This document shows, piece by piece, positions 1-64,000 of a stretch of 64,000 nucleotides of DNA. Source of the DNA: Acholeplasmataceae bacterium (GTDB lineage: Bacteria > Bacillota_I > Bacilli_A > Acholeplasmatales > Acholeplasmataceae); contig JAGYLU010000002.1 of assembly GCA_018400755.1 (NCBI GenBank), positions 62,001 through 126,000 on the forward strand. The letters are read 5' to 3'. The position numbers and the translations under genes are program-made. Below the pieces are notes generated by a model that worked only from the letters and a program-made list of their open reading frames with translations, had not been told where the DNA came from and ran no database searches. The stretch's first letter is position 1. Each line of letters begins with the position of its first letter.

Positions 1-2
1 AG

Positions 3-428
3 ATCGAAGATGTCAAAGCCATTGAGATGACGCCTTTTGAAGTCAGTGTGACTGGCGGGGTTGTGTTTCCAGGTATGTATCAGATCTATGGTTCGATCAC
101 CGTTGCTGAGGTGATCAAGATGTCTGGTGGTCCTACGAAAGAGGCGGTGATTGAGGTTATCGATCAGACGCGGGTGCTCAGTTCCAAAACGGTTATCCAT
201 GTCCCAATCTTTGAGAACCAAACACCTATCGCGGTCATAGTCAACATCAATACCGCGTCTTTCAATGAATTGCTAGACATTCCTTATATGACTGAGAACA
301 GGGCGGTATCGCTTCTGATTTACCGGGAAAGCCATGGTCCTTTCATGCATGTGGATGAACTCATCAATGTCAAAAATATCGGTCCTGTCACCCTTGAAAA
401 CCTACGTCCATACGTGTCTGTCGGATGA
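3..428 (+). CDS. comEA: ComEA-like competence protein, 3' part
   Basis: The frame is open from the window edge, so the N-terminus (expected membrane anchor) is missing. What remains is an SLBB-like segment (PFEVSVTGGVVFPGMYQIYG, then SGGPTKEA) followed by a helix-hairpin-helix DNA-binding domain (VNINTASFNELLDIP, ending KNIGPVTLENLRPYV). This is the family's usual order. ComEA binds incoming double-stranded DNA outside the membrane and hands it to the ComEC channel, which is encoded immediately downstream. The methionine at 27 is probably internal. Confidence 0.88.
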   Translation: MEDVKAIEMTPFEVSVTGGVVFPGMYQIYGSITVAEVIKMSGGPTKEAVIEVIDQTRVLSSKTVIHVPIFENQTPIAVIVNINTASFNELLDIPYMTENRAVSLLIYRESHGPFMHVDELINVKNIGPVTLENLRPYVSVG

Positions 429-450
429 GTTTCACTTACTAGGCATCGCC

Positions 451-2493
451 TTGGTCTTGAGTGTGATCGCCTTGTTCCATCCAATGATGTTCTTGGTTGT
501 GATGATCTATGGATGGCTGTTTAGAAAACGCCTCAACTTCTTGGCGTTTGCTGTGATGGCGGGGTTGTTGCTAGGGGTCCTTGTCTTTCGTGGTGAGACC
601 GTTCAGGATGTCCAAGGCGACATGCGTGTTGTTTGGATCGAGCCATCACTTTATGGTGATCGGCTGACGCTCAGACAAGGGCTCATGCGTCTTCATTATT
701 ATGCCCAAGAGGATCAATACCGGCTTGGTGACACCCTTTATGTCAAAGGGACCATCACGCCATACAGAAACAAGACGATCCCTGGTGGGTTTGATGCCAA
801 AAGGTATCATCTTGCGTCTGGAGTCCTTGGTACGTTGGTCCAAGAACAGGTGTTGACGCTGGATCATGACATGTCATTATCGGGCTTGAGGGCACGTCTT
901 TACGTGACGGTAAGAGATCGTAGTGATGATCCATACATCCTCAGTTATCTCTTTGGAACCAACACGTTTGACACCTTTCAAGATGCCTTGATCGATGATC
1001 TTGGCATCGCTTATTTGTTATCGTTATCGGGCCTTCATCTATACGCGTTGTTGTCAGTGTTAAAGAGCCTGATGTGGCGTCTTGATGTCAAGACAAGGTA
1101 TCAGAGGGTCATTGAGCTTTTGATCTTTGTTCCGATCTTGTATTTGGGCGGGTTCTCGATTGGGACATTCAGGGTCTTCATCCAGATCGTGGTCTCAATA
1201 GCCAATCGGTATTTCAAACTGGGCATGAACCGACTTGACCGGTTGTTCATGGTGTTTTACCTGATCCTTCTCATCAGGCCCTTGGCGATTTTCGAACCAG
1301 GACTTCCGATCACCTTCTCGATTCTGTTCTCTTTGATCATGCTTGAAGGGCTTTATGAAAGGAAAACCGGATATGTCAAAGGGCTTGTGATCAGCTTGAT
1401 CGCAAGTCTATCAGCTTTTCCATTCATAGGATCAATCAATATCGTCATGGTGATTGTGATGCCGTTTTTGGTTTTTGTGTTATCGGGTCCGTTTTTCTTG
1501 TTTTCGGTCGCGACCGCTTTATTTCCGGTCCTAAACGGTGTTCACGGAAAAACAACAGATCTTCTAGAAATCCTCTTGTTATGGCTTCAGCCTCGTGCCC
1601 TAGAAGTCGTGATGCCAGAGATGTCTTTCCTGCTTGTCATCCTCTATCTTGTCATCATGATCAGGATGCTTGCCTCAAAAGAGATTCAGACGATCCTCAC
1701 TTCGCTTTTGGTGTTGATGATCTTGATCTTTTTGCCAGCCATCGAAAGACGGACCTTTGATCGTTATGAGGTGATGTTCTTGGATGTTGGTCAAGGGGAT
1801 GGGGCGATCATGATCACACCTTCATGCACGATGGTCATTGATGCATATCGAAACGTTGAGACCGTGCTTCTTGCCAAGGGCATCAGGGTGATTGATTTAT
1901 TGGTGCTCACCCACTCTGACAATGATCATGTCGCGGAAGCGGCATCATTGGTAGAACGTTTTGAAGTCAACCGTCTGTTAGGGAGTCCTTATGACCGGGT
2001 CACCGTCCAAGGAAGGGTGACCGAGGCCATCAAACCCGGGATGGTGCTACCCTGTGGCAAAGTGCATCTCGTGGTGCTTGGCCCACTCAAGGACTATGGG
2101 TCTCCAAATAACAATTCACTGGTGCTTCAGTTTGTGGTCAAAGACACCACGTTCATGTTCGCTGGCGATATTGAGACCGAAGCAGAGACGGATCTTGTCA
2201 GAACCTATCAAAGCCTTCTTGAAAGTGATGTCTTGAAGGTTGCTCATCACGGGTCAAAGACATCATCGACAAACGCCTTCCTGAATGCGGTTGATCCAGA
2301 GATCGCCATCATCTCCTCAGGCGTTTCCAACCAACATGGGTTCCCTGATCCTGATGTGATCACACGTTTGATGGAAAGTCAGGTTCAGGTCTACCGAACG
2401 GACACGATGGGCACCATCGTCTTCACCCATGATGTCTTTGGACCGAAATGGGACGAATGGCTACCATATGGGAAGCGATTTTGGTATAATTGA
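451..2493 (+). CDS. comEC: ComEC/Rec2 DNA-uptake channel
   Basis: This polytopic membrane protein carries single-stranded DNA across the membrane during transformation. N-terminal hydrophobic segments are followed by the competence domain, with the typical stretch GIAYLLSLSGLHLYALL, and then a C-terminal metallo-beta-lactamase domain. That domain shows LDVGQGDG, the metal motif HSDNDH and VAHHGSKTS, as in intact ComEC proteins. The frame is open back to an ATG at 334, but that start would overlap comEA by 95 bases. TTG 451 or ATG 484 is more plausible; no convincing Shine-Dalgarno separates them, so the start is uncertain. Length is about 680 residues. Confidence 0.9.
   Translation: MVLSVIALFHPMMFLVVMIYGWLFRKRLNFLAFAVMAGLLLGVLVFRGETVQDVQGDMRVVWIEPSLYGDRLTLRQGLMRLHYYAQEDQYRLGDTLYVKGTITPYRNKTIPGGFDAKRYHLASGVLGTLVQEQVLTLDHDMSLSGLRARLYVTVRDRSDDPYILSYLFGTNTFDTFQDALIDDLGIAYLLSLSGLHLYALLSVLKSLMWRLDVKTRYQRVIELLIFVPILYLGGFSIGTFRVFIQIVVSIANRYFKLGMNRLDRLFMVFYLILLIRPLAIFEPGLPITFSILFSLIMLEGLYERKTGYVKGLVISLIASLSAFPFIGSINIVMVIVMPFLVFVLSGPFFLFSVATALFPVLNGVHGKTTDLLEILLLWLQPRALEVVMPEMSFLLVILYLVIMIRMLASKEIQTILTSLLVLMILIFLPAIERRTFDRYEVMFLDVGQGDGAIMITPSCTMVIDAYRNVETVLLAKGIRVIDLLVLTHSDNDHVAEAASLVERFEVNRLLGSPYDRVTVQGRVTEAIKPGMVLPCGKVHLVVLGPLKDYGSPNNNSLVLQFVVKDTTFMFAGDIETEAETDLVRTYQSLLESDVLKVAHHGSKTSSTNAFLNAVDPEIAIISSGVSNQHGFPDPDVITRLMESQVQVYRTDTMGTIVFTHDVFGPKWDEWLPYGKRFWYN
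2485..2490 (+). promoter_or_regulatory. Extended -10 promoter upstream of holA
   Basis: The hexamer TATAAT is preceded by TGG (TGN extended -10) and lies inside the end of comEC. No good -35 is visible. A Shine-Dalgarno (AGGAGA) follows at 2501-2506, so the leader would be very short. Confidence 0.45.
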
Positions 2494-2515
2494 AGACATC
2501 AGGAGAAGAAATCAT

Positions 2516-3463
2516 ATGGCTGAACAACTCGTTTTTTTTCATGGGAATAATCAATATCTCCTCAATCGGATGGCGGATCAGATCATCAGTGAACTTGACC
2601 TTGATCCATTCAATGTCATGGTCTATGATCTGATGGAGTCTTCGATTGACGATGTCTTAGAGGATTTGATGACAGTGTCTTTTTTTGGTTCGATGAAAGC
2701 GGTCATCCTGCACCACGTGACTCGTCTTGAACAAGGTGATCACACAGCACTTGAACGTTTCATCAATTACTTGAAGCAACCCAACCCAGATGCCGTTTTG
2801 ATCATGGTGCATCAGGGGGCGATGGGACCCACCTCACCACTTGTCAAGGCCCTCAAGACATATGCGTTTATTGAAAAGGTCAGTGACATCCCGATTGGGG
2901 ATTATCCCAAAATCATGACCGATATGTGTGAGACAGATGGCTATCAGATCCATCCTCTTGCCGCAGAGACGCTCTTGCAAAGAACCGGACCGGATTTGGA
3001 ACGGATCAGCGTCGAGATCGAAAAACTCAAGACCTACGCGGCTCTGTCAAAGACAATCGATTCTGAGGCGGTCAAAGCACTCGTGCCTAGGAACCTAGAG
3101 GACAATGTCTATGAACTCACCAATGCCATCGTGAGTGGCAGCAAGAAAGAGACATACCGGATCTTCCAAGATCTACTTGAATCCAATGAGGATCCTTTGC
3201 GGATCATGAACACGGTCGCTTCCAAGATCAGGGAACTGATTCAGGTGAAACTGCTCATGAATCGGGGATACAGCCAAGATAGGATTGCTGATCATTTCGG
3301 GGTTAAGAGCGGACGGGCATATTACATGGTGAAAAACGCCCGGGCGATGTCACTTTCGGTTCTTGAACGTCATCTCGATCAACTCGCAACGCTTGATTAC
3401 CGGATCAAATCCGGACAGACAGATAAAAAAAACGGGTTGGAATTCTACCTGCTAGGAGTGTAG
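2516..3463 (+). CDS. holA: DNA polymerase III delta subunit
   Basis: The delta subunit opens the sliding clamp in the clamp-loader complex. The 315-residue product starts with the expected FHGNNQYLLNRMADQI stretch, which corresponds to the conserved G-x-x-x-Y-L segment. A long alpha-helical body follows, with the C-terminal collar region (DPLRIMNTVASKIRELIQVK). holA directly downstream of comEC is a common Bacillota arrangement. The frame is open upstream, but ATG 2516 with AGGAGA 9 bases before it is the supported start; the longer form would run into comEC. Confidence 0.9.
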   Translation: MAEQLVFFHGNNQYLLNRMADQIISELDLDPFNVMVYDLMESSIDDVLEDLMTVSFFGSMKAVILHHVTRLEQGDHTALERFINYLKQPNPDAVLIMVHQGAMGPTSPLVKALKTYAFIEKVSDIPIGDYPKIMTDMCETDGYQIHPLAAETLLQRTGPDLERISVEIEKLKTYAALSKTIDSEAVKALVPRNLEDNVYELTNAIVSGSKKETYRIFQDLLESNEDPLRIMNTVASKIRELIQVKLLMNRGYSQDRIADHFGVKSGRAYYMVKNARAMSLSVLERHLDQLATLDYRIKSGQTDKKNGLEFYLLGV

Positions 3464-3466
3464 TCT

Positions 3467-4132
3467 ATGCTAGAACATCAAAAGATCATCGTTTTTGATT
3501 TTGAGACCACAGGACTCGATCCCCTATTCGATCAAATCATCGAATTCGGTGCCATCCTGATGGAGAAGAAGGATGGCCGATATGTCGAAACCGACAGCCT
3601 TGATGTCCTGATTCAAGTCGGACATCCATTGCCAGCAAAAATCGTTGAGATCACCCATATCACTGACAGCATGCTGGCGATCGAGGGCATCACAGCCAAA
3701 GAGGCGTTTGACCGGTTCATGAGCCTCTATGATCCCAAAGCATTGCTGGTGGCCTATAACATCGGATTCGACCATGCTTTCCTTGAGTCTTTCTTTTTGA
3801 CCAACGGTCATCCTGAAGTCCGTCTTCAAAATGACATTTTGGATGTCATGGCAGTCTATAAGGACAGACATCGGTATCCACACCGTCTTCAAAGTGCGGT
3901 TTTGACCTATGGCGTCACGGTCGAGAACGCCCACCGGGCACTTGATGATGTCAGAGCGACCTATGCGGTTCTTGAGCATATGCATCTGGAGAAGTCAAAT
4001 ATCGGTCTTTATGTCAATGAACTGGGATACAACATCAAATACGGACGACCACGACGCCTGATTCCTCATGTCACTTACACCCCGCAACGAGGTGGTGGAC
4101 TTGAGATCGAGCAAAAAAAAAGACACATCTGA
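3467..4132 (+). CDS. DnaQ-like 3'-5' exonuclease (DEDDh)
   Basis: The 221-residue protein has all three exonuclease motifs. Exo I is FDFETTGLDP, with the D-x-E pair; Exo II is AYNIGFDHAFLE; Exo III is HRALDDVRATYAVL, giving the DEDDh type. Such proteins remove nucleotides from 3' ends, in proofreading or RNA/DNA turnover. The C-terminal 40 residues after the exonuclease fold are basic and not recognised. The gene begins 3 bases after the holA stop with TAGGAG before it, so the two are likely co-transcribed. Whether it is a polymerase proofreading subunit or a free-standing nuclease cannot be told from sequence. Confidence 0.85.
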   Translation: MLEHQKIIVFDFETTGLDPLFDQIIEFGAILMEKKDGRYVETDSLDVLIQVGHPLPAKIVEITHITDSMLAIEGITAKEAFDRFMSLYDPKALLVAYNIGFDHAFLESFFLTNGHPEVRLQNDILDVMAVYKDRHRYPHRLQSAVLTYGVTVENAHRALDDVRATYAVLEHMHLEKSNIGLYVNELGYNIKYGRPRRLIPHVTYTPQRGGGLEIEQKKRHI

Positions 4133-4141
4133 GATGCATCC

Positions 4142-4402
4142 TTATAGACTGTTGACCTGTTTGGTCAGATTTGACTTATGACGGGCAACATAGTTCTTGT
4201 GGTAAATGCCTTTGGCTTGACCCTTGTCAAGTTTCTTATGGGCAAATGACAACAATTGAACGGCCTTGTCCTTCTCATTGTTGGTTACGGCGCCTTCAAC
4301 TGCTTTGATCGCAGTCTTAACGGATGATTTGAATGATGCATTGCGCAGACGACGCTTCTCATTGGTCTTGTTACGTTTGATTTGCTGTTTGATATTGGCC
4401 AT
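4142..4402 (-). CDS. rpsT: 30S ribosomal protein S20
   Basis: The 86-residue, very basic protein begins MANIKQQIKRNKTNEKRRLR and contains SVKTAIKAVEG and the C-terminal FAHKKLDKGQAKGIYHKN, which is characteristic S20. It is an early-assembling protein of the small ribosomal subunit. The start is fixed by GGGAGGTG just upstream of ATG at 4402; the longer frame would begin inside the promoter. It is convergent with the exonuclease gene, with only 9 bases between stops, and divergent from pgsA. Confidence 0.97.
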   Translation of the reverse strand: MANIKQQIKRNKTNEKRRLRNASFKSSVKTAIKAVEGAVTNNEKDKAVQLLSFAHKKLDKGQAKGIYHKNYVARHKSNLTKQVNSL

Positions 4403-4430
4403 GGTTTCACCTCCCATATACGCACAATTC

Positions 4431-4459
4431 ATTGTATCAAAAGGCATTCCAAAAAGCAA
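4431..4459 (-). promoter_or_regulatory. Promoter of rpsT
   Basis: On the minus strand the -35 TTGCTT (4454-4459) and -10 TACAAT (4431-4436) are separated by 17 bases. The leader to the S20 start is about 25 bases and carries GGGAGGTG. Confidence 0.65.
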
Positions 4460-4513
4460 CACTTTGGCCATCAATATGCTAAAATAGACGTAACGTAAGA
4501 AAGGATGTGTCCT

Positions 4514-5083
4514 ATGACACTCGCCAATAGAATCACCCTTTTAAGAATGTTGGCCATCCCCGTGATGGTCATTGTCATGGTTCTTCCTAGCTTGGCAGAA
4601 AGCAGTGGCATCTTCACGCTTTCAATAGGCGAATTCGTGTTTGCCTTACTGTTTGTCGGCGCATCAGCAACCGATTTTCTTGATGGGTATATCGCCCGCA
4701 AGCGACAACAGATCACGACATTTGGCAAGTTTTTGGATCCTTTGGCGGACAAGATCTTGGTCGTTACCGCCTTATTGTTTCTCATGACTGCCAATCCTAC
4801 AAGAGTCCATATCGTGGCAGTGCTCTTGATCATTATCCGCGAGTTTGTCGTCACCGGAATCAGGCTGGTTGCCGTTGGTGAGGGCGAGGTGATCGCCGCA
4901 TCAAAGCTTGGAAAAGCGAAAACGGCTCTCACCATGCTGGCATTGACCATCATGTTGTTTGATGATTTTGGAATGCCGGAGCTGATTGGAACGATCTTAT
5001 TTTGGGCGGCCGTGGGACTGACAGTATGGTCAGGCGTCGAGTATTTCCTTAAAAACAAAGCACTGATTCTAAAGAGCATGTAA
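4514..5083 (+). CDS. pgsA: CDP-diacylglycerol--glycerol-3-phosphate 3-phosphatidyltransferase
   Basis: The enzyme makes phosphatidylglycerol phosphate, the committed step to phosphatidylglycerol. The 189-residue membrane protein has the complete CDP-alcohol phosphatidyltransferase signature: DGYIARKRQQ, then GKFLDPLAD with the final two aspartates, spaced as DG-x2-AR-x8-G-x3-D-x3-D. Several hydrophobic helices surround it. AAGGA at 4501-4505 supports ATG 4514 rather than the ATG at 4505. A TGC-TAAAAT element at 4477-4485 is a possible extended -10. pgsA before recA is a common Bacillota order, here without cinA between them. Confidence 0.93.
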   Translation: MTLANRITLLRMLAIPVMVIVMVLPSLAESSGIFTLSIGEFVFALLFVGASATDFLDGYIARKRQQITTFGKFLDPLADKILVVTALLFLMTANPTRVHIVAVLLIIIREFVVTGIRLVAVGEGEVIAASKLGKAKTALTMLALTIMLFDDFGMPELIGTILFWAAVGLTVWSGVEYFLKNKALILKSM

Positions 5084-5132
5084 TTAAAGCAATTGATCCT
5101 GATACTGACTAAGATAAACCGGAGGTAAGCAA

Positions 5133-6137
5133 ATGGACAAAGATAAACGGGTACTCGCCCTGGAAACAGCCATGAAGGCGATTGAGAAGCAATATGGGAA
5201 AGGGGCTGTCATGCGGCTCGGAGACGAACCCGCCCGGAACGTAGAAGCCGTTCCGACCGGATCACTCGCGCTTGATATCGCGCTTGGAATCGGTGGATAT
5301 CCCAAAGGACGGATCATCGAGATTTACGGGCCCGAGAGCTCAGGGAAGACTACCTTGGCACTACATGCGATCGCGGAAGTCCAGAAAGCGGGTGGCTTTG
5401 TGGCATTCATCGATGCTGAACATGCCCTTGATCCCCAGTATGCGAGAGCGCTTGGGGTTGATATTGACAACCTGATTCTCTCACAGCCTGATACAGGCGA
5501 ACAAGCGCTTGAAATCGCAGAAGCATTGATCAGAAGTGGTTCGATTGATACCGTGGTTATTGACTCAGTTGCCGCTTTGGTGCCAGAAGCTGAGATCAAT
5601 GGTGAAATGGGGGACACCCATGTCGGGCTTCAGGCCCGCCTGATGAGCCAGGCGATGCGTAAGCTCTCCGGTGTCATCTCGAAAGCCTCAGCCACCGCGA
5701 TTTTCATCAATCAGATCCGTGAAAAGGTCGGGGTGATGTTCGGAAGTCCGGAAACAACTCCTGGCGGACGGGCTCTGAAGTTCTATTCATCAGTCAGATT
5801 GGAAATCAGACGAAGCGAACAAATCAAGAACGGCACCGACATCATCGGAAACAAAGCAAACATCAAGGTTGTCAAGAACAAGGTCGCACCTCCGTTCAAG
5901 GTCGTCCAGGTTGACATTATTTATGGTCATGGGATTTCTAGGACTGGCGAACTTGTTGATTTGGCGTCAAACATTGATATCATACAGAAGTCCGGATCAT
6001 GGTTTGCCTATGAAGGGGAAAAGATCGGACAGGGTCGGGAGAATGCCAAGCAGTATCTAGAGGATCATCCCGACGTATATGATGCCATCCATGGACGAAT
6101 TTTGGAACACCATGGGATTGGTAAGAAAACTGCATAA
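5133..6137 (+). CDS. recA: Recombinase A
   Basis: RecA forms filaments on single-stranded DNA for homologous recombination, SOS signalling and integration of transformed DNA. The 334-residue protein has Walker [10 protein letters not shown], the Walker B region [12 protein letters not shown], and the loop [20 protein letters not shown]. The C-terminus is short and lacks a long acidic tail. GGAGG at 5121-5125 supports the start. It lies 49 bases after pgsA. I see no clear SOS box in that gap. Confidence 0.98.
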
Positions 6138-6143
6138 AAATAA

Positions 6144-6169
6144 AGCCAAGAGTCATCGTTCTCTTGGCT
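6144..6169. terminator. Bidirectional hairpin after recA
   Basis: A perfect 9-bp stem, AGCCAAGAG (6144-6152) with CTCTTGGCT (6161-6169). Downstream on the plus strand only a weak T-run follows. Read on the minus strand it is followed by TTTATTTTTAT, so it is a better terminator for minus-strand transcripts. Confidence 0.6.
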
Positions 6170-6183
6170 CGTTTGACACAAAG

Positions 6184-6260
6184 GAAGGTGTAGGCTTACA
6201 TGCGGGCTCGAAGCCCATAAGCTTTGAGAACTTTAAAGTTCATTGAAACACTACACCTTC
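6184..6260. ncRNA. Structured intergenic element, possible ncRNA or mRNA 3' structure
   Basis: A perfect 10-bp closing helix, GAAGGTGTAG (6184-6193) with CTACACCTTC (6251-6260), encloses two inner hairpins. These are GGGCT-cga-AGCCC (6204-6216) and the 14-bp palindrome GAACTTTAAAGTTC (6228-6241). This gives a three-way-junction-like fold. It sits between two terminator-like hairpins in the gap between convergent genes, so it could be the recA 3' untranslated region, an independent small RNA on either strand, or a palindromic repeat element. It matches no RNA family I recognise. Confidence 0.4.
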
Positions 6261-6293
6261 ACCTGCATTCTACTACGAATGAGAAATAAAGAA

Positions 6294-6317
6294 AAGCCAA
6301 GAGAGAACTCTTAGCTT
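6294..6317. terminator. Imperfect hairpin, second AAGCCAAGAG copy
   Basis: AAGCCAAGAG pairs imperfectly with CTCTTAGCTT. The left arm repeats the sequence at 6143-6152. On the minus strand it is followed by TTCTTTATTTCTC, so it is a plausible terminator for the minus-strand gene at 6364. Confidence 0.45.
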
Positions 6318-6330
6318 TATCATACGAAAC

Positions 6331-6360
6331 GACCAGCTAAGATTTTAGCTGGTCGATTTT
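6331..6360. terminator. Terminator hairpin, 10-bp stem
   Basis: GACCAGCTAA (6331-6340) and TTAGCTGGTC (6345-6354) form a perfect 10-bp stem with a GATT loop, followed on the plus strand by GATTTTCTTTT. It lies just before the stop codon of the minus-strand gene and probably serves both directions. Confidence 0.7.
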
Positions 6361-6363
6361 CTT

Positions 6364-6978
6364 TTAGTCAAGGACATTTTCAGGATTGAGACCGTCCAAG
6401 GAAAACATGACATACTCCGTGTTTTCAATATCGGTGCCACCGACAGATGTCAAAAGGTAGGTGACTTTCATATAAAGGACAGGCTCTTCGACGCTGACAA
6501 ACAACATGGGTGAGATGGGCATCAAGGTATTGAAAGGAATGGTCATCAGACGGGGGAGGTTGCTGATGGCTGTCTCGGGTCCAAGGGATCTGGTGCTTGA
6601 CCAGGGCACTTGGAGGACTGGGGTCATTTTGACCTCGGAGACGTTATAGGAACCATTGAGGACGTAGCTGACCGAGAATCGGTAATAACCGCCATCAAGA
6701 TCTCCTTCGGCATTTTCAGCGGGAAGTTTGAGTTCCATCCAATCAATGAAAAGTTCGAAGTGTTTGATGCCGTCAAGACCGACGAAATCAGTGATGATCT
6801 CGGTTGAATCAGTTCGTGTATCTTCGAAATAGACACGGCCGCCACCGATGTATGAACCAATGTAGAGAGCGAGAACCAACAGAATGGGGGCGATGACCAA
6901 GAAAGTGATGGTGACTACCTTGAGTCTGTTTTGATGCAGTTTCATCCAGAATGTCTTTTGAGCTTGTTTTTTTGGCAT
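6364..6978 (-). CDS. Membrane-anchored protein of unknown function
   Basis: Not recognised. The 204-residue product has a basic N-terminus (MPKKQAQKTF), one transmembrane helix near residues 22-45 (VVTITFLVIAPILLVLALYI), and an extracytoplasmic domain of about 155 residues. That domain looks beta-rich and has no cysteine or obvious catalytic motif. The start is set by AAAGGAG before ATG 6978; the open frame continues upstream without a ribosome binding site. A TATAAT on the minus strand at 7010-7015 could be its -10. It is monocistronic, divergent from rny and convergent with recA. Confidence 0.75.
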   Translation of the reverse strand: MPKKQAQKTFWMKLHQNRLKVVTITFLVIAPILLVLALYIGSYIGGGRVYFEDTRTDSTEIITDFVGLDGIKHFELFIDWMELKLPAENAEGDLDGGYYRFSVSYVLNGSYNVSEVKMTPVLQVPWSSTRSLGPETAISNLPRLMTIPFNTLMPISPMLFVSVEEPVLYMKVTYLLTSVGGTDIENTEYVMFSLDGLNPENVLD

Positions 6979-7065
6979 GTTAGACTCCTTTGTCGCGTGT
7001 TCATGTCCTATTATACAAGCAATTGTCAAAAATGGAAACTAAAAACAAAAGACTTGACCTATACA

Positions 7066-7095
7066 TTGACTTAAAAGACGCTTTTAGGGTATAAT
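7066..7095 (+). promoter_or_regulatory. Promoter of rny
   Basis: TTGACT (7066-7071) and TATAAT (7090-7095) are separated by 18 bases, giving a leader of about 65 bases to the RNase Y start. GGAGGT at 7153-7158 is the ribosome binding site. Confidence 0.7.
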
Positions 7096-7165
7096 ATGAT
7101 AGCATTATGTGTTTGACAATCTGCTTCATATGATTGTTACAATAAAATAAAATGGAGGTGTCGGA

Positions 7166-8737
7166 ATGCAAGAAGCATTCGGAACGATTGGTTTGATCAT
7201 CTCCATTTTGCTAGCAGTCGTTGGTTTCTTTGGAGGGTATTTTATTCGTGTCTGGCAGCACGAGAAGAATTTGAGAATATCCCGTGAGACCGCCGATAAA
7301 ATTGTTGAAGATGGAAAAAAAGAGGCCGAAAAAGCCAAGCGTGAAAGTGTATTGGAAGCAAAGCAGGAGATTTATCAGTTACGCAAGGAGTTTGACAATG
7401 ACATGCGCGAACGTCGCCAGGTGGTTGTCACCCTTGAAAACAAAGTCTCCCAACGCGAAGATACCTTGAACAGACGCGCAGTTCATTTGGACAAACGTGA
7501 AGAAACGTTATCTTTAAGAGAAGAAAAACTCGATGAACGAAAGGAACAACTTGAACAATTAAATAGCAAAGTGGAAGATGTTTTGAAACAGCAAGAAACG
7601 AAACTGATGGAAATCGCCAGTCTTTCGACTGACGAGGCGAAAGAGATCATCATGGCGACCGTTCGAGAGAATCTCGCTGATGAGATTGCTACGTACATCA
7701 AAGAGGAAGAAGAACAAGCGAAAAACGAGGTTCATTCACGTTCTAAGCAGTTGTTGGCATTGGCCATGCAGAAGTATGCCAGTGAGACAACAAGCGAGCG
7801 GACCGTGTCAGTCGTCGATTTGCCAAACGACGAAATGAAGGGTCGAATCATCGGCCGTGAAGGACGCAATATTCGCACGATTGAAGCATTAACAGGTGTT
7901 GACTTGATTATTGATGACACCCCTGAGGCGGTTGTTCTGAGTGGATTTGATCCTATCAGAAGAGAAATTGCCAAGCGGGCACTCACGACATTGGTCTCAG
8001 ATGGACGCATTCATCCCGGACGGATTGAGGAAGTCGTTGAGAAAGCACGTGTTGAAGTTGACATGTTTATCAGACAGGCCGGTGAGGATGCGGTATTCAC
8101 CGCCAGCATCGGAAGATTGCATCCTGATCTGACGAAATTGCTTGGCAGGTTGAGCTTTCGCACAAGTTATGGACAGAACGTGTTGAAGCACTCGATTGAG
8201 ACAGCGTTCTTGGCCGCTAAGCTCGCTGCTGAGATCGGTGAGGATGAAACCCTGGCCAGACGCGCCGGACTCCTTCATGACATCGGTAAAGCCGTTGACC
8301 ATGAAATCGAAGGTGGACACGTCGAGATCGGTGTCAACATCGTCAGCAAGTACAAGGAACCAAAGGAAGTCATTGATGCGATCGCATCCCATCACGGAGA
8401 TAAGGAACCGGAATCAATCATTGCGGTTTTGGTTGCGGCAGCGGATGCACTCAGTGCAGCAAGACCAGGTGCGAGAAGCGAATCAATGGAAAACTATATC
8501 AAACGTCTTGAGCAACTCGAAAGCATTTCCAACGAGATTGATGGGGTAGAGAAGTCTTACGCCATTCAAGCTGGACGGGAAATCAGAGTGTTGGTCAAGC
8601 CTGAGAAAATCGATGATTTGTCGACATTCAAAGTCGCCAGACAGATCAAAGAGCAGATTGAGGAAAAAATGACATATCCCGGAACCATCAAAGTCACTGT
8701 CATCCGTGAGACACGGGCTACGGACATTGCAAAATAA
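7166..8737 (+). CDS. rny: Ribonuclease Y
   Basis: RNase Y is the membrane-bound endoribonuclease that starts mRNA decay in Bacillota. The 523-residue protein has an N-terminal transmembrane helix ([19 protein letters not shown]) and a long charged coiled coil to about residue 200. A KH domain follows ([20 protein letters not shown]), then an HD domain with [12 protein letters not shown] and the SHHGD metal/catalytic region. Length and domain order are standard. It is followed after its own terminator by ymdB, miaB and ricA, whose products are functionally linked to RNase Y in Bacillus. Confidence 0.97.
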
Positions 8738-8759
8738 AAGAGGCTTTGGCCTCTTTTTT
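8736..8759 (+). terminator. Intrinsic terminator of rny
   Basis: AAAAGAGG (8736-8743) pairs with CCTCTTTT (8750-8757) and runs into six Ts. It lies between the rny stop and the ymdB ribosome binding site, so ymdB expression may be reduced by partial termination. Confidence 0.8.
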
Positions 8760-8780
8760 CTAAAATTGAAAGGAGCAACA

Positions 8781-9548
8781 ATGAACATATTGTTTATCGG
8801 TGACATCTATGGCAAACCAGGGATCGATATCCTACGTTCTTCGATGGCCACACTGAGAGAGACATATCGTCCCAATCTGATCATCGCTAACGGTGAGAAC
8901 GCCACCAAGGGCCGAGGTCTTGACAAGAAAACCTATAAGATACTGATGGAAACAGGTATCCATGCTTTGACCATGGGCAACTGGGTTTGGGGACAGTTCG
9001 AACTCTTTGATTTTATCGAAGGTTCGAATGTGATTCGGCCTGCCAATTTCCCTGATGCCCCAGGGCAGGGATCACAGGTTCTGAATTTCAACGGTGTCAC
9101 AGTCATGGTCATCAATCTGTTGGGCCGGACATTCATGAATCCCAATATCAATTGTCCGTTCAAGACCATGGATGAGTTGCTTGCAAATAGGACAGCGGAC
9201 TATGTGATTGTCGATATCCACGCCGAGGCAACCTCTGAGAAAGTCGCGCTCGGTCACTATCTTGATGGTCGAGTCGATGCCGTCTTGGGGACCCATACCC
9301 ACGTCCAGACAGCGGATTCCCGCGTTCTTCCCAAGGGGACACTCTATCAGACTGATATTGGCATGACAGGACCTTTGGATGGCGTGATTGGAGTCAAGAA
9401 AGAGATTGTTCTTGACCGGTTTATCAAGGGATTTGCCAGACCGAATGAGATTGGCGAAGGCGCGACACAGCTCAATGCGGTTCTTCTTGATCTTAAAGCG
9501 CGGACAATCGAACGGATCCACATTGAAGCATTCGAAGCCGGACGATGA
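8781..9548 (+). CDS. ymdB: YmdB-family metallophosphoesterase (TIGR00282)
   Basis: Bacillus YmdB is a di-metal phosphodiesterase acting on 2',3'-cyclic nucleotides and linked to RNase Y-dependent mRNA levels. The 255-residue protein starts MNILFIGDIYGKPG and keeps the metal ligands D8, E39 and N40 (NGEN), N67, H147, and H172/H174 (GTHTH). Residue 68, normally histidine in a G-N-H motif and a catalytic acid in the family, is tryptophan here (MGNWVWG). The frame is open upstream, but AGGAG before ATG 8781 sets the start. It lies directly after rny, as in Bacillus. Confidence 0.92.
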   Translation: MNILFIGDIYGKPGIDILRSSMATLRETYRPNLIIANGENATKGRGLDKKTYKILMETGIHALTMGNWVWGQFELFDFIEGSNVIRPANFPDAPGQGSQVLNFNGVTVMVINLLGRTFMNPNINCPFKTMDELLANRTADYVIVDIHAEATSEKVALGHYLDGRVDAVLGTHTHVQTADSRVLPKGTLYQTDIGMTGPLDGVIGVKKEIVLDRFIKGFARPNEIGEGATQLNAVLLDLKARTIERIHIEAFEAGR

Positions 9549-9557
9549 CCGATGTCC

Positions 9558-9566
9558 TGTTATAAT
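9558..9566 (+). promoter_or_regulatory. Extended -10 promoter upstream of miaB
   Basis: TGT-TATAAT lies 11 bases after the ymdB stop, with no recognisable -35. The GGGGTGAG ribosome binding site begins six bases further on, implying a leader of about 10 bases. Confidence 0.45.
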
Positions 9567-9583
9567 GAACTGGGGTGAGACCG

Positions 9584-11020
9584 ATGGCTGACATAGATAT
9601 CACTAAATACTTCAAACCAGACTTGAAAGAAGCACGTAAGCGGTCAAAGGACGTTTCTCAAAGCGTCTATTTTGATCTTGCTGACGATGTCAAAGGCATT
9701 GGTGAGGGAAAAACATACAAAATTGACACATATGGATGCCAAGCCAATGAGGCTGATGCCGAAATCATGGCTGGTATTCTTGAACAGATGGGGTTTACCA
9801 AAACCACGGATGAGACGGCAAGTGATCTCATCATTTTGAACACGTGTGCAATCAGAGAAAACGCTGAGAATCGGATTTGGGGTGAACTTGGACGGCTGAA
9901 GTCACTTAAGCGAACCCATCCTGATCTGATTTTGGGTCTGTCCGGATGCATGGCCCAAGAAGAGGTTGTTGTTGAAAAAATCCTAAAGAAGTATCAGCAT
10001 ATTGATCTGGTGTTCGGCACCCACAATATCCATATGATTCCAGAGTATGTCAAGACCGCCATGCTCTCAAAAGAGCGTGTGATCGAGGTATTTTCCAAGC
10101 AAGGGGATATTGTTGAGAATCTGCCCAAAGCGAGACATCATACCCATAAGGCATGGATCAACATCATGTATGGATGTGATGAGTTTTGTACCTATTGTAT
10201 CGTTCCCTATACAAGAGGCCAAGAACGATCAAGACATCGTGATGACATCATTGATGAAGTCAGGTCACTCGTTAAGGATGGCTACAGTGAAGTGACCTTG
10301 CTAGGACAAAATGTCAATGCATATGGAAAAGACCGGAAAGATGGCTATACATTTGGTGATCTCCTAAACGATCTTGATCAGACAGGCATCAAAAGGATTC
10401 GTTTCACGACCAGTCATCCCCACGACCTTGATGTGAAGACGATGGAGGCGATCAGGGACTCAAAATCAGTCATGCCATTCTTCCATTTACCTGTTCAGTC
10501 TGGTTCTGATCGAATTCTCAAACGCATGAACAGACATTACACCAAAGCGTCCTATTTGGAACAACTCGCACGTTTGAAAGACATTGTCCCGGGCATCTCA
10601 GTCACGACTGACATGATCGTCGGTTTTCCTGGTGAGACCGAAGACGATTTCCAACAGACGCTTGATCTCGTCAAAGAGGCCAACTTCGAAGGCGCATTCA
10701 CCTTTGTCTACTCGAGGCGGGCAGGGACACCAGCCGCCTTGTTTGAAGATGATACGCCCGAAGAAGAGAAGAAAGAACGACTGCAACGGTTAAACGCCCT
10801 TGTCAATCTTGGGTACAAGCGAGGTCACGCCCGTTTTTCAGGCCATATCGTCGAGGTCCTTGTCGATGGGGAGTCAAAACACGGCAATGGGATGCTTGCT
10901 GGCTATACTGAACACAATAAGCTCGTCAATTTCAAAGGCGATCCTGATTTGATCGGTCAAATCGTGTCTGTTCGTGTGACAGAATCCAAAACCTGGTTCC
11001 TGATCGGTGAACGTGTATGA
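9584..11020 (+). CDS. miaB: tRNA-2-methylthio-N6-dimethylallyladenosine synthase
   Basis: MiaB is a radical-SAM enzyme that adds a methylthio group to i6A37 of tRNAs. The substrate is made by MiaA, whose gene is also in this window. The 478-residue protein has the N-terminal methylthiotransferase domain with cluster cysteines (TYGCQANEADAE, LNTCAIRENAE, LSGCMAQE). The radical-SAM CxxxCxxC follows (YGCDEFCTYCIVPYTRG), and then a C-terminal TRAM domain. ATG 9584 is preferred to GTG 9575 because GGGGTGAG precedes it. Confidence 0.96.
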   Translation: MADIDITKYFKPDLKEARKRSKDVSQSVYFDLADDVKGIGEGKTYKIDTYGCQANEADAEIMAGILEQMGFTKTTDETASDLIILNTCAIRENAENRIWGELGRLKSLKRTHPDLILGLSGCMAQEEVVVEKILKKYQHIDLVFGTHNIHMIPEYVKTAMLSKERVIEVFSKQGDIVENLPKARHHTHKAWINIMYGCDEFCTYCIVPYTRGQERSRHRDDIIDEVRSLVKDGYSEVTLLGQNVNAYGKDRKDGYTFGDLLNDLDQTGIKRIRFTTSHPHDLDVKTMEAIRDSKSVMPFFHLPVQSGSDRILKRMNRHYTKASYLEQLARLKDIVPGISVTTDMIVGFPGETEDDFQQTLDLVKEANFEGAFTFVYSRRAGTPAALFEDDTPEEEKKERLQRLNALVNLGYKRGHARFSGHIVEVLVDGESKHGNGMLAGYTEHNKLVNFKGDPDLIGQIVSVRVTESKTWFLIGERV

Positions 11021-11394
11021 GTGCCAAAGATGACTTGCTGACCATGGTTCAGGGATCACCCTTGGTCAAACGCTACAAAGCAATCGAGACACAGATCGAA
11101 AACGATTCGGGAATACAGCACAAAATGGTTGAATTAAAGGCATTACAGAAGCAAATTGTGCACGCTAAAGAGTTCCAAAAAAAGGCTTTGTTAAGCGATT
11201 TAACTGTGAAATATGATTCTTTATATGATGAAATTGAAACATACCCTCTAATGTCCGAGTATTTGGCTTTACAAAGCGAAATAAACCAAATGATACAAGA
11301 GGTTTCTGAAATCATACAAGACGGAATTGACGCTGATTTCGACGGTAAATGTCATAATTATGCGAATATCAGGAAAAAAAGCCAAAAACCTTGA
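11017..11394 (+). CDS. ricA: YlbF/YmcA family protein (RicA-like)
   Basis: This 125-residue all-helical protein belongs to the Com_YlbF family. Its start overlaps the miaB stop by 4 bases (ATGA), the same miaB-ymcA adjacency as in Bacillus. There RicA (YmcA), RicF and RicT form an iron-sulphur complex that binds RNase Y and directs mRNA processing. Only one cysteine is present, in the C-terminal DGKCHNY, so cluster binding by this subunit alone is doubtful. RicA is preferred over RicF on context. The 3' half of the gene is more AT-rich than its neighbours. Confidence 0.75.
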   Translation: MSAKDDLLTMVQGSPLVKRYKAIETQIENDSGIQHKMVELKALQKQIVHAKEFQKKALLSDLTVKYDSLYDEIETYPLMSEYLALQSEINQMIQEVSEIIQDGIDADFDGKCHNYANIRKKSQKP

Positions 11395-11450
11395 TAAAAG
11401 AATGAAAACATTATATCATAAAGGCAAAGAGTGTGAACGGAGGTCTTTTT

Positions 11451-13079
11451 ATGTCAAGATTAACCCAAGAAAGCACTGTCAATCTCGGCAAAAAACAGGA
11501 ATTGATGTCAGATGTCCTGAAAACTGTCATTTATTTGCCGGCGGATAAGGTTGTTTCCTTTTTCAATGAGATCGGATTGACCATTCCCCGTGAGATTCGC
11601 ATGCATGTTTTACGAGAAATTCTACGTGAACGTGTGATTGTGACCCGTAAGAACAGGCTGACACTCGCTGACGAACTCAACTATCGTCTGTCATGGTTCG
11701 CTGAATTCACTGAGACGCAACTTGAAAATCTGCTTGTTTATTATGATGATCCCGAATTGGATCTCAAATTTTTGAAGCAATTCTGGATTGATTTGTTCTC
11801 ATACATGATGGACAAGGGTGTATCCCCTGACCATTTGCGTCAACTTGTTGACGAAAGCATCAAGCACGTCAAGAAAGTTGGCTTGGATTTGCCTGATATG
11901 AGAACGTATAACCGTGGCATCAAGAACTTGTTCTTTGATAGCTTTGACCGCATTGATGGTCTGACCCAGAAAAAGATCAGAACCGTCCTATACAAGAGCT
12001 CAACTCTTACAGAAATCCGTGACCTCGGACTCAAATATGATGTCAGGGTTCCAAAGCGTTTGAAGAAGAGTGAACTCGCTGACATCATTGTCCGCGAGCT
12101 CAAAGAACGCGGCGAACACTCCGATGAGCTTGAAGTCAAAGTTCGTGGCATGTCTGTACTCGTCATGCAGCGATTCGCCATCGATCATAACATCAAGGCA
12201 TCGACCGAACTCAAAAAAGAAGAGATCATCGAATACATCCTCGCCAACGCCAAGGAAACCAGGGAAACATACTTCGTTCCAGAATCTGATATTGACTATT
12301 ATAAGGATGCGAATGAAGATGTTGTTGAGACCGAAGATCTGACTGAACCACAACCTGAACCTGAGGTTGTTGTGGCTGCAGTCGTGACCGAGGACCTTCA
12401 CGAAGAACCTGTCGAAGAGATTCCAGCCGAAGAAGACGTCCAGACTGAACCAGTTGTTGAAGATGACATCGAAGTGGTCGAATCAGACGTTGAGGAAGAT
12501 GTCGAAGAACCCGCTACCACGCCTATCTTCCAAACTGCAAACATGGATATCAGCGAATTGCTTGAAGAAGTTAAATTGCTTCGTGAAGCCGTCGAAACAC
12601 TCATTTATGTCGCTGAGGAAGACTTTGAGGAAGACGAGGAAGTCTCTGTCGATGAAGAAACGGCAGTTGACCATCAACCTTTGATCTTGAATTCCGCCGA
12701 AGTTTACGGCAAGACCAAATTTGTCAAGAAGATCGTCAAGAAAGATGAAGCCGATGAGCGTGAAGCCTTCATTGAAGGCCACAAGAGCACATCTGGCATC
12801 GGAACTGGTGTTGAAGCCAGACAGACAACCACACCACGTGAATTACAGATGGTCAGCAAATTCTTCGCGAAACTTGGACGCGCACTCAAAAAATCACCAA
12901 AATACATTGTCTATACGTTGATTGTTCTCTTTATCGTTTTGATGTTCTATGCCCTCTTCAGCAAAGCCCTTGAACCAACAGGTATGCTGGATTCTGTTGA
13001 CAACGCATTGAACTTCAACTTCTTTGGTAAAGGATTCCTCGATTACTTCAAGGATCTTTTGGGAGCATTTGGCCTATAA
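11451..13079 (+). CDS. Tail-anchored protein with SAP/Rho-N-like helices and acidic linker
   Basis: I do not recognise a named family. In the 542-residue product, residues 1-200 are helical. Two short helix-extension-helix segments follow that resemble SAP or Rho N-terminal domains (VPKRLKKSELADIIVRELK and IKASTELKKEEIIEYILAN). Next comes a highly acidic Glu/Asp/Val-rich linker (about 290-415), a basic segment (KTKFVKKIVKKDE), and a single transmembrane helix near the C-terminus (YIVYTLIVLFIVLMFYALF). About 40 residues lie beyond the helix. CGGAGGT sets ATG 11451. The layout suggests a nucleic-acid-binding head tethered to the membrane; this is inference. It sits between ricA and mutS. Confidence 0.7.
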   Translation: MSRLTQESTVNLGKKQELMSDVLKTVIYLPADKVVSFFNEIGLTIPREIRMHVLREILRERVIVTRKNRLTLADELNYRLSWFAEFTETQLENLLVYYDDPELDLKFLKQFWIDLFSYMMDKGVSPDHLRQLVDESIKHVKKVGLDLPDMRTYNRGIKNLFFDSFDRIDGLTQKKIRTVLYKSSTLTEIRDLGLKYDVRVPKRLKKSELADIIVRELKERGEHSDELEVKVRGMSVLVMQRFAIDHNIKASTELKKEEIIEYILANAKETRETYFVPESDIDYYKDANEDVVETEDLTEPQPEPEVVVAAVVTEDLHEEPVEEIPAEEDVQTEPVVEDDIEVVESDVEEDVEEPATTPIFQTANMDISELLEEVKLLREAVETLIYVAEEDFEEDEEVSVDEETAVDHQPLILNSAEVYGKTKFVKKIVKKDEADEREAFIEGHKSTSGIGTGVEARQTTTPRELQMVSKFFAKLGRALKKSPKYIVYTLIVLFIVLMFYALFSKALEPTGMLDSVDNALNFNFFGKGFLDYFKDLLGAFGL

Positions 13080-13097
13080 TCCGATTGGGGACTGTTC

Positions 13098-15632
13098 ATG
13101 ACACAACCTGAATCAAAACAAGTCTATACACCGATGATGCAACAATATCTCGAAATTAAAGAAGACTACGCTGACGCGATAGTCTTTTTTCGACTGGGTG
13201 ATTTTTATGAGATGTTTTTTGATGATGCCATCCTAGCCTCAAAGATTCTCGAAATCGCCCTGACCGCACGTGATGCCGGCACCAAGGTTCCGATGTGTGG
13301 CGTCCCCTATCATGCCGCCAAGGCGTATATTAGGAAACTGATTGAAAAAGGGATGAAGGTGGCCATCGCTGAACAGGTCACAGAAGCTGGGAAAGGCCTT
13401 GTCAAGCGTGAAGTGATCCGGCTGATCACACCCGGAACAGTTCTTGAAGAAGAAATTCTTGATGCCAAGACCAATAACTTCATCGCCTCTGTCATCCTGA
13501 CAGAAAAGGGGTATGTGCTCTCATACGTCGATATTTCAACGGGAGAGAGTTTTTCCGCATCCGACCTTGATAAAAGACACGTTCTTGACATGATCGAAAG
13601 TCTCGATATCCGGGAGATTGTCGTCATGCCCCATTTTGATCCTGAAGCCATCCAGAAGATGTCTTCAACCGGTCGCCTGGTCTCATTCTCCTCATCTTAT
13701 GACATCCTTGACATCAAGGCCACCAGAGCGTTACCAACCGAACAAAAACGCGGAGCGAGCCATCTTCTGAACTACATCAATGATACCCAAAAACAGCCCT
13801 TTTCTCATTTGATGCCATTTCAGACCATTGAACCACTCAAAAGGATGCTCGTCGATCACCGCGTCAAACGGCATCTTGAGATCTTTGAACCCTTGTCAGG
13901 CCAAAAAAACACAACCTTGATGTACTGGATCAACAAAACCAACACCGCCATGGGGTCAAGACATATGATCCGGATGTTCAATCATCCGCTGACAGATCTT
14001 GAGACGCTCAATGCCCGCCAAGATCTGATCGAGGCGTTCATGCCTTATGCGCCCCGTGATCAAGTGCTATCGAAACTGAAAGCCATTTATGACATCAACC
14101 GGATCATCGGCCGGGTGGCCTACCAGACCGCCAATGCCCGTGATCTGAAGCAGCTTCAAGACACCCTCGCCTTGATTCCCGGTTTGAAGACAGCGCTCAA
14201 GGACTATCATCATCCCTTGGTTGACGCCATCATCGAAGCCATCGATGACCATCATGAACTGAAAGCCTACCTTGAGCGTGCGATCCATGATGAACCACCA
14301 ATCACCATCAAAGAAGGCGGCATCATCAAACCAGGGTTCAATGAGACGCTTGATCAGCTTCACGATATCGGCACCGGTGGACAGAGTTGGCTAGAAGCCT
14401 ACGAGGAACAGGAACGGGCGCGAACCGGCATCAAGAACCTCAAAGTCGGATACAATCGTGTCTTTGGATATTATATCGATATCACCAGAGGCAACGCTGC
14501 TCTTGTCAAAGAGTCATTCGGCTATGAGCGTAAGCAGACACTCAGAAACAGTGAACGCTACATCACCGAAGAACTCAAAGCCAAAGAAGATGATCTCTTG
14601 CATGCCAAGGAAAAACAGGTGGCACTCGAGTATGAGTTGTTCAAAGAGATTCGTTCTGTGGTTGAGACCAAGACATTTTCTCTTCAGGAACTATCCAAAC
14701 AGATCGCTGAGATCGACGTCTTTCTCACCTTGGCGGAGATGGCTGAGACATACCGGTTTGTCCGCCCTGAGTTCTCATCCGAAAGACATGTTGAAATCAT
14801 ATCAGGACGTCATCCGGTGGTTGAGCAATTCACGACTTTTGTGGCAAACGATGTTGTGATGGCACCCCATGAGATTTTTTTGATCACGGGTCCCAACATG
14901 AGTGGGAAATCAACCTACATGCGGATGTTCGCCTTGATCGTCTATATGGCCCAAACGGGCTGTTTCGTGCCTGCTGATAAGGCAGTTTTACCGCTTTATG
15001 ACGCCTTGTTCACAAGAATCGGATCGAGCGATGACATCGCTGGCGGCAAGTCGACCTTCATGGTTGAAATGGTTGAAAGCAATGAAGCCCTCACCAGAGC
15101 AACCGACCAGTCCTTGATCCTCTTTGATGAGATCGGACGGGGTACCGCGACTTATGATGGCATGGCTCTTGCCCAAGGTATCGTCGAATACATCCATGAG
15201 AAGATCCAAGCACAGACCCTTTTTTCCACCCATTACCATGAACTGACCGCGCTTGAAGCCTCGCTTGATCGGCTTTCGAATCTCTCGGTCAAAGCCAAAG
15301 AGGAAAACAACACCATGGTGTTTCTACATCATGTTGAGCGAGGTGCATCTGACAAATCCTATGGTATCCAGGTGGCATCTCTCGCCCATTTGCCCAAGAG
15401 TCTCCTTGAACGCAGCAAAATCATCTTGAAGAAACTTGAGAACAAGGAAGACAAAATTGTCTTGGACCTGTTCAATTATGATGCTTTCGAGACCGATTCA
15501 GATGATGTCATCGATGCCGATCAGGCCCAGATTCTTGATGAGATCAGAAAAACCGATCTCGACCGGCTGACCCCAATCGATGCCCTGCTTCTGATCAGAC
15601 ACTTCCAGTCCATTCTCAAGGGAAAGCCATAA
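13098..15632 (+). CDS. mutS: DNA mismatch repair protein MutS
   Basis: MutS recognises mispairs and recruits MutL. The 844-residue protein has the mismatch-contacting FYEMF motif in LGDFYEMFFDDA, Walker A GPNMSGKST near residue 598, Walker B LILFDEIGRGT, and FSTHYHELT. The tail of about 45 residues resembles the beta-clamp and tetramer region (ALLLIRHFQSILK). It begins 18 bases after the previous stop and heads the run mutS-mutL-miaA-aroK-aroQ. Confidence 0.98.
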   Translation: MTQPESKQVYTPMMQQYLEIKEDYADAIVFFRLGDFYEMFFDDAILASKILEIALTARDAGTKVPMCGVPYHAAKAYIRKLIEKGMKVAIAEQVTEAGKGLVKREVIRLITPGTVLEEEILDAKTNNFIASVILTEKGYVLSYVDISTGESFSASDLDKRHVLDMIESLDIREIVVMPHFDPEAIQKMSSTGRLVSFSSSYDILDIKATRALPTEQKRGASHLLNYINDTQKQPFSHLMPFQTIEPLKRMLVDHRVKRHLEIFEPLSGQKNTTLMYWINKTNTAMGSRHMIRMFNHPLTDLETLNARQDLIEAFMPYAPRDQVLSKLKAIYDINRIIGRVAYQTANARDLKQLQDTLALIPGLKTALKDYHHPLVDAIIEAIDDHHELKAYLERAIHDEPPITIKEGGIIKPGFNETLDQLHDIGTGGQSWLEAYEEQERARTGIKNLKVGYNRVFGYYIDITRGNAALVKESFGYERKQTLRNSERYITEELKAKEDDLLHAKEKQVALEYELFKEIRSVVETKTFSLQELSKQIAEIDVFLTLAEMAETYRFVRPEFSSERHVEIISGRHPVVEQFTTFVANDVVMAPHEIFLITGPNMSGKSTYMRMFALIVYMAQTGCFVPADKAVLPLYDALFTRIGSSDDIAGGKSTFMVEMVESNEALTRATDQSLILFDEIGRGTATYDGMALAQGIVEYIHEKIQAQTLFSTHYHELTALEASLDRLSNLSVKAKEENNTMVFLHHVERGASDKSYGIQVASLAHLPKSLLERSKIILKKLENKEDKIVLDLFNYDAFETDSDDVIDADQAQILDEIRKTDLDRLTPIDALLLIRHFQSILKGKP

Positions 15633-15642
15633 AGGAGTCCAC

Positions 15643-17319
15643 ATGCCCAAAATCAAACAAATGGAGGCCCGTCTGGCCGACATGATCGCGGCTGGAGAAG
15701 TCGTTGATCGTCCGGCTTCTGTCGTCAAAGAACTTGTTGAAAATGCGTTTGACGCCGACGCAACCATCATCGATGTCGAGATTGAGAATGTTGGCATGAC
15801 TTCCATCAGGGTCACCGATAACGGGACCGGGATGGATGCTGAAGATGCCCGGATGGCATGTTTGCGGCATGCGACATCAAAGATCAGCCGCGACATCGAT
15901 TTGTCACATATCCATACTTTGGGGTTCAGAGGCGAAGCGTTGGCCGCGATTGCCTCTGTTTCGCGTGTCACACTGAAGACCCGCCTCAAAGGCCAGGAAG
16001 GCTATGAAGTCAACATTGACGGTGGACATCTGACTTTTGAGGGGGCCGCAGCCCTCAATCCCGGCACCGATATTGTTGTCAAAGATCTCTTTTTCAATAC
16101 GCCTGCCCGGTTCAAACATATCAAGAGCGAACAAAGCGAACGACACCAGATCATTGACGTCTTTGACCGTATGGCGATGTCAAGACCATTTGTCCGGATG
16201 ACCCTTTCAATCGATCAGACAGTGATCAGACGGACGCTTGGCAACCATGACATGACGGCGTTGATCGATCAGATCCACGGCAAGAACGCGTCCCGGGGAA
16301 TCACCATAATCGACACCGATGTCAACAAGGTCGGGATCAAGGCCTATTTGTTGTCACCGGAACAAAACCGGGCCCGAAACAAGGACATCACGGTATTCAT
16401 CAATGGAAGACATATCAGCAATTATGTGCTGACCCAGGCTGTCCGTGATGGCTATCATGGCCATTTGATGGTCAACCGTTATCCGATTGCCATCATCTAT
16501 CTTTCGATTGACCCCTCATTGGTTGATGTCAACGTCCATCCCCAAAAACGACAGGTCAGACTCGTCAATGAGGCTGTCGTGGGCTATCATCTTGAGACCC
16601 ACATCAGAGATCGTTTGTCAGATCAAAGGCATCACATCCTCAGGCCCCTCGAACAACAGGATGACCATGAGACGATCAAGGTCCAGTCATTGTTTATCGA
16701 GGAGTCAGACGCATCAGAAGATAAACGCGATGAAGCGCCTGCCCAACTGAAGATTCCCGAAGCCGATTATGTCGGGACTTATGCCGGGACGTATCTTTTG
16801 TTTCAAAACAATGACGGGCTCTACCTCATCGACCAACATGCCGCTCAGGAACGCATCCGTTATGAGTATTACTACGATGCCCTGGCTGATCCTCTTTTTG
16901 CCACAAAGCCGTTGTTGATTCCATATGAACCAACCCTTAAACCATCCGATATCGAGACCTTGATCCATGCCCGCGGCACTCTTTTATCTTATGGCTTTGA
17001 GTTGACCGAAGAGGGACTGATCAGTGCGATTCCGACATGGCTCAAAGACACCGAGATTGACAAATCGCTTGAAAGCATGGCAGACATGCTCGAAAACAAA
17101 CACACGATTGATCTTAGGGTCTTGCGTGATCACCTGGCCAAAGATATCAGCTGCAAAGGGGCAATCAAAGCAAACCATCCGCTCTCAAGACAAGAAATCA
17201 ATCAACTGATGAGAGACTTAAGGACATGCAAGAATCCTTATCGATGCCCCCATGGGCGTCCGACCATCATCCTCTTATCGCTTTATGACATCGAAAAGAT
17301 GTTCAAGCGGGTGGTCTGA
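15643..17319 (+). CDS. mutL: DNA mismatch repair protein MutL, endonuclease type
   Basis: The GHKL ATPase N-terminus is clear (IAAGEVVDRPASVVKELVEN, DNGTGM, HATSKI, LGFRGEALAAIASV). The C-terminal nicking site is present as DQHAAQERIRYE, matching DQHA-x2-E-x4-E, with SCKGAIKA and the metal-binding CPHGRP. This is therefore a strand-nicking MutL, as expected in a bacterium without Dam/MutH-directed repair. The 558 residues are slightly short because the interdomain linker is brief. It starts 10 bases after mutS with AAAGGAG. Confidence 0.98.
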   Translation: MPKIKQMEARLADMIAAGEVVDRPASVVKELVENAFDADATIIDVEIENVGMTSIRVTDNGTGMDAEDARMACLRHATSKISRDIDLSHIHTLGFRGEALAAIASVSRVTLKTRLKGQEGYEVNIDGGHLTFEGAAALNPGTDIVVKDLFFNTPARFKHIKSEQSERHQIIDVFDRMAMSRPFVRMTLSIDQTVIRRTLGNHDMTALIDQIHGKNASRGITIIDTDVNKVGIKAYLLSPEQNRARNKDITVFINGRHISNYVLTQAVRDGYHGHLMVNRYPIAIIYLSIDPSLVDVNVHPQKRQVRLVNEAVVGYHLETHIRDRLSDQRHHILRPLEQQDDHETIKVQSLFIEESDASEDKRDEAPAQLKIPEADYVGTYAGTYLLFQNNDGLYLIDQHAAQERIRYEYYYDALADPLFATKPLLIPYEPTLKPSDIETLIHARGTLLSYGFELTEEGLISAIPTWLKDTEIDKSLESMADMLENKHTIDLRVLRDHLAKDISCKGAIKANHPLSRQEINQLMRDLRTCKNPYRCPHGRPTIILLSLYDIEKMFKRVV

Positions 17320-17320
17320 G

Positions 17321-18202
17321 ATGAAGAAAGTGATTGTGATTGTCGGTCCGACAGCATCTGGAAAGACCGATTTGTCGATTCGTCTGGCCCAAGCGATTCA
17401 TGGCGAGATCATCAATGGGGACTCGGTTCAAGTCTATCGCGGTCTTGACATCGGATCAGCCAAAATCAAAGCCCACGAGAGACAAAACATCCCCCATCAT
17501 CTTTTTGACATCAGGGATGTCAAAGACCCTTATACCGTCTATGACTTCCAACAGGATGCCAGGCGACTGATCGATCGTATCGATACTCCGATCATTGTCG
17601 GTGGTACCGGGTTCTACGTCAAAGCAGCGCTTTATGATTATGATTTCTCAGAGTCAGGGCGAAGCGCACGTTTCGACCTTGAACACAACGGTATCCCAAC
17701 CGAAGTGCTCGTTGGAGCCCTTGCGGATCTTGACCCGAAGCTCAAAATTGACACCAAGAACAGAAGGCGTGTCCTAAGAGCGCTCGAACAAGCCCAAAAC
17801 GGCTCACCACGCTCAGAGAAAACCAACAAGGACGTCTGTCTTTATGAGGTGCTTACTTTGTATCTAGACATCGATCGCACCGTTCTTGAAGCCCGTTTGA
17901 TCGAGCGGCTCGACCGGCAGATCGATGAAGGTTTCATTGGTGAAGTCCAATGGCTTAGGGACCAAGGCCATCATCTTGATATGATCGGTTACCGGGAGAT
18001 CGACCGGATGCTTGAAGGTGAGATCAGTCTCTTAGAGGCCAAAGAAGAGATTGTGGCCGTGACCAAACGGCTCGCCAAGAAACAAAAGACGTGGTTCAAA
18101 AATCAGATGTCAGTGGTGATGCTTGACGCTTTGTCTAACACCCTTCGAGATGACGCGTTATCGGTTGCCAAGGCATTTTTGAAGGAAGGGAGAACATCAT
18201 GA
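17321..18202 (+). CDS. miaA: tRNA dimethylallyltransferase
   Basis: MiaA adds the dimethylallyl group to A37 of tRNAs reading U-starting codons, making the substrate of MiaB. The 293-residue protein has P-loop GPTASGKTDLS, NGDSVQVYRGLDIGSAK, the DFQ motif region, and GGTGFYVKA. The frame is open into mutL, but the ATG one base after the mutL stop is the sensible start. The end overlaps aroK by 4 bases. Confidence 0.96.
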   Translation: MKKVIVIVGPTASGKTDLSIRLAQAIHGEIINGDSVQVYRGLDIGSAKIKAHERQNIPHHLFDIRDVKDPYTVYDFQQDARRLIDRIDTPIIVGGTGFYVKAALYDYDFSESGRSARFDLEHNGIPTEVLVGALADLDPKLKIDTKNRRRVLRALEQAQNGSPRSEKTNKDVCLYEVLTLYLDIDRTVLEARLIERLDRQIDEGFIGEVQWLRDQGHHLDMIGYREIDRMLEGEISLLEAKEEIVAVTKRLAKKQKTWFKNQMSVVMLDALSNTLRDDALSVAKAFLKEGRTS

Positions 18203-18687
18203 ACATTTATGTGATAGGCATGCCTGGATCGGGAAAATCAACAGTTGCGAGACTGCTCTCAAAAGCCTTGGGCCGTACATTGATCGACCTGGATGCCCTG
18301 ATTGAGAAAGAAGCTCATATGTGGATCAATGAGATTTTTGAACGGGTTGGTGAAGACCGGTTCCGAGAACTCGAAACCGCGGCTTTGCAATCGGTCAAAG
18401 ACGGTGATCACATCGTTTCTTGCGGTGGCGGGATCGTCACCAGAAAAGAAAACAAAGCCTTGATGACTGGTTTCGTGATTTGTCTCGATGTTGACATTGA
18501 GACCCTTCGAACCCGTCTTGACGAGGGCATTTTCCGACCACTCCTGATGAAAAAATCAATTGAGACCCTCTATGAGGAACGCTTTTTGAAATATCGTGAC
18601 TTTGCTGATCTGATGGTCGCAAACGACGATGACCCAATGGTTGCTGTCGACACCATCAGAAAGGCATTGAAAGAAAGGGGTATATGA
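18199..18687 (+). CDS. aroK: Shikimate kinase
   Basis: The kinase phosphorylates shikimate in chorismate synthesis. The 162-residue protein has P-loop GMPGSGKST, the DLDALIE acidic motif, FRELETAAL, and the CGGGIV substrate-binding motif, with an R-P-L lid segment (GIFRPLLM). The start overlaps the miaA stop (ATGA). Together with aroQ it shows that at least part of the shikimate pathway is kept. Confidence 0.94.
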   Translation: MNIYVIGMPGSGKSTVARLLSKALGRTLIDLDALIEKEAHMWINEIFERVGEDRFRELETAALQSVKDGDHIVSCGGGIVTRKENKALMTGFVICLDVDIETLRTRLDEGIFRPLLMKKSIETLYEERFLKYRDFADLMVANDDDPMVAVDTIRKALKERGI

Positions 18688-19118
18688 TGACATTGCTTGT
18701 GATCCACGGACCGAACCTGAACATGCTTGGGCGTCGTCAGGCCAGCCACTATGGACAATTCACGCTTGAGGAACTACATGAAAAGCTGATTGAGACGTTT
18801 CCGGAGATTGACTTCTCCTTTTTCCAGAGCAACCACGAAGGCGACATCATCGATGTCATTCATGATGCCATGGATGCTGACTTTGATGCCTTGTTGATCA
18901 ATCCTGGGGCGTATACGCACACCAGTGTCGCGATCAGGGATGCTTTGGACATGATTCAGATGCCCAAAGTTGAAGTTCACTTGTCGGATATTGAGAATCG
19001 TGAACCTTTTCGGAAGGTCAATCTGATCAAGGATGTTGTCGATAAGACCTTCATGGGCAACAAAGTCGAAAGTTACCTCGAAGCCATTGAATTTCTTCAG
19101 ACAAAAGGTGTTGTCTGA
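18687..19118 (+). CDS. aroQ: 3-dehydroquinate dehydratase, type II
   Basis: The enzyme converts 3-dehydroquinate to 3-dehydroshikimate. The 143-residue protein has the type II signature: VIHGPNLNMLGRRQ, catalytic-loop Y in ASHYGQFTL, SNHEGDIIDVIHDA, NPGAYTHTSVAI, and VEVHLSDIENREPFR. Two ATGs lie at 18684 and 18687; AAGGGG spacing favours the second, which overlaps the aroK stop by one base. It is the last gene of the mutS operon, and the efp promoter overlaps its stop. Confidence 0.95.
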   Translation: MTLLVIHGPNLNMLGRRQASHYGQFTLEELHEKLIETFPEIDFSFFQSNHEGDIIDVIHDAMDADFDALLINPGAYTHTSVAIRDALDMIQMPKVEVHLSDIENREPFRKVNLIKDVVDKTFMGNKVESYLEAIEFLQTKGVV

Positions 19119-19139
19119 GCGCGATATGTCGTGTATAAT
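19111..19139 (+). promoter_or_regulatory. Promoter of efp
   Basis: TTGTCT (19111-19116) and TATAAT (19134-19139) are 17 bases apart. The -35 overlaps the end of aroQ. Leader is about 25 bases, with AAAGGAG. Confidence 0.65.
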
Positions 19140-19169
19140 GAAAACGGCAAAAAAAAGGAGTCCAAACCT

Positions 19170-19733
19170 ATGATCAGTACAAATGAATTCAAAACCGGCC
19201 AAACCATCATGTTTGACGGTCATATTTACCAAATCATCTCATTCATGCACGTCAAACCCGGCAAAGGCGCAGCCTTTGTCAGAAGCAAGCTCAGAAATCT
19301 TCGGACCGGTGCGGTTGTTGACCACACATTCAATGCCGGTACCAAGGTTGACAAAGCCCAGATAGACAAGACCGGCATGCAGTATCTTTATGCCAATGGT
19401 GATGTTCATGTGTTCATGAACACTGAGACCTATGAGCAGGTTGATATTTCAGCGGTGCAGATTGAAAACGAACTCAAGTATATTTACGAAGGTATGGAAG
19501 TCTCTGTTCTCTTTTATGATGGCAGGGAAATTCTTGGCGTCCAACTGCCTGACAAAGTGGTTCTCGAAGTCACAGAAGCAGATCCGGCCGTCAAAGGGGA
19601 TACCAAAACCAACGCCATGAAGGATGCCATTGTCCAAACCGGTTTACTTGTCAAGGTTCCGATGTTCATTGAACAGGGTGACAAAATCATTGTCAACACC
19701 GATGATGGATCCTATGTTTCAAGAGACAAGTGA
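19170..19733 (+). CDS. efp: Elongation factor P
   Basis: EF-P relieves ribosome stalling at consecutive prolines. The 187-residue protein has the KOW-like N-terminal domain with the tip loop [11 protein letters not shown], whose lysine is the modifiable residue of the family, followed by two OB domains (ending DGSYVSRDK). AAAGGAG supports ATG 19170; a longer open frame begins in the promoter. It is monocistronic, with its own promoter and terminator. Confidence 0.97.
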
Positions 19734-19746
19734 TGGTTTGAAAATA

Positions 19747-19783
19747 ATCAACATGCGCGTCACGATGTTGATGCGCTTTTTTT
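19747..19783 (+). terminator. Intrinsic terminator of efp
   Basis: ATCAACAT (19747-19754) pairs with ATGTTGAT (19765-19772), followed by GCGC and seven Ts. Confidence 0.8.
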
Positions 19784-19826
19784 ATGCTGTCCGATGACGT
19801 TTGCGGGCTGATGTTTTTGCGATGTG

Positions 19827-19835
19827 TGCTATAAT
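19827..19835 (+). promoter_or_regulatory. Extended -10 promoter of rluB-like gene
   Basis: TGC-TATAAT 15 bases before the start codon, with GGGTGA as ribosome binding site in between. There is no clear -35. Confidence 0.5.
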
Positions 19836-19850
19836 GAGACGGGTGAAACC

Positions 19851-20588
19851 ATGGAACGTTTGAATAAAGTATTGGCGGATCGGGGCATTGCCTCTCGCCG
19901 CAAGTGTGATCTGATCATTTTGGAAGGTCGTGTCAAAGTCAATGGCGTGACCGTGACAGAACTCGGTACCAAAGTCGGCACGGATGATCGTGTGACGGTC
20001 GATGGCAAGCCGCTTTTGAGCGTGGAGCTCCATTATTTCCTCATGAACAAGCCCACTGGTGTCCTCTCGGCTGTTTCTGATGACAAAGGTCGCAAGACCG
20101 TGATCGACCTGCTCGAGCAGCGACATCGTGATCTAAGACTGTTTCCGGTCGGCCGTCTTGACTACAACACCGCCGGTCTGATTATCCTGACCAATGACGG
20201 CGAGCTTGCAAACCGTCTTTCCCATCCCTCTTTCGAGGTTGAGAAGACGTATTTGACCCGCGTGTCTGGCATTGTGATCAAAGAAAAGATCAGAACGCTC
20301 AGAAAAGGGATTACCCTTGAGGATGGGCATCTCGCACGACCACAGGATGTGCGTCTTGTCGAGCTTGACAAAACGCATCAAAGCACCCTCATCAGCATCA
20401 CACTCACCGAAGGTCGCAATCGTGAAGTTCGCAAAATCATGGAAGCCATCGGACATCCAGTCAAGAAGTTGACGCGGATTCGTTACGACTTCTTGACCCT
20501 TGAAGGAATTGAGAGAGGTACCTACAGGCCGCTCAAGATCCATGAAGTCAAGAAGCTATATGCGCATCAATCGTCTAAAAACACATAA
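19851..20588 (+). CDS. rluB: RluB-type 23S rRNA pseudouridine synthase
   Basis: The 245-residue protein begins with an S4 RNA-binding domain (MERLNKVLADRGIASRRKCD) followed by the RsuA/RluB-E-F catalytic domain. The motif GRLDYNTAGLIILTNDGEL contains the catalytic aspartate. Later EGRNREVRKIMEAIGHPV is typical. It isomerises a uridine in 23S rRNA. RluB is the likeliest member by Bacillota context, but RluE/F or RsuA specificity cannot be excluded. GGGTGA before ATG 19851 sets the start. Confidence 0.9.
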   Translation: MERLNKVLADRGIASRRKCDLIILEGRVKVNGVTVTELGTKVGTDDRVTVDGKPLLSVELHYFLMNKPTGVLSAVSDDKGRKTVIDLLEQRHRDLRLFPVGRLDYNTAGLIILTNDGELANRLSHPSFEVEKTYLTRVSGIVIKEKIRTLRKGITLEDGHLARPQDVRLVELDKTHQSTLISITLTEGRNREVRKIMEAIGHPVKKLTRIRYDFLTLEGIERGTYRPLKIHEVKKLYAHQSSKNT

Positions 20589-20614
20589 AAACTGTGGGAT
20601 GATCAGGCTAATTA

Positions 20615-20623
20615 TGGTATAAT
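20615..20623 (+). promoter_or_regulatory. Extended -10 promoter of cmk operon
   Basis: TGG-TATAAT followed by GGAGGT at 20635-20640 and ATG 20646. The -35 position (TGGGAT) is poor. Confidence 0.5.
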
Positions 20624-20645
20624 CATACATGTATGGAGGTAAGTC

Positions 20646-21314
20646 ATGCCTGGATTTCAAGTCGCCATCGACGGACCAGCGGGATCGGGTAAGAGCACCA
20701 TCAGCCAGAAAGTCGCCAGGAAACTGAATTGGACACACATCGACACCGGTGCCATGTACCGGGCCGTCACCCTCAAAGCCCTGGAAACAGGGATTGAACT
20801 TTCCAACCCTGATGCCTATCGTTTTTTGGAGACTTTGAATATCTGTTATGACAAAGACCGGATTTACCTTGAAAACCGCGATGTCTCCGAAGACATCCGA
20901 TCGGATGCCGTGACTGACAATGTGTCGCTTGTCTCAAGTTTTCCCTATGTCAGGGACATCTTGGTCAAACTGCAACGTCAGGCCGCAATGATCGGAAACG
21001 TGGTGATGGACGGACGTGATATCGGCACGGTCGTTCTGCCTGAAGCCGATTTGAAGATCTTCCTCACAGCCAATGTCGAGGAACGGGCAAAAAGGCGATA
21101 CGCTGAGCACCTGCGCAAGGGCAAGGCGAACCCGATGAAAAAAGTCATCGATGACATCAAGACGAGAGACCAGAAGGATTCGACACGCGCATCCTCACCT
21201 CTCAGGATGGCTGATGACGCCATTGAATTGGATACGACTTATCTGACGGTGGATGACGTCGTCGATAAGATTCTAGAATTGATCGACAAAAAGGAGAAGG
21301 AACATGGAGATTAA
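20646..21314 (+). CDS. cmk: Cytidylate kinase
   Basis: The enzyme phosphorylates CMP and dCMP. The 222-residue protein has P-loop IDGPAGSGKST, the substrate motif HIDTGAMYRAVTLKAL, MDGRDIGTVVLPEADLKIFL, and RRYAEHLRKG with the RDQKDSTR lid. It overlaps the next gene by 11 bases and heads the block cmk-ypfD-der-gpsA, the same order as in Bacillus. Confidence 0.97.
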   Translation: MPGFQVAIDGPAGSGKSTISQKVARKLNWTHIDTGAMYRAVTLKALETGIELSNPDAYRFLETLNICYDKDRIYLENRDVSEDIRSDAVTDNVSLVSSFPYVRDILVKLQRQAAMIGNVVMDGRDIGTVVLPEADLKIFLTANVEERAKRRYAEHLRKGKANPMKKVIDDIKTRDQKDSTRASSPLRMADDAIELDTTYLTVDDVVDKILELIDKKEKEHGD

Positions 21315-22695
21315 CACGTTGAAGGTCGGACAAATCGTCGAAGGGACGGTTATCAAAATAGAAGAGAACACGATCTGGCTCGATGTCCAATACACGACCG
21401 AGGGCAAGATTCATCTTGATAACTATAGCAAACCGGCCCCGAACACATTCATCGGGCTGATCCATGAAGGCGACAAAGTGCGCGCCAAGGTTCAGAAGAT
21501 TACCGATGAACCCGCCCAGATTTTGCTTTCACGCCTGCCATTGGTCGCCGAGGAGCATTTCAAGAAGATCCAAGAGATTCAAGAAAGCGGCGAAACCGTG
21601 ACGGCAAAGGTCAAAAGCGTCAAGGAAAAAGGCCTTGTTTTGGCTTACCTTGAAAACGAATTGTTCCTACCTTATAGTTTGCTAGATTATGATCTTGTCA
21701 AAGAGAAGGATACCCTTCGTGGTAAACCACTCGAGGTGCAGATCATCGAAGCGAGTACCCGCGGCCGTAGCCGTCGGATCGTCGCATCCCGCAAAGCCAT
21801 TTTCGAGCGTGAGCGTCAAAAGGCGTATGAAGCACGCATCCAGGCCCGTCAGGAAGAACTCGACCAGATCAACACCGGTGATATTCTCAAAGGCACCGTT
21901 GACAAACTCGAACCGCATGCTGCCACCATCCGCTTTGATCACGTGGTCGGTCTCTTGCGTATCTCACAGGTGAGCCACTATCGCATCGACAAGATCGAAG
22001 ACGTCCTTGACAAAGGTCAGGAAGTTGACGTCAAGGTCATCAAAAAGGAAGGCAATCGTCTTGATTTGTCCATCAAGGCCCTGATGAAGACCCCTTATGA
22101 GGATTTCTACGACGCCCATAACGTTGGAGATACCGTCAAGGGAACAGTTTTCCAGAAGTTGCCGTTTGGCATTATTGTTGAAGTTGCCCGCGATGTTCGT
22201 GGTCTGCTTCATAAAAACGAGTTCTCTTGGAACCCCAATGACAATTTTGAGAGTTTCGTCAAAATTGGTGATGAGGTGACACTTTCGATCATCCAACTTG
22301 ATCCCAAGAAAGAAAAGATCTCATTGTCGAAGAAAGCCTTAGAGGACAATCCATGGAAAAATGTTACGGTCAAGCGTGGGGATATCGTCAAAGCCATTGT
22401 CGCTGAAGTGTCCAAAGATGGCCTCAAAGTCATGGTCCAAGGGGTCGAAGGATTCATTCCTGCTAACGAACTCTCAATGGAGAAAATCGGACGCCCTGAG
22501 GATTATTTCGCGATTGATGATGAAATTGACGCTTTGATCCTTGAAGCGAATCGTGACCGTTGGAACATGAAACTGTCGATCAGACGGATTCAGGAACGCG
22601 ATGAACGTTCCTCCTTCGAACAATATCTTGAAGATGATGACAAGGAAGACAAGATCACGCTCGGAGATCTCTTCGAAGATGATCTCAAAAAATAA
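21304..22695 (+). CDS. ypfD: S1-domain RNA-binding protein (ribosomal protein S1 homologue)
   Basis: The 463-residue protein carries four S1 repeats: near residues 5-75 (GQIVEGTVIKIEENTIWLD), 97-165, 195-265 (GDILKGTVDKLEPHAATIRFD), and 280-350 (GDTVKGTVFQKLPFGIIVE). A fifth S1-like stretch follows (GDIVKAIVAEVSKDGLKVMV), and the tail is acidic. This fits the YpfD/S1 homologues of Bacillota, where a role in translation of some mRNAs or RNA binding is assumed. The ribosome binding site and start lie in the end of cmk, implying translational coupling. Confidence 0.9.
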   Translation: MEINTLKVGQIVEGTVIKIEENTIWLDVQYTTEGKIHLDNYSKPAPNTFIGLIHEGDKVRAKVQKITDEPAQILLSRLPLVAEEHFKKIQEIQESGETVTAKVKSVKEKGLVLAYLENELFLPYSLLDYDLVKEKDTLRGKPLEVQIIEASTRGRSRRIVASRKAIFERERQKAYEARIQARQEELDQINTGDILKGTVDKLEPHAATIRFDHVVGLLRISQVSHYRIDKIEDVLDKGQEVDVKVIKKEGNRLDLSIKALMKTPYEDFYDAHNVGDTVKGTVFQKLPFGIIVEVARDVRGLLHKNEFSWNPNDNFESFVKIGDEVTLSIIQLDPKKEKISLSKKALEDNPWKNVTVKRGDIVKAIVAEVSKDGLKVMVQGVEGFIPANELSMEKIGRPEDYFAIDDEIDALILEANRDRWNMKLSIRRIQERDERSSFEQYLEDDDKEDKITLGDLFEDDLKK

Positions 22696-22717
22696 TTGAC
22701 CGAAAGGCAGTGAGCCT

Positions 22718-24025
22718 ATGCCGTTCATTGTTGCGATTGTCGGTCGCCCAAACGTTGGAAAATCAAGCCTGTTCAACCGTATTGTCGGGGCCAGGTTGTC
22801 TATTACCGACGATGAAGCCGGAATTACCCGCGACCGTCTTTACGCCAAAGCCGAATGGCTGACAAAACATTTCAGGGTCATTGACACAGGGGGCATCGAC
22901 ATCGGCGATGCCCCTTTTTTGAACCAAATCAAGGCCCAAGCACAAATTGCGATGGATGAGGCAAACGTCATCGTTTTTGTCGTTGATGGCCGTATGGGGC
23001 TCTCCGATGCGGATCATCATATCGCTAAGATGCTATATGTCAGTGACAAGCCCGTGATCCTTGCCGTCAATAAGATCGATGACATCAGCATGGCAAACAA
23101 CGCATTTGAATTCTATGCGCTTGGCCTTGGCGATCCGGTGGCGATCAGCAGTCATCACGGCATCGGGATTGGTGACCTTCTCGATCAGATCATCTCCCAT
23201 CTCAAAGATGATGAACCACAACCCTATGATGATGAGACCATTCGTTTTTCCATTGTCGGACGTCCCAATGTCGGAAAGTCATCACTGACCAACGCTATTC
23301 TTGGATTTGAACGGGTCATCGTGAGTGAGATCTCAGGAACCACCAGGGATGCCATCGATACCCAGTTCAAACGTGATCGTGAACATTATGTTGTCATTGA
23401 TACGGCAGGGATCAAGAAACGCGGGAAGATTTATGAGAATGCTGACAAGTACAGTGTGCTTCGTGCCCTTCAAGCGCTTGAACGTTCGGATGTCGCCTTG
23501 CTCGTGATTGATGGTGAGGAAGGGGTCATTCAACAGGACAAGCATGTTGGTGGATATGTTGAGGACCATCACAAGGCGGTTGTCATTGTCGTCAACAAAT
23601 GGGACGCGGTCGAAAAAGATGAGCGGACCATGAAAAAAATGGAGAAGACCATCAAGGATGAGTTCAGGTTTCTCGATTATGCTGAGGTTGTCTTCGTGTC
23701 AGCCAAGCACAACGCTCGCATCCAAACCATTTTCCCAGCCATCAAGAATGCGTTTGAGAACTACCGCAAGCAAGTCCAGACGCATATCCTAAATGATATC
23801 CTGCAAGATGCCATTGCCATGAATCCGACTGCAATCTTCAATCATGGGAGAGCCCAGTTCAACTACATGACCCAGGTGGCGATCAAGCCACCGACATTCG
23901 CAGTATTTGTCAATAATCCCGATTTTGTGCATTTTTCATACCATAGATATCTCGACAACCGGCTCCGTCAGGCCATCGACTTTACAGGAACGCCGGTTCG
24001 ACTGATCATGAGAAAGAAGGCGTGA
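22718..24025 (+). CDS. der: Ribosome biogenesis GTPase Der (EngA)
   Basis: Der is needed for 50S subunit maturation. The 435-residue protein has two tandem GTPase domains. Their P-loops are GRPNVGKSSLFNR (about residue 9) and GRPNVGKSSLTNA (about 182), with DTGGI and DTAGI G3 motifs and two NKxD motifs (VNKIDD, VNKWDA). The C-terminal KH-like domain ends FTGTPVRLIMRKK, a typical Der tail. Confidence 0.98.
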   Translation: MPFIVAIVGRPNVGKSSLFNRIVGARLSITDDEAGITRDRLYAKAEWLTKHFRVIDTGGIDIGDAPFLNQIKAQAQIAMDEANVIVFVVDGRMGLSDADHHIAKMLYVSDKPVILAVNKIDDISMANNAFEFYALGLGDPVAISSHHGIGIGDLLDQIISHLKDDEPQPYDDETIRFSIVGRPNVGKSSLTNAILGFERVIVSEISGTTRDAIDTQFKRDREHYVVIDTAGIKKRGKIYENADKYSVLRALQALERSDVALLVIDGEEGVIQQDKHVGGYVEDHHKAVVIVVNKWDAVEKDERTMKKMEKTIKDEFRFLDYAEVVFVSAKHNARIQTIFPAIKNAFENYRKQVQTHILNDILQDAIAMNPTAIFNHGRAQFNYMTQVAIKPPTFAVFVNNPDFVHFSYHRYLDNRLRQAIDFTGTPVRLIMRKKA

Positions 24026-24027
24026 CC

Positions 24028-25023
24028 ATGAATGTCTCATTTATTGGTGGTGGGGCCTGGGGCACAACCCTTGCCCAAGTGATCTCTGACAACGGTCATC
24101 TGCCACTCGTCTATGATGTCAGAGCCGAGTCGGTTGATATGATCAATCGCCATTTGCATCCTTTTTTCGACACGGTGTTGCCGGATCAGGTCAAAGCGAC
24201 CAGTGATTTGAAGACATGTCTGGCGTTTTCGGATGTGATTGTGCTTGGTGTCCCATCAAAGGCTATCAGAGCTGTCTTTCAAACCATTGCCAGTCTCTTG
24301 GAAACACCGAAACTGTTTGTCAATGTCGCCAAAGGAATCGAGCCCGGGACATCGAAGCGATCCAGTGAGATCGCGCATGAGGAAATCCCTTCCCATTTGC
24401 TCAAAGGATTCGTCCAATTGACAGGACCGTCCCATGCCGAAGAGGTCATCTTGCGCAAGTTGACATTGCTTGTTGCTGCTAGCGACTCACTTGAGGACGC
24501 GACCATGATCCAACATCTCTTCGCAAATGACAGTTATCTCAGGGTCTACACGTCAACGGATCTGATCGGGTCGGAAGTGGCCGGTGCGATTAAGAATGCG
24601 ATCGCGGTCATTTCGGGGGCGTGCACCGGTCTTGGGTTGGGTGAAAATGCCCGGGCGGCAGTCATCACCAGAGGCATCGTTGAGATTGTCAGAGTCGTTG
24701 TCCAAATGGGTGGTCGGCGCGAGACCGCATTTGGATTGGCAGGGATTGGCGATTTGGTCGTCACGGCCTCCTCTGAACACTCTAGAAATTTTCGGGCCGG
24801 ACGTAAGATCGGACTCGGTATTCCTATCGATCAGGTCTATGCCCAGGAGAAACAGACCATCGAAGGATTCAGAGCGATCGAAGCGGTTCATGACTTCTCA
24901 ATCAAGACCGGGATCGAACTTCCAATGATCAATATTGCTTTCAAAATTCTTAAGGGAGAAATCAGTGCCGAAGACGCTGTGAGAAAATTGCTCGGTAGAG
25001 ACCTCAAAAGTGAAGATTTTTAG
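24028..25023 (+). CDS. gpsA: Glycerol-3-phosphate dehydrogenase [NAD(P)+]
   Basis: The enzyme makes sn-glycerol 3-phosphate for phospholipids from dihydroxyacetone phosphate. The 331-residue protein starts with the Rossmann motif FIGGGAWGTTLAQ and has NVAKGIEPGT, LTGPSHAEEV, the catalytic-lysine region SEVAGAIKNAIAV, and GLAGIGDLVVTASSEHSRN. ATG 24028 with GAAGG upstream is preferred to GTG 24022, which overlaps the der stop. It supplies the same lipid pathway as pgsA. Confidence 0.96.
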   Translation: MNVSFIGGGAWGTTLAQVISDNGHLPLVYDVRAESVDMINRHLHPFFDTVLPDQVKATSDLKTCLAFSDVIVLGVPSKAIRAVFQTIASLLETPKLFVNVAKGIEPGTSKRSSEIAHEEIPSHLLKGFVQLTGPSHAEEVILRKLTLLVAASDSLEDATMIQHLFANDSYLRVYTSTDLIGSEVAGAIKNAIAVISGACTGLGLGENARAAVITRGIVEIVRVVVQMGGRRETAFGLAGIGDLVVTASSEHSRNFRAGRKIGLGIPIDQVYAQEKQTIEGFRAIEAVHDFSIKTGIELPMINIAFKILKGEISAEDAVRKLLGRDLKSEDF

Positions 25024-25064
25024 GGCTTGAATGCTTCATGAAGCCATCAAAGCACGATAAATGT

Positions 25065-25093
25065 TTGCAATGGCTGCCCTTTTTTGATATAAT
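25065..25093 (+). promoter_or_regulatory. Promoter of HU gene
   Basis: TTGCAA (25065-25070) and TATAAT (25088-25093) are 17 bases apart, and a TGA triplet before the -10 gives an extended element. This fits strong expression of a nucleoid protein. Confidence 0.75.
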
Positions 25094-25122
25094 TGACACA
25101 TCGAACATAGGAGGATTTGAAC

Positions 25123-25398
25123 ATGAACAAAACTGAATTGATTGCCATTATCGCAAATCGTGCAGACGTCACTCAAAGAGTTGCCGAAGACGTGCTTAAA
25201 GCATTCACGGATACTGTTTCCGAAACACTTGGAAAGCGCAGCGAAAAAGTTGTCGTCACTGGTTTTGGAACATTTGAAGTCCGCAACCGCGTGCAACGCA
25301 CCGGTAAGAATCCAAGGACTGGTGAACTGATCACTGTGCCGGAACAAAAATCACCCGCATTCAGAGCCGGTAAGCTCTTAAAAGAATCGGTCAAGTAA
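25123..25398 (+). CDS. hup: DNA-binding protein HU
   Basis: The 91-residue HU-family protein begins MNKTELIAIIANRADVTQRV and has GFGTFEVRNRVQRTGKNPRT, the DNA-bending beta arm, with VPEQKSPAFRAGKLLKE at the end. It shapes the nucleoid as a homodimer. TAGGAGG precedes ATG 25123; a TTG two codons earlier is not needed. It is monocistronic and lies after gpsA, as in Bacillus (hbs). Confidence 0.97.
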   Translation: MNKTELIAIIANRADVTQRVAEDVLKAFTDTVSETLGKRSEKVVVTGFGTFEVRNRVQRTGKNPRTGELITVPEQKSPAFRAGKLLKESVK

Positions 25399-25405
25399 GT
25401 CCTCT

Positions 25406-25440
25406 CGCACGCCTTCAAAGGTGTGCGTTTTTTCTTTTTT
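25406..25440 (+). terminator. Intrinsic terminator of HU gene
   Basis: CGCACGCCTT pairs with AAGGTGTGCG (one G-T pair), ending at 25427, followed by TTTTTTCTTTTTT. Confidence 0.9.
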
Positions 25441-25491
25441 GTTGATTTTTTGAAAAATCGGTTAAAATGAAGGCAAGGATGGTGATGTGTG

Positions 25492-26454
25492 ATGGACATC
25501 TTTCAAAGTGCATTAAAGAATGATGTGACGGCAGTGATGGACACCATGACGCATCCCGAGATGGTCGACGACAAAGGAAAAAGTCTCTTGCATTACGCTG
25601 TGCTCGGGAGTGCGATGGATGTCATCGATTTTTTGCTGGCCCAAGATGCGAACGTCAACCTAGTGGATGAACACGGGGAAACCGCGCTTTTTGATTGTGC
25701 CAGAAAGGGCAAACTCGACATTGCCAAACGTTTGCTGGCCCGTTTTGCCAAGGTCAATGTCGAGAATCGGATGGGCGAGACCACGCTTCACTTGGCAGCC
25801 GCCAAGGGTCATTCGGATTTGATCAGGTTGTTGATTGAAAATGGGGGGCAAACCAACAAGAAGACCAAAGACGACCGTTTGCCTGTCCACTATGCGATTT
25901 TGAATGGTCGGACCGATGTTGTCGCGGATCTCTTGAAGGTCGGAAAACAGTCATGGTTCCAAAAGGATTTTTTTGGCAATTCGTTGTTGCATTATGCGAC
26001 CAAGACTGCGAGTGTGCCGATGATTGACATGCTTTTGAACCAAAATCTGGACCCGAATCAGCTCAATGACCAATTTGAGACGCCGATGTTCAACGCCGTC
26101 AGATTCGGCACAGTCGAAACGATCAGATTGCTTTTGGCCCATGATGCCTATATCGATATCCAGAATCGTCGGTATGAGACGCCAGTTGATCTTGCGGTCA
26201 TGGATCAGAAGGATCAGATTCTCTCCTATTTAAAGGCGTATATGGCAACTCCGAAATATGAACGGTTGTGTGACAAACAAGGATTGGCCATCGCGGTGTT
26301 GAACCGCGATCATACCCGTTTGCGCGCACTTTTGGAAAAATCGTTGCCACTCAGGCGCGACAAACGGCAAAAAACCGCTTTGGATTATGCCAAAGAGTAC
26401 AATCTTGGTCTGTGTATCAATCTCTTGCGACAGATTGAGGAGCCAAAAGCCTGA
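25492..26454 (+). CDS. Ankyrin-repeat protein
   Basis: The 320-residue protein consists almost wholly of ankyrin repeats of about 33 residues. Examples are KSLLHYAVLGSAMDVIDFLL, GETALFDCARKGKLDIAKRL, GETTLHLAAAKGHSDLIRLL and NSLLHYATKTASVPMIDMLL, and further units run to near the C-terminus. No signal peptide or membrane helix is visible, so it is probably cytoplasmic and mediates protein contacts; the partner is unknown. GTG 25489 or ATG 25492 could be the start, and AAGGATGG precedes both. It stands alone between terminators. Confidence 0.85.
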   Translation: MDIFQSALKNDVTAVMDTMTHPEMVDDKGKSLLHYAVLGSAMDVIDFLLAQDANVNLVDEHGETALFDCARKGKLDIAKRLLARFAKVNVENRMGETTLHLAAAKGHSDLIRLLIENGGQTNKKTKDDRLPVHYAILNGRTDVVADLLKVGKQSWFQKDFFGNSLLHYATKTASVPMIDMLLNQNLDPNQLNDQFETPMFNAVRFGTVETIRLLLAHDAYIDIQNRRYETPVDLAVMDQKDQILSYLKAYMATPKYERLCDKQGLAIAVLNRDHTRLRALLEKSLPLRRDKRQKTALDYAKEYNLGLCINLLRQIEEPKA

Positions 26455-26464
26455 GGAAGGTACT

Positions 26465-26496
26465 GGAGACGAGAAAAGCGTCTCCTTTCTTTTTGA
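26465..26496 (+). terminator. Intrinsic terminator after ankyrin gene
   Basis: GGAGACG (26465-26471) and CGTCTCC (26479-26485) form a 7-bp stem, followed by TTTCTTTTT. Confidence 0.85.
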
Positions 26497-26505
26497 CCCC
26501 TGACA

Positions 26506-26535
26506 TTGTCTTTGAAAACGCTCACATGGTATAAT
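26506..26535 (+). promoter_or_regulatory. Promoter of the buk-ptb-hut cluster
   Basis: TTGTCT (26506-26511) and TATAAT (26530-26535) are 18 bases apart, with TGG before the -10. No other promoter or terminator is visible until after fchA, so it may drive all eight genes. Confidence 0.6.
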
Positions 26536-26574
26536 GAATAGAGATGACCGAACCATATGAACAAGGAGGATACA

Positions 26575-27663
26575 ATGACGTTTCGCATACTGGCAATCAA
26601 CCCAGGATCAACGAGTACCAAGATCGCTTTATATGACAATGATCAAGAGGTATTCAGGACAAACATCAGGCATGATGTGAAGACCTTATCAACGTTTAAG
26701 AAGATCATCGATCAGTTCGCTTACCGGTTAGATGCGGTCACCGATACCCTCAAAGAACACGGGATCAACCCATCATCACTTTGTGCTGTCGTCGGGCGGG
26801 GCGGGATGTTAAGGCCCATTGAAAGCGGCACCTATGGAGTCGATCAGGTGATGGTCAAAGATATGGAAGAGGCTGCCCGTGGCGAGCACGCTTCGAATCT
26901 TGGTGCAGTCATCGCGAAGCGGATGGCTGATGACATCGGGATCAAAGCCTTTATCGTTGACCCGGTCGCGGTGGATGAGATGGAGGATATCGCCCGCTAC
27001 ACGGGTATGCCAGAGATCAGACGGGTCTCGCTTTTTCATGCGCTCAATCAGAAAGCGATCGCATTGAAAGCGGCCAAAGACCTTGGTAAGGATTATCAGG
27101 ATCTAAACCTGATTATCGCCCATCTGGGCGGAGGAATCAGTGTTGGGGTCCATCATAAGGGACGTGTGATCGATGTCAACAACGCCCTTGACGGCGATGG
27201 ACCGATGTCGCCTGAGCGCAGTGGCACAGTGCCTTTGGGGCCCCTTTATAAAATGGTCTTCTCAGGTCGCTACACACTAGAGGAGATCAAGCGTAAGAAC
27301 TACGGTAACGGCGGGCTTGTTGCTTATTTGGGGACCAATGATGGCAGCCAGATCCGGAAAATGATTGATGAAGGCGATACGTTTGCCGCTTTCATCCAAG
27401 ACGTCATGTGCTATCAGATCGCCAAAGAGATTGGGGCAGCCGCGACGGTCTTGGAAGGGCAGGTCGATCGGATCGTTTTGACCGGAGGTCTTGCCTATGA
27501 TGGGCGGATCACTGATCATATCATAAGGCGGGTGGCGTTTATCAGCGATGTCATGACTTATCCTGGTGAGGATGAGATGGAAGCGCTCGTCTTAGGGGCA
27601 TTGAGAGTGCTTCAAGGCAAGGAACAAGCCAAAATTTATGGGCAGGTGTTAGAACATGATTAA
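26575..27663 (+). CDS. buk: Butyrate kinase
   Basis: The 362-residue acetokinase-superfamily protein has ILAINPGSTSTKIALYD, GRGGMLRPI, the catalytic region IIAHLGGGISVGVHHKGRVI, and DVNNALDGDGPMSPERSG, all typical of Buk. It makes ATP and butyrate from butyryl phosphate. AAGGAGG supports ATG 26575. The stop overlaps ptb by 8 bases. The order buk-ptb is the reverse of the common clostridial ptb-buk. Branched-chain acyl specificity is possible. Confidence 0.92.
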   Translation: MTFRILAINPGSTSTKIALYDNDQEVFRTNIRHDVKTLSTFKKIIDQFAYRLDAVTDTLKEHGINPSSLCAVVGRGGMLRPIESGTYGVDQVMVKDMEEAARGEHASNLGAVIAKRMADDIGIKAFIVDPVAVDEMEDIARYTGMPEIRRVSLFHALNQKAIALKAAKDLGKDYQDLNLIIAHLGGGISVGVHHKGRVIDVNNALDGDGPMSPERSGTVPLGPLYKMVFSGRYTLEEIKRKNYGNGGLVAYLGTNDGSQIRKMIDEGDTFAAFIQDVMCYQIAKEIGAAATVLEGQVDRIVLTGGLAYDGRITDHIIRRVAFISDVMTYPGEDEMEALVLGALRVLQGKEQAKIYGQVLEHD

Positions 27664-28555
27664 ATCCATGAATGATCTGATCAATGAAGCCAAAAAAGTG
27701 AAGAAAGCGACATTGGTCGTTGCTATGGCCAATGACAAACCTGTTTTGGAAGCGGTCAAGGCAGCCAAACAGGATGGTTTGGTCGACGTTGTTTTGGTCG
27801 GTCCCAAAACCGAACTTTGTGAGATGATGAATGATCTTGGTATGGCCCATGAGGACTATGTGGTTATTGATCAAAGTGATCCAGTCGCGGCTTGTCTGCA
27901 AGCGGTCAAACTGGTATCAACGAAGAAAAAGCATTTTCTGATGAAAGGACTTGTTGATACATCAGTGATCCTAAAGGCTGTCTTGGACAAAGATATCGGG
28001 CTTCGAACGCCGAACCGATTGTCTCATGTCTCGGTCATGGAAGTTGCCGGGTATCATAAGTTTCTGTTGATGACCGATGGGGCGATGAACACCTATCCGG
28101 ACGTTGATACGAAGCAAGAAATCATTGAAAACAGCTTGTTGGTGACAAGAGCTCTAGGGATCACTCATCCCAATGTGGCGTGCATCGCTGCGGTAGAGAA
28201 GGTCAATCCGAAAATGCCTGCCACCTTGGACTGTCAAGCGCTTGTCGACCGTTACTTGAATGGTCGGATCAAGGGATGTGCCGTTGGTGGCCCATTTGGT
28301 TTGGACAATGCCATCAGCAAGGATGCGGCATTGCACAAAGGGATCCTTGATCCGATGGCCGGTGATATCGATGTCTTGTTGATGCCGCAAATTGAAGCCG
28401 GCAACGTGTTTTATAAGACCATGATGTTTCTCGCCAACGCGAAAAGCGCGAGTGTCATTGTCGGTGCCAAGAAACCGGTGGTCCTGACCAGCCGGGCGGA
28501 TACGAAAGACACAAAATATCAATCCATCGCCCTCGGAGCATTGATGGCTGACTGA
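27656..28555 (+). CDS. ptb: Phosphate butyryltransferase
   Basis: The 299-residue protein is of the phosphate acetyl/butyryltransferase family (LMKGLVDTSVILKAVLDKD, LLMTDGAMNTYPD, GGPFGLDNAISKDAA, LLMPQIEAGNVFYK). It exchanges CoA for phosphate on butyryl-CoA, feeding Buk for substrate-level ATP formation. The start overlaps the buk stop by 8 bases, with CAGGTG 7 bases before ATG 27656. It lies 29 bases before hutH, so acyl-phosphate ATP generation and histidine fermentation appear co-expressed. Confidence 0.92.
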   Translation: MIKSMNDLINEAKKVKKATLVVAMANDKPVLEAVKAAKQDGLVDVVLVGPKTELCEMMNDLGMAHEDYVVIDQSDPVAACLQAVKLVSTKKKHFLMKGLVDTSVILKAVLDKDIGLRTPNRLSHVSVMEVAGYHKFLLMTDGAMNTYPDVDTKQEIIENSLLVTRALGITHPNVACIAAVEKVNPKMPATLDCQALVDRYLNGRIKGCAVGGPFGLDNAISKDAALHKGILDPMAGDIDVLLMPQIEAGNVFYKTMMFLANAKSASVIVGAKKPVVLTSRADTKDTKYQSIALGALMAD

Positions 28556-28584
28556 CACACAACCAGATAAAAAAGGATGGGACT

Positions 28585-30105
28585 ATGATCACACTTGATG
28601 GAAACAGCATGACACTGAAGACGTTGATAGAGATTGCCTATGATCACCCGTTGGTCACGATCTCTGATGCGGCATTACAATCGGTCGAAGACGGCGCTAA
28701 CGTGGTCAGTGATATCCTTGAGACAGGACATCCTGTCTATGGCATCAATACCGGATTTGGACATCTCGCATCTGTTGCCATTGACCTATGTGATGTCAGA
28801 ACACTGCAGGTCAATCTTTTGAAGAGTCATGCATGTGGGACAGGAAAACCCCTTGACAAAGCCACTGTCAGGGCAATGATGGCACTCCGGATCAATGCCC
28901 TTTCGAAAGGCAGAAGCGGAATCAGGAAAAACACGCTTTTGCGTTTGCTGGACTTCTTGAATCAAGACATCATCCCAGTTGTCTTTGATCAGGGCAGTTT
29001 AGGTGCGAGTGGAGACCTTGTACCGCTTGCCCATATGGCACTACCGTTGATCGGATGTGGTGAGGTTTTCCACAAGGAAAAACGGATGCCGGCAAGAGAA
29101 GCGCTCATTAAGACAAAGATCGATCCGGACTATGTGCTTTATGCCAAGGAAGGATTGGCCCTGATCAACGGGACCCAAGCGATGGGCGCGATTGGTGCGC
29201 TTGCCCTTCATGACGCGATGAGGCTCTATCATCTTTCGAATCTGTCCTATGCGCTTACGATGGAAGCCCTTGAAGGGATCAGTGATGCCTTAGACATCAG
29301 GGTCCATGAGACACGTGGTCATCATGGCCAACGTCTGGCAGCTGAAGAAATGGCATTCTATCTTTCTTCCAGCAAACACTTGAAAAAACCTGATCGAAAG
29401 CGGGTGCAGGATGCTTACAGCTTACGCTGTGCGCCTCAGGTCCATGGCGCATCTTTGGGGGTTTTTCATCATGTTGAAGAGGTTCTTCAGACAGAAATGA
29501 ATGCTGTCACCGACAATCCGTTGGTCTTTGTCGAGGATCAAAGTGCCATCTCAGCTGGTAATTTCCATGGTCAACCACTTGCTTTGTCATTTGACTACAT
29601 GGCGATGGCGGTCAGTGAACTTGCCAATATCAGTGAACGACGGATTGAACGTCTCGTCAACCCACAACTCTCTAATGGGTTACCGGCTTTTCTTACCCCT
29701 CATCCCGGGTTGAACTCCGGATTCATGATTGTGCAGTACGCGGCCGCATCCATTGTCAATCAGAACAAGACATTCGCTTATCCTGCCTCTGTGGATTCCA
29801 TTCCCTCATCCGCCAATCAGGAAGACCATGTATCCATGGGATTCAATGCGGCAACCAAAGTCAGGATGATCATTGATAACAGTTTCAAAGTCATTGCCAT
29901 GGAACTTCTTTCTGCGGCCCAAGCCCTCGAGTTTAGGGGGATCACCGGCTTGGGTAAGGTGACTGAAACACTCTATCACCGCATTCGAAAAGATATTCCT
30001 GTGGTCAATAACGATACGGAAATGCATATTCTGATCCAAGCGATGGAAAAACGTCTCTGTCAAGGTGACTTCGACGATCTCTTCTTGGACAATCAAAAAA
30101 CATAG
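28585..30105 (+). CDS. hutH: Histidine ammonia-lyase
   Basis: The first enzyme of histidine degradation makes urocanate and ammonia. The 506-residue protein contains the MIO cofactor triad Ala-Ser-Gly in GSLGASGDLVPLAHM, YGINTGFGHL near the N-terminus, LINGTQAMGA, and QDAYSLRCAPQVHG. Length matches the family. AAAGGATG precedes the start. Confidence 0.98.
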   Translation: MITLDGNSMTLKTLIEIAYDHPLVTISDAALQSVEDGANVVSDILETGHPVYGINTGFGHLASVAIDLCDVRTLQVNLLKSHACGTGKPLDKATVRAMMALRINALSKGRSGIRKNTLLRLLDFLNQDIIPVVFDQGSLGASGDLVPLAHMALPLIGCGEVFHKEKRMPAREALIKTKIDPDYVLYAKEGLALINGTQAMGAIGALALHDAMRLYHLSNLSYALTMEALEGISDALDIRVHETRGHHGQRLAAEEMAFYLSSSKHLKKPDRKRVQDAYSLRCAPQVHGASLGVFHHVEEVLQTEMNAVTDNPLVFVEDQSAISAGNFHGQPLALSFDYMAMAVSELANISERRIERLVNPQLSNGLPAFLTPHPGLNSGFMIVQYAAASIVNQNKTFAYPASVDSIPSSANQEDHVSMGFNAATKVRMIIDNSFKVIAMELLSAAQALEFRGITGLGKVTETLYHRIRKDIPVVNNDTEMHILIQAMEKRLCQGDFDDLFLDNQKT

Positions 30106-30118
30106 GAGGCGTCATCAT

Positions 30119-31282
30119 ATGTTGACGACTGAAAAACTCAAACGCATCCTTCTTATTGTCTCAATCATCACCATCACCATTTTGGGGCTCTATCTCACCA
30201 AATTGTTTGCTGATCAGGTTCTTTCGCGCTTTATCAGCGCGGCGAAAGCGGTCATCATTCCATTTGCCATCGCCTTCTTTCTATCGTTTTTGATTGGACC
30301 TTTGGCCAAATGGATGGAGGCGCGTTTGAAAATCAAACGGTCTCTCGCCATTCCCCTAGCCATTGCCATTGGTGTCACAGGATTGCTTCTGATCATCACT
30401 GTCTCGGTCGCATTCCTGGTCTCGGAGATGACCTCGATCATCCGTAGTTCCTTGAATGCCATTTCCGATCAAGGGGTGATGGACCTCATCAATGCCGCCC
30501 TTCAACAGTTTGAGAGCCAGTTTGCAGACGTCGATATGGACCAGATTGTGAGTGCCATCAATGGAAGCGGTCTGTCGTTGTCCGTGCTTGCAGGTATTCT
30601 CTCACAATCCATTGTCTTTATCATGGTTCTTTTCCAATCCTTGTTCTCAGCCTTCTTCACGGTACTCTTGACACCAGTGTTCCTCTATTATCTCGTGAAG
30701 GAAAAGTCAACCATTTTCAATGAGATCTCAATGCTTGCCCCAACGAAGATCAGGGTCCATGTTGTCGAGCTTGGCCGCCGTGGCAATGATGTGATTGGCC
30801 ATTATTTCAAAGGCCAAGGGGTGATGATGACCTTGATTTTTGTGTTTTTCGCCGTCACACTGACCATATTGAGTTTCTTTATCCCCAATTTCACGGTCTT
30901 TCATGCCTTGTTGTTCGCCTTGTTGATGGGGTTATTCGCGATTGTGCCCTATGTCGGGGCTTGGATTGGCTTGGCTTTGCCCGTGCTGTTCTTGTTTTCA
31001 AACCGACTTGATGCCATCGATGTTGGTCAGGATGGACGGATCTTTGTGATCGCCATCATCATTGTCGTGATTCTCCAGATTGTCGAACAAGTCATTGAAA
31101 GCAGTATCGTCTCACCGATGGTGATGGGCAAAGAAGTCAAAATTCATCCCCTTGCCGTTTTGTCCGCATTCATTTTCTTCGGGGGTTTGTTCGGCTTTGT
31201 CGGTGTGCTTCTAGCGGTGCCCATGGCGGGGATGACCAAAGCGATCATCAGTTATTTGTTTGAACTGAAAGACAAACGATAA
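30119..31282 (+). CDS. AI-2E family transporter
   Basis: The 387-residue polytopic protein has the family layout: two N-terminal helices, a soluble stretch (about residues 110-180), then five or six helices ending in a conserved part (ALLMGLFAIVPYVGAWIG, VEQVIESSIVSPMVMG, IHPLAVLSAFIFFGGLFGFV). Members of PF01594 include Na+/H+ antiporters and exporters; none is assigned by sequence alone. Its place between hutH and hutU suggests transport tied to histidine use, such as uptake of substrate, export of product, or ion balance, but this is inference. AGGAGG sets ATG 30119. Confidence 0.88.
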   Translation: MLTTEKLKRILLIVSIITITILGLYLTKLFADQVLSRFISAAKAVIIPFAIAFFLSFLIGPLAKWMEARLKIKRSLAIPLAIAIGVTGLLLIITVSVAFLVSEMTSIIRSSLNAISDQGVMDLINAALQQFESQFADVDMDQIVSAINGSGLSLSVLAGILSQSIVFIMVLFQSLFSAFFTVLLTPVFLYYLVKEKSTIFNEISMLAPTKIRVHVVELGRRGNDVIGHYFKGQGVMMTLIFVFFAVTLTILSFFIPNFTVFHALLFALLMGLFAIVPYVGAWIGLALPVLFLFSNRLDAIDVGQDGRIFVIAIIIVVILQIVEQVIESSIVSPMVMGKEVKIHPLAVLSAFIFFGGLFGFVGVLLAVPMAGMTKAIISYLFELKDKR

Positions 31283-31311
31283 CCATCCATTGTTCATGAA
31301 AGGGTGATTCT

Positions 31312-33330
31312 ATGACACATATCAAAACACTTAAAGATCTGATGACCAGGATCCCCGATCCTTGTGTGTTTGATCCCGGGATCAGGCGGGCCCCCAAAAG
31401 GTCCGTCAACCTTTCGCCAGAAGACCAGGCACTTGCTCTTAGAAATGCGCTCAGATACATTCCAAAGGCGTGGCATGAGACACTCGCTCCGGAATTTTTG
31501 GCCGAACTTTTGACACGGGGTCGGATCTATGGGTATCGCTTCAGGCCCAAAGAACGGATGAGAGGGAAACCGTTGGATGCGTACCAAGGACGAACGCTGG
31601 AAGGGAAAGCCTTCCAAGTGATGATTGATAACAATCTTGATCCCGAAGTGGCCTTGTATCCTTATGAACTCGTCACCTATGGCGAGACCGGACAAGTGTG
31701 CCAGAACTGGATGCAATACCGTTTGATCAAGGCATACCTCGAAGACATGACACATCACCAGACCTTGGTTGTGATGTCAGGTCATCCACTCGGCCTTTTT
31801 GCATCCGATCCGTCCTCGCCGAGGGTGATCATCACCAATGGTCTGATGGTCGGATTCGCAGATGATCAGGACCATTTCAACCGTGCCGCGGCCATTGGTG
31901 TCGCCAACTATGGCCAGATGACGGCTGGTGGTTGGATGTACATCGGCCCTCAAGGCATTGTCCATGGCACGTATTCGACATTGCTTAATGCCGGTCGCTT
32001 GAAACTTGGTCTTGGAAACGAGAAGAACCTTCAAGGCAAACTGTTCGTCTCTTCCGGACTTGGTGGTATGAGTGGTGCCCAAGGGAAAGCCATCACCATC
32101 GCTGGTGGGGTTGGCATCATCTGTGAGGTCGACCGATCACGGATTGAGACCAGGAAACAACAAGGCTGGGTGTCGTGGGTCACAGATGATGCCAAGGCGG
32201 CATTTGCCCGCGCCAAAGAAGCCCAAAAGGCCTTTGAGGCGATGGCCATTGCCTATCACGGCAATGTGGTTGATTTACTTGAGTATGCTGTCGACCATCA
32301 TATCGAGATTGATCTTCTTTCTGACCAAACCAGTTGTCACGCCGTCTATGATGGCGGATACACCCCAGTCGGTCTTTCATTCGAAGAGCGCACCGCGCTT
32401 TTGGAACATGACAAGGACCGGTTCAAGAGGTGTGTCGATGACAGTCTCAAGAGACATTACCTAGCCATCAAGACCTTGTCTCAAAGACACACATACTTCT
32501 TTGATTACGGGAACAGTTTCCTGAAAGCCTTATACGACTCCGGCATCAAGGAGATTTGTCAAAACGGTATCAATGACAGTGATGGGTTTGTTTTTCAGTC
32601 ATATGTTGAAGATATCATGGGTCCGATCCTCTTTGATTATGGATACGGTCCTTTCAGATGGGTCTGTCTTTCAGGGAAAGAAGACGATCTGAAGGAAACC
32701 GATCGGATTGCCTTGATGACCATTGACAAAGACCGACGGTTCCAGGATCTTGACAACTGGCTATGGATCAAACATGCCGAAGAGAACAAACTCGTGGTTG
32801 GGACCAAAGCCAGGATTCTCTATTCGGATGCCAAAGGTCGGATGGACATCGCTTTGGCGTTCAACAAACGGATCCGGGAGGGCAAACTTGGCCCAATCAT
32901 GCTCGGCCGGGATCATCACGATACCGGTGGCACCGACAGCCCGTTTCGGGAAACCGCCAACATCCGTGATGGGTCCAACATCATGGCGGACATGGCGACG
33001 CAGGTCGCTCTTGGAAATGCGTCTAGGGGAATGAGTTTGGTCGCCCTTCACAATGGGGGTGGTGTCGGTATCGGGAAAGCCATCAATGGTGGATATGGGA
33101 TGGTCCTAGATGGGTCTCTAGAAGTCGATCATCGCTTGCAGCAAGCGATGACCTTTGATGTCATGGCAGGGGTTGCCAGAAGAGCGTGGGCAACCAATCC
33201 TCATGCCATGGAGACCGCAATCCTGTTCAATCACGAGAAAGAAGATGCCCATGTCACAATTCCCGAAGTGGCAGATGACGCGCTCATCAGCCGGGCTTTG
33301 AGAGAGACCGAGAAGAAAGGAGCATCATGA
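31312..33330 (+). CDS. hutU: Urocanate hydratase
   Basis: The second step of histidine degradation converts urocanate to imidazolonepropionate with tightly bound NAD+. The 672-residue protein is the long form, larger than the roughly 550-residue Bacillus enzyme. It shows QNWMQYRLIKAYLEDM, MVGFADDQDHFNRAAAIGVA, TAGGWMYIGPQGIVHGTY, SSGLGGMSGAQGKA and the HALF-like DQTSCHA region. The stop overlaps ftcD by 4 bases. Confidence 0.97.
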   Translation: MTHIKTLKDLMTRIPDPCVFDPGIRRAPKRSVNLSPEDQALALRNALRYIPKAWHETLAPEFLAELLTRGRIYGYRFRPKERMRGKPLDAYQGRTLEGKAFQVMIDNNLDPEVALYPYELVTYGETGQVCQNWMQYRLIKAYLEDMTHHQTLVVMSGHPLGLFASDPSSPRVIITNGLMVGFADDQDHFNRAAAIGVANYGQMTAGGWMYIGPQGIVHGTYSTLLNAGRLKLGLGNEKNLQGKLFVSSGLGGMSGAQGKAITIAGGVGIICEVDRSRIETRKQQGWVSWVTDDAKAAFARAKEAQKAFEAMAIAYHGNVVDLLEYAVDHHIEIDLLSDQTSCHAVYDGGYTPVGLSFEERTALLEHDKDRFKRCVDDSLKRHYLAIKTLSQRHTYFFDYGNSFLKALYDSGIKEICQNGINDSDGFVFQSYVEDIMGPILFDYGYGPFRWVCLSGKEDDLKETDRIALMTIDKDRRFQDLDNWLWIKHAEENKLVVGTKARILYSDAKGRMDIALAFNKRIREGKLGPIMLGRDHHDTGGTDSPFRETANIRDGSNIMADMATQVALGNASRGMSLVALHNGGGVGIGKAINGGYGMVLDGSLEVDHRLQQAMTFDVMAGVARRAWATNPHAMETAILFNHEKEDAHVTIPEVADDALISRALRETEKKGAS

Positions 33331-34292
33331 TGAAACAAATCGTCCAATGTGTGCCAAACATATCAGAAGGCCGTGATGAGAGCATCATTCATGCAATTAC
33401 CGAACCACTCAAAGAACAAAAGGGGTTCAAACTGGTCTCTGTTGAGGCAGATCCGAATTACAATCGCAGTGTGATCACTTTGATTGGTGATCCCAAAGCG
33501 ATGGAAGAACCGCTGGTCCGTTTTTTTGGGAAAGCGCTTGAACTGATCGATATGAGGACACATCAGGGTGAACACCCCCGAATGGGCGCTGTCGATGTCC
33601 TTCCCATCATCCCGATTGCCGGTGTGACCACGGATGAGGCGGTTGCCATGGCCAAAGCGTTGGCAGAAAAAGTCAGTCAGACATACCAGCTGCCAATCTA
33701 TCTCTATGCCTTGGCAGCGACAACTGAGGACAGGGTCAATCTCCCAACCATTAGAAAAGGTGAGTTCGAAGGTCTCAAAGAAAAAATGAAAGATCCTGTG
33801 TGGGTTCCGGATGTTGGACCAAATAAGCCTCATGAGACATTTGGTGCGTGTGCCATCGGCGCTCGCAACCCGTTGTTGGCATATAACATCAACCTCATGA
33901 CCAATCAGATCAAGGTTGCCAAAGCGATTGCCAGAACGATCAGAAAATCAAGTGGTGGATTCCAGTATGTTCAAGCGGGTCCGGCGATGATTGAAGAGAC
34001 AGATTCTGTTCAGGTCACGATGAATATTCTAGACCACTCCAAAAATCCGATTTACCGAGTGCTTGAGATGGTCAAGATGGAAGCCAGACGGTATCATGTC
34101 GACATCCCTTCAAGTGAGATCATCGGTCTGGTTCCAAGGAGCGCTTTGCTTGAGAGCATCAAATATTATCAAGCGTGTGCCGATGAGCCCCATGACAAAG
34201 ACATCGATCTTGAAAGGCTTGCTCGGTTGGCCGTCGACAAACTGGGGCTGACGGCGTTTGACCACACGAAGATCATCGAGTGGCACATATGA
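33327..34292 (+). CDS. ftcD: Glutamate formimidoyltransferase
   Basis: The enzyme moves the formimino group of N-formimino-glutamate to tetrahydrofolate, releasing glutamate. The 321-residue protein corresponds to the transferase half only (QCVPNISEGRD, HQGEHPRMGAVDVLPIIP, YNINLMTNQIKVAKAIA). The cyclodeaminase half is a separate gene, fchA, in the same operon. Overlaps of 4 bases on both sides point to tight translational coupling. Confidence 0.97.
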   Translation: MMKQIVQCVPNISEGRDESIIHAITEPLKEQKGFKLVSVEADPNYNRSVITLIGDPKAMEEPLVRFFGKALELIDMRTHQGEHPRMGAVDVLPIIPIAGVTTDEAVAMAKALAEKVSQTYQLPIYLYALAATTEDRVNLPTIRKGEFEGLKEKMKDPVWVPDVGPNKPHETFGACAIGARNPLLAYNINLMTNQIKVAKAIARTIRKSSGGFQYVQAGPAMIEETDSVQVTMNILDHSKNPIYRVLEMVKMEARRYHVDIPSSEIIGLVPRSALLESIKYYQACADEPHDKDIDLERLARLAVDKLGLTAFDHTKIIEWHI

Positions 34293-35575
34293 AAGCCAGA
34301 CATGAACACGCCGATGTCTTGATCAGAAACATCAAAACCCTTTATACGAACCAGCAATGTCCGCCCCTCAGAGGCAAGACCTTGGGAACCCTTGTTTCCA
34401 TTGATGAGGCATGGATTGCGGTCAAAGATGGGAAAATCATGGCGTTTGGAAACGATGACCACGTCCCATACTGTGATGAACAGACCATCTTCTTTGATGC
34501 TGAACAGACGATTGTCACCCCCGGATTCATTGATTCCCACACCCATTTGGTGCATGGCGGATCAAGAGAAGCGGAGTTTGAAGCGCTCGTTCATGGGGTT
34601 CCTTACCTAGAGATTCTAAGACAAGGTGGCGGGATCCATCAGACCGTGAAAGACACCAGAAGGGCATCGTTTGATGATCTCTACATCCAAGCCAAGACGT
34701 CACTTGATGTCATGCTATCTTATGGGGTCACAACCATTGAGGCGAAAAGCGGTTATGGGTTAGACATCGAAAACGAACGCAAACAGTTGCTGGTGGCCGA
34801 GGCATTGAACCGGGATCACCCGATGACGATTGTCTCCACATACATGGGAGCGCATGCGATACCACCTGAACACCAGGGCAATCCCGAGGCATATGTCAAA
34901 GAGATCATCAAAGATCTCAGTGTGATCAAGGATGAGGGGCTTGCCACATCGGTCGATGTCTTTTGTGAGGAAGGGGTCTTCACCCTTGAGCAAACGGAAC
35001 GGATCTTGAAGGCGTCGAGTGAACTAGGGTTCATGAGACGACTTCACGCTGATGAGATCAAGCCTTTGGGTGGCGCCGGACTAGGTGTACGCTTAGGAGC
35101 GAGGAGTGTGGACCATCTCTTGGCGATCTCGGATGAGGACATCAAACGTCTCTCTGAAAGCGACACGGTCGCGAACTTGTTGCCGGGGACCGCTTTCTAT
35201 CTTGGTAAAACGTACGCGCGCGCACGTGAGATGATTGATGCCGGTGTTGCCGTCTCTGTCTCAGGCGATTACAATCCAGGCAGTTCACCAACCGAGAATT
35301 TTCAGTTCATCATGCAACTTGCGGCTTCAAAAATGCGCATGACCCCAGAAGAAATCATCAATGCGGTGACTGTGAACGCCGCTTATCATCTAGGACTTTC
35401 GGACAGCGTGGGATCGATTGCCATCGGCAAGCGTGCCGATCTGGTGATGCTCGATGTCCCAAATTTGAGTTATGTCTTTTACCATTATGGGATCAACCAT
35501 GTCAAACATGTGATGAAAGATGGTATTATGGTGATCTCAAATAAAAATCAAAGGAGGAGCCAACATGGAACTTGA
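34289..35575 (+). CDS. hutI: Imidazolonepropionase
   Basis: The third step of histidine degradation opens the imidazolone ring to formimino-glutamate. The 428-residue amidohydrolase has the metal site FIDSHTHLVHGGSREAEFE, TTIEAKSGYGLD, RLHADEIKPLGGAGL, SVDHLL, and SGDYNPGSSP. ATG 34289 overlaps the ftcD stop (ATGA); GTG 34280 is also open. The end overlaps fchA by 11 bases. Confidence 0.97.
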   Translation: MKARHEHADVLIRNIKTLYTNQQCPPLRGKTLGTLVSIDEAWIAVKDGKIMAFGNDDHVPYCDEQTIFFDAEQTIVTPGFIDSHTHLVHGGSREAEFEALVHGVPYLEILRQGGGIHQTVKDTRRASFDDLYIQAKTSLDVMLSYGVTTIEAKSGYGLDIENERKQLLVAEALNRDHPMTIVSTYMGAHAIPPEHQGNPEAYVKEIIKDLSVIKDEGLATSVDVFCEEGVFTLEQTERILKASSELGFMRRLHADEIKPLGGAGLGVRLGARSVDHLLAISDEDIKRLSESDTVANLLPGTAFYLGKTYARAREMIDAGVAVSVSGDYNPGSSPTENFQFIMQLAASKMRMTPEEIINAVTVNAAYHLGLSDSVGSIAIGKRADLVMLDVPNLSYVFYHYGINHVKHVMKDGIMVISNKNQRRSQHGT

Positions 35576-36194
35576 AGGACTCAGACGATTCATCAATGAC
35601 GTTGATTCTAACCAACCGGCACCAGGAGGTGGTTCGGTCGCTGCCCTCTCGGGTGCGCTTGGCGCATCCCTTGTCCGTATGGTCGGTCAGTTGACCGTCA
35701 CGAAAAAGAAGTATCAGACTCACGACCCCTTGGATCGCGCTGATTTTGAGAAAGCGATCGATGTCATGGGGAGACTCAAAGAACGATTCATGAATGCCAT
35801 TGAAGAGGATACCGAGGCATTTGAGGCCGTGATGGAAGCCTATCGGCTACCCAAATCGACCGATATGGAGATACTGATCAGGAAAAAGTCGATTGAAAAG
35901 GCATCGATTCGGGCCATCCATGTCCCATTGACGGTTGCCAATGACGCGCTTGAAGCACTCGGACATCTAGAGGTCTGTATCAAGTGCGGCAATCCGCGGA
36001 CCATGTCTGATCTGGGCGTCGGACTCTTGATGTTCAACGCCGCACTCGAAGGCGCGCTCTTCAATGTCAAGATCAACCTGCCCGATATCGACGAGATCAG
36101 ACGGGGATCCTATGAGACCAATGTCAAGGAGATCAAGGCAAGGGCAAAAGAGCTGACTGATCCTTTGAAGGAGAAACTTGAGTCTCTGATTTAA
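35565..36194 (+). CDS. fchA: Formiminotetrahydrofolate cyclodeaminase
   Basis: The 209-residue helical protein begins with QPAPGGGSVAALSGALGASL, typical of the FTCD_C family, and later has the family-like CIKCGNPRTMSDLGVG. It turns formimino-THF into methenyl-THF and ammonia. The resulting one-carbon unit can be recovered as ATP if formyl-THF ligase is present; that gene is not in this window. AAAGGAGG lies within the end of hutI. A strong terminator follows. Confidence 0.96.
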   Translation: MELEGLRRFINDVDSNQPAPGGGSVAALSGALGASLVRMVGQLTVTKKKYQTHDPLDRADFEKAIDVMGRLKERFMNAIEEDTEAFEAVMEAYRLPKSTDMEILIRKKSIEKASIRAIHVPLTVANDALEALGHLEVCIKCGNPRTMSDLGVGLLMFNAALEGALFNVKINLPDIDEIRRGSYETNVKEIKARAKELTDPLKEKLESLI

Positions 36195-36227
36195 CATGTT
36201 CAAAGTCAATTTCAATATCTGATGACC

Positions 36228-36256
36228 AAGGATGCGGTGATGTCGCATCCTTTTTT
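36228..36256 (+). terminator. Intrinsic terminator of the hut operon
   Basis: AAGGATGCG (36228-36236) and CGCATCCTT (36244-36252) form a 9-bp stem ending in a T-run. Confidence 0.92.
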
Positions 36257-36444
36257 CATGTCATTGGTGTTCTTTTGACAGATGAAAACGAAAAACAGAG
36301 CCATCTCCACCATACTTTTTTAGAGCACATGCCAGGAAAATCCCATATATTGATAAATAAATAGCAATAATTATCATTTATTGAAGGGGAAATCAATAAA
36401 ATTAATATTCAAATCAATAAAATTAATTTTTTTCAAAAAAATCC
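36257..36444. other. AT-rich upstream region of the peptide operon
   Basis: There is no gene in this stretch between the hut terminator and the next promoter. It is much more AT-rich than the surrounding coding DNA. It holds a loose dyad around 36350-36382 and the two 17-bp direct repeats annotated separately. It is probably a regulatory region. Confidence 0.6.
36390..36427 (+). repeat. Two 17-bp direct repeats upstream of the peptide promoter
   Basis: AAATCAATAAAATTAAT occurs at 36390-36406 and again at 36411-36427, 21 bp apart start to start, which is two helical turns. A partial third copy (AAATCAATCAAATAA) lies at 36491-36505, downstream of the promoter. The spacing suits cooperative binding by a regulator or an UP-like element; the binder is unknown. 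Confidence 0.7.
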
Positions 36445-36473
36445 TTGACTTTTCATCATCGGTTTAATATAAT
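36445..36473 (+). promoter_or_regulatory. Promoter of the tandem peptide operon
   Basis: TTGACT (36445-36450) and TATAAT (36468-36473) are separated by exactly 17 bases. It is among the best promoter matches in the window. Transcription would start near 36480, giving a leader of about 45 bases. Confidence 0.8.
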
Positions 36474-36523
36474 CAAGGTGTAAGTTAAATAAATCAATCA
36501 AATAACCGATAAGGAGACATAAA

Positions 36524-36631
36524 ATGAAATTAAAAATTAACAATAATCATAAGCAAAACCCGGTGACCCTCAAGGCTCACATGCTCGAAGGATTCGGTCA
36601 GGATCGCTTTGAACTCCTGACATACCGCTGA
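36524..36631 (+). CDS. Tandem small peptide 1 (35 aa)
   Basis: AAGGAG at 36511-36516 lies 7 bases before ATG 36524, and the frame ends at TGA 36629-36631. The C-terminal 19 residues are KAHMLEGFGQDRFELLTYR, identical to peptide 2. The N-terminal half (MKLKINNNHK) is basic and polar and differs from peptides 2 and 3. There is no signal peptide, membrane segment or cysteine. A variable N-terminus with a fixed C-terminus resembles peptide precursors in which the C-terminal part is active, but no known family is recognised. Confidence 0.75.
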   Translation: MKLKINNNHKQNPVTLKAHMLEGFGQDRFELLTYR

Positions 36632-36654
36632 TTGACAAACTAAGGAGAATGAAC

Positions 36655-36762
36655 ATGAACCAGAAAATCAAAAAGAATGAACACATCGAACTGGTGAGTC
36701 CCAAGGCTCACATGCTTGAAGGATTCGGTCAGGATCGCTTTGAACTCCTGACATACCGCTGA
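36655..36762 (+). CDS. Tandem small peptide 2 (35 aa)
   Basis: The start is ATG 36655, with AAGGAG at 36642-36647 seven bases upstream. An in-frame ATG at 36649 is too close to the Shine-Dalgarno. The N-terminus is MNQKIKKNEHIE and the C-terminal core KAHMLEGFGQDRFELLTYR. The gene is offset exactly 131 bp from peptide 1. The core DNA of the two differs by a single synonymous base (CTC/CTT), so the duplication is recent or the DNA is constrained. Confidence 0.78.
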   Translation: MNQKIKKNEHIELVSPKAHMLEGFGQDRFELLTYR

Positions 36763-36785
36763 TTGACCAAATAAGGAGAATGAAC

Positions 36786-36893
36786 ATGAACCAGAAAATC
36801 AAAAAGAATGAACACATTCAAACGATGTGCCTCAAAGCTCACACCCTTGAAGGACTTGGTCAGGATCGCTATGAACTCCTGACATACCGCTGA
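36786..36893 (+). CDS. Tandem small peptide 3 (35 aa)
   Basis: This is the third unit, again offset by 131 bp, with AAGGAG 7 bases before ATG 36786. The N-terminus MNQKIKKNEHI is shared with peptide 2. The core is KAHTLEGLGQDRYELLTYR, with three conservative replacements relative to units 1 and 2 (M20T, F24L, F29Y), and there is a cysteine at position 15. The replacements preserve the reading frame and the ELLTYR end, which supports translation and selection as protein. Confidence 0.78.
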   Translation: MNQKIKKNEHIQTMCLKAHTLEGLGQDRYELLTYR

Positions 36894-36926
36894 TTGATAA
36901 GAATCACGAACAAAGGAGATGAACCC

Positions 36927-37040
36927 ATGAGAAAACAAACCAAAAGACAAACCAACACATTAAGACGCACGACGTGCGTTCACACCCTTGAACCACAGTG
37001 CTCGATGCTCTATCTGCAGTCACTCAATCAAACAGTATAA
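36927..37040 (+). CDS. Tandem small peptide 4, diverged (37 aa)
   Basis: AAAGGAG precedes ATG 36927 and TAA ends the frame at 37040. The N-terminus is strongly basic (MRKQTKRQTNTLRR). A segment CVHTLEPQC aligns with KAHTLEGLG of peptide 3, so His19, Leu21 and Glu22 are kept in all four, but the rest (MLYLQSLNQTV end) is different. Two cysteines, at 17 and 25, flank the conserved part. The lipoprotein gene begins 12 bases later, so the five genes form one operon. Function unknown. Confidence 0.68.
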   Translation: MRKQTKRQTNTLRRTTCVHTLEPQCSMLYLQSLNQTV

Positions 37041-37052
37041 AGGAGAACACTC

Positions 37053-37490
37053 ATGAGAACACATATGATCACCATCCTCATCATCCTTGTCTTCTTGCTT
37101 GTTGGTTGTGAAACCAACAGCAATCAGGAATCATTTGTCGACCATAGCGCCATCGTCAGTCTCGAAGACCGCTGTGACTACGAGAGACGGCAACTCTCAT
37201 TTGATGCCGATGGCGGATATGCCACCTTCGAATCATTCAATGGCACGATGACACTTTATGAAATCAATGCCAATGAGCCGATGTCACTCACCGTCAGCAG
37301 TCCTCGGGGACAAAGCAATTTCAAAGTGGTTCTCGTTGACCGTTATGATCGCATCGTCGTTGTTGATCAAAACAACGAGGTCACATTATCCGAAGGGACT
37401 TATCGCCTTCGGTTGGTCGGAGAGAATGCCACTGGATCGGTCTTTGTATCGATTGACTCCGACGCTTTCCAAAGCGTCACCCAAGCATGA
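37053..37490 (+). CDS. Small lipoprotein of the peptide operon
   Basis: The 145-residue product has a signal peptide with lipobox LLVGC (Cys19). The mature domain of about 125 residues is beta-rich and possibly an Ig- or PPC-like sandwich (MTLYEINANEPMSLTVSSP, FKVVLVDRYDRIVVVDQNN, TLSEGTYRLRLVGENATGS). AAGGAG supports the start. It shares the operon with the four small peptides and is followed by its own terminator. By context it could be a surface partner, receptor or protective protein for the peptides, which is inference. It has no recognised family. Confidence 0.8.
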   Translation: MRTHMITILIILVFLLVGCETNSNQESFVDHSAIVSLEDRCDYERRQLSFDADGGYATFESFNGTMTLYEINANEPMSLTVSSPRGQSNFKVVLVDRYDRIVVVDQNNEVTLSEGTYRLRLVGENATGSVFVSIDSDAFQSVTQA

Positions 37491-37514
37491 ACGGTCTTCG
37501 GACCGTTTTCTTTT
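37490..37514 (+). terminator. Terminator with UUCG tetraloop
   Basis: AACGGTC-TTCG-GACCGTT (37490-37507) with a C(UUCG)G loop, followed by TTCTTTT. It overlaps the lipoprotein stop codon and ends the peptide operon. Confidence 0.9.
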
Positions 37515-37563
37515 GATCTTCTTCAGCAATGGTCCTCTTTATGAGGCATTGTTGAAGCTCAAA

Positions 37564-37572
37564 TGGTATAAT
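37564..37572 (+). promoter_or_regulatory. Extended -10 promoter of DUF975 gene
   Basis: TGG-TATAAT, with no recognisable -35. GGAGGA lies before the start at 37625. Confidence 0.45.
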
Positions 37573-37624
37573 AAACATGAAAAAAACAAAAAAGACACCG
37601 ATGTGTCGTGATGGAGGAATAGTG

Positions 37625-38227
37625 ATGTCTGCAAAAGAATTACGCGTCCAGTCGTGGAATCGTCTCAAAGGGACTTACTGGATGGTCTTGGTTGTCACCT
37701 TGATTGTTGGGGCTGTCATGGGCTCAAGTGTGGCCGCTGTTGGTCTGATTCTCTCAGGTCCGGTTCTAGTCGGGCAGGCCAGTTACTTGCTTGACTTGTG
37801 GAGAACCGATACGAAAGGTGATCATTTTGAAATTTTGATCAATGGGTTCAAGGAAAATCTGGCAAACAACATCGTTGCCTTTATCCTTAGAACAGTGTTT
37901 GTCTTTCTTTGGACACTGTTGCTCATCATTCCCGGCATCATCAAGTCGCTTGCCTATAGCCAGACGTTCTACATTCTGGCTGATCATCCGGAACTCTCAG
38001 CAACCGAAGCCATTGATAAAAGCCAAGAACTGATGAGGGGACACAAAGGCCGGTTGTTCTGGTTGAACCTGTCATTCATCGGTTGGTATCTGCTCGGAGC
38101 GCTGGCATTGGGTGTCGGAACGATCTTTGTGATTCCATATCATCAGACAGCACTCGCCAATTTCTATCTCGAACTGACGGGAACCAAGACACCCAAAACG
38201 GTGTTGCTTGCTGATACTGAATTCTGA
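37625..38227 (+). CDS. DUF975 family membrane protein
   Basis: The 200-residue polytopic protein starts MSAKELRVQSWNRLKGTYW and has about five hydrophobic segments. It carries the DUF975-type stretches LLIIPGIIKSLAYSQTFYIL, SQELMRGHKGRLFWLNLSFI and IPYHQTALANFY. Its molecular role is not established in the family. GGAGGA before ATG 37625 sets the start; the frame is open further upstream. It has its own promoter and terminator, so it is adjacent to the peptide operon rather than part of it. Confidence 0.85.
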   Translation: MSAKELRVQSWNRLKGTYWMVLVVTLIVGAVMGSSVAAVGLILSGPVLVGQASYLLDLWRTDTKGDHFEILINGFKENLANNIVAFILRTVFVFLWTLLLIIPGIIKSLAYSQTFYILADHPELSATEAIDKSQELMRGHKGRLFWLNLSFIGWYLLGALALGVGTIFVIPYHQTALANFYLELTGTKTPKTVLLADTEF

Positions 38228-38245
38228 TCACATCCATGCGTTAAG

Positions 38246-38276
38246 AAGGGTTAGGCTGTGGCCTGACCCTTTTTTA
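38246..38276 (+). terminator. Intrinsic terminator of DUF975 gene
   Basis: AAGGGTTAGGC pairs with GCCTGACCCTT (one mismatch) and continues into a T-run. Confidence 0.85.
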
Positions 38277-38280
38277 ATGA

Positions 38281-38302
38281 AAAAGGACCAAATGGTCCTT
38301 TT
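38281..38302. terminator. Hairpin ending the minus-strand GH17-like operon
   Basis: AAAAGGACC (38281-38289) and GGTCCTTTT (38294-38302) form a 9-bp stem with an AAAT loop. It lies just after the stop of the minus-strand gene. The U-tract is inside the stem. Confidence 0.6.
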
Positions 38303-38310
38303 GTGAGTGT

Positions 38311-39216
38311 TCATTGATGATTTTTCTTGGCGTATGCCTTAGGTCGTCTCTCCACATCATAGAGTCCCCAGTGTTTTTCCGGTTCCTTGGGATCCATAGA
38401 GCCTTTCCATGGCTCATCAAAGGCCTCAAAGACGAACATGACGATCTGGTTTTGGTGACTGAAGTCGTCCATGGCCTCAAGATAAGTCAATTGATGGGTC
38501 TCATCGGTGATTGAAGCGTCCATTTTGTCATTGGCGCTTGTCGTCCACCCATACTCGGTCATGATGACTTGTTTGTCTGGAAAGCGTGTTTTGATGTCCA
38601 AATACTCATCCTTGGTTCTTTGGATGGCTTGATCAAAACTGACTTGATGCCATAAGGGATAGGAATGGATTGAAATGACATCCAGTGCGGGAGCGATCAC
38701 CTGCCCGGTGGTTCTAAATACATCCGCACCTTCGCAAAACGTCACCGGAAGGGTTGTTTTGGTTTTCAGATAGAGGGCATGGTCTCGGATGGTCTCAGGG
38801 GCCATCAGGTTGCCATGCCAGGGGGAAGTTGATTCGTTTCCGACGGAAAGTGCAAGCACGTGATCAGAGTATGCCTCAGCAAGGGCCAGAAGCGCATCAA
38901 GGGCTTCGATGTTCTTGATCCGGTTTTCTTTGATTTCGGCATCAGTCTTCAGTCCACCCCACGGGCATGCCGGATTAGAAATCTCACCACGGGGTTCGAC
39001 CCCAAGCATGACCTTCAGGTCAAGACCGTGGGTCTTGATGACCTCAAGGACTGAACGGGCGTGTTTTGAGATGTCATACATCCGGATGTAGTCATAGTGC
39101 TTGGAAAGAAGCAGAAGATCGTCTAAGACCTCCGCTTCATTTGGATACATCTTAGTGATCGGGCTTTGTCCGATGCGATAACCTGAATAACAGATGGCAC
39201 GTCCATAAGGAATCAT
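38311..39216 (-). CDS. GH17-like glycoside hydrolase
   Basis: The 301-residue TIM-barrel protein resembles glucan endo-1,3-beta-glucosidases. It has VLALSVGNES with the G-N-E acid/base, ALDVISIHSYPLWH, the nucleophile region QVIMTEYGWTTS, and the end KHWGLYDVERRPK. No signal peptide is present, so unless exported by another route it acts in the cytoplasm, on imported oligosaccharides or on endogenous glucan. AGGAGG before ATG 39216 sets the start. It is co-oriented with, and 11 bases after, the CPBP protease gene. Confidence 0.8.
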   Translation of the reverse strand: MIPYGRAICYSGYRIGQSPITKMYPNEAEVLDDLLLLSKHYDYIRMYDISKHARSVLEVIKTHGLDLKVMLGVEPRGEISNPACPWGGLKTDAEIKENRIKNIEALDALLALAEAYSDHVLALSVGNESTSPWHGNLMAPETIRDHALYLKTKTTLPVTFCEGADVFRTTGQVIAPALDVISIHSYPLWHQVSFDQAIQRTKDEYLDIKTRFPDKQVIMTEYGWTTSANDKMDASITDETHQLTYLEAMDDFSHQNQIVMFVFEAFDEPWKGSMDPKEPEKHWGLYDVERRPKAYAKKNHQ

Positions 39217-39227
39217 GATCAAGCCTC

Positions 39228-40367
39228 CTACAAGAGAAATAAGATGCCGAGAATGGCGATGGTGTTCGAAAGGATATGAACAGCAATCGGAGCCCAGATG
39301 TTCTTGTCATTCTTGATATAGATGATTCCAAAGACGAGACCTAAAATGACATAGGCAGAACCGTTGACGATCGCATGGAGAATGGAGTCCTCGCCCAAAA
39401 GATGAATACCGCCAAAGAGGACGGATGAGAAGACCAAGGCGATCTTCTCATTGCTTATGAGACCAAACAGACTCTTTCTGAAGATCAGTTCCTCGACAAT
39501 CGGTCCCATGATGATCGCGGAGATGATCATGAAGACAGCACCGTTTGACCGCAAGGATTCGATGACGGCGATTTGGTTGTAGCTGGTGGAGATACCAATC
39601 GCGAATAGGTCTGACAAGAGTGTTGAGAGGACATTCGAAATGAGATTGCCGGCAATCAGGTACAAGTAGCCGACAGCAACGATGGCGAACCACTTTGATT
39701 TGATCAGTTTGATCTCTAGCCAGTCTTCCATCAGATCGGTCTTCAAGATGACCCAAAGAATCGGAAGCATCGTCAAATAGACTACAAAACTCAATAAACT
39801 GGTCCCAAACGGTGTTGAGACAGCAACGGTGTTCTCATAGGTGACGAAGTCGATGGTGGCATCGAAACGGAACTCGGCATCAAGATCTCGATAGAACACG
39901 ATGGGATAGTCAAGATCCGGAAAATGAGTGATCTCACCCTTTAGAATCCGGTCTAGGATGACCGGGTCGACCATCGTCTGGTCTTCGGTCAAAAAGTGTT
40001 TTTCGATATCGGGATTGTCAAGATTATAGATCAGCACATGGACATCATCAATCATCACATGACCGATGTAATCGTCATAGGTTTCGACAAATGACGAGAG
40101 GTGTGATGTCTCAATCACAGCCATCCCTTGCAAGTCATAAGTGATCTTGTCAATCATCCGCGCTTCCGCGGTCTTGACTTCAGTAAATCCGGAGATTGAT
40201 GAGGTTGCGACATAAAGCACCGACATGATGACGAACATGAAAAAAAGGTATGTGACAAAAGCGGTCCGATACATTTTACGTCGTTCGGGATTGTTTCTTT
40301 GTTGCCGTTCCTGGATTTCTTCTTTGAACAAATCCTCAAATTCGATGATTCCACGGTTATTTTGCAT
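39228..40367 (-). CDS. CPBP family intramembrane glutamic protease
   Basis: The 379-residue product has an acidic, glutamine-rich cytoplasmic start (EFEDLFKEEIQERQQRN), a first membrane helix, an external domain of about 130 residues, then six or seven helices. The CPBP/Abi motifs are EELIFRKSLFG (EExxxR), FGGIHLLG (FxxxH) and HILSNTIAI (HxxxN). Family members process prenylated proteins, signal peptides or bacteriocin-like peptides; the substrate here is unknown. GGGTGA precedes ATG 40367, and TATAAT lies at 40386-40391 on the minus strand. Confidence 0.85.
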   Translation of the reverse strand: MQNNRGIIEFEDLFKEEIQERQQRNNPERRKMYRTAFVTYLFFMFVIMSVLYVATSSISGFTEVKTAEARMIDKITYDLQGMAVIETSHLSSFVETYDDYIGHVMIDDVHVLIYNLDNPDIEKHFLTEDQTMVDPVILDRILKGEITHFPDLDYPIVFYRDLDAEFRFDATIDFVTYENTVAVSTPFGTSLLSFVVYLTMLPILWVILKTDLMEDWLEIKLIKSKWFAIVAVGYLYLIAGNLISNVLSTLLSDLFAIGISTSYNQIAVIESLRSNGAVFMIISAIIMGPIVEELIFRKSLFGLISNEKIALVFSSVLFGGIHLLGEDSILHAIVNGSAYVILGLVFGIIYIKNDKNIWAPIAVHILSNTIAILGILFLL

Positions 40368-40464
40368 ATTGTTCACCCGTTGTCCATTATATCGTAAATC
40401 GGGTTGAATTGATACGAATAAGGTCAGAAATATGATAAGATGGAAGTAAGAACACGAGGGACAT

Positions 40465-41067
40465 ATGGTGATACCAATGACGCGTATTTTGATAGCGACC
40501 CACAACCGAAACAAGCTTAATGAGTTCCAACGAATCTTCAACAACGAGAATGTGACGCTGGTGACATTAGAAGATCTCCATGACCAGGCCGAGGTCATCG
40601 AAGACGGCTCGTCGTTTGTTGACAATGCCAAATTGAAAGCATCCTATTTCGCGATGAAGCATCAGATGCCAACGATTGCTGATGACTCAGGACTTGTCGT
40701 TGACGCTTTGGGTGGGTTTCCAGGCGTTCATTCCGCCAGATACAGCGGCAAGGGCGACGAAGCCAACAATTTGAAATTGCTTTCTGAATTGGAGGATATT
40801 GACAATCGTTCTGCCCATTTTGTGGCAGCCATCGTCTTTTGTCGTCCGAATGGCGAATGCCGGACCTATGAAGGCATGGTCAATGGCGAAATCACCAGAT
40901 CTCTTCGTGGAGATCAGGGATTTGGCTATGATCCCTTGTTCTATGTCCCTAAACTGAAGATGACGTTTGGCGAAGCCACTTCCGATCTTAAGGACCGGAT
41001 GTCTCATCGGGCGATCGCCTTGTCTAAACTGATGGAGGATCTTGATGCGCTTATTGATCACGAGTGA
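40465..41067 (+). CDS. rdgB: XTP/dITP diphosphatase (RdgB/HAM1)
   Basis: The enzyme removes non-canonical purine nucleotides from the pool. The protein starts MTRILIATHNRNKLNEFQ after a possible four-codon extension. It has ADDSGLVVDALGGFPGVHSARYSG and ending motifs GDQGFGYDPLFYVP and MSHRAIALSKL, all diagnostic. ATG 40465 has GAGGG nearby; ATG 40477 matches the usual family start. It overlaps the next gene by 23 bases. Confidence 0.95.
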   Translation: MVIPMTRILIATHNRNKLNEFQRIFNNENVTLVTLEDLHDQAEVIEDGSSFVDNAKLKASYFAMKHQMPTIADDSGLVVDALGGFPGVHSARYSGKGDEANNLKLLSELEDIDNRSAHFVAAIVFCRPNGECRTYEGMVNGEITRSLRGDQGFGYDPLFYVPKLKMTFGEATSDLKDRMSHRAIALSKLMEDLDALIDHE

Positions 41068-41494
41068 TATCCATGGGGACCGTGATGCGCTTGAAGCCGT
41101 GATCAAAAAACACCCAGACATCGACACACATCTGAACGCCGGTGATCTATCACTTGAGAAACAGGTGCTTGAACAGTATCATCTGATTGCGGTCAAGGGC
41201 AATAATGATTTCCTTTTGGACCTACCTTTGTTTCGAGTGCTTCAGTTTGAGACCCTGAGGGTCTTTTTGACCCATGGTCACTTGGAACATGTCAAGATGT
41301 CACTTGATCGATTGCGCTTGAAAGCCAGTATCCATCAGGCCAATCTTGTCATCTTTGGCCACACCCACAAACCATATCTGACACAAGAAAACGGCATCAT
41401 ATTTCTGAATCCAGGAGCGCTTGGTGACCATCGTCATAGTTATGCCGTCTATGATCACGGAGAGGTCACCTTCCACAATGTCTATGAACCATGA
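41045..41494 (+). CDS. YfcE/MJ0936-family phosphodiesterase
   Basis: The 149-residue calcineurin-like enzyme has the metal motifs LITSDIHGDRDALE, LNAGDLS, VKGNNDF, THGH and FGHTHKPYL. The YfcE/MJ0936 family hydrolyses phosphodiester bonds; the natural substrate is uncertain. It follows rdgB as in many Bacillota, overlapping its end with GGAGG in front of ATG 41045. Confidence 0.92.
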   Translation: MRLLITSDIHGDRDALEAVIKKHPDIDTHLNAGDLSLEKQVLEQYHLIAVKGNNDFLLDLPLFRVLQFETLRVFLTHGHLEHVKMSLDRLRLKASIHQANLVIFGHTHKPYLTQENGIIFLNPGALGDHRHSYAVYDHGEVTFHNVYEP

Positions 41495-42350
41495 GCAACT
41501 GATCATCGAACGAGCTGCCAAGGCCTTTGGTGTGAGCGAAGAACACATTATGATCATTGGTCGCCTGATGGGCGGCATGAGTCATCTGACCTACCATATC
41601 CGGATCAAGGAAGAGGATTTCACCTACCGAATCATCGGCGAGGGCGGGAATTTGTTCGTCGACCGGCGCATTGAATATGACAATCTTGTCAGGATTGAAC
41701 CCCTAGGCATCAACAACGAGACCATCTTTTTTGATACTCAGACCGGAGACAAGGCCGCACGGTTTGTCAAGGGCCACGTCCTGTCCGACATTGATTTTGA
41801 AGCACACCTTAACACTTTGGCAAAAACCCTTCACAAACTTCATGACCATGTCTTTGAGGACGCCCCTGATTATGGGCTGGTTGATCGGTTGAGTTTGTAT
41901 GAAAGTTACACACAAGGCAATCATCCAAAATACCTTGAACTGAAAAAACTATGGATCAAAAGATATCAGAAGAGTCATGCCAACAAACCCAAGGTGTTTT
42001 GTCACAACGATGCCCAACGATCAAATATCGTCATTGGAGACCAACTCTATCTTCTTGATTGGGAATATGCCGGAAACAACGAGTTCTATTATGACATTGC
42101 CAGTTTCGGAAATATCCGCTTTGAAGATGCCTTCTTGTTGCTAGAGGCCTATCTTGGCCGAAAAGCGACTTCGGCAGAACGTGATCATGTCCGTTTTTAT
42201 CGGATGTTTCAGGCTCTGCAGTGGCATCAGGTCGCTTCCTACAAAGCGCAGACTGATCTGGCCAAGATCGTCGGATTCGATTTCAATATGCTTGCCCATA
42301 AATATCTCGATCTTGCTGAGAGATTGTGGACTGAAATCAAAAAAAGGTGA
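41478..42350 (+). CDS. Choline-kinase-like phosphotransferase
   Basis: The roughly 290-residue protein is of the APH/choline kinase fold. It has LMGGMSHLTYHIRIKEEDFT in place of the glycine-rich loop, the catalytic loop VFCHNDAQRSNIVIGD, and the metal motif LYLLDWEYAGNNEFYYDIAS. It resembles LicA-type choline kinases, which phosphorylate choline or ethanolamine for decoration of surface glycolipids, but the substrate cannot be fixed. ATG 41478 and 41484 are both possible starts inside the end of the previous gene. Confidence 0.8.
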   Translation: MSMNHEQLIIERAAKAFGVSEEHIMIIGRLMGGMSHLTYHIRIKEEDFTYRIIGEGGNLFVDRRIEYDNLVRIEPLGINNETIFFDTQTGDKAARFVKGHVLSDIDFEAHLNTLAKTLHKLHDHVFEDAPDYGLVDRLSLYESYTQGNHPKYLELKKLWIKRYQKSHANKPKVFCHNDAQRSNIVIGDQLYLLDWEYAGNNEFYYDIASFGNIRFEDAFLLLEAYLGRKATSAERDHVRFYRMFQALQWHQVASYKAQTDLAKIVGFDFNMLAHKYLDLAERLWTEIKKR

Positions 42351-42354
42351 CGAG

Positions 42355-45354
42355 ATGCGTTTGTCTGATGTCGTGAATTTGCCAATTGAACCCGCCAGTT
42401 TGGAACAGATCAAAGGTTATCTCGACCAAACGCGCACCCATACGGAATACCAGGCAGCCTATGCCAGGTATTTTGACATTGCTCTTGAACTGGATCTTTT
42501 TCAGTTGGTTTTTGATGAGGGTGAGCTGGTCTTGAAAGACATCATTCATCAGAGCCAAACAGCTTATCAGGAACAGATTCTTGGTTCGATGATCACCGCT
42601 GGCCTGGCTCTTGAAAAACATGACCAGGTCAAGGCATTGATTGAGATGCGTCAACAAACTCTTCCGGTCTTGAAGTCCTATCTTGCCACTTTGGATCTGA
42701 TCAGGTATAAGAAGTCACTCAATCTGCCGGTTTTGGAAGATCTCATGAAAGTCCTTGATGACCAGATCCCAGAGTCCATCAGAATTGATTGTCTAAGTGA
42801 GATGGCTGCTTTATACCAGGCTGATCATCAATACGATATGGCACTCAACTGCATCCATGAACTGCACCAGTTTGATCTTGAGGAAGTGTTTCTAAAAGAG
42901 GAGCTTCATTTGCTTGATTTGCTCAAACGATACAAAGATGTGAAGAAAATCGCTTTGGAGACACTTCGAAAAAAGACGTTTGTCTCGTATGCGGTCAATG
43001 CCCTATTGAGTGTCTATCTCAAGGAGGAGGACTTCCAAAAAGCGCAGAACCTCGATGCTGACTATGAAGTCTTGATGGAACAAGCTGATGAGGCCGATCG
43101 GAAACGGTTCTATCAACTGATGATTGACCTTTATGAGAAACTTGGAAACAAACTGTCTCTTGAACTCTATCAAAAAAAGCTGAAATCCCTTGTCAAAGCC
43201 GTTGATCGCAAGCAAAAGAACAAGACTGACCATCCGGAAAAACCGGTACTTGTCATCGCGCCACCTGAACGCAAAGCGTTTCGCAGAGCACATCTGGCTG
43301 AGCATTTCGAACTTGCAAACGCCCTGATGACGTTTGAACGGACGCTATTGGAACGACCTTTGTTCAGGGACTATCTGAGAGACCTCTTCATGTTTGTGGC
43401 CAAACGGATTGAGATGCATGATGTGGTTCTCTATCTCAAAGAAGCATCACCGAACTTTTTCAATTACAAGAAAGAACGGCTCTACGACAAGACCGTGGTC
43501 CCCGAATGGATTGAGGGGACCGTGATCGAAAAAGTCCTTGAGGCGAAAGACGATATTTTCGAATATGCCCAGACCATTCGCTACAAGAAAGATGTCATCA
43601 CCCAAAAGGATTACGCTGATGACATCAGGTTCATCTATGCCTATCATCTTCAAGGCCATGGTGTACTTGTCATTCTCTTGGCTGAGGAACTCTCTGATGC
43701 CGGGGCTTACTATGACATTTTCAAACTGCTTTCGAATCTGATCTTGAGTCATCTTCTTTTGGAGGAACATACCAAACGGCTCAAGACCGACATCAGATAT
43801 TACGAGGAGATTTTTCAAAGTCCCTTGTTGGCTTACCGTGATATGACTGAGACATTTTCAACCTATAATCATCACGCCCAGAAAATGCTCGGGGTTGAGG
43901 CCCATACGCATATTGAACTCTTTATCAAAGACATCGCCTATGATCATGTGAGAAAAGTCAAAGACACGGTTGACAGATTGTTTCAAAGTGCCGGACAATC
44001 AAGTGCCATCACCTATCAACGTCAGAACAAAACGATTGTTGAGTCGATGATTTCCCTCAGGGTCAATGATGACATTCACATCGTCAGTCTCTTTGAAGAC
44101 CAGACCAAGGATGTCGAAAAAGTCAAGTCGCTCATCACGATGGCGACGACAGATGATGAGACCGGACTTTTTAACATGCATGCCTTGAACAACATGATTG
44201 AAGAACACCTTGAAGACAAAGCCACGTTGTTCATGATCGAGTTTGATCGGTCATTGAAACACATCTATGGGATGAAAAGAATGTCTCAATTCTTCAAGGA
44301 GTTCGCCCAGGTGACAAAGAAGTTCTTTTCTGACGGAACGGCTTATCGAAGCGATTTCTCGACACTTATAGTGATCCTTCCCCAAAACGATGTACGCAGT
44401 GTGACCAAACGCGTCAAAGCCTATCTCAAACATCTTGAGACGCATCAATCAAAGGTCTTGGCCTTTGAGAAATTCGCATGCCAAATCGGCATTCTCAGAT
44501 ACCCGGTAGCCACCTCGGACAAACGGCTTGAGCAGTTGTTGAGCTATCTTGAGATCGCCCTTGAACGGGCCAAGCAAAGCAGTGATGAGCCTTTCGTCTT
44601 CTTTGTCTACCGTGATTATGAGGATGACGTGTTTGAGCAGCAGGTCATTGACCAACTGAATTTAGCGATCGAGACCAAGAATGTCGGTCTTTCCTTCAAA
44701 CAACTGACCGACATCGAAAGCAACAAGATCTGGCATTATGAGAGTACGCTCTCATTGGCCAATCTTGAGGTAGACAGCAAGTATCTATCGGTCATCGCAA
44801 GGAAACGTCATCGGACCAAAGACCTTGAACACTTTCACATCGACCGGGTCTTGTCCTATCTTCAGTCACTTGAACAAAAGACCGGTCGCCTGGTCAAACT
44901 GACGATTCCGGTCTCGAAGGAGACATTCTTGGATCCTAAGTTCAACCCCTATGTCATCGAGCGGCTCAAGACCTATTCAATTCCCGCGGCGTTTATCAGA
45001 TTGAAGCTTGAAGCGACCTTGAGACCAAGTTTGTACGCCACCCAGCTAAGTGAGCTTTCAGACTATGGGATTGCTGTCGATACGACCAGTCTAGAGACCG
45101 CACTGTCCTATCCGGTCTGTGCCTTGCATCTTGATCTTCCAAGACCGACCGATAAACAACATGGATATCTGAAGATGGTGAAGACCATGCTTCTGTCCTT
45201 TGAAATTGATCTTGTCATCAGAAATGTCATGAACAGAGACCAGAAGGAAGCTTTGAAACAACTTGGCATCACATTGATTGAAGGTCCGATCTACAAGACC
45301 TTGTCGGAAACTGTGCTCACCGACAAAGTCAAGGGGGCGTTGACCCATGCATGA
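42355..45354 (+). CDS. Large protein with helical repeats, GAF/PAS-like part and degenerate GGDEF-EAL
   Basis: A 999-residue cytoplasmic protein without membrane segments. Residues 1-290 are TPR-like helical repeats. About 310-510 looks like a GAF-type sensor, and 510-620 like a PAS-type domain. Residues 620-780 align with a GGDEF fold (TTDDETGLFNMHALNNMIEE), but the active loop reads RSDFS at 665-669. Residues 785-999 resemble an EAL domain with EST at 796-798 instead of EAL and LKLEATLRPS later. Both catalytic sites appear lost, so it is probably a c-di-GMP-type sensor or scaffold rather than an enzyme. It overlaps the next gene by 8 bases. Confidence 0.72.
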   Translation: MRLSDVVNLPIEPASLEQIKGYLDQTRTHTEYQAAYARYFDIALELDLFQLVFDEGELVLKDIIHQSQTAYQEQILGSMITAGLALEKHDQVKALIEMRQQTLPVLKSYLATLDLIRYKKSLNLPVLEDLMKVLDDQIPESIRIDCLSEMAALYQADHQYDMALNCIHELHQFDLEEVFLKEELHLLDLLKRYKDVKKIALETLRKKTFVSYAVNALLSVYLKEEDFQKAQNLDADYEVLMEQADEADRKRFYQLMIDLYEKLGNKLSLELYQKKLKSLVKAVDRKQKNKTDHPEKPVLVIAPPERKAFRRAHLAEHFELANALMTFERTLLERPLFRDYLRDLFMFVAKRIEMHDVVLYLKEASPNFFNYKKERLYDKTVVPEWIEGTVIEKVLEAKDDIFEYAQTIRYKKDVITQKDYADDIRFIYAYHLQGHGVLVILLAEELSDAGAYYDIFKLLSNLILSHLLLEEHTKRLKTDIRYYEEIFQSPLLAYRDMTETFSTYNHHAQKMLGVEAHTHIELFIKDIAYDHVRKVKDTVDRLFQSAGQSSAITYQRQNKTIVESMISLRVNDDIHIVSLFEDQTKDVEKVKSLITMATTDDETGLFNMHALNNMIEEHLEDKATLFMIEFDRSLKHIYGMKRMSQFFKEFAQVTKKFFSDGTAYRSDFSTLIVILPQNDVRSVTKRVKAYLKHLETHQSKVLAFEKFACQIGILRYPVATSDKRLEQLLSYLEIALERAKQSSDEPFVFFVYRDYEDDVFEQQVIDQLNLAIETKNVGLSFKQLTDIESNKIWHYESTLSLANLEVDSKYLSVIARKRHRTKDLEHFHIDRVLSYLQSLEQKTGRLVKLTIPVSKETFLDPKFNPYVIERLKTYSIPAAFIRLKLEATLRPSLYATQLSELSDYGIAVDTTSLETALSYPVCALHLDLPRPTDKQHGYLKMVKTMLLSFEIDLVIRNVMNRDQKEALKQLGITLIEGPIYKTLSETVLTDKVKGALTHA

Positions 45355-46408
45355 TACTTTGAAAGATTTTGTCAAACGACTCCCAGATGATCAATCAAGC
45401 AGCCATTCAGCCCGGGCACGCTCAGCCTTTGATATGCTTTCCTATGTTGATCTGATGCTTGACGCCTTTTTTGACCACAAGCAAGATGATCAAGGGACGT
45501 TGATGCTTGATGTTTTTGGCTTTCTTCAAGCACTATTTGTCGGAATCGACGCCTTATATGATCTTTCCATCGGTCTGACATCCTATAAGTATCACGTCAA
45601 TGTCAACAAGAATGATACACTTAGAGAACTCAAATTCATCAGAAACGATATTGTTGGGCATCCGACTCATCGGACCTACTATGACGGCGGTACTGGGTTC
45701 TCAACCGTGGTCTCAGGGGCGGTCTCAAAGACCTCACTGACCTATGAGACCTACATCTATCGGAGGAACCGATTCGATGTCGAACGGCGAAGTGTTGACT
45801 TTCTCACCCTGTCAAACCAGTACCAGAAAGAAAAAGATCAAATCATCAAAGATCTTCTGAGATATCTGGAGAAAAAGCAAGAGACCAGTGGTCTCTCTGA
45901 CTTGGTTTTCAGGGTCTTTGAGACCTTGAATGCAGATTTGCTAGAAGAGATTGTTTCGACATATCAAAGGACGTATGGACTTGATCAGCACTCCAAGAAT
46001 CGCTTTCTATGGCGGGCTGACCTTCTCAAAAAAGCCATCTTCTGGAAAGAACATGATCCAGACAAGCGCGCCTTTGTGATCTATGCCGCTAAAAAGCAGG
46101 CGGAAAAACTCTATGATATCCTAAGTGACCTTGACAATGTCAAACGCGAGTCTCTCTACGTCTCGCTTCCGGATTGTCTGTCCGGTTTTTACCGGGCCAT
46201 GCGCCGGCATGAGGATGAGGCTTATCCTTTGCTTGCCAATGTCCATGACCGTTCCCACCCTTTGTTCAGAAGTGACATCGAGAGCTTGAAAGGCTATCTT
46301 CAATCAAAGGATTCAACGTTGTTGCTTGATTGGCTTTTGGATCTTAAGGACCCCGATCACGTTTATTTGATCGGTTCGATCCTCAGAATGTATCGTCCAA
46401 GACGATAA
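45347..46408 (+). CDS. HEPN-like protein coupled to the degenerate GGDEF-EAL protein
   Basis: This 353-residue all-helical protein has no clear family name. Near residue 99 the motif FIRNDIVGHPTHR fits the R-x4-6-H signature of HEPN domains, in which Arg and His form an RNase active site. The preceding helix (LDVFGFLQALFVGIDALYDL) fits HEPN topology. The C-terminal 200 residues are helical and charged. The start lies within the last codons of the preceding gene, so the two are translated together and probably act as a pair. Confidence 0.6.
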   Translation: MHDTLKDFVKRLPDDQSSSHSARARSAFDMLSYVDLMLDAFFDHKQDDQGTLMLDVFGFLQALFVGIDALYDLSIGLTSYKYHVNVNKNDTLRELKFIRNDIVGHPTHRTYYDGGTGFSTVVSGAVSKTSLTYETYIYRRNRFDVERRSVDFLTLSNQYQKEKDQIIKDLLRYLEKKQETSGLSDLVFRVFETLNADLLEEIVSTYQRTYGLDQHSKNRFLWRADLLKKAIFWKEHDPDKRAFVIYAAKKQAEKLYDILSDLDNVKRESLYVSLPDCLSGFYRAMRRHEDEAYPLLANVHDRSHPLFRSDIESLKGYLQSKDSTLLLDWLLDLKDPDHVYLIGSILRMYRPRR

Positions 46409-46420
46409 AATGATAAAATG

Positions 46421-46429
46421 TGGTATACT
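46421..46429 (+). promoter_or_regulatory. Extended -10 promoter of the 65-residue protein gene
   Basis: TGG-TATACT with no good -35, followed by GAGGTG before ATG 46453. Confidence 0.4.
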
Positions 46430-46452
46430 ATTTGTTGAGGTGAATAACTATC

Positions 46453-46650
46453 ATGGCATGGAGCAATGAAACATATTTGATCGGCGAACGCGTCAAAGTC
46501 GAAGGTGAAAAAGGTTTTGGGGTTATCACCCGGATCGATACCGACCGGGGATTGATTTACGTGCTGTTCAAGAGAATGCGCGAAGAAGCATATCCCTATC
46601 CTGAAGCAATCGAACAACAGAAGCTTAGATCAGAAGTCCGTCAAAAGTAA
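46453..46650 (+). CDS. Small beta-barrel-like protein (65 aa), unknown
   Basis: The short product has a KOW- or SH3-like beta pattern (GERVKVEGEKGFGVITRID, then GLIYVLFKRMREEAYPYPE) and a charged helical tail. It has no signal peptide or cysteine. It stands alone with its own promoter and a strong terminator, which supports it being a real gene. A nucleic-acid or ribosome-binding role is possible but not shown. Confidence 0.65.
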   Translation: MAWSNETYLIGERVKVEGEKGFGVITRIDTDRGLIYVLFKRMREEAYPYPEAIEQQKLRSEVRQK

Positions 46651-46651
46651 C

Positions 46652-46686
46652 CGGAGATGCAACAAGCATCTCCGATTTCTTTTTCA
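46652..46686 (+). terminator. Intrinsic terminator
   Basis: CGGAGATGC (46652-46660) and GCATCTCCG (46666-46674) form a perfect 9-bp stem, followed by ATTTCTTTTTC. Confidence 0.9.
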
Positions 46687-46751
46687 GTTGTGATTGTTCG
46701 TATCATTGGCGATGATTTCATGTGACCCGTTTATGAAATCCCTTCGGTTCA

Positions 46752-46760
46752 TGGTACAAT
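46752..46760 (+). promoter_or_regulatory. Extended -10 promoter of the OYE-family gene
   Basis: TGG-TACAAT is found about 40 bases before ATG 46798. No -35 is evident. CGGAGGTG is the ribosome binding site. Confidence 0.4.
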
Positions 46761-46797
46761 AAAGATTAAGGTAAACCGACATCACGGAGGTGTTTTT

Positions 46798-47793
46798 ATG
46801 TTCTATGAGCCTTTTCAAATCAAAGGCTTCACGGTCAAGAACCGAGCTGTCTTGCCCCCTATGTGCATGTACATGGCAGATGACGATGGCATCGTCAAAG
46901 ATTTTCATATCACCCATTACGCGACACGCGCCATTGGTCAGATGGCATTGATTATTCAGGAAGCGACCTCAGTCACGAAAGAAGGCAGAATCAGTCTGAA
47001 TGATCTTGGTATCTGGTCTGATGACCATATTGCGGGATTGAAAAAAATTGCTGATGGTATCAAGGCAAACGGTGGACTCGCCGGCATCCAGATCAATCAC
47101 GCCGGAAGGAAGTCAAAGACCAAAAGGCCTCTTGCACCATCTGCGATTCCTTATCATGATGGGGAAGCGGTCTATGAGATGACCATTGAAGACATCAAAG
47201 CGACTGTGATGGCGTTCAAGGATGCTGCCAGACGGGCGGATGCCGCCGGCTATGATGTCTTGGAGATTCATGCCGCCCATGGCTATCTTCTCTTTGAGTT
47301 CATGTCACCGCTGACGAACAAACGGACAGACGCTTATGGAGACAGACTGTTGTTCTTGAAAGAAGTCACCGAAGGGATCGCATCCGTCTGGCCTAAAGAC
47401 AAAGTCCTGATGATCAGAGTCAGTGCCTATGAGTACCGTGATGAGGGACTGACACCGGATACGGTCTCAGACATGATCAACAGCATCAAAGATCTCGGAA
47501 TCGACATGGTTGATGTCAGTTCCGGAGGCAATGTTCCAGCCCGGATCATCCCTTATTCGGGATATCAGTTGGGATATGCCAAACGGGTCAAGGAACTGAC
47601 TGGTTTGCCGGTTGTTGGCGGTGGACTCATCACGACCCTTGATATGGCGGAATACGCCATCAGGGAAGGGCTATGTGATTTCATCTACTTTGGACGGCTG
47701 GCACTTAGAGACCCCTACTTCGTGATGAACCGAGCCAAGGACATGAATGTTGACCTTGAGTTTCCATCACCTTACAGTCGGGGTAAACAGTAG
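46798..47793 (+). CDS. Old Yellow Enzyme family NADH:flavin oxidoreductase
   Basis: The 331-residue FMN-binding TIM barrel resembles YqjM/NamA ene-reductases. It has NRAVLPPMCMYMADDDG with the YqjM-type cysteine, GIQINHAGRKSK, EIHAAHGYLLFEFMSPLTNK with the substrate-binding His pair, and GGGLITTLDMAEYAI and DFIYFGRLALRDPYFV for phosphate binding. It has no C-terminal iron-sulphur/FAD extension. It reduces activated double bonds; the natural substrate is unknown. Two membrane protein genes follow closely. Confidence 0.92.
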   Translation: MFYEPFQIKGFTVKNRAVLPPMCMYMADDDGIVKDFHITHYATRAIGQMALIIQEATSVTKEGRISLNDLGIWSDDHIAGLKKIADGIKANGGLAGIQINHAGRKSKTKRPLAPSAIPYHDGEAVYEMTIEDIKATVMAFKDAARRADAAGYDVLEIHAAHGYLLFEFMSPLTNKRTDAYGDRLLFLKEVTEGIASVWPKDKVLMIRVSAYEYRDEGLTPDTVSDMINSIKDLGIDMVDVSSGGNVPARIIPYSGYQLGYAKRVKELTGLPVVGGGLITTLDMAEYAIREGLCDFIYFGRLALRDPYFVMNRAKDMNVDLEFPSPYSRGKQ

Positions 47794-47822
47794 AACGAAT
47801 AGACAAGGAGGGTATCAGGCGC

Positions 47823-48272
47823 ATGAGAAGAACCATCATCAAGATCACGTTGTTTCTTTTCATCACGCTCGCGGCATTGGCCGACTACCGTTTGGTCACC
47901 ATCTACAATGGCCATCTGATGCTCTCGAATTTCGATAAAAGAGACACATGGAGTGAGGTCTATCAACTGATTCCAAATGTCATGAAGGCGGAACGCTATG
48001 ACCCTGTGAATGCGTCGATCGTCTCAGGAGAAGGGGCTTTCGATTACTACATTGTGCTCTATACCCACTCAAATCTCTACAATGTTCGGGCACGGGAAAC
48101 CGACCTGATCCGGGTTGAACATCTATTGGCAAATGAACGGATCACGATTATGCCGCACGATCCGGTTGAGTTATGGTTTTATGGGTTGTTATATATGTTG
48201 ATCATCCTCTTTCCGATCATGCGGACGGTGGATCATTACGAACAAAATCAAGGAGACAGAATCGATGGATAA
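47823..48272 (+). CDS. Membrane protein of unknown function
   Basis: The 149-residue product has an N-terminal hydrophobic helix (IIKITLFLFITLAALA), an external region of about 85 residues, and a C-terminal helix (WFYGLLYMLIILFPIM). Not recognised. AAGGAGG lies upstream and the stop overlaps the next gene by 8 bases, so it is probably co-expressed with the YwaF-type protein. Confidence 0.7.
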   Translation: MRRTIIKITLFLFITLAALADYRLVTIYNGHLMLSNFDKRDTWSEVYQLIPNVMKAERYDPVNASIVSGEGAFDYYIVLYTHSNLYNVRARETDLIRVEHLLANERITIMPHDPVELWFYGLLYMLIILFPIMRTVDHYEQNQGDRIDG

Positions 48273-49053
48273 TTTTGGTTATAAGCATCTGATGGGCTTG
48301 TTTTGGTTGTTTGCGGTGATTTTCTTGGCATTGGTGTTACTCCTCAGGTTTAGAAAAGCCAAAAGAAAAGGCACCCAGTTTGACCTTTGGGTCATCCGTG
48401 GCGCAGCCTTGTTCATGTGGGCATGGGAAGGTGTCAAAACAGTCTATATGATCAGAAGTGAGTCTTTTGGCGGGGTCGGAAACTACCCGGCATTCATGCT
48501 GCCACTCCATATTTGCAGCATGGCCCTTTATGCGTATGTGATCATCGGATTCAAACCCGGGAAACTAGCCGATTTCATGAAACCTTTCGGGTTTGCGACC
48601 ATGATGCTTGTGACTTCGTTGATATTGGTCATACCAGCATCCTCAGGGATCCTAGGAGATGTTCCAAACTGGTCATTTGTGAGTGAGAATATCATGCCTT
48701 TTCAGTCATTTTTCTATCATGGCTCGCTGATTTTTGTCCCTCTTTACATGGTCCTTTCCGGTTTCTATAAACCGAAAGCGTCTGATACATGGAAAGCCCT
48801 CGTCGTGACGTTTGCGACTGCGGCGGTGGCTTTTACGGCGAATAAGCTTCTTTTGGTCACCGATTTCATGATGCTCGAGGTTGGAAATGGTAGTCCCTTC
48901 AAGTCGATGGTTGAGGATCAGTATGCGCTCTACGTCCTCCTTCTAGGCGCGATTGTCGCGCTTGGAACCTTCATTCTTCTGGGTCTTTTTGAACTGGGTG
49001 CCATGATCTTGAAAACGAAAGCGCCAGATGTTGGAGCAGTGGTCCAAAGATAG
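48265..49053 (+). CDS. YwaF/TIGR02206-type integral membrane protein
   Basis: The 262-residue protein has about seven membrane helices. The pattern MLPLHICSMALYAYVIIGF and FQSFFYHGSLIFVPLY, with a histidine in each of two helices, is that of the YwaF/TMEM164-like family. Function in bacteria is not established. AAGGAGAC precedes the start, which lies within the previous gene. A bidirectional terminator follows. Confidence 0.75.
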   Translation: MDNFGYKHLMGLFWLFAVIFLALVLLLRFRKAKRKGTQFDLWVIRGAALFMWAWEGVKTVYMIRSESFGGVGNYPAFMLPLHICSMALYAYVIIGFKPGKLADFMKPFGFATMMLVTSLILVIPASSGILGDVPNWSFVSENIMPFQSFFYHGSLIFVPLYMVLSGFYKPKASDTWKALVVTFATAAVAFTANKLLLVTDFMMLEVGNGSPFKSMVEDQYALYVLLLGAIVALGTFILLGLFELGAMILKTKAPDVGAVVQR

Positions 49054-49089
49054 CCTTACAAAGCCATATTATCAATATGTATAGTAATA

Positions 49090-49128
49090 AAAAAGGGCCA
49101 TTTTCGCTCTTAAAAAATGGCCCTTTTT
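49090..49128. terminator. Strong bidirectional terminator
   Basis: A 15-bp perfect stem, AAAAAGGGCCATTTT (49090-49104) with AAAATGGCCCTTTTT (49114-49128), lies between convergent genes and gives U-runs in both directions. Confidence 0.92.
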
Positions 49129-49129
49129 G

Positions 49130-50140
49130 TTATTTCTTCTTGCGATTCAAGATGCGTTCTTTTTGCTTGGCACGCTTCATCTGATTGATCAGTTCCCGTT
49201 CAAGTTTGTGATATCTTCTTAGACGCTCGGATGATAATAGCTGATCATCGATGGCTTTTTTGACCGCACATCCCGGTTCATGATGATGGGTACAATCCCG
49301 AAAACGACAGGCTTTCGAGAGCTCTTGGATGTCTTGGAATGTCTCATCGAGATCGGCGTGATCAAGACGGACTTCCCGCATACCTGGTGTATCGATGATA
49401 ATCGCTTTATTATCGGTGACCATCAGTTTGGATGAGGTCGTCGTATGACGTCCTTCTCCGCCTTTGGAGACAGCGGCGGTTGATTGGATAGCCTTTCCCA
49501 ATAAATGGTTGACCATGGTTGATTTACCTGATCCGGAAGGTCCTATAAAGACATAGGTCTTTCCAGGCGTCAACAACTGATGGATGTCCTCATAATAAGG
49601 CGGCGCCAATTCTGAGGTGAAACAAAAACCGATCTCTTTGTTGATCATTTGAATATGGCTGATAATGGCATCCTTGTCACCGGTCAAATCTGATTTTGAC
49701 ACAATGATGACAGGCAGCGCGTTGGTGATGAAGGCGATGCTGAGGTAACGTTCGATCAGATATGGATTCTTGACGCGAGTGACGTCTATCACAATGAAGA
49801 TGACGTCGATGTTTGATGCGATACCTTGTGAGTCACTTTCCTCACCAGCTGTCTTTCTAGACAAAAGGGTTTTGCGCTTAAGAATCCTGGTGATGATGGT
49901 CAAGCCATCTTTTCTCTCAATAACGACGAAGTCGCCGACAACAGGCCAATCAAGAGGAGACGTCGCCAGGTGGGTCAGTCTTCCTGAGAGGGTTGCTTTT
50001 TGCGTCTCGATGCCATTGGTGACGATAATGACCGTCTTGTGCACTGAGATGATGCGAGCAAATGATTGCTCGGGTGTCAAACAAGTTGATTCGTGGGCAT
50101 TGGGGTCAAACCCAAATGCCTTTAATACATGTTCGTTCAT
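49130..50140 (-). CDS. rsgA: Ribosome small-subunit-dependent GTPase A
   Basis: The 336-residue circularly permuted GTPase acts late in 30S maturation. An OB domain (about 50-100) precedes G4 VSKSDL, then G1 GPSGSGKSTMVNHLLG and G3 DTPGMRE. The C-terminal zinc site is CRFRDCTHHHEPGC. The P-loop has Ser where most RsgA proteins have Val (GxSGVGKS). The N-terminal extension resembles the longer second RsgA type of Bacillota, so another copy may exist. TCGGAGGA precedes the start. Confidence 0.9.
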   Translation of the reverse strand: MNEHVLKAFGFDPNAHESTCLTPEQSFARIISVHKTVIIVTNGIETQKATLSGRLTHLATSPLDWPVVGDFVVIERKDGLTIITRILKRKTLLSRKTAGEESDSQGIASNIDVIFIVIDVTRVKNPYLIERYLSIAFITNALPVIIVSKSDLTGDKDAIISHIQMINKEIGFCFTSELAPPYYEDIHQLLTPGKTYVFIGPSGSGKSTMVNHLLGKAIQSTAAVSKGGEGRHTTTSSKLMVTDNKAIIIDTPGMREVRLDHADLDETFQDIQELSKACRFRDCTHHHEPGCAVKKAIDDQLLSSERLRRYHKLERELINQMKRAKQKERILNRKKK

Positions 50141-50297
50141 TCATTCCTCCGATGGTTTTGGGAGGGAATCGTTTAGGATATGTCCTCCGCATGGTTTTGA
50201 TGAAACTGGATGTGTTCATTCATAAGACATACCCTCTTTCTTAAATGGATTTGGCAATGGCTTGCCAGGTGTTGGTGTGAAGCCGTATGGACAAGCG

Positions 50298-51302
50298 TCA
50301 TGTCGCATTCAGATTTCTGACTGAATTCCTGATCGCAAAGGTAGGTTTGAGAACAATGTTCAGAACTTTTTGGGCATCTGCGACGACATCAAGCATGGCG
50401 GAAAAACTTTTTCTTGCAATCAGGTCCTTGCTGCAACCCGCGGAAGTGAGTGTGGGAATGACATTCTCAGATAGGGTGGTGTTGTCAAAACTGACAACAG
50501 AGACATCGCTAGCGACATGCAAGTCTCTCATATTCAAGGCGACATACATTTTGTATGCGGCGGCATCACAATGGCAGACAAACGCAGTAGGAAGTGATTT
50601 GGGCAAAATGCCATTCAAATCGTTCAAATGTTCGATGTTCTCATTGATATGCCAGGTATTGTTGTATATAAGACCATTCTCGTTCAAAGCTTTGAGAAAT
50701 CCAAAATAGCGGTCGGCGATGGCGGATGTCTGCCTAATATCACCGACAAAGCCAATCTGCTGATGACCATTGTCAATCAGATATTGTGTCAACTGATAGG
50801 AAAGACTGTAGTTGTCAACATGGATGTATGAGTTCATGTGAAGCGGTGAGTAATAATCGATGAAGATTTTCGGAATCTCGATCTTCTCAATGGATTCAAT
50901 AAATGTCCGGCTGACCTCACCGGCGATGAAAATCCCATCAATTTTTTCTCTAGACGTTTCGATGGTCTGTCTCAGGATGTCATCGCTTGTGCCGGTATCA
51001 TCGAGGAACACGATTTTCAAAGATGAATTGATTTTCTCGCATTCGACGGTCAGATAATAGTAAATCGAGGTGTAAAACTGTTCGGATGATGTTAAAAAGA
51101 AATTCTTGTGGATGGCGTAAATGAAGTTAAGTTTATCAAGGCGTTTCTTAAAACTCATGTCATATCCGAGGTGATTTGCAGTATCGATGATGGTTTTTCT
51201 TAATGACTCACTGACACCGCGTTTTCCTGACAACGCCTTATGGACAGCAACCTTGGATACACCAACCTCTTGAGCAATGGTGTCGAGTGTGACCTTTTTC
51301 AT
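50298..51302 (-). CDS. LacI-family transcriptional regulator
   Basis: The 334-residue protein has the LacI helix-turn-helix with hinge (TLDTIAQEVGVSKVAVHKAL, SGKRGVSESLRKTI) and a periplasmic-binding-protein-like sensor domain (DGIFIAGEV, YLIDNGHQQIGFVGD, SVVSFDN). It is divergent from the glycan operon, whose promoter contains a LacI-type operator, so it very likely represses that operon and is released by a sugar. The ribosome binding site is GGGAGG. Confidence 0.93.
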   Translation of the reverse strand: MKKVTLDTIAQEVGVSKVAVHKALSGKRGVSESLRKTIIDTANHLGYDMSFKKRLDKLNFIYAIHKNFFLTSSEQFYTSIYYYLTVECEKINSSLKIVFLDDTGTSDDILRQTIETSREKIDGIFIAGEVSRTFIESIEKIEIPKIFIDYYSPLHMNSYIHVDNYSLSYQLTQYLIDNGHQQIGFVGDIRQTSAIADRYFGFLKALNENGLIYNNTWHINENIEHLNDLNGILPKSLPTAFVCHCDAAAYKMYVALNMRDLHVASDVSVVSFDNTTLSENVIPTLTSAGCSKDLIARKSFSAMLDVVADAQKVLNIVLKPTFAIRNSVRNLNAT

Positions 51303-51327
51303 CTATTTCGCCTCCCTAGACAGTTCA

Positions 51328-51356
51328 ATTATACAGGTAACAAATGATTAATGCAA
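51328..51356 (-). promoter_or_regulatory. Promoter of the LacI-family regulator
   Basis: On the minus strand, TTGCAT (51351-51356) and TATAAT (51328-51333) are separated by 17 bases. The leader is about 20 bases with GGGAGG. Confidence 0.75.
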
Positions 51357-51630
51357 GATAAAAAAGTGATTAATTAGCAAGGATATTAATTTACCATTCG
51401 AAGACATCTGTCTCATAAAGTGACGGAATCCATAAAATTGATGTCTGCTTCATGCACGATAAATCATCCTTGAAACCTAGAATATAGTGGCGAAATCTCA
51501 TCCTATATGTCTTTTAATGGTTGGCAGGTCTCCATCGAGGGTAAAACATGATGTCTTCAGGTTAATACAAAAATTAATCTTTTAGTCTATAAAAGTTAAT
51601 CTAAAATTACTATTATATTAACACGATGCG

Positions 51631-51659
51631 TTGACAAATGTAACCGTTTGCACTATAAT
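51631..51659 (+). promoter_or_regulatory. Consensus promoter of the glycan operon
   Basis: TTGACA (51631-51636) and TATAAT (51654-51659) are 17 bases apart, a full match to the housekeeping sigma-factor consensus. Such strength implies that control is by repression. Confidence 0.9.
51639..51652 (+). promoter_or_regulatory. LacI-type operator inside the promoter spacer
   Basis: TGTAACCGTTTGCA matches the LacI-family pattern TGnAAnCGnTTnCA with the central CG. It fills the spacer between -35 and -10, so a bound repressor would block RNA polymerase directly. The divergent LacI-family gene is the obvious candidate; a CcpA-like regulator could also read this pattern. Confidence 0.85.
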
Positions 51660-51709
51660 AATAGTAACAATTTTCTTAAAAACGCATCATTGGACTAGGA
51701 GGAACGCTT

Positions 51710-53740
51710 GTGCGCAAGACACTGCTCATAACACTCGTCATCGCCATGGTTCTATGCACTGTTGCCTGTCGCGGAAACAAAGATCCCGAACAAGAACCAG
51801 CTTTTGTTTTTGGAACTGATCAGGCGGTCTCGAAAACGATTAGAAAAGTCGATACGTTTCCCCTGATGCCTACAGACTTTCACTATACCGATTATGCTGA
51901 AGCGGCCAAAACGTTGGACCGTCTCGTCTTTGACTTTGCTGAAAATGATCAAGCAGTGATTCCAAACTATCAACCAGATGACCCATCGACATGGAACCCA
52001 CTTGGGTTCTTCGATGATGCCAGAGTGTCGATCCCGCCGTCGGTTACAACGATTTTTTATAAGGGTCGCACCTTCGGATTCCCTACGTATGTTGGTGATC
52101 GCCGTTCATCATCAGAGGGTCCTTATGAGGCGATCACGATGCTCCCGATGGTTCTTGGAGCGAGTTTTGTCGGGATTGACAAGAGCCACCAGACAATTGG
52201 CGACCATACCTATGACTTTGTTGAGATGACCAAAGCATTTTATGATATTGCGATCGACTTGGTCTTGAATACGACGGGCAACACCGTCCAAGGCAAGAGT
52301 TTCTGGTATGATCTCTACCCTCAGATCACCATCGCTCGTCTCGCTGATCTTTATCCGGATGATGATTTTCAGATGATTGTGACCAAAGGCGCTGATGCAT
52401 GGCTTAGCGCATTGCCATACATGATTGATTCCGAGATCGGTAACGACTATGAGTTCACCGGATTTGATGTCCGTTTCAATCTGCCATTTATCGGTAGACA
52501 TATCGAACCGCCCAATGGCGGACTCGCCTTTGTTTTCTATGCTGCTTACCAACTGACTGATGATAACAAGTATCTTGAAGGCGCGAAAACCGTCTTGGAT
52601 TGGCTTCAAAATACCCCTCGAAATCCCAATTACGAAGCGATGAGCGATTTTGCTTTCTATGTCGCAGCTGCTCTTAACCGTCTTGAAGGCACCACCTATG
52701 ATATTCAGAAGATGATTGATTTTGTGTTTGAAAACGATGCCGCTTTCCGTGCTGGCTGGAGTGTCCTCAGCGATGAGTTCAATGGTTATCCTGTCCATGG
52801 CTTGGTCGGAGACCAACAGTATGCATTTGCCATGAACAGTTTCAATCTGGCATCAACCCTTGTTCCAACCGTGAAGTATGACGTCAGGTTCGCAGATGAC
52901 GTTGGGACGTATATACTCAATCTCGTGAACAACGCCAAATGGTTTTTCCCAAGACAAATGCCTTTGGTCAATCAGACGATGACAGCCCATCTGGCATTTG
53001 ATCCTGAAGGGTCTATCATCTATGAAGGACTCAAAAGATCGATTGGCACCGTTTCACCGGTCGCGGCGGGAGATGCGACCGCCATGTTCTCACAACCTTC
53101 AGATCTGAGTCTTTATAGCTCAAGTCATCTGGGATATCTTGGCGCATTGGTCAAAGAGACCAACGTGACTGGCATCCTACAGATCGATCTAAACGCCACA
53201 GATAGCTTTGGGGACAAGACGTATCCGGTTCATCTTTACCGAAACCCCTATTCGACAAGACGTGTGATCGAAGTTGATGTCGGCAGTGGAACCCATGATT
53301 TGTTTGATGCTGTGACCAAACAGATTGTTGCCAGGAACGTGACCGGGGTTGTCAATATTGACATCAAAGGCGATACCTCAAGGGTCTTGTGGACACTTCC
53401 TGCAAACAGCACATTCACACGCACTGATCATATCATTTACGTCAATGATGTCGCGGTCGCTGCCTATCAGGCAGCGGTCAACATTGTCTCACCTGGTCAC
53501 TCGTCTTATGAACTCAGACAAGGTGATGTCATCAGGATGACTTATCAAAGTCCATATGACGACCCAATCTCTAATATGGTGATCAGATTTGGGGATATCG
53601 TCGTCTATGATGGAATGCCCATATTGACATTTGACTATGACAAGTCGGTTCTACCGGATACGGATTATGATCTGATTGTCGAGATTGAGACCGAAAACGG
53701 ATTGTACGACCGATCAACGAGTCGTGTGATCTGCAGATAG
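51710..53740 (+). CDS. Surface lipoprotein with six-hairpin glycosidase-like domain
   Basis: The start is GTG with AGGAGGA upstream. A lipoprotein signal ends in TVAC (Cys20). Residues 50-460 are helical with repeated Trp/Tyr-rich hairpins (GKSFWYDLYPQITIARLADL, PPNGGLAFVFYAAYQLTDDN), like (alpha/alpha)6 barrel glycosidases. Residues 480-676 are beta-rich and carbohydrate-binding-like. I cannot assign a glycoside hydrolase family or name catalytic residues. As first gene of the operon it probably acts on or binds the extracellular glycan. Confidence 0.7.
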   Translation: MRKTLLITLVIAMVLCTVACRGNKDPEQEPAFVFGTDQAVSKTIRKVDTFPLMPTDFHYTDYAEAAKTLDRLVFDFAENDQAVIPNYQPDDPSTWNPLGFFDDARVSIPPSVTTIFYKGRTFGFPTYVGDRRSSSEGPYEAITMLPMVLGASFVGIDKSHQTIGDHTYDFVEMTKAFYDIAIDLVLNTTGNTVQGKSFWYDLYPQITIARLADLYPDDDFQMIVTKGADAWLSALPYMIDSEIGNDYEFTGFDVRFNLPFIGRHIEPPNGGLAFVFYAAYQLTDDNKYLEGAKTVLDWLQNTPRNPNYEAMSDFAFYVAAALNRLEGTTYDIQKMIDFVFENDAAFRAGWSVLSDEFNGYPVHGLVGDQQYAFAMNSFNLASTLVPTVKYDVRFADDVGTYILNLVNNAKWFFPRQMPLVNQTMTAHLAFDPEGSIIYEGLKRSIGTVSPVAAGDATAMFSQPSDLSLYSSSHLGYLGALVKETNVTGILQIDLNATDSFGDKTYPVHLYRNPYSTRRVIEVDVGSGTHDLFDAVTKQIVARNVTGVVNIDIKGDTSRVLWTLPANSTFTRTDHIIYVNDVAVAAYQAAVNIVSPGHSSYELRQGDVIRMTYQSPYDDPISNMVIRFGDIVVYDGMPILTFDYDKSVLPDTDYDLIVEIETENGLYDRSTSRVICR

Positions 53741-53752
53741 CGAGGTACTGAT

Positions 53753-55639
53753 ATGAAAAAAACAACGTTGTTGTCCATCATCCTTCTCATATTGATGTTT
53801 GGTCTTTTGGCATCATGCAAAGACAAAGAGGACCCCGACAAGGATGATCCGATTGATGAGGAGATCAAAGGATGGGATGGAGAAAAAATCACTTATTTGC
53901 CTGAGGACATCCAGATGCTAAATGCATCCATTCCCCAAGGATACGCCATTGTCAATCCTGAGAATGACCAAAGTGCCATCATCAAGAGTCTAAGTCCTGA
54001 ACTTGATAATTATGGAGGCGTTTCAACCGGTGTTCTGACCCTTGATTTCAACTATGCGGTCATCTTCAGGATGGATGTCGTCTCAGCTTATACCCAGTAC
54101 ATCGTCAAACTGTTTGTTGAAGGTGAATCTGAGGCCTTTTATGTGCTTTCCGATCAAGGCACCCCAGGTGTCGTTTCGGTCAATGTCGTTGATGCGATGT
54201 TGTCAGCCAAATACCGTGAGAAGGATACGCAACCCGATCCTGGATACGCGACCGGATTCAAGTATGATGGTATGATCAAAAATTGTTACTTCTATATCAT
54301 GCCCAAAGGTCCTGACGGCGAGCAGCGTACAGCTGAGCTCGTTGTGAGCAGTATTTCGATCACCAACTACAAAACCCCGGCCATCACTGGTGTCAACCTA
54401 ACATCCCCTTTGATATCAGATGGAACCATCAGCAAGCTCAAAGGTTCTGAAGGGGTCAACTTGAATGCGACTGTCGTGCCGGAAGGGGTTCAGGACACAG
54501 CGGTGACTTGGACGACATCCAATCCCGAGGTGGCAATCGTCAATGAATCAGGATTTGTCTCGTTTGTCGGTGTCGGTGAAGCCATCATCAGTGCCATCAG
54601 TGTGATTGATCAAAGCAAGACTGGTCAAGTCAGAATCAATGTCTTGAGTGGTTTTGAAAACAAGGAAGATCTGATCGATGAATTGAATGGGATTGACTTC
54701 ACCCAAGGAAGTGTCCAATCCTCTCTTACCATCTTTGATGACTTGTTTAAGACAACATGGACAGAAGCATCAATCATTCAAGCGCTCAGGCCTGATCCCA
54801 CAACAAGCATCGCACATGCGCTTAGGATCTTCACTGAGTCATCAGGTCTTTTGATAGAAAACAGGTTCAACCCTGAACTCTTAGATCACGTTGATGAGGC
54901 GTTGGCGAATCAAGTGGGAGATCAGGCAATGGCATCTGTTGAGCTTGCTGGCAGAAATGAGCATTTTGGAACGCGCTCAGCCGCGACCATTTACCGAAAG
55001 ATTGGCGGATTCATCTTCAAGGAAGCGCTGACAGCATCGAGCAAACTTACCGTTGATCTCAAGTATGCCCAAGTGAATGGGACCACTTGGTCACGTCCAA
55101 ACGCTTATGATGAGGAAACGATTGTTGTCTTTGATGATGGCACCGTGACCAAATACAAGATCGCCATCAAGAATGTGACCGTGATCGCTGACTATGACGC
55201 CACAGACTTCCTCAACCCAGCACTTTGGGCCGACGGTGACACTTTGGTGCTCGCCCCAGGCAGTGTCAGGGACAATGGTGACGGTACCGTCACCATCAGA
55301 GAAGAGAATCCGACCGCGTATCCCTACGGCGGTATTGTGAGCAACCTCTTCGAGAACCTTGAAGATCGTCAAATGGAAGTCACCATCGAAGTGACCGGAC
55401 TGAATCCTGAGCGGGTGCTCTGGAATGTCAGGCTCATCTATTACAACAATGGGTCCCGTGTTGGCAACCCACTGACGCTTGAGGCCAGCAATGACACCGG
55501 ACGCTTCATGCTCGGATTTGTTCCAGCCTTTGACCAACTCCGTCTTTATCTGATCGCCAACGGTTCTGACATCAGTGAGATTGCCCCAGGCGCGGAAATC
55601 AAGATCAGAACACTCACATTCCAATACATCGATGACTAA
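53753..55639 (+). CDS. Surface lipoprotein with bacterial Ig-like (Big_2) domain
   Basis: The signal peptide ends in LLASC (Cys22), followed by a Lys/Asp/Glu-rich linker. An N-terminal beta domain (about 60-205) precedes a Big_2 domain (about 215-300; VNLTSPLISDGT, TAVTWTTSNPEVAIVNESG, VGEAIISAIS). A middle region and a C-terminal carbohydrate-binding-like sandwich follow (DNGDGTVTIREENPTAYPYG). No catalytic domain is recognised, so adhesion or glycan capture at the cell surface is the likely role. Confidence 0.75.
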   Translation: MKKTTLLSIILLILMFGLLASCKDKEDPDKDDPIDEEIKGWDGEKITYLPEDIQMLNASIPQGYAIVNPENDQSAIIKSLSPELDNYGGVSTGVLTLDFNYAVIFRMDVVSAYTQYIVKLFVEGESEAFYVLSDQGTPGVVSVNVVDAMLSAKYREKDTQPDPGYATGFKYDGMIKNCYFYIMPKGPDGEQRTAELVVSSISITNYKTPAITGVNLTSPLISDGTISKLKGSEGVNLNATVVPEGVQDTAVTWTTSNPEVAIVNESGFVSFVGVGEAIISAISVIDQSKTGQVRINVLSGFENKEDLIDELNGIDFTQGSVQSSLTIFDDLFKTTWTEASIIQALRPDPTTSIAHALRIFTESSGLLIENRFNPELLDHVDEALANQVGDQAMASVELAGRNEHFGTRSAATIYRKIGGFIFKEALTASSKLTVDLKYAQVNGTTWSRPNAYDEETIVVFDDGTVTKYKIAIKNVTVIADYDATDFLNPALWADGDTLVLAPGSVRDNGDGTVTIREENPTAYPYGGIVSNLFENLEDRQMEVTIEVTGLNPERVLWNVRLIYYNNGSRVGNPLTLEASNDTGRFMLGFVPAFDQLRLYLIANGSDISEIAPGAEIKIRTLTFQYIDD

Positions 55640-55651
55640 TGAGGGGGACCC

Positions 55652-56701
55652 ATGCGTAAGAAACTATTGATCAACAAAGAACAGATCGTCCCAAGCCGTC
55701 CCGATTTTGAGGTGATTGGGGCATTCAATCCCGGATGCACCACCATGAATGGGGAAACCATCCTTTTGATCAGGGTCGCAGAACGACCCATTCAAACCAA
55801 TCAGGATGCCTATCTGGTGCCATTTTATGATACCAAGTCAGATGCGGTTTTGGTCAAATCGATACCGAAGAACCATCCTGATTTCGATTTTTCGGACAAA
55901 CGGGTCATCAAGAACCATGAGCAAAACTATTTGACATCCCTATCCCACTTCAGACTCGCAAGAAGCAACGATGGTGAGACCTTTACGATTGACGCAAAAC
56001 CGACCATTTTTCCGGAAAACGAAGTTGAGGCTTTTGGGATTGAGGATGCTAGGATCACCAAAATGGATGATGCGTTCTACATCACCTATACCGCGATTGG
56101 CATCTATGGCATCAACGGTTGTCTGATCAGGACAACGGACTTTGTCACATTTGAACGTCTAGGCATCATTTTCACAAGCGATAATAAAGATGTGGTCTTG
56201 TTTCCCCATAAGATAGGAGGTCATTATCACGCCTTTCACAGACCGAGTCATTCCGAATACGGCAAGCTCGACATTTGGCTTGCCAAAAGCCCAGATCTGA
56301 CACACTGGGGTCAGCATACCGTCCTTCTTGAACGGCGTCCTGATCATTTTGACAATCACCGGCTTGGTGCTAGTGCCGTGCCCTTTCTGACAGACCGAGG
56401 ATGGATTGAGATTTATCATACCGGGGATATCAAGGATGAATATGCACTCGCTGCTGTCCTGCTTGACAAGGATGATCCTTCAAAGGTCATGATGCGATCC
56501 AAATGTCCGCTCATTCTTCCCGAAGAACACTATGAGACCGATGGTTTTTTCGGCAAAATAGTATTCAGTTGTGGAGCAATTGTCGATCAGGATGATGTTT
56601 CGATCTACTACGGAGCATCCGATGAAAGTATCGCTGTCGCAACCATCACCTTGGACGAACTGTTCTCAAACCTTGAAGACGAGGAGATGATGCGCGTATG
56701 A
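55652..56701 (+). CDS. GH130 beta-mannoside phosphorylase or mannosidase
   Basis: The 349-residue five-bladed propeller protein has the GH130 landmarks FNPGCTTMNGETILLIRVAE, FGIEDARITKMDDAFYITYT, KDVVLFPHKIGGHYHAFHRP, and a late GCAI-like SCGAIVDQDDVSIYYGASD. There is no signal peptide, so it works inside the cell on imported beta-mannosides. Phosphorolysis versus hydrolysis depends on residues I cannot settle by eye. The stop overlaps the binding-protein gene by 4 bases. Confidence 0.88.
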   Translation: MRKKLLINKEQIVPSRPDFEVIGAFNPGCTTMNGETILLIRVAERPIQTNQDAYLVPFYDTKSDAVLVKSIPKNHPDFDFSDKRVIKNHEQNYLTSLSHFRLARSNDGETFTIDAKPTIFPENEVEAFGIEDARITKMDDAFYITYTAIGIYGINGCLIRTTDFVTFERLGIIFTSDNKDVVLFPHKIGGHYHAFHRPSHSEYGKLDIWLAKSPDLTHWGQHTVLLERRPDHFDNHRLGASAVPFLTDRGWIEIYHTGDIKDEYALAAVLLDKDDPSKVMMRSKCPLILPEEHYETDGFFGKIVFSCGAIVDQDDVSIYYGASDESIAVATITLDELFSNLEDEEMMRV

Positions 56702-58008
56702 GTCTCAAAAAAATCATGATTCTATGCATGATCCTTGTCACGATGTTGTTATTGCCGGCGTGTCGGAACAAGGATGATGGGATTTTGAGAATCGCTCTCG
56801 ATATTGAGGACAGAGATCGTTATGATGCGTTTTTTGATGCTTTTGAATCTCTAAACCCAGACATCACGATTGAGGCGACCTATGGCCAAGATATCTTCAA
56901 ACTGATCGGCACCAAGGATGAACCGGATCTGTTCAAGACCGGTGATGCCTACATTGAAGGGATCAGTGAGGCGATGACACCCCTCGATGATCTGATTCAA
57001 AGTGATGAGACATTTGATCTTGGTGACTATCATGCCAACATCATCGAATCGCTTAAGGTGGGTGGGGTTCTTTATGCGCTTCCGACCTCGATCAATACCA
57101 GCCTTCTCTATTACAACAAAACCTTGTTTGATGCCTCAGCCGTTGCCATCAGATCCGCCTTGGGTCTTGATGAGGGGGTGTCAGTCTATCCTGATGCTTC
57201 ATGGACGTATGATGATTTCCAGAAAGCCGGGGTCGCTTTGACCCATTTCACCGGTGAGGGTGTCAGTCGCACGTATACCCAGTTTGGAGCGGAGACCCAG
57301 TCCCGTTGGTGGGGCGAATGGTTGATCTATGTCAGACACTTCGGTGGTGATTTCTACGTTGATGGGAACAACCACCGGTCTGCCCTGGACAGTCCTCAAG
57401 CCCTTCAAGGTACTCAGTTCATGTATGAGAAATCGATGGGTGATGACACGAAGAAGTTCGCACCTGATCTCTTCGATCCGGAACTCAGCTTTTCCGGCGG
57501 CAAGGTCGCCATGGTCTTTGGTGGCCATATGGGTGACTGGGCCAGCTATGATGCGGTCGGACTTGACTGGGACATCGAAGTGCTACCGACGCCGGTCGGA
57601 CGTCCTGATGCCCGAGGTGGCGAAATCGCCACCGATGCCTTTGGCATCTCAAGGCGAAGTGACAAGAGAGAACAGGCATGGCGTTTCTTGAAGTACTGGG
57701 TCAGTGAGGAAGGGGCCAAAGCGATGCTCGCTTATGGCAAGATTGGTGCGTTGAAAGAGATGGAAGACATCATCAGATTGACCGATGTCTCGAAGACCAA
57801 CCTTCCAGATCACATTGAGGCCGTGTTTGAAGCGATGGCGATCGCGATGCCATTGCCAAGAGAAAAAGACTTTGAACGGGTTGTGAACATGCGAGTGATG
57901 GATAAAATCCAGATCATGCTTTCTGGTGATCTCAGTCCGGAAAGTGCCATGGCGCTTGCCCACAATGCCGTGAACAATTACTATATCGATCTTTACGGAG
58001 ATCAGTAA
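56698..58008 (+). CDS. ABC transporter sugar-binding lipoprotein
   Basis: The 436-residue extracellular solute-binding protein (family 1) has lipobox LLPAC (Cys22). It shows LRIALDIEDRDRYDAFFDAF, YALPTSINTSLLYYNKTLFD, ASWTYDDFQKAGVALT, KVAMVFGGHMGDWAS and TDAFGISRRSDKREQAWRFL. It captures oligosaccharide for the two permeases encoded next. GAGGAG within the end of GH130 serves as ribosome binding site. Confidence 0.93.
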   Translation: MSLKKIMILCMILVTMLLLPACRNKDDGILRIALDIEDRDRYDAFFDAFESLNPDITIEATYGQDIFKLIGTKDEPDLFKTGDAYIEGISEAMTPLDDLIQSDETFDLGDYHANIIESLKVGGVLYALPTSINTSLLYYNKTLFDASAVAIRSALGLDEGVSVYPDASWTYDDFQKAGVALTHFTGEGVSRTYTQFGAETQSRWWGEWLIYVRHFGGDFYVDGNNHRSALDSPQALQGTQFMYEKSMGDDTKKFAPDLFDPELSFSGGKVAMVFGGHMGDWASYDAVGLDWDIEVLPTPVGRPDARGGEIATDAFGISRRSDKREQAWRFLKYWVSEEGAKAMLAYGKIGALKEMEDIIRLTDVSKTNLPDHIEAVFEAMAIAMPLPREKDFERVVNMRVMDKIQIMLSGDLSPESAMALAHNAVNNYYIDLYGDQ

Positions 58009-58024
58009 GGTCAAGGAAGAACGG

Positions 58025-59023
58025 ATGACGATGGGCGAGAAGAAAACCACATACAAGCCAAACAAGACCTCGCAGAGGCGCGAGTATCGGCTTTTCCTGA
58101 TGTTCTCAGGCATCGCTTTGTTGGGCTTTTCCCTGTTCTATCTATACCCGATTGTCAGAACGTTGATCCTGTCTTTGACCGATACCGAAGGCATTGGCAC
58201 CGGAACCGGTGCCTTGATTGGTTTTGATAACTACATCAGAGCATTGACCAAGGATCCACTGTTCATCGAATCCATCAGGTTGTCGATGGTGTTCGCGTTT
58301 GTCTCCGGTGTTTTTGTCATCGCCACGAGTTTGTTGCTGGCGGTCCTGCTGAACCGGAAAGTCAAAGGAATTGGGGTTTTCCGGGTCATTTACTTTATCC
58401 CCTTTATCATTCCATCGTTTGCCGTTGGAGCGGTCTATAAGAATCTCTTTGATCCGGCGACGGGTCTGATCAACAAGTTGATCATTGATGTGAACCAGAC
58501 GTACAATGCGGTTGTCTCTGGGTTCTCAGGTCTCTTCTCACGACTGTTTCCGGTGATTGAACTCAGCCGTTTGCCAGGGTGGTATAAGTCCGCGGAAACA
58601 GCTCTGCTCACGATGATCATCATCAGTGCGTTTGGCTTTGGCGTCAAGATGCTCATCTTCCTGGCCGCCCTTCAAAATGTGCCGAAAGACTACTATGAAG
58701 TCGCTGAGATGGAAGGGGCGAGTCAAATCCAGAAGTTTTGGCACATCACGGTTCCGGTGATTTCCCCAGTCATTTTCTTCAATGTCGTCTTGACGACTAT
58801 CGATGGGTTAAAGGCTTTCAATCTCGCTTTTGTCATGGGTAATGGCCAAGGCTTTCCTGCCAACGCAACATTACTCTTTCCCATCTATATGTTTACCAAT
58901 GCGTTCAACTACCCCTATCGCTTCGGTTACGCCGCCGCGATGGCTTGGATATTCTTTGTGATCATCTTGTTTCTGACCCTCATCAACTTCGTCCTATCGA
59001 AGGTTTACGTGAAGGAGGGATGA
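58025..59023 (+). CDS. ABC sugar transporter permease (MalF/UgpA type)
   Basis: The 332-residue protein has six membrane helices and a charged N-terminus. The EAA loop that docks the ATPase is YYEVAEMEGASQIQKFWHIT. A longer loop (about 150-190) between helices lies in the extracellular part. It pairs with the next permease. AAGGAAG precedes the start. Confidence 0.93.
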   Translation: MTMGEKKTTYKPNKTSQRREYRLFLMFSGIALLGFSLFYLYPIVRTLILSLTDTEGIGTGTGALIGFDNYIRALTKDPLFIESIRLSMVFAFVSGVFVIATSLLLAVLLNRKVKGIGVFRVIYFIPFIIPSFAVGAVYKNLFDPATGLINKLIIDVNQTYNAVVSGFSGLFSRLFPVIELSRLPGWYKSAETALLTMIIISAFGFGVKMLIFLAALQNVPKDYYEVAEMEGASQIQKFWHITVPVISPVIFFNVVLTTIDGLKAFNLAFVMGNGQGFPANATLLFPIYMFTNAFNYPYRFGYAAAMAWIFFVIILFLTLINFVLSKVYVKEG

Positions 59024-59024
59024 T

Positions 59025-59885
59025 ATGAGAGAACAAAGAAGACACATGATCTGGACGTATGTCCTGTTGGTTATCTTTGCAGTGGTTGCCTTACTGCCAC
59101 TTTACTATCTCGTCATCACGAGTATGAAAGGACTTGAGGAGGCATCAACCAGAGCGACTTTTTGGCCGGAGAGTTTCCACCTCTTTCAAAACATCTCCTT
59201 TGTTCTCAAGTATCCTGACTATCAGGTCGGACGCTTCTTTATCAACACGATGATTGTCTTCATCCTAAAAGCTTCTGGGACAGCACTCTCGTGCAGTCTC
59301 GCGGCTTACGGATTCACCAGATTCAGGTTTCCTGGCAAGAACATCATCTTCATTGTGCTTCTAAGCGCGGTCATGATCCCCTCTGAACTCCTTGGGGTTC
59401 CGATCTTTGAGTTCATGGTCAATGCCGGACTCAGGGAAGCCTTCTGGTTCCCGCTTTGGATTGGCGCATGGTTCGCAACCGATATTTTTGTCATCTTCCT
59501 GTTTCGCCAGTTCTTCAAAGGTATTCCCTCGGAACTCTTTGATGCCGCCAAGATGGATGGATGCAGTGAGCTCCAAGCATTCTTCAAGATCATGGTCCCC
59601 TTGTCAAAACCGGTGTTCGTAACCGTCCTGCTTCTCTATTTTGTCGGGACTTATAACGATCTTTATGGCCCAGCCGTCTACATCATCAGTCAGGAAAACT
59701 TCCTGATGGCACAAAGCATCAACATGTTTGAAACCCTATATAAAACCGGTTCCTCGTCATACATCGTGCCTTGGAACTATGTCTCGGTCGCCACCATGAT
59801 CGGTATGATTCCGGTGTTCTTCATCTTCTCGGCGGCACAAAAGCAGTTTGTCGAGAGTGTCGCCGGTGTCGGCCTGAAAGGATGA
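59025..59885 (+). CDS. ABC sugar transporter permease (MalG/UgpE type)
   Basis: The 286-residue six-helix protein has the second EAA loop ELFDAAKMDGCSELQAFFKI and the C-terminal AAQKQFVESVAGVGLKG that is common in MalG-type permeases. It starts one base after the preceding stop. No ATPase gene follows, so a shared MsiK-type ATPase encoded elsewhere is presumably used. Confidence 0.94.
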   Translation: MREQRRHMIWTYVLLVIFAVVALLPLYYLVITSMKGLEEASTRATFWPESFHLFQNISFVLKYPDYQVGRFFINTMIVFILKASGTALSCSLAAYGFTRFRFPGKNIIFIVLLSAVMIPSELLGVPIFEFMVNAGLREAFWFPLWIGAWFATDIFVIFLFRQFFKGIPSELFDAAKMDGCSELQAFFKIMVPLSKPVFVTVLLLYFVGTYNDLYGPAVYIISQENFLMAQSINMFETLYKTGSSSYIVPWNYVSVATMIGMIPVFFIFSAAQKQFVESVAGVGLKG

Positions 59886-59890
59886 TTGCC

Positions 59891-60847
59891 ATGAACAACA
59901 AAACAATGCCCAAAAAAGCGTGTGATTTGGTCACTGAACACCGTCATCGTTTCGATGTTTTTGGTGCAGAACGGATTTATTTCCAAGGGACCAATGATGA
60001 TGTTTATAACATCAGCGCGCCTTTTGAGTCTCTTGGCAAGACCTACATTGCCGGAAGGATCGAACCAAGGGATAGGGAGATTTCAGTGGTTGGTTTTTTC
60101 AAAGAGGCAGAGGATACTTATACGCTTGATCAAAATGTTCCTTTGATTCCGTTGTTTCAAGATCCTTCAGTCCAGATCATTGATGATCAGATGATCATCG
60201 GTGGCACAAGGATCATCACAGATCACGATGATCCAAATCGAATCACGGGTTGGCATACATCCTTTTACCAGGGAAGTGATCTGATGGATCTCACAAGGAT
60301 TGGTGATGCCCCAAGCGGTATGAAAGATGTCAGGGTGATCAGGGTTCAAGACCAAATCGCGGTCTTTACCAGACCACAGGGTGGTCTTGCCGGACCCGGG
60401 AAAATCGGATTCATGATGATTGACAGCCTTTTTGAACTATCACCTGATCGGATATCGAAGGCGACTATCCTATCTGATCATTTCCGTGATGATGAATGGG
60501 GTGGCGCGAACCAACTCCACGTCTTGAACAATGGTTGGATCGGCGTCCTCGGACATATCTCAAGAAGAGATCAAATGAATCATCTGCACTACGCTGCGAT
60601 GACATTTGCCTTTCATCCATGGACCATGGAAACCAGAGGGCTCAAGGTCATCGCCGAACGCCGTGATTTTTTGGAAGGTGAGGCGAAACGTGAAGACCTT
60701 CAAGATGTCATTTTCCCGGGTGGTTTGGTCAGGACTGATCATGGGAAAGCCCTTCTTTATGCCGGAATCTCGGACTGTGAGGCCCAAAGACTTTTAATCA
60801 CTGATCCCTATTTGGACTACGAACAATACGAGGAGGTCATCAGATGA
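59891..60847 (+). CDS. DUF1861 family protein (beta-propeller, glycosidase-like)
   Basis: The 318-residue cytoplasmic protein has a propeller pattern related to GH43/GH32/GH130 folds. It shows GAERIYFQGTNDDVYNISAP, GKTYIAGRIEPRD, VRVIRVQDQIAVFTRPQGG and GKALLYAGISDCEAQRLLIT, the last being typical of DUF1861. No activity is established for the family by sequence alone. Location between the permeases and the GH125 gene suggests a part in mannoside breakdown. AAAGGA favours ATG 59891 over 59882. Confidence 0.8.
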   Translation: MNNKTMPKKACDLVTEHRHRFDVFGAERIYFQGTNDDVYNISAPFESLGKTYIAGRIEPRDREISVVGFFKEAEDTYTLDQNVPLIPLFQDPSVQIIDDQMIIGGTRIITDHDDPNRITGWHTSFYQGSDLMDLTRIGDAPSGMKDVRVIRVQDQIAVFTRPQGGLAGPGKIGFMMIDSLFELSPDRISKATILSDHFRDDEWGGANQLHVLNNGWIGVLGHISRRDQMNHLHYAAMTFAFHPWTMETRGLKVIAERRDFLEGEAKREDLQDVIFPGGLVRTDHGKALLYAGISDCEAQRLLITDPYLDYEQYEEVIR

Positions 60848-63567
60848 GCAAATTCACCATCATCACATTGTCAATCCTGTCAATGCTCATGCTCGTCTCA
60901 TGCAAAGACAAGGAAGAAGACCCTTTTGTCCATCCTTATGAGACCCGCGAAGTCAGCGTTGATCTTTCGCTCTTTGAGGATGCGAGCATCAAAGTGGATA
61001 TGACAGATGACACCTTCATCGTGATCAGTGGCCATAACATCGCAAGCGCTGATTACTCTTATTTGGATGGCGTGATCACGATCTTCTCATCGTTTTTGGC
61101 TACCATAGGAGAAGGACAACATGTATTCACCCTTGAGACAGCGGAAGGACAATCAACATTCATGATTGTGATCACGGCCACTGAGGTGCCGTTTATGATC
61201 GCCAATGGGGGATTTGAGACGGGTGACCTTTCCGGTTGGACAATCGTCTCAGGCGCGGCCTTCAATGATGCCGGTGTCACCAACCTCGACAATGACATCT
61301 ACTTTGACATGCCCTATGGCAAGCAAGGTGATTACTTCTTTGGTCGCTACAAGGAAGACGAGGTCGGTGTCCTTCGTTCCTCGATATTTGAAATCAGCGG
61401 CACTGGCGAAATGACCTTCAAGCTTGGCGGTGGGAAGAATCCGGCGCTCACATACATCTCGGTCAAGGATGCTGAGAATGGTCATGAACTGGCCCGTTTT
61501 GGAAACACTGCCTTCAATTCCTCAACCGAAAACGACTTCAGCGAGTACCGGGAAGCGAATCTTGTTTCCTATGTCGCCGATTTGAGTGAGTCCCTTGGTA
61601 CCAAAGCGGTTCTTGAGATCGTTGACCGCTCACGCCGGGAGTGGGGATTGATGACCTTTGATGACTTCGTGACCTATCATGAGACACCTGTTGACAAGGA
61701 AGCCTATGTCGAAGGGATTGACATCAAGCCGGTCTTTGACCTTGAGACAGTGACCCATACACCAGACAATGCGATGTTTGAATCCGGTGATCTCTCGGGA
61801 TGGACGGTCGCCTATGGGGGTGACGCTTTTCAAGCAAGTCATATCAGACCTTCTGGTGATGGATTCAAACTGATCAACCGTTCCAATGAAAGCGCGACTG
61901 GTGTGCTTCGCTCAGGTGCCTTCGTGGTCGAAGGTGAGGCCATCATGTCCTTTCGCCTCGGGGCGGCTCATACCAACAACCGAGATCATCTCAACGTCGC
62001 CCTGTTTGAGGCTGACACCAATCAGGAGATCTTTAGAACCTATAATTCAAGAGGTCGCTTCGAAGACGAGGAAGGCACCCATCTCTACCATATCGATCTT
62101 GAACCATGGCGCGGAAAGGTTCTCTATATGGAAATCATCGACAATGCCAGCACTGACTGGGGACTCGTTGTCTTTGAGGACCTTAAGACTTACTATGACG
62201 TTCGCCCCTTTGTGAAAGATGAGATTGCTCTTAATCTTCTTGATCTTGGCAAAACCGAACGGACCTATGATGAGATGAGAACGGCTGTTGATGAGATCAT
62301 GACCTCATATGATCCAACCCACCTCTATGACGACGATACACCAGATGAGAAGAAAGCACTGATCGAAGCGATGTTTGAGACCACCTTCCTAAAGACCTTT
62401 TATGGCACCATCGATGGTTTCGATGTTCTTTCACCTCAGTCGGGATCGCTATCCTTTCCGCCAGTGAACCGTTACCTTGAGGATGGCACCACCTTCACAG
62501 TGACCGGAGATATTCCAGCGATGTGGCTTAGAGATTCACCCGCCCAGATTTTGCCGTATCTCAGGTTCATCAATATTGATGACGACGTCAAAGAAATGAC
62601 TGAAGGGATGATCAGAAGACTCTTCATGTACATCCGCCTTGATCCTTACGCCAATGCTTTCAATCAGGACGGGTCGACATGGGAACGAAAATTTGAAGTG
62701 GACTCACTGGCTTATCCCTTGTGGCTGGCAACAAAGTACTACACTTTGACCGGTGATGATGACATCTTCGATACCTTTTTCCTGATGACTCTAGAAACGG
62801 TTCTTGATACGTTGGTTGCTGAACAAAATCATGATGACGCCAATTATGACATCGCTTCCGTCTCCCAATCGGATAAGAACAAGTACCCCAATGAGGTGGC
62901 TCTGGGCATCGGATTGGTTTGGAACGGGTACCGACCATCGGATGATGTCACCAAGTATAAGTATCTGATCCCTTCGAACATGTTCATGGTCTCAGTTCTA
63001 GAAGATCTCTCAGCGATTATGAACGCCATCGGTAGTGACCCAATCCTCTCCACTCGGGCAAGCGATCTCGCTTCTCTGATCAGAACAGCGATTGAAACCT
63101 ATGGAACCTATGACCATCCGACCTATGGGAAGATGTATGCTTATGAGGTTGATGGTCTTGGTCAGTTCAATCTCATGGATGACGCGAACATTCCAAGTTT
63201 GCTATCCATCCCATGGCTTGGTTATGTGGATCAAGACGATCCAATTTATCAGAACACCAGACGGTTTATCCTCTCCGCTGATAATCCTTACTATTTTGAA
63301 GGAAGCTTTGCCAGTGGCATCGGAAGCGAACATACGCCCGCACCATATGTCTGGCCGATGGCGATGGCGATGCGGATGATGACCTCAGATGATCAGACGG
63401 AGATCTTTGAGGCGTTTCATATGCAACTTCTCAATACCGGTGGTACCTTCGTCATGCACGAAGGGTTTGATGTCAACAATCCCGAACAGTATTCAAGAGA
63501 ATGGTTTACCTGGCCATGCGCACTTTTCGCCGAGGCTGTGCTTGAAAAGATTTTGAAACAGACATGA
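60844..63567 (+). CDS. Lipid-anchored GH125 exo-alpha-1,6-mannosidase with two N-terminal modules
   Basis: The signal peptide has lipobox MLVSC (Cys20). Two related beta-sandwich modules follow, starting near residue 117 (NGGFETGDLSGWTIVSG) and residue 308 (NAMFESGDLSGWTVAYG). Each contains a GVLRS segment and a later EIIDxxxxxWGL-type motif, as in carbohydrate-binding modules. From about residue 470 a GH125 domain runs to the end (FTVTGDIPAMWLRDSPAQ, FEVDSLAYPLWLATKYY, EGSFASGIGSEHTPAPYVWP, REWFTWPCALFAEAVL). It trims alpha-1,6-mannose at the cell surface. The start overlaps the previous stop by 4 bases. Confidence 0.9.
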   Translation: MSKFTIITLSILSMLMLVSCKDKEEDPFVHPYETREVSVDLSLFEDASIKVDMTDDTFIVISGHNIASADYSYLDGVITIFSSFLATIGEGQHVFTLETAEGQSTFMIVITATEVPFMIANGGFETGDLSGWTIVSGAAFNDAGVTNLDNDIYFDMPYGKQGDYFFGRYKEDEVGVLRSSIFEISGTGEMTFKLGGGKNPALTYISVKDAENGHELARFGNTAFNSSTENDFSEYREANLVSYVADLSESLGTKAVLEIVDRSRREWGLMTFDDFVTYHETPVDKEAYVEGIDIKPVFDLETVTHTPDNAMFESGDLSGWTVAYGGDAFQASHIRPSGDGFKLINRSNESATGVLRSGAFVVEGEAIMSFRLGAAHTNNRDHLNVALFEADTNQEIFRTYNSRGRFEDEEGTHLYHIDLEPWRGKVLYMEIIDNASTDWGLVVFEDLKTYYDVRPFVKDEIALNLLDLGKTERTYDEMRTAVDEIMTSYDPTHLYDDDTPDEKKALIEAMFETTFLKTFYGTIDGFDVLSPQSGSLSFPPVNRYLEDGTTFTVTGDIPAMWLRDSPAQILPYLRFINIDDDVKEMTEGMIRRLFMYIRLDPYANAFNQDGSTWERKFEVDSLAYPLWLATKYYTLTGDDDIFDTFFLMTLETVLDTLVAEQNHDDANYDIASVSQSDKNKYPNEVALGIGLVWNGYRPSDDVTKYKYLIPSNMFMVSVLEDLSAIMNAIGSDPILSTRASDLASLIRTAIETYGTYDHPTYGKMYAYEVDGLGQFNLMDDANIPSLLSIPWLGYVDQDDPIYQNTRRFILSADNPYYFEGSFASGIGSEHTPAPYVWPMAMAMRMMTSDDQTEIFEAFHMQLLNTGGTFVMHEGFDVNNPEQYSREWFTWPCALFAEAVLEKILKQT

Positions 63568-63586
63568 CGAAAGGAATGATGACCGA

Positions 63587-64000
63587 ATGAAAAGAATCCT
63601 GACCGTGTCAATGATTTTGATCATGACACTGATCCTGAGTTTCCTCGGGTCGGTCCACGCCGAACCCGGTGTGTTTGAGTATGGGGTTGACCTTGCCTTT
63701 GGACGCAGGGTCGTCTCAACACCGCACACAGATGGCAACTTGAATGTTCATGCCGTGGATGGGCGTCCTGAGACCAGATACGCATCCCAAAGCATCGACG
63801 ATGCCTTCTTCTACATTGATCTTGGTAGTCTTGAGAAAATCAAGAAAGTCGTGATTGATTGGGAGGCAGCTTATGCCGCTCTATATGCGATTGAGGTCTC
63901 ACAGGATGCCGTGACATGGCAAGAGGTTGTCCGCGTTGAAAACGCGTCCCAGACGACTGATGAGATTGTCTTTGATCATCTGCTCGAGACAAGGTTCATC
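63587..64000 (+). CDS. Secreted protein with discoidin-like (F5/8 C) domain, 5' part
   Basis: The frame is cut by the window end after 138 codons. A Sec signal peptide (MKRILTVSMILIMTLILSF) probably ends at VHA-EP. There is no lipobox cysteine. The mature start has LAFGRRVVSTP, VDGRPETRYAS, FFYIDLGSLEKIKKVVIDWE and AIEVSQDAVTWQEV, which is a CBM32/discoidin-type sugar-binding module. The catalytic part, if any, lies beyond the window. AAGGA precedes ATG 63587. Confidence 0.85.
   Translation, partial: MKRILTVSMILIMTLILSFLGSVHAEPGVFEYGVDLAFGRRVVSTPHTDGNLNVHAVDGRPETRYASQSIDDAFFYIDLGSLEKIKKVVIDWEAAYAALYAIEVSQDAVTWQEVVRVENASQTTDEIVFDHLLETRFI

Follow-up and report, generated by a model that had tools for sequence, protein, structure and literature searches.

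Tandem short genes and a lipoprotein gene behind a conserved promoter box in an Acholeplasmataceae genome: candidate outputs of a DUF2089-linked regulon

The window analysed here (64,000 nucleotides of one Acholeplasmataceae genome) contains four short open reading frames (ORFs) in close succession. They raise the question of whether they are genes and, if so, what kind of product they encode. The first-pass annotation had described tandem short genes, three at exactly 131 bp and a diverged fourth, for peptides of 35-37 residues. We recovered both the repeats and the ORFs. The 131-nt repeat occurs three times (starts 36510, 36641 and 36772; spacing exactly 131/131), and copies 2 and 3 are 79% and 74% identical to copy 1. 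An AAGGAG ribosome site is present in front of every unit (4/4). In units 2 and 3, an alternative ATG at 36649 and 36780, respectively, would give 37 aa. Because an ATG 7 nt past AAGGAG fits better than one only 1 nt past it, units 1-3 are read as 35 aa each. The retention of His19, Leu21 and Glu22 in unit 4 was seen in translation, and we agree that there is no signal peptide. The features of the locus are as follows.

36228-36252, forward strand: terminator-like hairpin with T tail, behind the FTCD_C gene
36445-36473, forward strand: 11-of-12 promoter, TTGACT-17-TATAAT; the 17-nt spacing between -35 and -10 is common to the homologous sites
36468-36489, forward strand: box of the candidate regulon, TATAATCAAGGTGTAAGTTAAA, which overlaps both the -10 and the presumed start of transcription
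36524-36631, forward strand: short ORF 1, 35 aa, MKLKINNNHKQNPVTLKAHMLEGFGQDRFELLTYR; AAGGAG at 36511-36516
36655-36762, forward strand: short ORF 2, 35 aa; start 36655 preferred over 36649
36786-36893, forward strand: short ORF 3, 35 aa; start 36786 preferred over 36780
36927-37040, forward strand: short ORF 4, 37 aa, diverged; His19, Leu21 and Glu22 retained
37053-37490, forward strand: lipoprotein, 145 aa, lipobox LVGC, with homologues that can be aligned; beta-sandwich predicted by the structure model
37489-37508, forward strand: terminator-like hairpin behind the lipoprotein, closing the unit

Since terminator-like hairpins flank the block and it has its own promoter, the four ORFs and the lipoprotein gene form a separate transcription unit of five genes. 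The cyclodeaminase gene upstream was assigned to FTCD_C by Pfam. The lipoprotein gene, which starts 12 nt past unit 4, was absent from the first-pass annotation, and its relatives led us to the homologous loci. Its structure model is a beta-sandwich (pLDDT 77). The best PDB matches were mostly cupin-like, with a TM-score of about 0.37, and a cupin-like assignment was considered unconvincing. The peptide model (pLDDT 61) was uninformative. Further upstream, a long run of genes on the same strand (26557-36194) reads first as butyrate kinase plus phosphate acyltransferase and then as a set for histidine degradation (hutH, hutU, glutamate formiminotransferase, hutI and FTCD_C, with a permease-like gene inside). 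This set was read from the ORFs, FTCD_C alone being checked with Pfam, and the run suggests histidine fermentation.

We examined whether the four ORFs exceed chance expectation. The 563-nt stretch contains four ORFs of 28-60 aa that begin with ATG and have an AGGAG-type site. Among 5000 dinucleotide shuffles of the same stretch, 4745 had no such ORF, 252 had one and three had two; three or four were never reached. Substitutions among the peptide copies lean synonymous in the core (dN/dS = 0-0.39, based on few sites), and within the window units the C-terminal half is conserved and the N-terminus is variable. Recoding of TGA (table 4) was rejected: TGA acts as a stop in this genome, since 17 large window genes terminate in TGA (8), TAA (7) or TAG (2) and use TGG in frame 36 times. 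The proposal that the units are real genes, more than chance ORFs, was confirmed by the comparison of four ribosome-site ORFs with a maximum of two in 5000 shuffles.

No peptide sequence match was found outside the locus in the window genome, 88 family genomes, plasmids or phages. Two weak matches in the window genome (L004, L005) overlie other genes and were dismissed. A degenerate core pattern had no match in viral contigs, and an Rfam search returned nothing. Profile searches of Pfam, NCBIfam, PHROGs, PADLOC and PDB gave no match, which bears out the statement that the peptides belong to no known family. Homologues with a conserved core had been expected elsewhere; the sequence search found this locus alone, and the relatives became visible by position. 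The core KAHMLEGFGQDRFELLTYR is private to the window genome because the copies are homogenised within a species and diverge quickly between species. A test based on a conserved core would thus have misled us.

Several of the species compared in this analysis are represented by incomplete metagenome assemblies. Both other genomes of the genus, G076 (L007/L127) and G077 (L015/L138), show the order FTCD_C, the same promoter, three tandem ORFs of 33-43 aa and the lipoprotein. Identity of their peptides to the window units is about 15-44%; in G076, the nearest relative, His19-x-[LI]-[ED] is kept at the position noted for unit 4. In the three species together, every one of the ten ORFs has retained a ribosome site and is 33-43 aa long. 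The ORF set is conserved in position, not in sequence, in two related species. In G077 and in the window, copies within one species are far more alike than copies of other species, which indicates that each species homogenises or re-duplicates its own set.

Beyond the genus, homology between short ORFs of different genera is not demonstrable from their sequences. A search with profile A1 retrieved peptides of its own genus alone, and profile A3 did not retrieve the g1 peptides. The short ORFs of g10 and g13 (..ELFMASNDY..) resemble the window peptides (..FELLTYR, ..FELWLNY) by eye; the profile missed this likeness, and it was not accepted as kinship.

The low conservation between species would also be expected if the ORFs were selectively neutral, recently duplicated sequences within an extended 5' region and the unit truly conserved were the box with the lipoprotein. 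In genus g11, no short ORFs accompany the box and the lipoprotein; the arrangement can therefore exist without the peptides. However, 10/10 ORFs in three species have preserved ribosome site and length, the core changes lean synonymous, and other lineages too have short ORFs following this box. Together these points make neutrality improbable. In the g11 loci (L008-L014), the lipoprotein follows a gene resembling the F subunit of NADH:quinone reductase, not FTCD_C, and has a 90-nt AT-rich leader full of AATCAAT-like words.

The promoter is the element by which the locus can be traced further. The pattern TTGACW-17-TATAATYAAGGTGTAARTTAAA-AAATYAAT is extremely specific, and 22 nt are near-exact among the promoters of the three species (common sequence TATAATYAAGGTGTAAGTTAAA). 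The 21-mer has a single site in the window genome at up to 3 mismatches. When 160 genomes of the order were searched with up to 2 mismatches allowed, the box had 38 sites, versus 4 for a reversed-pattern control. Searching 257 Gb of genomes with TTGACN{17,19}TATAATNAANGTGTAARTTAA gave 33 lineage-restricted sites, and viral contigs gave 0 matches; the counts of the two genome scans are not independent, as the genomes overlap in part (e.g., L127 and G076). The record titles of the 33 sites name Acholeplasmataceae, Acholeplasma, Tenericutes, Peloplasma, Izemoplasmatales, or metagenome-assembled genomes labelled Bacilli, Bacillota or Firmicutes. In a profile of 58 sites, conservation runs past the searched pattern into AAATYAAT. 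Matches with 3 mismatches that lack a -35 or lie inside other genes were taken as chance. At L105, L106, L107 and L108 (G035, G046, G032 and G045), an apparent glycerol-type regulator and an oxidase gene are preceded by a box that has 3 mismatches and lies 17 nt from a perfect TTGACA. Judged from sequence, this site could be a related promoter or a regulon member.

What lies behind the box was then classified. The 33 sites lead to a DUF2089-type operon (17), the lipoprotein (10), short ORFs alone (5) or nothing recognised (1). The DUF2089 operon stands directly behind the box at 12/33 sites and follows one or two short ORFs at another 5/33 (L128, L137, L141, L145 and L132); for L132 and several of the direct cases the sequence stretch ends before DUF2089, and the assignment rests on the characteristic first gene. 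The lipoprotein stands directly behind the box at 8/33 sites, including L124, where the stretch ends inside it and the identification came from the overlapping locus L039; at 2/33 (L127, L138) it follows three short ORFs. In two genera the lipoprotein is the conserved partner of this box. The cultured relative Peloplasma aerotolerans M4Ah also has the box in front of the lipoprotein (L131). At 5/33 sites nothing but short ORFs, of 45-69 aa, was recognised, L140 being identified via L034. Altogether, short ORFs of 33-69 aa are the first gene or genes at 12/33 sites, five of them inside the DUF2089 operon. Because short ORFs recur first behind the box in lineages whose sequences cannot be related, position behind the box matters more than any one sequence. 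This recurrence fits fast-evolving small proteins and leader ORFs alike.

Some sites show further peculiarities. At L128, L137, L141 and L145, the SHOCT-like membrane protein of the DUF2089 operon has a VanZ domain fused to it and comes after one or two short ORFs; at three of these loci, the short ORFs preceding the fusion carry a YDYSxPxxY[WF] motif and cysteines. Extra ORFs of 38-45 aa lie within or just behind the DUF2089 gene at L040 (G038) and at the g10 loci L028-L031. At L143 (4335-4377), a box with -35 has no recognisable ORF downstream and is possibly an RNA gene or a chance match.

The window genome has its own DUF2089 gene on another contig (G000:C174:7123-7260, E = 1.5e-21). In the operon there, the DUF2089 Zn-ribbon/HTH protein is accompanied by two SHOCT-like proteins, one of them a small membrane protein; the DUF2089, Zn-ribbon, HTH and SHOCT-like domains were confirmed on homologues. 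Its box is degenerate, with 4 mismatches (TATAATCAAGTCATAAATTAAA) at the usual spacing. The corresponding box has 4 mismatches in G076 and 1 in G077, where it is near-exact. We investigated the association in the family and found the box (up to 2 mismatches) in 28/45 genomes with DUF2089, versus 0/43 of the others (Fisher's test, p = 1.7e-11, uncorrected for phylogeny). In genus g11, the two genomes without DUF2089 (G033, G037) are also without the box.

When a regulator's operon has a box in common with a further unit, this usually signals a small autoregulated regulon, and the placement of the box over the transcription start suggests repression. We therefore favour, with somewhat better than even confidence, the reading that a membrane-stress regulon linked to DUF2089 has the peptides as its outputs, small proteins that evolve fast and have been duplicated in tandem. 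Such a regulon would comprise two operons, the peptide-lipoprotein unit and the DUF2089 operon. DUF2089, the putative binder, would sit on the box GGTGTAARTTAAA over the transcription start and probably repress both its own operon and the peptide-lipoprotein unit. A membrane signal, presumably stress, would pass through the SHOCT-like membrane proteins and release DUF2089; the small soluble proteins and the lipoprotein may then act at or near the membrane. Among the roles offered by the first-pass annotation, a small regulatory protein set comes closest, the tangible pointer being the shared DUF2089-type promoter box, and a bacteriocin is unsupported by composition.

That DUF2089 contexts relay membrane signals to transcription is a published prediction, not a demonstrated fact (PMC11237479). 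The DUF2089-Toastrack/SHOCT envelope-stress contexts described there (PSP/Lia-like) resemble the present case in that DUF2089 occurs with Zn-ribbon, HTH and SHOCT-like parts, has SHOCT-like neighbours and is predicted to transduce membrane signals. However, the sections of that account drawn on here give no operator, regulon or short-ORF outputs, whereas here the box links a DUF2089 operon to a unit of short proteins and a lipoprotein. A 126-129 aa protein of the DUF2089 operon weakly matches residues 3-45 of LiaX, a daptomycin-sensing surface protein (E = 0.002, far below the cut-off); it is much shorter than LiaX, falls below the family cut-off and is not a member.

DUF2089 also appears beside leaderless bacteriocins. 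In bawcin, enterocin DD14 and thucin A, short leaderless peptides, tandem in thucin A and DD14, adjoin a DUF2089 gene (PMC10707071, PMC7332713, PMC9484092). The window units are likewise leaderless, 30-60 aa long and tandem, as in class IId, and such peptides, with the lipoprotein as immunity protein, would agree with the fast divergence and homogenisation of the copies. However, the cationic, fairly hydrophobic, often Trp-rich amphipathic helix that is the signature of class IId was not found in the window peptides. Their GRAVY is -0.80 to -0.91 versus -0.19 for bawcin, they have no Trp, and the amphipathicity of units 1-3 is lower than that of 98-99% of their own shuffles. No ABC/HlyD or bPH2 gene was recognised nearby (in the ORF list of the window and in selected neighbours scanned against Pfam), DUF2089 lies at a separate locus and has a SHOCT-like end, and the g11 lipoprotein does without peptides. 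A bacteriocin is thus quite unlikely. A secreted or imported peptide signal, or the precursor of a modified peptide, would agree with the size, the tandem copies and the rapid divergence; the lack of a signal sequence, and of any modification enzyme or peptide exporter recognised nearby (ORF list; some neighbours scanned), makes it very unlikely.

The short ORFs may also be cis-acting leaders, whose translation, or stalling on the conserved C-terminal end, controls the lipoprotein by ribosome relay. They always lie upstream of a membrane gene, and in the window the conserved C-terminal half behind a variable N-terminus resembles the pattern of arrest peptides. Stops and following starts overlap throughout in G076 and G077 (ATGGCTAAATTACTGA), the lipoprotein start included. 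In the window, by contrast, the ORFs are spaced apart, with a separate AAGGAG for every one. Those of its ribosome sites that were tested are unstructured (fold z-scores -1.5 to +1.6), with no structured leader and no RNA structure hiding a downstream ribosome site found by this test. Moreover, an array of three to four nearly identical arrest peptides would be out of the ordinary, and at L150 and L139 no gene follows closely on the short ORFs behind the box. We consider this explanation unlikely, though it deserves more weight than the bacteriocin, signal and neutral readings.

Returning to the small-protein outputs of a DUF2089-linked regulon, a wider generalisation is offered tentatively and at less than even confidence. 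Wall-less bacteria may possess a regulatory system not described before, in which DUF2089 controls between one and a few operons by way of a box of its own. Its chief products would be lineage-specific mini-proteins of 33-69 aa, duplicated in tandem and evolving rapidly, that serve membrane defence together with a lipoprotein or a VanZ-type membrane protein. Although widespread, DUF2089 is a regulator on which experiments have yet to report, and the published accounts of it examined here, as far as their consulted parts go, name no target. What is new here is a candidate operator for DUF2089, its regulon and its short-ORF outputs; a 22-nt box of such specificity gives a concrete candidate operator and a short list of targets. 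The locus also shows that genes of fewer than 40 residues, unrelatable by protein search, can be found through their promoter and a fixed neighbour. If the peptides are membrane-stress effectors, they would represent a fast-evolving class of small proteins in bacteria whose sole envelope is the membrane.

Follow-up and report, generated by a model that had tools for sequence, protein, structure and literature searches.

Why would the gene of a degenerate GGDEF-EAL sensor run into that of a HEPN-like protein, and what might such a pair control? The locus lies in a 64,000-nucleotide stretch of an Acholeplasmataceae contig (the window, meaning the whole stretch analysed), where a sensor gene (P2) ends inside the start of a second gene (P1; Table 1), which contains FIRNDIVGHPTHR as read from the window ORF. 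An overlap of 8 bases between the P1 start and the degenerate GGDEF-EAL gene had been claimed in the original prediction and was confirmed, with the P2 frame ending at 45354 and P1 beginning with an ATG in the ORF reading. Among 55 linked loci, the overlap is kept in 52, and is exactly 4 bp in 36 of those 52. The pairing had been called unrecognised, and the passages reached by a literature search on HEPN, GGDEF and EAL contained no description of it.

Table 1 Features of the P2-P1 locus and its neighbours (positions in the window).
Feature	Positions	Strand	Remarks
RdgB/HAM1-type NTP pyrophosphatase	40471..41067	+	conserved operon neighbour
YfcE-type phosphodiesterase	41060..41494	+	conserved operon neighbour
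Choline-kinase/APH-family kinase	41481..42350	+	conserved operon neighbour
P2 sensor, 999 aa	42355..45354	+	TPR-like helices, GAF-like, PAS-like, dead GGDEF, dead EAL
P2 residues 1-290, TPR-like helical repeats	42355..43224	+	model; distant homologues match TPR above cut-off
P2 residues 337-452, GAF-like	43363..43710	+	named by helix/strand order, not family match
P2 residues 486-582, PAS-like	43810..44100	+	structure-based; weak PAS match in distant homologue
P2 residues 600-750, GGDEF fold without GGDEF motif	44152..44604	+	
P2 residues 752-999, EAL fold	44608..45351	+	catalytic residues lost, DDFG loop deleted
Shine-Dalgarno-like AAGGGGG	45331..45337	+	sequence; within P2 3' end, ~9 nt 5' of P1 ATG
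P2 end/P1 start overlap, 8 bp	45347..45354	+	P2 frame terminates at 45354
P1, 353 aa	45347..46408	+	HEPN-like domain ~residues 15-180, C-terminal helical domain 180-353
Predicted active-site motif R99-N-D-I-V-G-H105 (R-x5-H)	45641..45661	+	invariant 45/45; end of helix 90-104 in model; R99 codon 45641-45643, H105 codon 45659-45661
Three beta strands, P1 residues 116-151	45692..45799	+	model secondary structure; insert shortly past motif
65-aa ORF downstream of P1	46453..46650	+	conserved; no accepted family

Conservation of the P1 motif was assessed in 45 orthologues (alignment A1; ORFs <290 aa and duplicates dropped) that came from a whole-protein search in which the motif was not used for fetching. 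R99, N100, D101, G104, H105, P106 and R109 are invariant in all 45, so that the conservation check proposed for R99 and H105 came out in favour of the prediction, and N100 supplies a polar residue directly after R99. Of the 18 invariant columns, seven lie between residues 99 and 109, a stretch of 11 (hypergeometric P 7e-8), and the motif is present in 48 of 52 distinct P1-matching ORFs, the other four being fragments that do not cover its site. Two further alignments were A2 (P0001 plus 65 of 80 loci, 66 rows, the remaining loci omitted as split or redundant) and A3 (36 loci together with the window protein); the 80 loci from which A2 was drawn were all fetched by the pattern RND[IV]VGHP, so A2 is unable to test the motif and was not counted. 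A P value resting on A2 was set aside as well, whereas the one given above comes from A1. Because a loose R[NDH]x3-5H pattern occurs 10 times in 50 non-overlapping window ORFs (19,643 aa), or ~0.18 times per 353 aa by chance, the motif by itself is weak proof; its invariance carries more weight. Beyond R99 and H105, the invariant residues include Q61, D68, Y71, K81, N85, N89, K96, D101, R109, Y133 and R219, a set larger and more polar than R and H alone, which makes another chemistry possible.

The P1 structure model (pLDDT 92.6, pTM 0.89) is mostly helical, with helices at residues 20-43, 49-78 and 90-104, a beta insert, and a next long helix at 152-175; R99 lies inside helix 90-104 and H105 immediately past its end. 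As HEPN criteria we used two alpha-hairpins forming a four-helix core with an insert between helices 2 and 3, an Rx4-6H motif, a polar residue directly after the R, usually N, D or H, and, within helix 2, an acidic residue that is often part of E-x3-[KR]. The helix order of P1, with residues 79-89 as the insert, agrees with the HEPN order, a comparison of order only in a predicted model. D68 is invariant within helix 49-78, and position +4 is D72, so there is no E-x3-[KR]. In the portion of the HEPN review consulted, the Rx4-6H motif closes helix 3 and its R is followed by a polar residue (PMC3710099), and the RnlA/LsoA and Csx1/Csm6 branches resemble P1 in this; Csx1, with a beta-hairpin directly behind its motif, also resembles P1 in its beta insert. 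P1 differs from both branches in having no detectable sequence relation to them and in being linked neither to phage defence or CRISPR nor to a small antitoxin.

Family and fold searches gave P1 no match above noise that would confirm it as HEPN. No Pfam, NCBIfam or PADLOC family identified HEPN in the window protein, and its homologues gave only scattered weak matches of 1-3 members each (the 45 of A1 in Pfam, the 66 of A2 in PADLOC and NCBIfam). Consensus sequences of the N-terminal 180 residues matched no HEPN family in Pfam, the sole Pfam match to P1 consensuses being DUF1623 (E 0.0022, below its cut-off, one of three consensuses). A sequence search of solved structures reached E 0.14 and 0.09 at best, to designed helical proteins and unrelated domains; Foldseek against the PDB returned no match at E <0.16, a second look at PDB folds listed the HEPN portion of RnlA no higher than ranks 47-48, with a Z of 5.1 that is within noise, and a fold search against BFVD gave nothing above noise. 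The missing match says little on the HEPN fold, because in a control comparison the RnlA and Abi_C profiles also fail to match each other (0.2%; only two Abi_C sequences). Membership in RnlA was rejected (hhalign probability 1%; most RnlA rows carry RHxxxH), and in Abi_C (PF14355) two Bacilli members show a motif that looks like that of P1 (RNSYGSGHG and RNKESDSHG versus RNDIVGHP) in another domain context and without a profile match. The HEPN reading of P1 is supported, not proven: of the HEPN RNase signature originally proposed, the conserved Arg and His and their HEPN-like placement in a confident model stood, whereas superfamily membership by profile or fold match, and nuclease activity, were not confirmed.

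The GGDEF and EAL sites of P2 are dead. Called degenerate in the original prediction, they bear this out across homologues, with the GGDEF (GG[DE]EF), DDFG and AEG[VI]E motifs kept in none of 62 distinct P2 ORFs >880 aa, and the DDFG deletion shows when P2 is compared with an EAL domain from its own genome in which the loop is present. The first EAL Glu is usually retained (29 of 37), the only such residue among those checked; the AEGVE Glu is replaced by Arg in 27 of 37, the NxS Asn by Pro in 25 of 37 and the EAL Lys by His in 29 of 37. The C-terminal part shares its fold with the PAS-GGDEF-EAL proteins DosP, PA0861 and MorA (Foldseek E 1e-20 to 6e-19), from which P2 differs in lacking the GGDEF and EAL catalytic motifs and in its added TPR- and GAF-like parts.

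In the window, the gene order is RdgB-YfcE-kinase-P2-P1, a conserved syntenic core operon whose kinase we take to be YtmP-like, and a whole order of wall-less bacteria carries the P2-P1 pair as a core module that is passed on vertically. P1 was found without P2 in 0 of 48 genomes, and P2 without P1 in 8 of 56 (Fisher 2e-4 for their association, kinship uncorrected). Mirror-tree analysis was dropped as support for P1-P2 coupling, since across 32 loci the partial r for P1-P2 (0.38) is no higher than for P1-kinase (0.44) or P1-Ham1 (0.40).

The reading that we prefer, at a probability of roughly 45%, is by analogy with CsrD and RNase E: P2 would be a resident, c-di-GMP-independent sensor that controls the HEPN-type RNase P1 in translation or nucleotide stress. 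P1 would represent a so far unnamed HEPN-like family, most likely of metal-independent RNases, with R99, N100 and H105 as the active site, aided by D68 and by further polar residues that are invariant. The signal sensed by the TPR-, GAF- and PAS-like domains of P2 would be a protein or a small ligand, and its dead GGDEF-EAL end would serve as a protein-interaction platform, not as a c-di-GMP enzyme. Coupled translation would fix the P1:P2 ratio, P2 would keep P1 inactive or else license it, and under stress P1 would cut tRNA, rRNA or mRNA of the translation apparatus, so that growth is slowed or reprogrammed. In favour of this reading count the motif conservation and the P1 model, the overlap, the co-occurrence of the genes, the dead P2 sites, the genomes that keep the pair with no intact GGDEF, and the rel-dtd and TypA gene contexts described below. 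We infer the RNase activity of P1, its direct contact with P2, control by P2 and the sign of that control, and the substrate; the pair is possibly a built-in adjustment of RNA and protein synthesis under stress.

A rather doubtful alternative is that P1 has a HEPN-like fold and is not a nuclease, acting instead as a nucleotide- or RNA-binding scaffold, or as an enzyme of other chemistry, that relays the P2 signal to a target such as the ribosome. Invariance reaching well past R and H (to Q61, D68, Y71 and others) and the missing profile or fold match would fit this, and some HEPN domains without the motif are thought, in the part of the review covered, to work without cleavage (PMC3710099); against it, R, N and H are fully invariant with HEPN spacing and placement, which is the pattern of a working HEPN RNase. 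It is quite improbable that P2 is instead a c-di-GMP receptor with P1 as its output. FimX and LapD, dead GGDEF-EAL proteins that are both among the P2 fold matches, do bind c-di-GMP, and the source organism probably makes the molecule, given its 16 GGDEF and 5 EAL matches; however, P2 usually keeps only the first Glu of the EAL residues checked and has its DDFG loop deleted, and c-di-GMP is not required for the pair, since six genomes devoid of an intact GGDEF still carry both P1 and P2.

That P1 is a growth-inhibiting RNase toxin and P2 its antitoxin seems improbable. The overlapping genes fit such a system, as does the distribution, P1 never occurring without P2 while P2 can stand without P1. 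Yet the pair shows no mobility, searches of phages, plasmids and viral contigs having found neither gene, and sits in a conserved syntenic core operon; in family f3 the two genes lie on different contigs and both still persist in 10 of 10 searched P1-bearing genomes; and P2 is a multi-domain sensor of ~1000 aa, not a small linked antitoxin. The type II class, with its small linked antitoxin and mobile or patchy spread, was rejected. An anti-phage system with a HEPN effector is highly improbable: many HEPN effectors are indeed defence RNases according to the part of the review consulted (PMC3710099), but window P1 and P2 match 0 PADLOC families at E up to 5, the 66 P1 homologues give only 1-2 members per weak PADLOC match, and both the housekeeping neighbours and vertical inheritance speak against it. 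The resemblance to stress or defence systems suggested at the outset extends neither to a defence island nor to a mobile toxin-antitoxin.

For the preferred reading of a sensor-controlled RNase, a close parallel is CsrD, which has degenerate sites and works without c-di-GMP. The TPR-, GAF- and PAS-like domains of P2 are not shared by CsrD, and the partner of CsrD is the housekeeping RNase E, whereas that of P2 is a dedicated, co-translated, HEPN-like presumed nuclease. HEPN RNases, for their part, are known mostly from conflict systems, namely phage defence, CRISPR and toxin-antitoxin. In the part of the work consulted, CsrD of E. coli is a GGDEF-EAL domain protein that governs RNA decay in response to a signal from the protein EIIA-Glc (PMC5027483), much as P2 might. 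If the reading is true, the HEPN fold would have a housekeeping use, in a HEPN-like effector that an order keeps in its core genome and that a dead GGDEF-EAL sensor gates; P2 would join CsrD as a retired c-di-GMP-type protein governing RNA turnover, and growth regulation in small-genome, wall-less bacteria would gain a handle, the pair being directly testable in culturable Acholeplasma.

A broader version, in which the pair is an order-wide core circuit whose dead GGDEF-EAL sensor, freed from c-di-GMP, directly gates a translation-targeting HEPN RNase tied to the stringent response, is somewhat doubtful; its stringent-response tie comes from a rel-dtd context in the outgroup and a TypA/BipA context in one family. 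The outgroup order is apt-rel-dtd-P2-P1 in four of five loci, while the fifth is too short for its order to be read (loci L245 and L246, apparently the contigs of L170 and L176, were not counted again), and rel is over cut-off in 59 of 61 genomes, so that its co-distribution with the pair is uninformative. Of 61 genomes, 48 were taken to have TypA (45 with a match over cut-off; G000, G023 and G040 read as partial or near), and P1 is present in 42 of these 48 and in 6 of the 13 judged without TypA, so an obligatory dependence of P1 on TypA was rejected. In 22 of 25 unlinked loci, P1 precedes a TypA/BipA-type GTPase gene on the same strand with a gap of 41-90 bp, and this context and the rel-dtd context may each reflect one inherited event.

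The original prediction placed a HEPN-type Arg/His motif in the 353-aa protein studied here (P1), and residues 97–109 indeed read FIRNDIVGHPTHR; the ATG of P1, preceded by AAGGGGG, also overlaps the end of the upstream sensor gene (P2) by 8 bp, exactly as claimed. The pattern alone is not rare (10 occurrences of R[NDH]x3-5H among 50 window ORFs), and the P1 motif stands above chance because of its conservation. Across 45 full-length P1 orthologues obtained by whole-protein search, 22 to 49% identical to the window protein, R99 and H105 are both invariant, as the prediction required, and 7 of the 18 invariant columns fall inside residues 99–109 (R99, N100, D101, G104, H105, P106, and R109; P 7e-8). 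The motif is present in 48 of 52 distinct P1-matching ORFs at the fetched loci, the other four being fragments that do not span it.

Coordinates of P1, its neighbors, and related frames at fetched loci
Feature	Sequence	Coordinates	Strand	Remark
P2 frame	window	42355-45354		upstream of P1
P1 ORF	window	45347-46408	+	353 aa
65-aa ORF	window	46453-46650		downstream of P1; conserved across much of family
Membrane-like ORF	L166	8034-9182		after P1
Membrane-like ORF	L167	7898-8785		after P1
Membrane-like ORF	L170	8019-8873		after P1
Membrane-like ORF	L176	7094-8203		after P1
P1 in two frames	L144	4582-5632		
P1 in two frames	L138	805-1832		
P1 in two frames	L120	6992-8280		
P1 in two frames	L077	2061-3147		P2 split as well

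Structurally, a confident model (mean pLDDT 92.6, pTM 0.89; input, the window protein and 65 homologues) contains helices at residues 20–43, 49–78, 90–104, and 152–175, with three strands within 116–151. The available parts of PMC3710099 describe HEPN domains with Rx4-6H at the end of helix 3, a polar residue after the Arg, and inserts between helices 2 and 3, a beta-hairpin directly behind the motif in Csx1, and RnlA as an accepted HEPN family. The modeled helices and strands of P1 fit this description, with three predicted strands after the motif where Csx1 has its hairpin; D68, in helix 2, is invariant, and the E-x3-[KR] form is absent. No library, profile, or fold search confirmed the assignment: in a second look at the PDB fold search, the only rows recognized as HEPN were RnlA (Z 5.1 over 73–92 residues), ranked below unrelated helical proteins. 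By hhalign, P1 reached 1% against RnlA and 0.1% against Abi_C, which we take to be another accepted HEPN family, and these profile failures carry little weight because the control, RnlA against Abi_C, gave only 0.2%. The proposed HEPN fold agrees with the predicted helix order and motif position and lacks a library, profile, or fold match; we consider it likely (roughly 0.75), and RNase activity, somewhat less surely, a probable prediction.

The upstream gene had been called a degenerate GGDEF-EAL protein, and none of 62 P2 ORFs keeps GGDEF, DDFG, or AEG[VI]E, so both catalytic sites are lost; aligned with same-genome EAL domains having DDFG, P2 has this loop deleted. Its model runs from TPR-like helices (1–290) through a disordered linker to GAF-like, PAS-like, GGDEF, and EAL folds, with DosP and PA0861 as best Foldseek matches. 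Pfam recognized EAL alone in the window P2, and TPR models exceeded the cut-off in two distant homologues. In the genome that the window comes from, there are 16 matches to GGDEF and 5 to EAL. Six genomes (G007, G008, G021, G042, G049, and G053; 90–99% complete, three genera) carry both P1 and P2, and their sole GGDEF matches, if any, are P2 or a ~510–535-aa protein without the GGDEF motif; c-di-GMP is therefore not needed for the pair. Separately, a 504–535-aa protein (L217, L218, L219, L220, L221, L222, L223, L224, and L226) recurs in genomes lacking any intact GGDEF protein. It has a hydrophobic stretch near its N-terminus, most members carry PAS-like domains, and its C-terminal GGDEF domain lacks the motif; this protein is a possible further regulator independent of c-di-GMP.

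A whole-protein search covering 61 genomes, 60 of them relatives and one the source of the window, found P1 in 48 and P2 in 56; P1 never occurs without P2 (0/48), and P2 lacks P1 in eight, among which at least the absence in G020, where P2 reaches the contig end (L098), may be a contig break. P2 adjoins P1 in 55 of 80 loci, overlapping in 52 (36 by 4 bp, counted from the most upstream start codon), and is not within the fetched flanks in the other 25. This co-occurrence fits P2 as inhibitor and as activator alike.

Main lineages share the order RdgB/HAM1 - YfcE - YtmP-like kinase - P2 - P1, followed in many loci by the 65-aa ORF, for which neither Pfam nor NCBIfam gave an accepted family. Four outgroup loci (L166, L167, L170, and L176, whose end cuts apt) read apt - rel - dtd - P2 - P1, the fifth (L178) being too short to tell; Rel and Dtd exceed curated cut-offs in 4/4. 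The membrane-like ORF there (284–382 aa) has no Pfam family in two members tested, and genes beyond it resemble nusB and xseA by eye. Where P1 is unlinked from P2, a TypA/BipA-cluster gene comes next in 22 of 25 loci (same strand, 41–90 bp; exceptions L158, L177, and L180), with both members tested over the TypA cut-off; in both P2 loci inspected there (L099 and L100), HAM1-YfcE are still the neighbors of P2. BipA, according to the available parts of PMC4543647, binds ppGpp and ribosomes. Given the outgroup rel-dtd and the TypA/BipA neighbors, two of the three P1 contexts touch the stringent response or translation, and each of these two may be one inherited event. TypA itself is dispensable for P1, since 6 of 13 genomes judged TypA-less keep it. 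A DUF815 AAA-type ATPase cluster gene lies upstream of P1, not always directly, in 11 of the 25 unlinked loci (L174 and L179 among them).

The reading we adopt is that P1 and P2 form a resident sensor-RNase pair, in which the TPR-, GAF-, and PAS-like parts of P2 would integrate a signal, its dead GGDEF-EAL end would touch P1, and P1 would cut translation-related RNA under stress. The precedent is CsrD, a GGDEF-EAL protein that, in the parts of PMC5027483 available, responds to a protein signal by steering RNase E-dependent RNA decay. Of the likenesses originally suggested, that to defence systems fits poorly, as does a mobile toxin-antitoxin: searches of 50,697 phage records, of 72,556 plasmid records, and of viral contigs gave no match to either protein, and the pair is inherited in synteny. 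The pairing was also said to be unrecognized, and the open-licence literature searched agrees, describing neither a HEPN with GGDEF-EAL pairing nor an Acholeplasma HEPN protein; in titles and abstract openings, open-licence papers on Acholeplasma c-di-GMP, and the ten listed of 75 on BipA with HEPN, make no evident mention of it. A 2008 paper on Acholeplasma laidlawii and GGDEF noted 14 GGDEF/EAL proteins.

Taxonomically, named P1 carriers include Acholeplasma, Haploplasma, Paracholeplasma, and Peloplasma, along with many Acholeplasmatales/Anaeroplasmataceae assemblies. Among 392 genomes drawn evenly from the phylum, P1 occurs in 37 (35 of the same order and two of a single further family in the class) and is absent from all six of one genus (g8; 0.7–0.9 Mb), judged phytoplasma-like. 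The P1 genes split into two frames at four loci may reflect decay or sequencing error.
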